From Labilithrix luteola (GTDB taxonomy: Bacteria > Myxococcota_A > Polyangia > Polyangiales > Polyangiaceae): a stretch of 15,105 nt of DNA. The notes beneath the pieces are model-generated. The model did not search any database. It was not told the DNA's origin and was given only the letters and a program-made list of their open reading frames with translations. The stretch covers positions 1-15,105 of the forward strand of contig JAMFST010001430.1 of the NCBI GenBank assembly GCA_026225435.1, in the 5' to 3' direction. Positions 1 through 15,105 of this stretch are shown here, piece by piece. The position numbers and the translations under genes were made by a program. How positions within the stretch are numbered: the first letter of the stretch is position 1; every line of letters begins with the position of its first letter.

Positions 1-1
1 C

Positions 2-772
<771 letters not shown>

Positions 773-818
773 CGGAGGCCCCCCGAGCGCGCTTCAGGTG
801 GTGTAGAAAGCGCGCGCG

Positions 819-1415
819 ATGGGGCGCAGCAGGGGAACGTCATGGCGAGGGCGCACGCTCGCGCTCGCCGTCTCGCTGGCGGTGACGGCGGCGTCGCTCC
901 CGCGCGTCGCCCGCGCCGACGACGCGATGGACCCCGGCGAGCTCGGCGCGGTCACCAGCATCGGCACCTTGCTGGTCACCTCGCTGGTCGGCGGGCTGAT
1001 GATGGGGCGCGCGACGAACACCTTCACGCGCAACGCCGGCACGGACGTCGCCGGCTTCGGCTTCGCCGCCGCGCCGCTCGCCGGTCACCTGGTCAACGGC
1101 GAGTACGCCCGCGCCGCCGCCTTCGGCGCGACGCCGCTGGTGATGGCCGTGGGCGACGTCGCGCTGATGCAGCACGAGCCCAACGTCATCGACGAGGAAG
1201 GGACCTCGGCCACCCGCGTCCCCTTCGCCATCTTCTTCACCGTCGGCCTCGCCTCCGGCGTGGTCGGCATCGTCGACACGATGTTCGCCACCTACCGCCG
1301 CGACAAGCGGCGTGAGCACGACGGTGGCCAGGAGCACGCCGTCTTCTCCGATCTCCACGTCGTGCCGCTGGTCGGCCGCGACGGTGGCTCGCTCTCCGTG
1401 GGAGGTACATTTTGA
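819..1415 (+). CDS. Exported hypothetical protein, first gene of the DUF4266/DUF3570 cluster
   Basis: I do not recognise this 198-residue protein. It opens with a basic stretch (RSRGTSWRGR) and a hydrophobic core ending in ARA before DD, a plausible Sec signal peptide cleaved near residue 33. The mature part is rich in Gly, Ala and Thr and has four moderately hydrophobic segments; the clearest is near residues 129-150 (PFAIFFTVGLASGVVGIVDT). A basic/acidic linker (RRDKRREHD) follows. The end, VVPLVGRDGGSLSVGGTF, alternates like beta strands and finishes in Phe, as many outer-membrane proteins do, although the protein is small for a barrel. Its TGA lies inside the TTGA overlap with the next gene, so the two are translationally coupled and it probably shares the envelope role of that cluster. 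An inner-membrane protein with a C-terminal tail is the alternative. Confidence 0.8.
   Translation: MGRSRGTSWRGRTLALAVSLAVTAASLPRVARADDAMDPGELGAVTSIGTLLVTSLVGGLMMGRATNTFTRNAGTDVAGFGFAAAPLAGHLVNGEYARAAAFGATPLVMAVGDVALMQHEPNVIDEEGTSATRVPFAIFFTVGLASGVVGIVDTMFATYRRDKRREHDGGQEHAVFSDLHVVPLVGRDGGSLSVGGTF
1401..1405 (+). promoter_or_regulatory. Shine-Dalgarno sequence supporting a TTG start
   Basis: GGAGG lies 6 nt before the TTG at 1412. It is a near-perfect ribosome binding site and decides the start of the small lipoprotein gene, which has no ATG before its signal peptide. Confidence 0.75.
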
Positions 1416-1630
1416 AACCGTCGCCGCGCCTCGTGCTTGCCGCCTTCGTCCTCTTCAGCGCCGGTTGCGCCACCGTGCCGCACTCGCGCCGCGCACGGCT
1501 GGCCGATCCGATGATGTCGCTCTCCGAGGATCCGCTCGAGACGTACAGCAAACAAAAATTGTACACCAGCCGCGAAGGGGCGGCTGGCGGCGACGGCGCA
1601 GCCGCCGGTGGTGGATGCGGCTGCCAGTGA
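1412..1630 (+). CDS. DUF4266-type small lipoprotein with C-terminal GGGCGCQ
   Basis: This 72-residue lipoprotein matches my memory of the DUF4266 family: about 70 residues, a lipobox, an RxxLAxPxM block, a K.Y.S+E block and a Gly-rich tail ending GGGCGC plus Asn or Gln. Here the lipobox is FSAGC with lipidated Cys19, the block RARLADPMM covers residues 27-35, KLYTSRE covers 49-55, and the tail carries Cys69 and Cys71. The start is TTG, chosen for the GGAGG 6 nt upstream and because it gives a complete signal peptide; it overlaps the previous stop by 4 nt. The function of the family is unknown to me. The CxC tail next to an exported thioredoxin suggests redox chemistry, metal binding or a modification site, which is inference. 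The codons around 1548-1560 are unusually A-rich for this genome. Confidence 0.85.
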   Translation: MKPSPRLVLAAFVLFSAGCATVPHSRRARLADPMMSLSEDPLETYSKQKLYTSREGAAGGDGAAAGGGCGCQ

Positions 1631-2898
1631 ACGGACGGGACGGACGGTCGCGCCCGGGCCGACTCGTCGTCGTCGCGACCGTGCTCGCGCTCCTTCTCTG
1701 CGGGCGCGCGCGCCTGGCCTCCGCCGACGCACCGCCGGGCTTCACGCCGATGCCCACGGTGTCGCTGCCAGACCTGGCCGATCCGGTCATCTTCGGCGAC
1801 CCCGACGACACCGCGCTGCGCCTGCAGTCGTTCAACACGCGGCTCGCCTATTACGTGCAGCACGGCGCCGGCTACCAGTCGCAGGCGGCGGTGCGGGTCG
1901 CCGCGCCTGGCTCCGAGCGCGCCATCATCACCGAGCCGATGCTCGAGGCGATCATCACGCAAGGGCCGCGGGTCACCCATCGCTTCTTCGTGCCCGCGGA
2001 CGTGGTCACCGCCGCCTCGCCCGACGCCGACGACAAGTACCGCCCCGACGTGATGAGCACGGCGTCGCGCCTGAACAAGGCCATTGCCCTCGACTGGGAC
2101 GTCGCCTACCGCGCGCCGTCGGGCAACACCTGGTCGGTGCGCAACGTGTTCCACATCGAGTCGATGTACCGCTCGTGGACCGCGGGCGCCGGCTGGGCGC
2201 GCGACTTCGAGCAAGGGGCCACCACGGTCGCCGGCAACCTGCAGCAGGTCTCCGACTGGTTCGACGTCTACACCATCCAGGGGCGCCGCGAGGGGCACGA
2301 CACGCGCAGCTCGTCGAACGCCAACGTGTCGATCACCCGCGTGCTCACGCCGACCACCGTGGCCCACGTGAACTACGGCGTGACCTTGCAGGAGGGCGAG
2401 CTGTCCAACACCTGGAACAGCGTGCCGATGGTCAACGGCTTCCGCGGCCAGGAGTTCCTCCCCAGCGAGCGCCAGCGCCACGCCTTCGTGCTGCGCGGCG
2501 CCCAGTGGCTCCCCTGGAACGGCGCCTTCAAGCTCTTCTACCGTCTGTACATCGACGACTGGGGGATGGCGGCCTCCACCCTCGAGACCTCGCTTTCCCA
2601 GCGCATCACCCCGTGGCTGTACCTGCGCGCGAACTACCGCTGGCACGTGCAGTCGGGCGTCTCGTTCTTCACCACCTCGGCGCCGCTGGTGCTCGGGTAC
2701 CGCACCGCCGACAGCGATCTCGCGCCGCTGACCTCGCAGGACGTGGGCGGCAAGGTGGTGATCGATCTGCCCCTGCCGCGCAGCTGGGAGAGCTTCGCGC
2801 GAGAGCTGCACCTCGATGCCGGCTACGATCGCTACTTCCGCACCAACGACCTCACGGTGGACCTGTTCGCATGTGGCGCCGGCTTTCGCTTCAACTGA
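1615..2898 (+). CDS. DUF3570-type outer-membrane protein
   Basis: A 427-residue protein that I assign to the DUF3570 family from its size, its beta-strand-like sequence and its place directly after a DUF4266 lipoprotein. The N-terminus is basic, followed by a hydrophobic core and ASA at residues 35-37 before DAPPG, a signal peptide cleavage site. The mature chain is rich in alternating aromatic/polar strands, for example AYRAPSGNTWSVRNVFHIES and FKLFYRLYIDDWG, and ends GAGFRFN, consistent with an outer-membrane barrel of roughly 16-20 strands. I chose ATG 1615; GTG 1627, which forms a GTGA overlap with the preceding stop, is an equally good start and keeps the signal peptide. The 3' end overlaps the thioredoxin gene by 28 bp. 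The molecular role is not known; transport or surface redox assembly are guesses. Confidence 0.85.
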   Translation: MRLPVNGRDGRSRPGRLVVVATVLALLLCGRARLASADAPPGFTPMPTVSLPDLADPVIFGDPDDTALRLQSFNTRLAYYVQHGAGYQSQAAVRVAAPGSERAIITEPMLEAIITQGPRVTHRFFVPADVVTAASPDADDKYRPDVMSTASRLNKAIALDWDVAYRAPSGNTWSVRNVFHIESMYRSWTAGAGWARDFEQGATTVAGNLQQVSDWFDVYTIQGRREGHDTRSSSNANVSITRVLTPTTVAHVNYGVTLQEGELSNTWNSVPMVNGFRGQEFLPSERQRHAFVLRGAQWLPWNGAFKLFYRLYIDDWGMAASTLETSLSQRITPWLYLRANYRWHVQSGVSFFTTSAPLVLGYRTADSDLAPLTSQDVGGKVVIDLPLPRSWESFARELHLDAGYDRYFRTNDLTVDLFACGAGFRFN

Positions 2899-3401
2899 TC
2901 GCAGCTCCGCTGGTGGTGGGGGCGCTGGCCGCGCTCGCGTCGTGCGCGCGCCCGTCTTCCGCCGTGGTGCCAGCGCCGTCCCCGCTGCCGCCGCTCTCGC
3001 TCGGCGACGGTGACGGCGTCGCCGCCCTGCGCGAGCAGACGCGCGGCAAGGTGACGCTGGTGACCTTCTGGGCCACCTGGTGCGACGCCTGCGAAGCCGA
3101 GCTCCCTTCGCTCCGTCGTCTCGCCATCCGCGCGCCCGAGTACGGCGGCGAGGTGGTCGGCGTCGACGTGGGCGAGGACGCCGCCGACGTGGTCGCCTTC
3201 ACCGCGCGCCACCGGATCGCCTACCGCCAGCTGCTCGACGACGACTTCCACCTGCTCGACGCGCTCGGCGGCGAGCGCCGCATCCCGCGCACCCTGGTGC
3301 TCGATGCGAACGGGCAGATCGTCTATCAGGGGGCCAGCTTCGACCCGCGCGCGCTCGCCGCCTTCCGCGCCGCCCTTGGCGGAGACGCCCGATCGCCGTG
3401 A
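2871..3401 (+). CDS. TlpA-like thioredoxin-fold lipoprotein
   Basis: A 176-residue periplasm-facing thiol-disulfide protein of the TlpA/ResA type. The N-terminus has basic residues, a hydrophobic core and a lipobox LASC, giving a lipidated Cys25. A Pro-rich linker (about 29-42) leads into the thioredoxin domain, with WATWCDACEAE containing the redox pair Cys71/Cys74 and the conserved cis-proline at Pro139 (RIPRTLVLD). Family members reduce or isomerise disulfides in exported proteins, often for cytochrome maturation or metal-site assembly. No cytochrome gene is nearby. The partner is more likely the CxC tail of the DUF4266 lipoprotein or another product of this cluster, which is inference. 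The ATG lies within the DUF3570 coding end (28 bp overlap), and the stop overlaps the next GTG start, showing tight coupling. Confidence 0.92.
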   Translation: MWRRLSLQLIAAPLVVGALAALASCARPSSAVVPAPSPLPPLSLGDGDGVAALREQTRGKVTLVTFWATWCDACEAELPSLRRLAIRAPEYGGEVVGVDVGEDAADVVAFTARHRIAYRQLLDDDFHLLDALGGERRIPRTLVLDANGQIVYQGASFDPRALAAFRAALGGDARSP

Positions 3402-4717
3402 ACGAGCTGCGCGCGGAGGAGACGTTTCATCCGCGCGCTCTCCGGCTCTGGCTGGCGGTGGTGCTCACGGGGGTCGGCGCGGGGCTGTCGGCCATCGCCC
3501 TCACCCGGCTGCTCCTCGCGGTGCAGCACCTCGTCTGGCCTGGCCCGGCGGACGCCTCGCTCCTCGACGTCGCCAGCTCGGCGAGCCCGCTCCGTCACCT
3601 GCTCGTCCTCGTCGGCGCCGGTCTCCTCACGGGCTGCGGGCAGCTGCTCCTGGTGCGATTGCCGAGCGGCAACAGCATCGACCTCACCGAGGCGATCGCC
3701 TTCGACGCTGGCCGGCTGCCCAAGCTGCGCACCCTCGGGAGCGCTGTGCTGTCGGTCATCGTGGTCGGGATGGGCGCCTCGCTCGGCCGCGAAGGGGCGC
3801 CGAAGCAAGCCGCCGCGGTCATGGCCAACGCCATCTCCGACCGCGCCGGCCTCTCGGACGACCAGCGTCGCTTGCTCGTCGCCTCCGCGGCTGGCGCCGG
3901 CATGGCCGCGGCGTACGGCGTCCCCCTCGGTGGTGCGCTCTTCGCCATCGAGGTGCTCCGCGGCGCGCTCGCCCTGCGCATGGTGCTGCCCGCGCTGGTG
4001 ACCTCGCTGGTGGCCTGTGCCGTCTCCTGGATAGGCCTGCCCGACGCGCCAACCTACGTCATCCCGGCCTACGGATCGTCCGCATCGGTCCTCGCCTGGG
4101 CGCTCGTCGCGGGGCCGATCGCCGGCCTCGTCTCCATCGGCTTCATCCGCCTCATCGCCTTCGCCGATCGGAGCAAGCCGAAGGGGGCGCTGCGCATCGT
4201 CACGCCGGCGCTCACCCTCGGGCTCCTCGGCGCGGTGTCGATCGCCTTTCCCCAGCTCCTCGGCAACGGGAAGGACGTCGCGCAGCTGGCCTTCGTCGGT
4301 GGCGTCGCGCCGCTCCTTCTGCTGGTGCTCCTCGTCCTCAAGCCGGCCGCCACCGCCGCCTGCCTCGGGAGCGGCACGCCGGGCGGTCTGTTCACTCCGT
4401 CGCTGGCGCTCGGTGCGCTGCTCGGCGGCCTCCTCGGCCAGGCGTGGTCACTCTGCTGGCCAGGCGTGCCGCCGGGGCTCTTCGCCGTCTGCGGCGCCGG
4501 CGCGGTGCTCGCCGCGACCACCCAGGGGCCCATCTCGGCGACCGTCCTGGTGATCGAGCTCACCGGCCACGATCGCTCCTTCATCCTCCCGCTGCTGGTG
4601 ACGATCACCACCGCCACCTTCGTCGCCCGCTCCCTCGAGCTGCGCTCGATCTACGAGGCGCGGCTCACGCCGGAGCAGGTGCAGAAGCGCCGCCTGGGCA
4701 CCGCCGCACCGGTCTGA
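3398..4717 (+). CDS. ClC-family chloride channel/transporter
   Basis: A 439-residue integral membrane protein of the ClC family, which moves chloride or related anions through the inner membrane, with or without proton exchange. The GTG start forms a GTGA overlap with the thioredoxin stop. Landmarks: GMGASLGREGAPKQ, with the gating glutamate Glu132 in GREGA in place of the usual GREGP; YGVPLGGALFAIEV (173-186); GSGTPGGLFTPSLALG, corresponding to the GxFxP anion-site loop; and TQGPISATVLVIELTG near the C-terminus. No CBS domains follow. Two features are atypical: the usual GSGIP loop is replaced by PSGNSIDLTEA (89-99), and the position of the internal proton glutamate of E. coli ClC (second E of IIEE) appears to be Val186. 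This suggests a divergent branch that may not be proton coupled. Its link to the upstream redox genes may be only operonic. Confidence 0.93.
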   Translation: MNELRAEETFHPRALRLWLAVVLTGVGAGLSAIALTRLLLAVQHLVWPGPADASLLDVASSASPLRHLLVLVGAGLLTGCGQLLLVRLPSGNSIDLTEAIAFDAGRLPKLRTLGSAVLSVIVVGMGASLGREGAPKQAAAVMANAISDRAGLSDDQRRLLVASAAGAGMAAAYGVPLGGALFAIEVLRGALALRMVLPALVTSLVACAVSWIGLPDAPTYVIPAYGSSASVLAWALVAGPIAGLVSIGFIRLIAFADRSKPKGALRIVTPALTLGLLGAVSIAFPQLLGNGKDVAQLAFVGGVAPLLLLVLLVLKPAATAACLGSGTPGGLFTPSLALGALLGGLLGQAWSLCWPGVPPGLFAVCGAGAVLAATTQGPISATVLVIELTGHDRSFILPLLVTITTATFVARSLELRSIYEARLTPEQVQKRRLGTAAPV

Positions 4718-4731
4718 TCCTTCGACCAGCC

Positions 4732-5469
4732 TCACTTCATCAGCCCCTGGCGGCGGAGGAACGCGCGCCCCACCAGCGCGGCGATGGCCACCGTGTGGCG
4801 AGCGCGCAGCTTGGAGAGCTCGTCGGCGTAGATGGCGCGCACCGGCACCTCCGCCAGCCGCACCTGGCGCACGGCGAGCTGGCCGAGCAGATCGTTGGGA
4901 TAGCCGAAGCGCGGCCACAAGCCGTCGAGGTCGAGCGACGCGCAGGCATCACGAGCGATGGCGGTGTAGCCGCACTGGCTGTCGTCGACCGGCACGCCGA
5001 TGGCGCCAGCGGTGAGGCGGGAGAAGACCATCCCGCCGATGCGACGCGCCGCCGGCATCGCGTGGCGCGTCTCCGCCTGGAGGAAGCGGTTCCCCTTCAC
5101 GTAGCCGGCGAGCCCGGCGATCACCGGGTCGACCACCGCGGCGAGGTCGGCGGGATCCATCTGCCCGTCGCCCGCCATGACGGCAAAGGCGTCCCGGGCG
5201 GAGCCGCTCTGCGCGAGCGCCCAGCGATACCCGGTGACGATGGCCGCGCCGACGCCGCGGTTCGCCGCGTGCTCGATCACCGTGATCCGCGGGTGCCCCT
5301 GCCCGCGACCGGCGAAGGTGCGCGCGCGGGCGGCGGTGTCATCCCGGCTGTGATCGTCGACCACCACCACCTCGTCCACGAAGGACGGCATGCCGGAGAT
5401 CACGCGACCGATTCGCGGCGCTTCCTCGAAAGCGGGAACCACGACGACGACGCGCGCTCCGGACCGCAT
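4732..5469 (-). CDS. Family 2 glycosyltransferase (dolichol-phosphate mannosyltransferase-like)
   Basis: A 245-residue GT-A fold enzyme that would transfer a sugar from a nucleotide donor, most likely to a polyprenyl phosphate or lipid-linked acceptor. Visible motifs are VVVPAFEEAPRIGRVI (8-24), the nucleotide-binding acidic pair in VVVVDDHSRDDT (Asp38/Asp39), NRGVGAAIVTGY (70-81), and AGDGQMDP (99-106) with the metal-binding Asp101. SQCGYTAI follows further on. There is no membrane segment, so the protein is probably cytosolic or peripheral. The ATG at 5469 is required to keep the first beta strand, which forces a 70-bp overlap with the end of the upstream glycosyltransferase gene. The stop lies 14 bp from the convergent ClC stop, and I see no clear terminator in that gap. 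Substrate is unknown. Confidence 0.92.
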   Translation of the reverse strand: MRSGARVVVVVPAFEEAPRIGRVISGMPSFVDEVVVVDDHSRDDTAARARTFAGRGQGHPRITVIEHAANRGVGAAIVTGYRWALAQSGSARDAFAVMAGDGQMDPADLAAVVDPVIAGLAGYVKGNRFLQAETRHAMPAARRIGGMVFSRLTAGAIGVPVDDSQCGYTAIARDACASLDLDGLWPRFGYPNDLLGQLAVRQVRLAEVPVRAIYADELSKLRARHTVAIAALVGRAFLRRQGLMK

Positions 5470-6692
5470 GCGTCGCTCTCTACCATCCCGCGCGCCGGCA
5501 CGATCACCGAGCCGGCGAGCAAGCGGAACGGGTGCCCGCGCCAGGCGAGCCGGGTCGTCACCACCGCCGACAGCCAGCAGCCGAAGAGCAGGTAGGTGCG
5601 CACGATCTCGAGCGGCGCATACTTCCAGGCGAGCGCCTGGCCGCGCGACGCGCGCACGCTGGCGAGCGCGAGCACCGTCTGCACCACCGCCACCGCGAGC
5701 ACGAGCGCGAGCGTGGTGCGCGAGGGGGACACGAGCGCCGTGAGGGTGGCGACGAGCAGGGGCGACATCAGCGGCTCGGCGGCGAAGAGGCGCGGCAGCA
5801 GCGTGCGCCGCAGCTTCGACCAGCGCGAGTGCCGCTCGAGGGTGCGCCGCACCGAGCAGGCGATGTTCCGGTTCTCCACCGCCGCCAGCGAGAGGCGCAC
5901 GCGGAAGCCGGCGTCGTGGAAGCGCCGGCCGAGCACGTGGTCCTCGGCCAGCACGTGCCCCACCGAGGCGAAGCCGCCGATGGCCGCGAGAGCGTCGCGC
6001 CGCATCGCCATCGACTTGCCGACGGTGAGCGGCGCCGACGAGACGAGCGCGCTGACGGCGATGCCAGGGAGCACCACCGCCCCCAGCTGCAGGTTCTCCA
6101 GCGCCGCGCCGAGCGAGCGCTCCCCCGTGCCGGCGAACACGTTGGTGACCAGCTCCGCGTGGTCGAGCTCGCGAACCAGCGCACACAGGTACCCGGACGA
6201 GACCCGTACGTTGGAGTCGCTCACCACGAGGATCGAGCCGGTGGCCACCGCCTCGAGACCGATGAGCTGCGCCACCTTGGGGTTCACCGCGGCGTCGGGG
6301 TCGGTGACCACCAATCGCGCGCGCAGCTCGGGGTGCCTCCGGAGAAACGTACGGGCGACCTGCGCAGCGGGATCGTTCGCGCGGGCCACGCCCAGAAGAA
6401 TCTCCACGTCGGGGTGAGCGAGCCGGGCGAACGACCCCAGGTTCGCCTCGAGATCGTCGTCGGTCCCGGCGAGCGGTTTCAGCACACTGACCCGCGGCGG
6501 CACCGACGAAGCCGGCGACGGCAGCGGTTCGCCCCTCGCGTGCGGACGCCGCGCCCGCCGTATCGTCCAGAAGAACGCCGCCAGCGTGCCCAGGTAGAGC
6601 AGCAGCGAAACCGTCGTCGGCGCGAAGAGCAGCGCGGTCGTGGGGCTCACGGACGATGAGCGTGCAGGCCGCACGTGATGAACGCCGTCCAT
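5400..6692 (-). CDS. Membrane glycosyltransferase of the ceramide glucosyltransferase/HpnI type (GT21)
   Basis: A 430-residue membrane enzyme that would glycosylate a lipid such as ceramide, a hopanoid or a related alcohol. An N-terminal membrane helix (about 21-44) precedes the GT-A domain, with RVSVLKPLAGTDDDLEANL (67-85), Asp107 in GVARANDP, NPKV (137-140), the metal-site SDSNVRV (158-164), GKSMAMRR (225-232), the catalytic AEDHVLG (249-255) and a RHSRWSK box (288-294) matching the (Q/R)xxRW motif. Two or three C-terminal helices follow (about 308-350 and 365-385). HpnI of hopanoid synthesis and bacterial ceramide glycosyltransferases both fit, and no hopanoid or sphingolipid gene is in view to decide. 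The ATG at 6692 has no convincing ribosome site; an in-frame GTG at 6650 would keep the helix. The extended C-terminal tail runs 70 bp into the next gene. Confidence 0.9.
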   Translation of the reverse strand: MDGVHHVRPARSSSVSPTTALLFAPTTVSLLLYLGTLAAFFWTIRRARRPHARGEPLPSPASSVPPRVSVLKPLAGTDDDLEANLGSFARLAHPDVEILLGVARANDPAAQVARTFLRRHPELRARLVVTDPDAAVNPKVAQLIGLEAVATGSILVVSDSNVRVSSGYLCALVRELDHAELVTNVFAGTGERSLGAALENLQLGAVVLPGIAVSALVSSAPLTVGKSMAMRRDALAAIGGFASVGHVLAEDHVLGRRFHDAGFRVRLSLAAVENRNIACSVRRTLERHSRWSKLRRTLLPRLFAAEPLMSPLLVATLTALVSPSRTTLALVLAVAVVQTVLALASVRASRGQALAWKYAPLEIVRTYLLFGCWLSAVVTTRLAWRGHPFRLLAGSVIVPARGMVESDACGPERASSSWFPLSRKRRESVA

Positions 6693-6751
6693 CGCCGTGA
6701 AGAGGTGGCAACGACGCCGGCACGACCGCGCGGAGAGAAGGAAACCGACCG

Positions 6752-6772
6752 GTGACGGTCACTGACGGTCAC
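6752..6772 (+). promoter_or_regulatory. Paired GGTCAC repeat with embedded palindrome upstream of the Cys-rich gene
   Basis: TGACGGTCAC occurs twice in direct tandem (6753-6762 and 6763-6772). The first copy also forms the 11-base palindrome GTGACGGTCAC with the preceding G. The second copy ends 29 nt before the ATG at 6802. Paired GTCAC units also lie before phoB and pstS. I read this as a probable operator for the sigma/Cys-rich operon; the binding protein is not known. Confidence 0.5.
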
Positions 6773-6801
6773 ACTTGCGCGCCTCGCGGCTAGTACCCGC
6801 C

Positions 6802-7002
6802 ATGAACCTCCTCCTCCGCCTCAAGTCGCGCCATCCGCGGCTCTTTCCCCTGGTCGCCGCCCTCACCGTCCTCGGCGCGACCGGCGGCTACAGCGCTTAC
6901 GCTCGTGCCGCTGCCGACGATTGCTGCTACCCGGGAGCCCCCTGCTGCCACCCCGGGGCGCCGTGCTGCGCGCGTCACCACCACGCCAGTCCCCACCCCT
7001 GA
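6802..7002 (+). CDS. Small exported Cys-rich protein with a (CCxPGAP) repeat
   Basis: I do not recognise this 66-residue protein. A basic N-terminus (LRLKSRHPR) is followed by a hydrophobic segment (about 14-30), and ARAAA then DD gives a plausible signal cleavage near residue 38; otherwise the segment acts as an anchor. The mature part is only about 28 residues and is dominated by CCYPGAPCCHPGAPCC (41-56): three Cys-Cys pairs at exact 7-residue spacing, followed by ARHHH and a further His near the end. Six cysteines and five or six histidines in so short a peptide suggest metal binding (for example Cu, Zn or Ni) or disulfide sensing, which is inference. The ATG was preferred to the TTG at 6775, which sits directly after the repeat operator. 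The sigma factor gene follows closely, and the membrane protein two genes on shares the CCxPG motif. Confidence 0.75.
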   Translation: MNLLLRLKSRHPRLFPLVAALTVLGATGGYSAYARAAADDCCYPGAPCCHPGAPCCARHHHASPHP

Positions 7003-7058
7003 CATCTCCGGTCGCGCGCCCGTTGCCTCCCCTCCGCGAAGCCGAGCTTGGTCCCCTG

Positions 7059-7556
7059 ATGAGCCGCCTGGCCCACGGCGATCGCACGGCCTTCGACCCG
7101 CTCTACCTGGCGCTGCGCCCACGTGCGGTGTGGCTCGCGCGGCGTCGCATCGGCGAGGCGGAGGCGGCGGACGTGGCCCAGACCGCGCTCCTCAAGGTGT
7201 TCTCCCGCGCGAGCGAGTTCACCCCCGGCCGGGCGTGTCTGCCGTGGTTCTACGCCATCGTCGCCAACGAGATCCGGACGAGCCGACGCCGCAACGCCCG
7301 CCTCTCGCCCGCCGACCCGGCCCTCGAGCACGCCGCCAGCGACAGCGCCGACGCCGACGAGCAGCTCCTCGGCCACGAGCTCGAGAACGCGCTCGAGCAA
7401 GCCATTCATGAGCTCGACCGCGAGGCGGCCCAGACCATCGCCGCGCTGCTCGGGCGTGCGCCGCTCCCCGACCTCCCCTCACCGACCTTTCGCAAGCGCG
7501 TCTCCCGCGCGTACGCCAAGCTCCGCCTGCTCCTGGGACCGAACCATGTCGACTGA
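7059..7556 (+). CDS. ECF-like RNA polymerase sigma factor with a shortened region 4
   Basis: A 165-residue sigma-70 family protein that should redirect RNA polymerase to a small set of promoters. Region 2 is clear: HGDRTAFDPLYLALRPRAVWLARRRIG, then EAADVAQTALLKVFSRASEF and the -10 recognition helix area PWFYAIVANEIRTSRRR. An acidic/Ala linker (83-107) precedes a reduced region 4: ELDREAAQTIAALLGR, then APLPDLPSPTFRKRV and SRAYAKLRLLL. The usual stretch between the R-x-V-L helix and the EIA helix is missing, and the turn is Pro-rich. The ATG at 7059 keeps the core of region 2; a TTG at 7023 would restore the first helix (LREAELGPL) and may be the true start, but neither has a good ribosome site. 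The stop overlaps the membrane protein gene by 11 nt, the usual arrangement for a sigma/anti-sigma pair. Confidence 0.85.
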   Translation: MSRLAHGDRTAFDPLYLALRPRAVWLARRRIGEAEAADVAQTALLKVFSRASEFTPGRACLPWFYAIVANEIRTSRRRNARLSPADPALEHAASDSADADEQLLGHELENALEQAIHELDREAAQTIAALLGRAPLPDLPSPTFRKRVSRAYAKLRLLLGPNHVD

Positions 7557-8115
7557 CCTCACCCGCGCTCGCCGCGCCTTCGAGCTGGGTCGCCTGCGGT
7601 CGGCGGCCGCGCGCGCACTGCTCGTCGTCGCCCTCGTCGCGCTGATCGGCCGCTTCACCTCGGGGAGCTCGTCCCTCGCGCTCTTGCCGCTGACCTTCGC
7701 CCTCTGGGTCTTCGTCCACTGGCGCGGGCAAGCGCTGCTCGCCGGAGCGATGTACGGCCTGTCCGGCGGAGTCGTCACCACCCTCTTGCCGCTCTCCTTG
7801 CTCCGCCCCTGCTGCGCGCCCGGGATGGACATGAGCGCCATGAGCGAGATGGGCGCCGCCTGCTGCACCATGCCCGGCGCCTGCGTCGGTGCGGGCGCGG
7901 TCGTCGGCATGCTCGTCGCCGCGGTCATCCCCTTCGGCCGCTCGTCGTGGTGGAAGACGGCGCTCGGGATCGCGCTCGGGATGGCCTCGGTGGTGGTGCT
8001 GAAGTGCGCGACACTGGCGCTAGGCGAGATGGTGGGACTCGTCGGCGGGCTGCTCGCCGGCATCGTCGCGAGCACCGGCGCACGTCTGCTTTTGAGAGCG
8101 CGAGCGACGCGTTGA
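7546..8115 (+). CDS. Six-helix membrane protein with a Cys/Met-rich periplasmic loop; candidate anti-sigma factor
   Basis: I do not recognise a named family. The 189 residues form about six membrane segments (near 21-36, 43-58, 62-86, 114-130, 137-158 and 160-183). Positive charges fall at the N-terminus, after segments 2 and 4 and at the C-terminus, which places the loop between helices 3 and 4 in the periplasm. That loop (about 88-113) is packed with metal-type ligands: Cys89-Cys90, Met94, 96, 99 and 102, Cys106-Cys107, Met109 and Cys113. It contains CCAPG and CCTMPG, echoing the CCYPG and CCHPG of the small exported protein. Gene overlap with the sigma factor and six helices recall NrsF-type (DUF1109) anti-sigma factors that sense metals through cysteines; I infer an analogous role without claiming homology. 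A metal transporter is the main alternative. Confidence 0.8.
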   Translation: MSTDLTRARRAFELGRLRSAAARALLVVALVALIGRFTSGSSSLALLPLTFALWVFVHWRGQALLAGAMYGLSGGVVTTLLPLSLLRPCCAPGMDMSAMSEMGAACCTMPGACVGAGAVVGMLVAAVIPFGRSSWWKTALGIALGMASVVVLKCATLALGEMVGLVGGLLAGIVASTGARLLLRARATR

Positions 8116-8146
8116 AGAGGCGATCGAGGCGCTCGTCCTCGCCTCC

Positions 8147-8168
8147 TCGTCACTTGTACGTCACATTA
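8147..8168 (+). promoter_or_regulatory. Pho-box-like CGTCAC direct repeat upstream of phoB
   Basis: Two CGTCAC units (8148-8153 and 8159-8164) are 11 bp apart, the one-helical-turn geometry of PhoB sites, and the second runs into ATTA. The repeat ends 30 nt before the phoB ATG. There is no Shine-Dalgarno sequence before that ATG (the bases are CTCGACTCGACCCC), which fits a short or absent leader. Autoregulation by PhoB is likely but unproved. Confidence 0.5.
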
Positions 8169-8194
8169 CGAGCGTACACACTCGACTCGACCCC

Positions 8195-8887
8195 ATGGCC
8201 CGAATCCTCATCGTCGAAGACGAGCCCGATCTCGCGCAGGTGCTCGAGTACAACCTGAAGGACGCCGGTCACAAGGTCCACGTGGCCGGGCGCGGCGCCG
8301 AGGGATTGCGCCTCGCGCGCGAGAAGCGCCCCGACCTGGTGCTGCTCGATCTCATGCTCCCGGACATCGCCGGCACGGAGGTCTGCAAGCAGCTGAAGGC
8401 GGACCCGACCCTGCGCGGAATCCAGGTGGTGATGCTCACCGCCAAGGGGGAGGAGATCGACCGCGTCCTCGGCTTCGAGCTCGGCGCCGACGACTACGTG
8501 GTGAAGCCCTTCAGCGTGCGCGAGCTGCTCCTGCGCATCCAGGCGATCCTGCGGCGCAGCGCCGGCGGCATCGAGACGGAGGCGACCACGGTGTTCGGTC
8601 GCCTGAAGATCGATCGCAACGCGCACCGCGTGTGGGTCGACGAGACGGAGCTCGAGCTGACCGCGCTGGAGTTCAAGCTGCTGGTCACCCTGCACGAGCG
8701 GAAGAACCGGGTGCAGACGCGCAACGCGCTCCTCAACGATGTCTGGGGGATCGAGGCGGACATCACCACCCGCACCGTCGACACCCACGTGAAGCGCCTG
8801 CGCGAGAAGCTCGGCGCCGCCGGCGCCTACGTCGAGACGGTCCGAGGAGTGGGATATCGCTTCGCCGACGTCCCGCCGGAAGCGTAA
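8195..8887 (+). CDS. phoB: Phosphate regulon response regulator PhoB
   Basis: A 230-residue OmpR/PhoB-type response regulator. The receiver domain (1-120) has the acidic pocket Glu8/Asp9/Glu10, the phosphorylated Asp52 in LLDLMLPD, Thr82 in MLTAKGEE and Lys104 in VVKPFSVREL. The winged-helix DNA-binding domain (about 131-225) has LTALEFKLLVTL, the recognition helix TRTVDTHVKRLREKL and the wing VETVRGVGYRF. When phosphorylated under phosphate limitation such proteins activate pst and other phosphate genes. Position directly before pstSCAB-phoU supports PhoB over other OmpR-family members. The partner histidine kinase PhoR, commonly adjacent, is not in this window. The gene stands 79 bp from the preceding membrane protein and probably has its own promoter. 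Confidence 0.93.
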   Translation: MARILIVEDEPDLAQVLEYNLKDAGHKVHVAGRGAEGLRLAREKRPDLVLLDLMLPDIAGTEVCKQLKADPTLRGIQVVMLTAKGEEIDRVLGFELGADDYVVKPFSVRELLLRIQAILRRSAGGIETEATTVFGRLKIDRNAHRVWVDETELELTALEFKLLVTLHERKNRVQTRNALLNDVWGIEADITTRTVDTHVKRLREKLGAAGAYVETVRGVGYRFADVPPEA

Positions 8888-8890
8888 AGC

Positions 8891-8971
8891 CGACCTGTAC
8901 GGTCGAGGTGACTGCCTGGGGCTGAGATAGCGGAAAAACCGCACTCTGACGCCAAACCCTCGGACCGAGGT
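8891..8971 (+). other. Three small hairpins in the phoB-pstS gap
   Basis: The 111-bp gap contains CGACC/GGTCG (8891-8905, loop TGTAC), GCGG/CCGC (8930-8942, loop of five A) and CCTCG/CGAGG (8958-8970, loop of three). None is followed by a T run, so none is a standard intrinsic terminator. They could be attenuator-like leader structures, or chance in GC-rich DNA. Confidence 0.3.
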
Positions 8972-8988
8972 CACCGATTGTCACATTA
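8970..8988 (+). promoter_or_regulatory. GTCAC direct repeat upstream of pstS
   Basis: GTCAC at 8970-8974 and 8980-8984, 10 bp apart, with the second extending to GTCACATTA, the same nine bases as before phoB (8160-8168). It abuts the ribosome site and lies only 14 nt before the GTG, too close for an ordinary activator site, so it may be a repressor site, an RNA feature or coincidence. Confidence 0.35.
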
Positions 8989-8993
8989 AGGAG
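8988..8993 (+). promoter_or_regulatory. Ribosome binding site of pstS
   Basis: AAGGAG, 5 nt before GTG 8999 and 14 nt before ATG 9008. The spacing favours the GTG start. Confidence 0.7.
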
Positions 8994-8998
8994 ACAAG

Positions 8999-10129
8999 GT
9001 GCGCCCCATGATCTCGCTCCTTCGTGTCTCTTCAGTCGTGCTCGGCTGCGCCATCGGCTCGGCGATGCTCTCGCTCGCTGGCTGCTCCAAGAAGGACGAC
9101 TCGTCCTCCACGACCACGACCGGAACCACGACGAGCGGCGGCACGGTGAGCCTCAACGGCGCCGGCGCCACCTTCCCCAACCCGCTCTACACGAAGTGGA
9201 TCAGCGACTACTCCGCGCTTCCGGCGGGTCACGGCGTGAAGGTCAACTACCAGTCGGTCGGCTCGGGCGGCGGGATCAAGGCGATCAGCGATCAGACGGT
9301 CGACTTCGGCGCCACCGACGCTCCCCTGACCGACGAGGAAGCGGGCAAGGCGCCCGGCAAGCTGCTGCACATCCCGACCACCCTCGGCGCGGTCGTCCTC
9401 ACCTACAACCTCGACGGGATCAAGACGGGCCTCAAGCTCTCTCCCGAGGTCCTCGCCGGCATCTTCCTCGGCGACATCAAGAGCTGGGACGACCCCAAGA
9501 TCAAGGCGGACAACGCCGCGCTCCCGCTCCCCAAGAAGAGCATCAGCATCGTCCACCGCACCGACGGCAGCGGCACCACCGAGGTCTTCACCCAGTATCT
9601 CGCGCAGGTGAGCCCCGACTGGAAGACCAAGGTCGGCGCGGGCAAGAGCGTGAAGTGGCCCACCGGCAACGGCGCCAAGGGGAACGAGGGCGTCACCGGA
9701 AACGTCACCAACACCCCCGGCTCCATCGGTTACGTCGAGCTGGCGTACGCCGCGCAGAACAACCTCGCCGTCGCCTACCTCAAGAACCACGCCGGCAAGT
9801 TCGTCTCCCCGACCCTCGACGCGATCAGCGCCGCCGCCGCCGCCATGGGCGACAAGGTGCCGGACGATCTGCGCATGTCGATCCTCGACCCGGACGGCGA
9901 CGCGTCCTACCCGATCAGCTCGTTCACCTACGTCCTTCTGTACGCAGAGCAGAAGGACGCGGCCAAGGGCGGAGCGCTGGTGAGCTTCCTCTGGTGGGGG
10001 ATCCACGACGGCCAGAAGGCCGCGCCCGGCCTGCACTACGCCCCGCTCCCCGCGGCCATCGTCACCCGTGACGAGGCGAAGCTGAAGTCGATCACCTCGG
10101 GTGGCAAGGCGGTCCTGGCCGCTCCGTGA
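8999..10129 (+). CDS. pstS: Phosphate ABC transporter substrate-binding lipoprotein PstS
   Basis: A 376-residue periplasmic phosphate-binding lipoprotein, the capture subunit of the high-affinity Pst system. The signal peptide ends in the lipobox LAGC (lipidated Cys29), followed by a Ser/Thr-rich linker (35-49). The binding protein fold shows NGAGATFPNPLYTKW (53-67, with Thr58), SVGSGGGIKAI (87-96), DFGATDAPLTD (102-112, with Asp107), HRTDGSGTTEVFTQYL (186-201; Arg187, Ser191, Gly192 and Thr193 are expected phosphate ligands) and a GNEGVTG loop with SIGYVELAYA. Length and motifs are those of a complete PstS. GTG was taken as the start because AAGGAG lies 5 nt upstream; ATG 9008 is the alternative. 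The TGA overlaps the pstC GTG by 4 nt, starting the pstSCAB-phoU operon. Confidence 0.96.
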   Translation: MRPMISLLRVSSVVLGCAIGSAMLSLAGCSKKDDSSSTTTTGTTTSGGTVSLNGAGATFPNPLYTKWISDYSALPAGHGVKVNYQSVGSGGGIKAISDQTVDFGATDAPLTDEEAGKAPGKLLHIPTTLGAVVLTYNLDGIKTGLKLSPEVLAGIFLGDIKSWDDPKIKADNAALPLPKKSISIVHRTDGSGTTEVFTQYLAQVSPDWKTKVGAGKSVKWPTGNGAKGNEGVTGNVTNTPGSIGYVELAYAAQNNLAVAYLKNHAGKFVSPTLDAISAAAAAMGDKVPDDLRMSILDPDGDASYPISSFTYVLLYAEQKDAAKGGALVSFLWWGIHDGQKAAPGLHYAPLPAAIVTRDEAKLKSITSGGKAVLAAP

Positions 10130-11160
10130 AAGACGCTGCAGCTTCCGAGCTACCCACCGACAAGGAGCTGGTCCCCGCGAGCACCAAGGTTGCGCGCGCC
10201 ACGCGGAAGACCAACCGGGACGTCAACGCGGGAGATCGCATCTTCCGCGGCGTCACCACGTTCTTCGCCGGGCTGGTGGTGGTCACGCTCGCCGCGGTGG
10301 CCATCCAGCTGGTGATGACCGCGTGGCCGAGCCTCTCCAAGTTCGGCTTCCACTTCCTCTACACGCGGGACTGGAACCCGGTGGAGGACGAGTTCGGAGC
10401 GCTGCCCTTCCTCTACGGCACGGTCGTCTCCTCGACGCTGGCGCTGTGCATCGCCGTCCCCATCGCGCTCGGCATCGCCATCTTCCTCACCGAGCTGGCG
10501 CCGCCGTGGATGCGCAGCCCGGTCTCCTTCCTGGTCGAGCTCCTCGCCGCGGTCCCCAGCGTCGTCTACGGCCTCTGGGGGATCTTCGTCCTCGCGCCGT
10601 GGCTGCGTGACACCGTCGAGCCGGGCATCTCCAAGGTGCTCGGCTTCATCCCCATGTTCCGCGTCCCCGAGTCCGGCTCCACCGGTCTCGGCATGTTCAC
10701 CGCCGGGTTGATCCTGAGCATCATGATCCTCCCGACGATCTCCTCGATCGCTCGCGAGGTGCTCAAGGCGACGCCGCTGCCCCTGCGTGAAGGGGCCCTC
10801 GCCCTCGGCTCGACCCGCTGGGAGGTCGTCCGCTACGTCATCCTGCCCTACGCCCGCTCCGGCATCGTCGGCGCCATCATCCTCGGCCTCGGCCGCGCGC
10901 TCGGCGAGACGATGGCCGTCACCATGGTCATCGGCAACAGCCCGAACATCTCCGCCTCGCTCTTCGCGCCGAGCTACACGATGGCCAGCATCATCGCCAA
11001 CGAGTTCACCGAGGCGACCGGCAAGATCCACCTCGCCGCGCTCGCCGAGATCGGCCTGCTCCTCTTCGTGGTGACGTTCATCCTCAACGTCCTCGCGCGT
11101 CTGCTCGTCTGGCGCGTCGCCGCCGGTCGCCGTTACAAGACAGCCGGGGGGCGAACCTGA
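10126..11160 (+). CDS. pstC: Phosphate ABC transporter permease PstC
   Basis: A 344-residue inner-membrane permease that pairs with PstA to form the phosphate channel. After an unusually long polar N-terminus (about 42 residues) come six membrane segments, the first near 44-65. The region about 90-150 (GALPFLYGTVVSS, then LVELLAAVPSVVYGLWGIF) is typical of PstC. The cytoplasmic EAA loop that docks on PstB is REGALALGSTRWEVVRYVIL (221-240), followed by LGRALGETMAV (255-265). The GTG start gives a GTGA overlap with pstS, and the TGA overlaps the pstA ATG by 1 nt (TGATG). Distinguished from PstA by position, length and the FGALPFLYGT block. Confidence 0.95.
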   Translation: MKDAAASELPTDKELVPASTKVARATRKTNRDVNAGDRIFRGVTTFFAGLVVVTLAAVAIQLVMTAWPSLSKFGFHFLYTRDWNPVEDEFGALPFLYGTVVSSTLALCIAVPIALGIAIFLTELAPPWMRSPVSFLVELLAAVPSVVYGLWGIFVLAPWLRDTVEPGISKVLGFIPMFRVPESGSTGLGMFTAGLILSIMILPTISSIAREVLKATPLPLREGALALGSTRWEVVRYVILPYARSGIVGAIILGLGRALGETMAVTMVIGNSPNISASLFAPSYTMASIIANEFTEATGKIHLAALAEIGLLLFVVTFILNVLARLLVWRVAAGRRYKTAGGRT

Positions 11161-12002
11161 TGGCCAGCTACACCCAGCGAAAGCTCGTCGACCGCATCGT
11201 CACCGGCCTGTGCATCTGCGCCGCCCTGCTGGCGATCATCCCGCTCGGCAGCGTACTTTTCTACGTCACCAAGCAGGGCATCGGGGCGGTCAACTGGGAC
11301 TTCTTCACCAAGCTCCCCAAGCCGGTCGGTGAGACCGGCGGTGGCATGGCCCACGCCATCGTCGGGACGCTGACCATCCTCGGCATCGCCTGCCTCATCG
11401 GCGTCCCCACCGGCATCCTCGGCGGGATCTACCTGGCCGAGTTCGGCGGTACCCGCTTCAGCAAGATCGTCCGCTTCAGCGCCGACGTCCTCACCGGCGT
11501 CCCCTCGATCGTCATCGGCATCTTCGTCTACGTGATCATCGTCGTGCCGACCAAGCAGTTCAGCGCGATGGCCGGAGGCGTGGCGCTGGCGATCCTCATG
11601 TTGCCGACGGTCGTGCGCACCACCGACGAGCTGCTCCGCCTGGTCCCCGACGCGCTCCGTGAAGGCGCGCTCGCCCTCGGCGTCCCCAAGTGGCGCGCCA
11701 CCGTCAGCATCGTGCTGCGCACCGCGGCGCCGGGAATCGCCACCGGCGTGATGCTCGCCGTCGCCCGCGTGGCTGGCGAGACCGCGCCGCTCCTCTTCAC
11801 CGCCTTCGGCAACCTGGGCTGGAGCGACGGGATCGGCTCGCCGACCGCGTCATTGCCGGTCCAGATCTTCAATTATTCGGTCTCGCCTTACGCGGACTGG
11901 CACCGGCAGGCCTGGGCAGCCGCCCTCGTGCTCGTCGCACTGGTACTGTTCTTCAACCTGCTCGCTCGGTTGCTCGTCCGCGACCGGTCCCCGGCGCGCT
12001 GA
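11160..12002 (+). CDS. pstA: Phosphate ABC transporter permease PstA
   Basis: A 280-residue inner-membrane permease, partner of PstC. Six hydrophobic segments are visible, the first near 12-36 and the last at 253-275. The family blocks GGMAHAIVGTLTILG (61-75), GVPTGILGGIYLAEFGG (81-97) and LTGVPSIVIGIFVY (111-124) are present. The EAA loop is REGALALGVPKWRATVSIVLR (about 167-187), with GVMLAVARVAGETAPLLFTA after it. The gene starts in the pstC stop codon and ends 15 bp before the pstB ATG. Length and motif order are normal, and nothing suggests degradation. Confidence 0.95.
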   Translation: MASYTQRKLVDRIVTGLCICAALLAIIPLGSVLFYVTKQGIGAVNWDFFTKLPKPVGETGGGMAHAIVGTLTILGIACLIGVPTGILGGIYLAEFGGTRFSKIVRFSADVLTGVPSIVIGIFVYVIIVVPTKQFSAMAGGVALAILMLPTVVRTTDELLRLVPDALREGALALGVPKWRATVSIVLRTAAPGIATGVMLAVARVAGETAPLLFTAFGNLGWSDGIGSPTASLPVQIFNYSVSPYADWHRQAWAAALVLVALVLFFNLLARLLVRDRSPAR

Positions 12003-12017
12003 CCGGCGAAAGTCCCC

Positions 12018-12857
12018 ATGACCGACAACCTGGCAAATCCCCGAATCACGGCGCGCACCATGAACGAAGACAGTGATCGCGTGAGCGGTCCGCCGGAGAT
12101 CCTCAAGGCGAAGATCCGCGCCGACGACGTGCACGCCTTCTACGGCGCCAAGGAAGCCATCAAGGGCATCACCCTGGACGTCGCCGAGAAGGAGGTCACC
12201 GCCTTCATCGGTCCGTCCGGCTGCGGCAAGAGCACCTTCCTCCGCTGCTTCAACCGCATGCACGAGATCATCCCCGGCGCCCGCGTGGCCGGCCGCGTGC
12301 TCCTCGACGGCAGCGACATCTACGACGCCGAGATCGACCCGGTGCGCGTGCGTCGCCGGGTCGGCATGGTGTTCCAGAAGCCGAACCCGTTCCCCACCAT
12401 GAGCATCCGCGAGAACGTCCTCGCCGGCCTGAAGCTCAATGGCCTGAAGATCAACGACGCCGATCGGCTGGTGGAGGAGTCGCTGCAGCAGGCCGCGCTG
12501 TGGGACGAGGTGAAGGACTCGCTCCACCTGTCTGGCACCAGCCTCTCGGGCGGCCAGCAGCAGCGTCTGTGCATCGCCCGCTCGCTCGCTCTCGAGCCCG
12601 AGGTGCTCCTGATGGACGAGCCGTGCTCCGCGCTCGACCCCATCGCCACCGCCCGCGTCGAGGAGCTGATTCACGAGCTCGGCGGCAAGTACACCATCGT
12701 CATCGTCACCCACAGCATGCAGCAGGCGGCGCGCGTCTCCGACCGCACGGCGTTCTTCTATCTAGGTGAGCTCATCGAGTACGACGCCACCGACACCATC
12801 TTCACCAAGCCCAGCGATCCTCGAACCGAGGATTACATCACCGGTCGCTTCGGCTGA
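12018..12857 (+). CDS. pstB: Phosphate ABC transporter ATP-binding protein PstB
   Basis: A 279-residue ATPase that powers phosphate import through PstC/PstA. Walker A is GPSGCGKST (65-73), the Q-loop glutamine is Gln120 in [14 protein letters not shown], the ABC signature is LSGGQQQR (176-183), Walker B is VLLMDEP with Asp200/Glu201, and the switch histidine is His232 in [13 protein letters not shown]. The FQKPNPFP block and the end [17 protein letters not shown] are characteristic of PstB. The N-terminus is about 14-30 residues longer than usual; the ATG at 12060 gives a 265-residue version closer to the family and may be the real start, since neither site has a strong ribosome sequence. Confidence 0.96.
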
Positions 12858-12864
12858 TCGACTC

Positions 12865-12869
12865 GAGGA
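12865..12869 (+). promoter_or_regulatory. Ribosome binding site of phoU
   Basis: GAGGA lies 8 nt before the ATG at 12878, in the 20-bp gap after pstB, and supports that start. Confidence 0.5.
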
Positions 12870-12877
12870 CGAACGCC

Positions 12878-13621
12878 ATGCCGCGCCACACCGACCTCGA
12901 ATACGAAGAAGAGCTCCGCCAGATCCGCGAGCACCTGCTCCTCATGGGGGCCAAGGTGGAGGAGATGATCGCCGCCAGCATGCGCGCGCTCCTCGAACGG
13001 GATAGCGATCTCGCCGCCAAGACCATGCGTCTCGACACGCAGATCAACCGCATCGAGATGGAGACCGACGAGATGTGCGTTCGCGTCTTCGCTCGCCGCC
13101 AGCCGGTCGCCCGCGACCTGCGCTTCCTCACCATGGTGCTCAAGGTCGTCACCGATCTGGAGCGCATGGGGGACATGGCGGTGAACATCTGCGAGCGCGT
13201 GATCGAGCTGAACGAGGAGACGCCGCTCAAGTCGTACGTCGATCTCCCGGCGATGGCCGAGGCGGCGCAGGGCATGCTGCGTGAAGCGCTCGACGCCTTC
13301 GTCGAGGCCGACGCCGAGCGCGCCCAGGCGGTCATCGACAAGGACTACGTGGTCGACGCGTTCTACTCGCAGGTGTTCCGCGAGCTGCTCACGTACATGA
13401 TGGAGAACCCGCGCAACATCTACCGGGCGACCCGCGTGCAGTCGATCGCCAAGTACCTCGAACGGATCGGCGACCACGCCACCAACGTGGCCGAGATGGT
13501 CATCTTCCTCGTGCGCGGCAAGGACATCCGCCACTCGGGGAAGATGTCGACCATCAAGCCGCCGAGCGGCGCCGATCTCGGAAGCGTCGATTCGCTCGAC
13601 GACCTGTCCAAGGCAAAATGA
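12878..13621 (+). CDS. phoU: Phosphate signalling protein PhoU
   Basis: A 247-residue cytoplasmic protein that links the Pst transporter to the PhoR/PhoB pathway and restrains signalling and uptake when phosphate is plentiful. It has the two three-helix repeats of the family, each with the metal-binding ExxxD...N motif: DLERMGDMAVNI (Glu95, Asp99, Asn103) and YLERIGDHATNV (Glu195, Asp199, Asn203). The opening LEYEEELRQIREHLLLMGAKVEEM is the usual first helix. A 30-residue polar tail (about 218-247, with MSTIKPPSGADL) extends beyond the second repeat. It is the last gene of the pst operon, 20 bp after pstB. Confidence 0.96.
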   Translation: MPRHTDLEYEEELRQIREHLLLMGAKVEEMIAASMRALLERDSDLAAKTMRLDTQINRIEMETDEMCVRVFARRQPVARDLRFLTMVLKVVTDLERMGDMAVNICERVIELNEETPLKSYVDLPAMAEAAQGMLREALDAFVEADAERAQAVIDKDYVVDAFYSQVFRELLTYMMENPRNIYRATRVQSIAKYLERIGDHATNVAEMVIFLVRGKDIRHSGKMSTIKPPSGADLGSVDSLDDLSKAK

Positions 13622-13629
13622 CGCACGAA

Positions 13630-13661
13630 GACGTGAGCTAACGGGAGTTAGCCTCGACGTC
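13630..13661 (+). other. Imperfect hairpin between phoU and the acyl-CoA synthetase gene
   Basis: GCTAAC (13637-13642) pairs perfectly with GTTAGC (13647-13652) around a GGGA loop. The stem can be extended with single-base bulges by GAG/CTC and GACGT/ACGTC to span all bases up to the ATG at 13662. There is no T run. It could end the pst transcript, or, since GGGAG in and beside the loop is the only ribosome-site-like sequence, affect translation of the next gene. Confidence 0.45.
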
Positions 13662-15105
13662 ATGATCGACGTCGAGAACCTCTTCGAGCGGCGCGCGGAC
13701 AATCGCTGGGAGCGCGTCTGCGCGGGCGACCTCTTCGAGCGCAACACCTGGAGCCGGCCGGACCACGAGGCGCTGGTCGGCTGCCCCGGCGCCTTCGTCG
13801 ATCCGGCCTACGAGCGCATGACGTACCGCCAGGCGGACGAGGCGGCCAACCGCTTCGCCAACGGCCTGATCGCGCGCGGCCTTTCACGCGGCGACCGCGT
13901 GCTGCTCGTCTGCGAGAACACGATCGAGGCGTACGTCGCCAAGATCGCCATCGGCAAGGTGGGGATGGTCGTGGTGCCGGTGAACCCGCAGCTGGCCGAG
14001 GACGTGATCCGCCACCTCATCGAGCGCTGCGCGCCGCGCTTCACCATGATCGACGCGGAGCTCTGGCCGAAGGTCGGCGGCGCGCTCGCCGGCGCCGGCC
14101 TGTCGGTCGACGTCACCATCCCCATCGGCGGCGACCTCGTCGAGGGGAGCATCAGCCACGCGGACTTCGTGCGTGACCAGCCGACCACCGAGCCGGACGT
14201 CACCGTCCACGGCGACGACATCTGGCAGATCCTCTTCACCTCGGGCACGACCGCCATGCCCAAGGGGGTCATGCAGTCGCACACCTACGCGCATTTCGCC
14301 GCGTACAGCTTCGCGCTCACGCTCACCCGCGGCATCCCGCACGAGCAGGATCTGCGCATGTGCTGCTTCCTCCCGTCGATCTACCACGTGACCGATCTGT
14401 GCCTCACGCTGCCGGTCTTCGTCGCCGGCGGCACCCTGATCCTCGGCCGTCGCCCCGACGCGCGCGGAGCGGCGCAGGCCGTCACCCGTGAAGGCGCCAC
14501 CGCGTACTACGGCGGCTCACCGCAGATGCTCCGCGCCTTCGCCGAGACGGTGCATTCCGACCCGATGGCCTACAGCGCGCGCACCGTGCGGGTCATCCCC
14601 TTCGCCTGGTCCAACATCCCGCCGGGGCTGACCACCATGCTCCAGGATCTCTGCGGCGACGATGTACATCTGTTCGAGATCTTCGGCCAGACCGAGTCGA
14701 TCTCCTGCCACCGCTTCCACCTCGATCGCAACGCCGACAAGTACCGCCGCCACGCGCCCCACGTGAACTACGTCGGCACGCCCAACCCGCTGCTGGCGAG
14801 CGCGGTGTGGGACGAGCACGGGAACGATCTGCGCGACCAGCTCGGCTCCCCCGGCGAGGCCGTCTACCGCTCGCCCGCCATCACCGCCGGCTACTACAAG
14901 GACGCCGCCGCCACCGCCGAGGCCTTCCGCGGTGGCTGGTTCCACAGCGGCGACATCTGCGCCTACGACGACGACGGCGACCGCATCATGCAGGACCGCA
15001 TGAAGGACATCGTGAAATCGGGTGGCGAGAACGTCTCGTCGCTGCGCGTGGAGGCGATCCTCCAGGGCCACCCGGCGGTCGCGCGCGCCGCGGTCATCGG
15101 CCTGC
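13662..15105 (+). CDS. AMP-forming acyl-CoA synthetase/ligase, 3' end outside window
   Basis: The visible 481 residues belong to the ANL superfamily, which activates a carboxylic acid with ATP to an acyl-adenylate and then forms the CoA thioester. Motifs are the P-loop FTSGTTAMPKG (192-202), QSHTYAHF after it, the acyl-site block YYGGSPQMLR, FGQTES (A5), the YRSPAITAGYYKD stretch, GWFHSGDI (A7) and RMKDIVKSGGENVSSLRVE (A8, hinge). The frame stays open to the last base; by family length 50-80 residues are missing, including the A10 catalytic lysine. The substrate cannot be read from sequence; medium- or long-chain fatty acids or aromatic acids are possible. The ATG at 13662 immediately follows a hairpin and lacks a strong ribosome site. 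Confidence 0.93.
   Translation, partial: MIDVENLFERRADNRWERVCAGDLFERNTWSRPDHEALVGCPGAFVDPAYERMTYRQADEAANRFANGLIARGLSRGDRVLLVCENTIEAYVAKIAIGKVGMVVVPVNPQLAEDVIRHLIERCAPRFTMIDAELWPKVGGALAGAGLSVDVTIPIGGDLVEGSISHADFVRDQPTTEPDVTVHGDDIWQILFTSGTTAMPKGVMQSHTYAHFAAYSFALTLTRGIPHEQDLRMCCFLPSIYHVTDLCLTLPVFVAGGTLILGRRPDARGAAQAVTREGATAYYGGSPQMLRAFAETVHSDPMAYSARTVRVIPFAWSNIPPGLTTMLQDLCGDDVHLFEIFGQTESISCHRFHLDRNADKYRRHAPHVNYVGTPNPLLASAVWDEHGNDLRDQLGSPGEAVYRSPAITAGYYKDAAATAEAFRGGWFHSGDICAYDDDGDRIMQDRMKDIVKSGGENVSSLRVEAILQGHPAVARAAVIGL

Follow-up and report, generated by a model that had tools for sequence, protein, structure and literature searches.

Three closely packed genes were found on the forward strand of the window, i.e., the whole analyzed stretch of 15,105 nucleotides of Labilithrix luteola DNA, which derives from a genome assembly 80% complete. 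The first gene (6802..7002) encodes a Cys-rich peptide of 66 aa with a hydrophobic N-terminus. The second gene, starting at 7023 (TTG, 177 aa) or 7059 (ATG, 165 aa) and ending at 7556, encodes an ECF sigma factor with a short divergent region 4, and the third (7546..8115) encodes a six-helix membrane protein of 189 aa, a putative Cys sensor and anti-sigma factor. This same-strand arrangement, together with the 11-nt overlap of the sigma and membrane genes, had been described in the original prediction and was confirmed. Among the three genes, only the sigma factor had a Pfam or NCBIfam match above a curated cut-off. Homologues that carry names are Labilithrix, Polyangiaceae, Myxococcales, and Deltaproteobacteria MAG entries. 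Phosphate uptake genes with no evident metal link are located directly downstream of the module (8195–13621): a phoB-like response regulator, pstS-like and phoU genes (Pfam), interspersed with ORFs that by eye are permease-like or ATPases. On the other side (1412–4714), Pfam identified a small DUF4266 protein ending in GCGCQ, a DUF3570 protein, a thioredoxin-fold protein, and then a ClC chloride channel.

Homologue searches and inspection of fetched neighbourhoods revealed all three genes together at 16 complete loci, namely the window (G000:C784), L012–L023, L025, L030, and L032. The sigma factor was matched by pattern in 15 of these modules and was read directly in the 16th, L030 (as L060). 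One MAG supplied both L021 and L023, L020 and G055:C4 are one locus, and G055:C18, a close relative of L023, was given no separate count. L031 was left out since a contig edge cuts just inside its peptide; the sigma/membrane pair of G024:C536 (L010/L087), which has no peptide, also stands outside the 16. A start codon giving the 11-nt overlap was available in 12 of the 15 modules measured, with 4 nt in two others and 14 or 17 nt in one. Among 377 Myxococcota genomes, the membrane protein had a strong match (E below 1e-40) in 9 genomes (10 loci) and a weaker match in 12. Clear matches to the peptide profile (E 3e-7 or better) were detected in 11 of the same 377 genomes, including all 9 with a strong membrane match and counting G265, where a contig edge cuts the peptide; weak matches were present in 8 further genomes. 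In the remaining two clear-peptide genomes, G010 and G349, the peptide adjoins a related but divergent membrane protein. Considering 149 membrane-protein matches, 615 peptide-profile matches, and 16 loci with all three genes, the module is real and conserved beyond chance; the conserved gene order bears out the earlier suggestion that the three genes form a unit. We found no description of such Cys-peptide/sigma/six-helix triads in the literature searched.

The three Cys pairs of the window's peptide lie in CCYPGAPCCHPGAPCC. In the alignment of 16 peptides, the six Cys (CC-x5-CC-x5-CC) as well as P51 and G52, the PG of the second repeat, were invariant, and the codons of the invariant Pro and Gly varied synonymously among the module peptides. 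The peptide profile matched its 615 proteins at E 1e-3. The peptide is probably exported, as judged from its hydrophobic N-terminus rather than by a signal-peptide predictor, and its comparison with metallothioneins covered the Cys pattern. According to the available part of a report on bufferins (PMC12452194), these are MNIO-modified periplasmic peptides, Cys-rich and tied to copper. The module peptide shares with them the richness in Cys, and in G055 an MNIO operon follows a copy of the module's promoter sequence. However, none of the 13 window proteins scanned, including the closest ones scanned on either side, was an MNIO (PF05114), and the peptide had no Pfam match to DUF2282; no bufferin signature was seen in these scans, and the thiols of the module peptide are presumed to be unmodified.

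The sigma factor was recognized by its sigma-70 region 2 (PF04542, E 4.6e-9; TIGR02937, 45.8 bits over a cut-off of 42.9), and region 4 had no Pfam match. The TTG at 7023 is the likelier start because a conserved EAEL segment lies upstream of the ATG at 7059. A profile built from 19 sigma homologues matched SigH, CnrH, and RpoE chains and aligned to ECF sigma factors of the PDB over positions 10–166, with the RKRxSRAY end included. In the AlphaFold2 model (19 rows, pLDDT 88.8), the last helices spanned residues 99–130, 133–142, and 153–176. The 177-aa protein contains a single Cys and does not extend beyond region 4.

The membrane protein yielded 149 matches at E 1e-3 (query counted in), of which 120 were listed and aligned for the conservation counts. 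Six Cys were near-invariant among these listed matches: C106 and C113 in 120/120 and C89, C90, C107, and C154 in 119/120. The first five sit in LRPCC...CCTMPGxC, and C154 marks the end of helix 5. An N-terminal segment, RRAYELGRL, was conserved as well. AlphaFold2 (54-row alignment, mean pLDDT 83.8) modelled six long helices (residues 3–39, 41–60, 62–80, 110–127, 135–154, and 159–188), in agreement with the predicted six-helix protein, and placed the conserved loop Cys on the same side. Judging from helix order, Arg-rich ends, and an N-terminus taken to be inside, all six Cys probably face outward, into the periplasm. The expected CCxPG motifs of the loop held in part: the CC pair of the first was conserved (119/120) and its "APG" was not, while CCTMPG was retained (P110 in 119/120 and G111 in 93/120 of the matches listed). 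Of the loop Met residues pointed out earlier, M109 was conserved (115/120) and the others were not.

The original prediction had also linked the membrane protein to the NrsF/DUF1109 family. As described in the available part of the source (PMC3511200), SigF-NrsF of Caulobacter crescentus consists of an ECF sigma factor followed by a six-helix repressor of its regulon, which has two conserved, probably periplasmic Cys and takes part in a heavy-metal response; sigma and NrsF genes also occur in Buf1 bufferin clusters, according to the part of PMC12452194 available. The module resembles this system in layout, six helices, and conserved Cys, which in the module are predicted to be periplasmic. It differs in having six conserved Cys instead of two, a Cys-rich peptide at the head of the operon, and a promoter of the GGTCAC-N17-CTAG type instead of the GTAACC-N16-CGAA of SigF. 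No match of the membrane protein to PF06532 (NrsF/DUF1109) was obtained in Pfam at E 1, and a search of the window's own genome with PF06532 led to two other loci, the module locus not being among them. Profile–profile comparison of the membrane family with NrsF by hhalign gave a probability of 1.2 (E 0.045), or 1.15 (E 0.02) in another comparison, vs. 7.1 (E 0.005) for reversed NrsF. The corresponding values were 11.6 (E 0.0026) vs. 5.4 (E 0.0071) for a divergent clade of the family alone and 1.0 vs. 20.4 for both clades together. Thus, neither Pfam nor profile–profile comparison gave a match above the controls, and a link to NrsF was not supported by the sequence profile, though the six helices agree.

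Two systems of Myxococcus xanthus were also compared. CarQ-CarR is a translationally coupled pair of an ECF sigma factor and a six-helix anti-sigma factor, CarR being classed as DUF1109, and carQRS is activated by copper in the dark (PMC8156234, available part). Gene layout and myxobacterial host are alike, whereas the signal of CarQ-CarR is light or singlet oxygen, that part of the text mentions no Cys peptide, and the module's membrane protein has no DUF1109 match. CorE, likewise an ECF sigma factor of a myxobacterium, is controlled by copper and senses it via its own C-terminal Cys-rich extension (PMC8999054, available part). A sigma factor of the CorE type was rejected, as the window's protein has a single Cys and no such extension.

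A putative autoregulated ECF promoter was located upstream of the peptide gene (6767..6793, forward strand), with the −35 element GGTCAC at 6767–6772, a 17-nt spacer, and the −10 element CTAG at 6790–6793, ending 8 nt before the peptide ATG. A sequence of this type precedes the peptide gene in 16/16 modules and is exact in 12: GGTCAC was exact in 14/16, CTAG in 15/16, and the spacer was 17 nt in 15/16, with L014, L021, and L032 one base off and L025 having a spacer of 16. The exact pattern occurred 33 times in the 10 module genomes, 8 times at modules and 25 times elsewhere, and was not over-represented there (33 matches vs. 161 for the backward control). A copper-type gene lay within about 1.5 kb (a locus of roughly 3 kb) of 8/25 non-module exact sites in the 10 module genomes vs. 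0/26 in 12 genomes without a CC-type module (p = 0.0017), where the query proteins were drawn from the same loci as tested, the 8 sites correspond to about 6 independent ones (G055 C96 and C134 being near-duplicates), and four of the 12 control genomes (G001, G006, G011, and G037) contain a divergent relative. With the first gene only, judged by eye, the counts were 5/25 vs. 0/26 (p = 0.023). The genes near exact sites included a multicopper oxidase (G055 C96, G055 C134, and G201 C89), the MNIO operon (G055 C96 and C134), HMA (G273 C7), a heavy-metal-binding lipoprotein with OEP (G024 C536), and a cupredoxin (G201 C95). Most of these target types were named independently by Pfam, which found multicopper oxidase, plastocyanin, HMA, HMBD, Cupredoxin_1, MNIO, OEP, and P-type ATPase in the copper clusters. 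The reciprocal test came out weak, with a site, even a degenerate one, in only 5/23 multicopper-oxidase loci fetched from the 10 module genomes, and it slightly lowered our confidence in the copper reading. In the window's own genome (80% complete), the sole exact match was the promoter of the module itself, six other degenerate sites had no copper gene among the ORFs read, and the single multicopper oxidase begins right at the edge of its contig. The phoB-pst genes beside the module and the absence of a copper gene behind the promoter in this genome are the main weakness of the copper reading. At L083 (2941–3480) and L084 (1098–1630), a Cys-rich lipoprotein-like ORF (GSCSAAMAQSGNCGANMG) stands behind the same promoter sequence and ahead of an MNIO gene (identified by Pfam for L083); our guess is that this operon is of the bufferin type.

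Copper genes also adjoin members of the family itself. The peptide-less pair of G024:C536 (L087) is a paralogous sigma/membrane pair inside a copper cluster, with the loop Cys only partly present. Its neighbours to one side are a CopA-type ATPase, HMA, HMBD lipoprotein, OEP, and multicopper oxidase; to the other side lies a second P-type ATPase. Downstream of the L122 module (G369:C14) come genes for a multicopper oxidase and a plastocyanin-like protein. Among the listed genes downstream of modules, only that of L032 was a multicopper oxidase.

By hhalign (99.5, E 5.5e-23; 12 proteins, among them L010), the weak membrane matches proved to be relatives with a different Cys layout, C..C..CVPAC and GC. 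A search with an alignment of 11 divergent proteins detected the superfamily in 39 of 377 Myxococcota genomes and 33 genera; 30 loci were fetched of 41 matches, 15 of them seen before. An ECF sigma gene lay upstream of the membrane gene at all 30 loci, and a small Cys-rich ORF with a hydrophobic N-terminus preceded the sigma gene at 23 (19 with 6 or more Cys), including 10 of the 15 newly found loci. Such an ORF was detected at 1/28 NrsF-type sigma loci and at 3–11% of random positions, which were drawn from loci that include triads. The superfamily peptides ranged from CCCDNCDNCGCGC and CPCGTSCPCGSGCPCGH to 99-aa CxC repeats, and in G010 and G349, a CC-x5-CC-x5-CC peptide was paired with a divergent CVPIC-type loop. 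The divergent triad L243 has ArsR-family, SBF-permease (Acr3-like), and LMWPc (ArsC-like) genes as neighbours, the L245 triad has RND, CusB-like, and multicopper-oxidase genes within about 4 kb, and at L253, an OEP gene comes after a sigma/membrane pair in which no peptide was detected. Most of the 14 divergent neighbourhoods fetched contained no evident metal gene (home-made gene lists, by eye).

The module is probably, by a modest margin of confidence, a sensor of the cell envelope that regulates itself and responds to copper or a similar soft metal, with the peptide as a periplasmic metal sink. The six-helix protein would hold the sigma factor at the membrane via its cytosolic N-terminal segment with RRAYELGRL, while the six conserved Cys of LRPCC...CCTMPGxC and the end of helix 5 would watch the periplasm. 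Binding of metal to these thiols may change the helix bundle and free the sigma factor, which would then fire GGTCAC-N17-CTAG promoters, namely that of its own operon and, in several genomes, also those of genes for copper oxidases, efflux, and chaperones and of an operon of the bufferin type. The module operon would yield as its first product the CC-x5-CC-x5-CC peptide, which may lower free metal in the periplasm and so close a negative feedback loop. The original prediction, in which peptide and loop may bind a common ligand, had left that ligand between a soft metal and a thiol oxidant and the peptide between buffering and presentation; it is partly supported overall, and in other genomes the neighbours of this promoter sequence favour a soft metal, most of all copper.

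Vicinal Cys pairs are redox-capable, and the loop and peptide pairs could make and break disulfides in a sensor of thiol redox or disulfide stress, to which copper genes would respond as copper oxidizes. In line with this, two of the 25 non-module sites (L052 and L061) precede ORFs with a thioredoxin-like CxxC (by eye). However, the genes near promoter sites are metal-binding or metal-exporting (in a search that covered copper-type genes only), and several divergent peptides carry metallothionein-like CxC repeats, so that we hold a redox sensor to be quite improbable. The module might instead serve a metal or metalloid of the soft kind other than copper (As, Hg, Cd, Ag, or Au), with copper genes as secondary targets in some genomes, which we hold to be unlikely. 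In its favour, As and Hg are well bound by vicinal thiols, and arsenic-type genes adjoin L243. Against it, the metal genes identified for the CC-x5-CC-x5-CC clade are of copper type, the systematic search having covered copper-type genes.

The peptide could also take part in sensing itself, the metal-loaded form docking on the Cys loop and triggering sigma release, i.e., presentation and not buffering. Presence of the peptide in 9/9 genomes with a strong CC-loop membrane match and the change of Cys pattern in both peptide and loop across the superfamily (by eye) would fit such an obligatory co-sensor. The peptide-less pair at L087, 7 of 30 superfamily loci without a peptide by the filter used, and the mixed pairing of G010 and G349 speak against it and make it highly doubtful. 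The L087 pair suggests that the peptide is an output, a sink, instead of an obligatory part of the sensor. A broader proposition is that these Myxococcota triads carry matched metal-thiolate codes in peptide and loop, the peptide being the encoded ligand of its own sensor, so that swapping both would retune metal specificity. We consider it rather improbable, our estimate being lowered by G010 and G349, whose pairing runs counter to strict matching.

The module adds a family of putative membrane partners of ECF sigma factors, for which no Pfam or NCBIfam model matches the window's protein, and links it with small Cys-rich peptides of one class that are probably exported. The defined promoter makes the metal read by each triad directly testable, and the divergent triads, which range from CC pairs to CxC repeats like those of metallothioneins, would form a natural set in which to read metal specificity off the sequence.

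Two similar short proteins with YFGCC(A/E)MC were noticed at L246 (7245–7487), without a Pfam match, and at L152 (1256–1510); one is beside a divergent sigma/membrane pair and one about 18 kb from the L087 copper cluster on the same contig. At the NrsF-type sigma locus L158 (G182:C11), a small upstream ORF consists of NPCAA repeats, possibly a parallel Cys-peptide arrangement.
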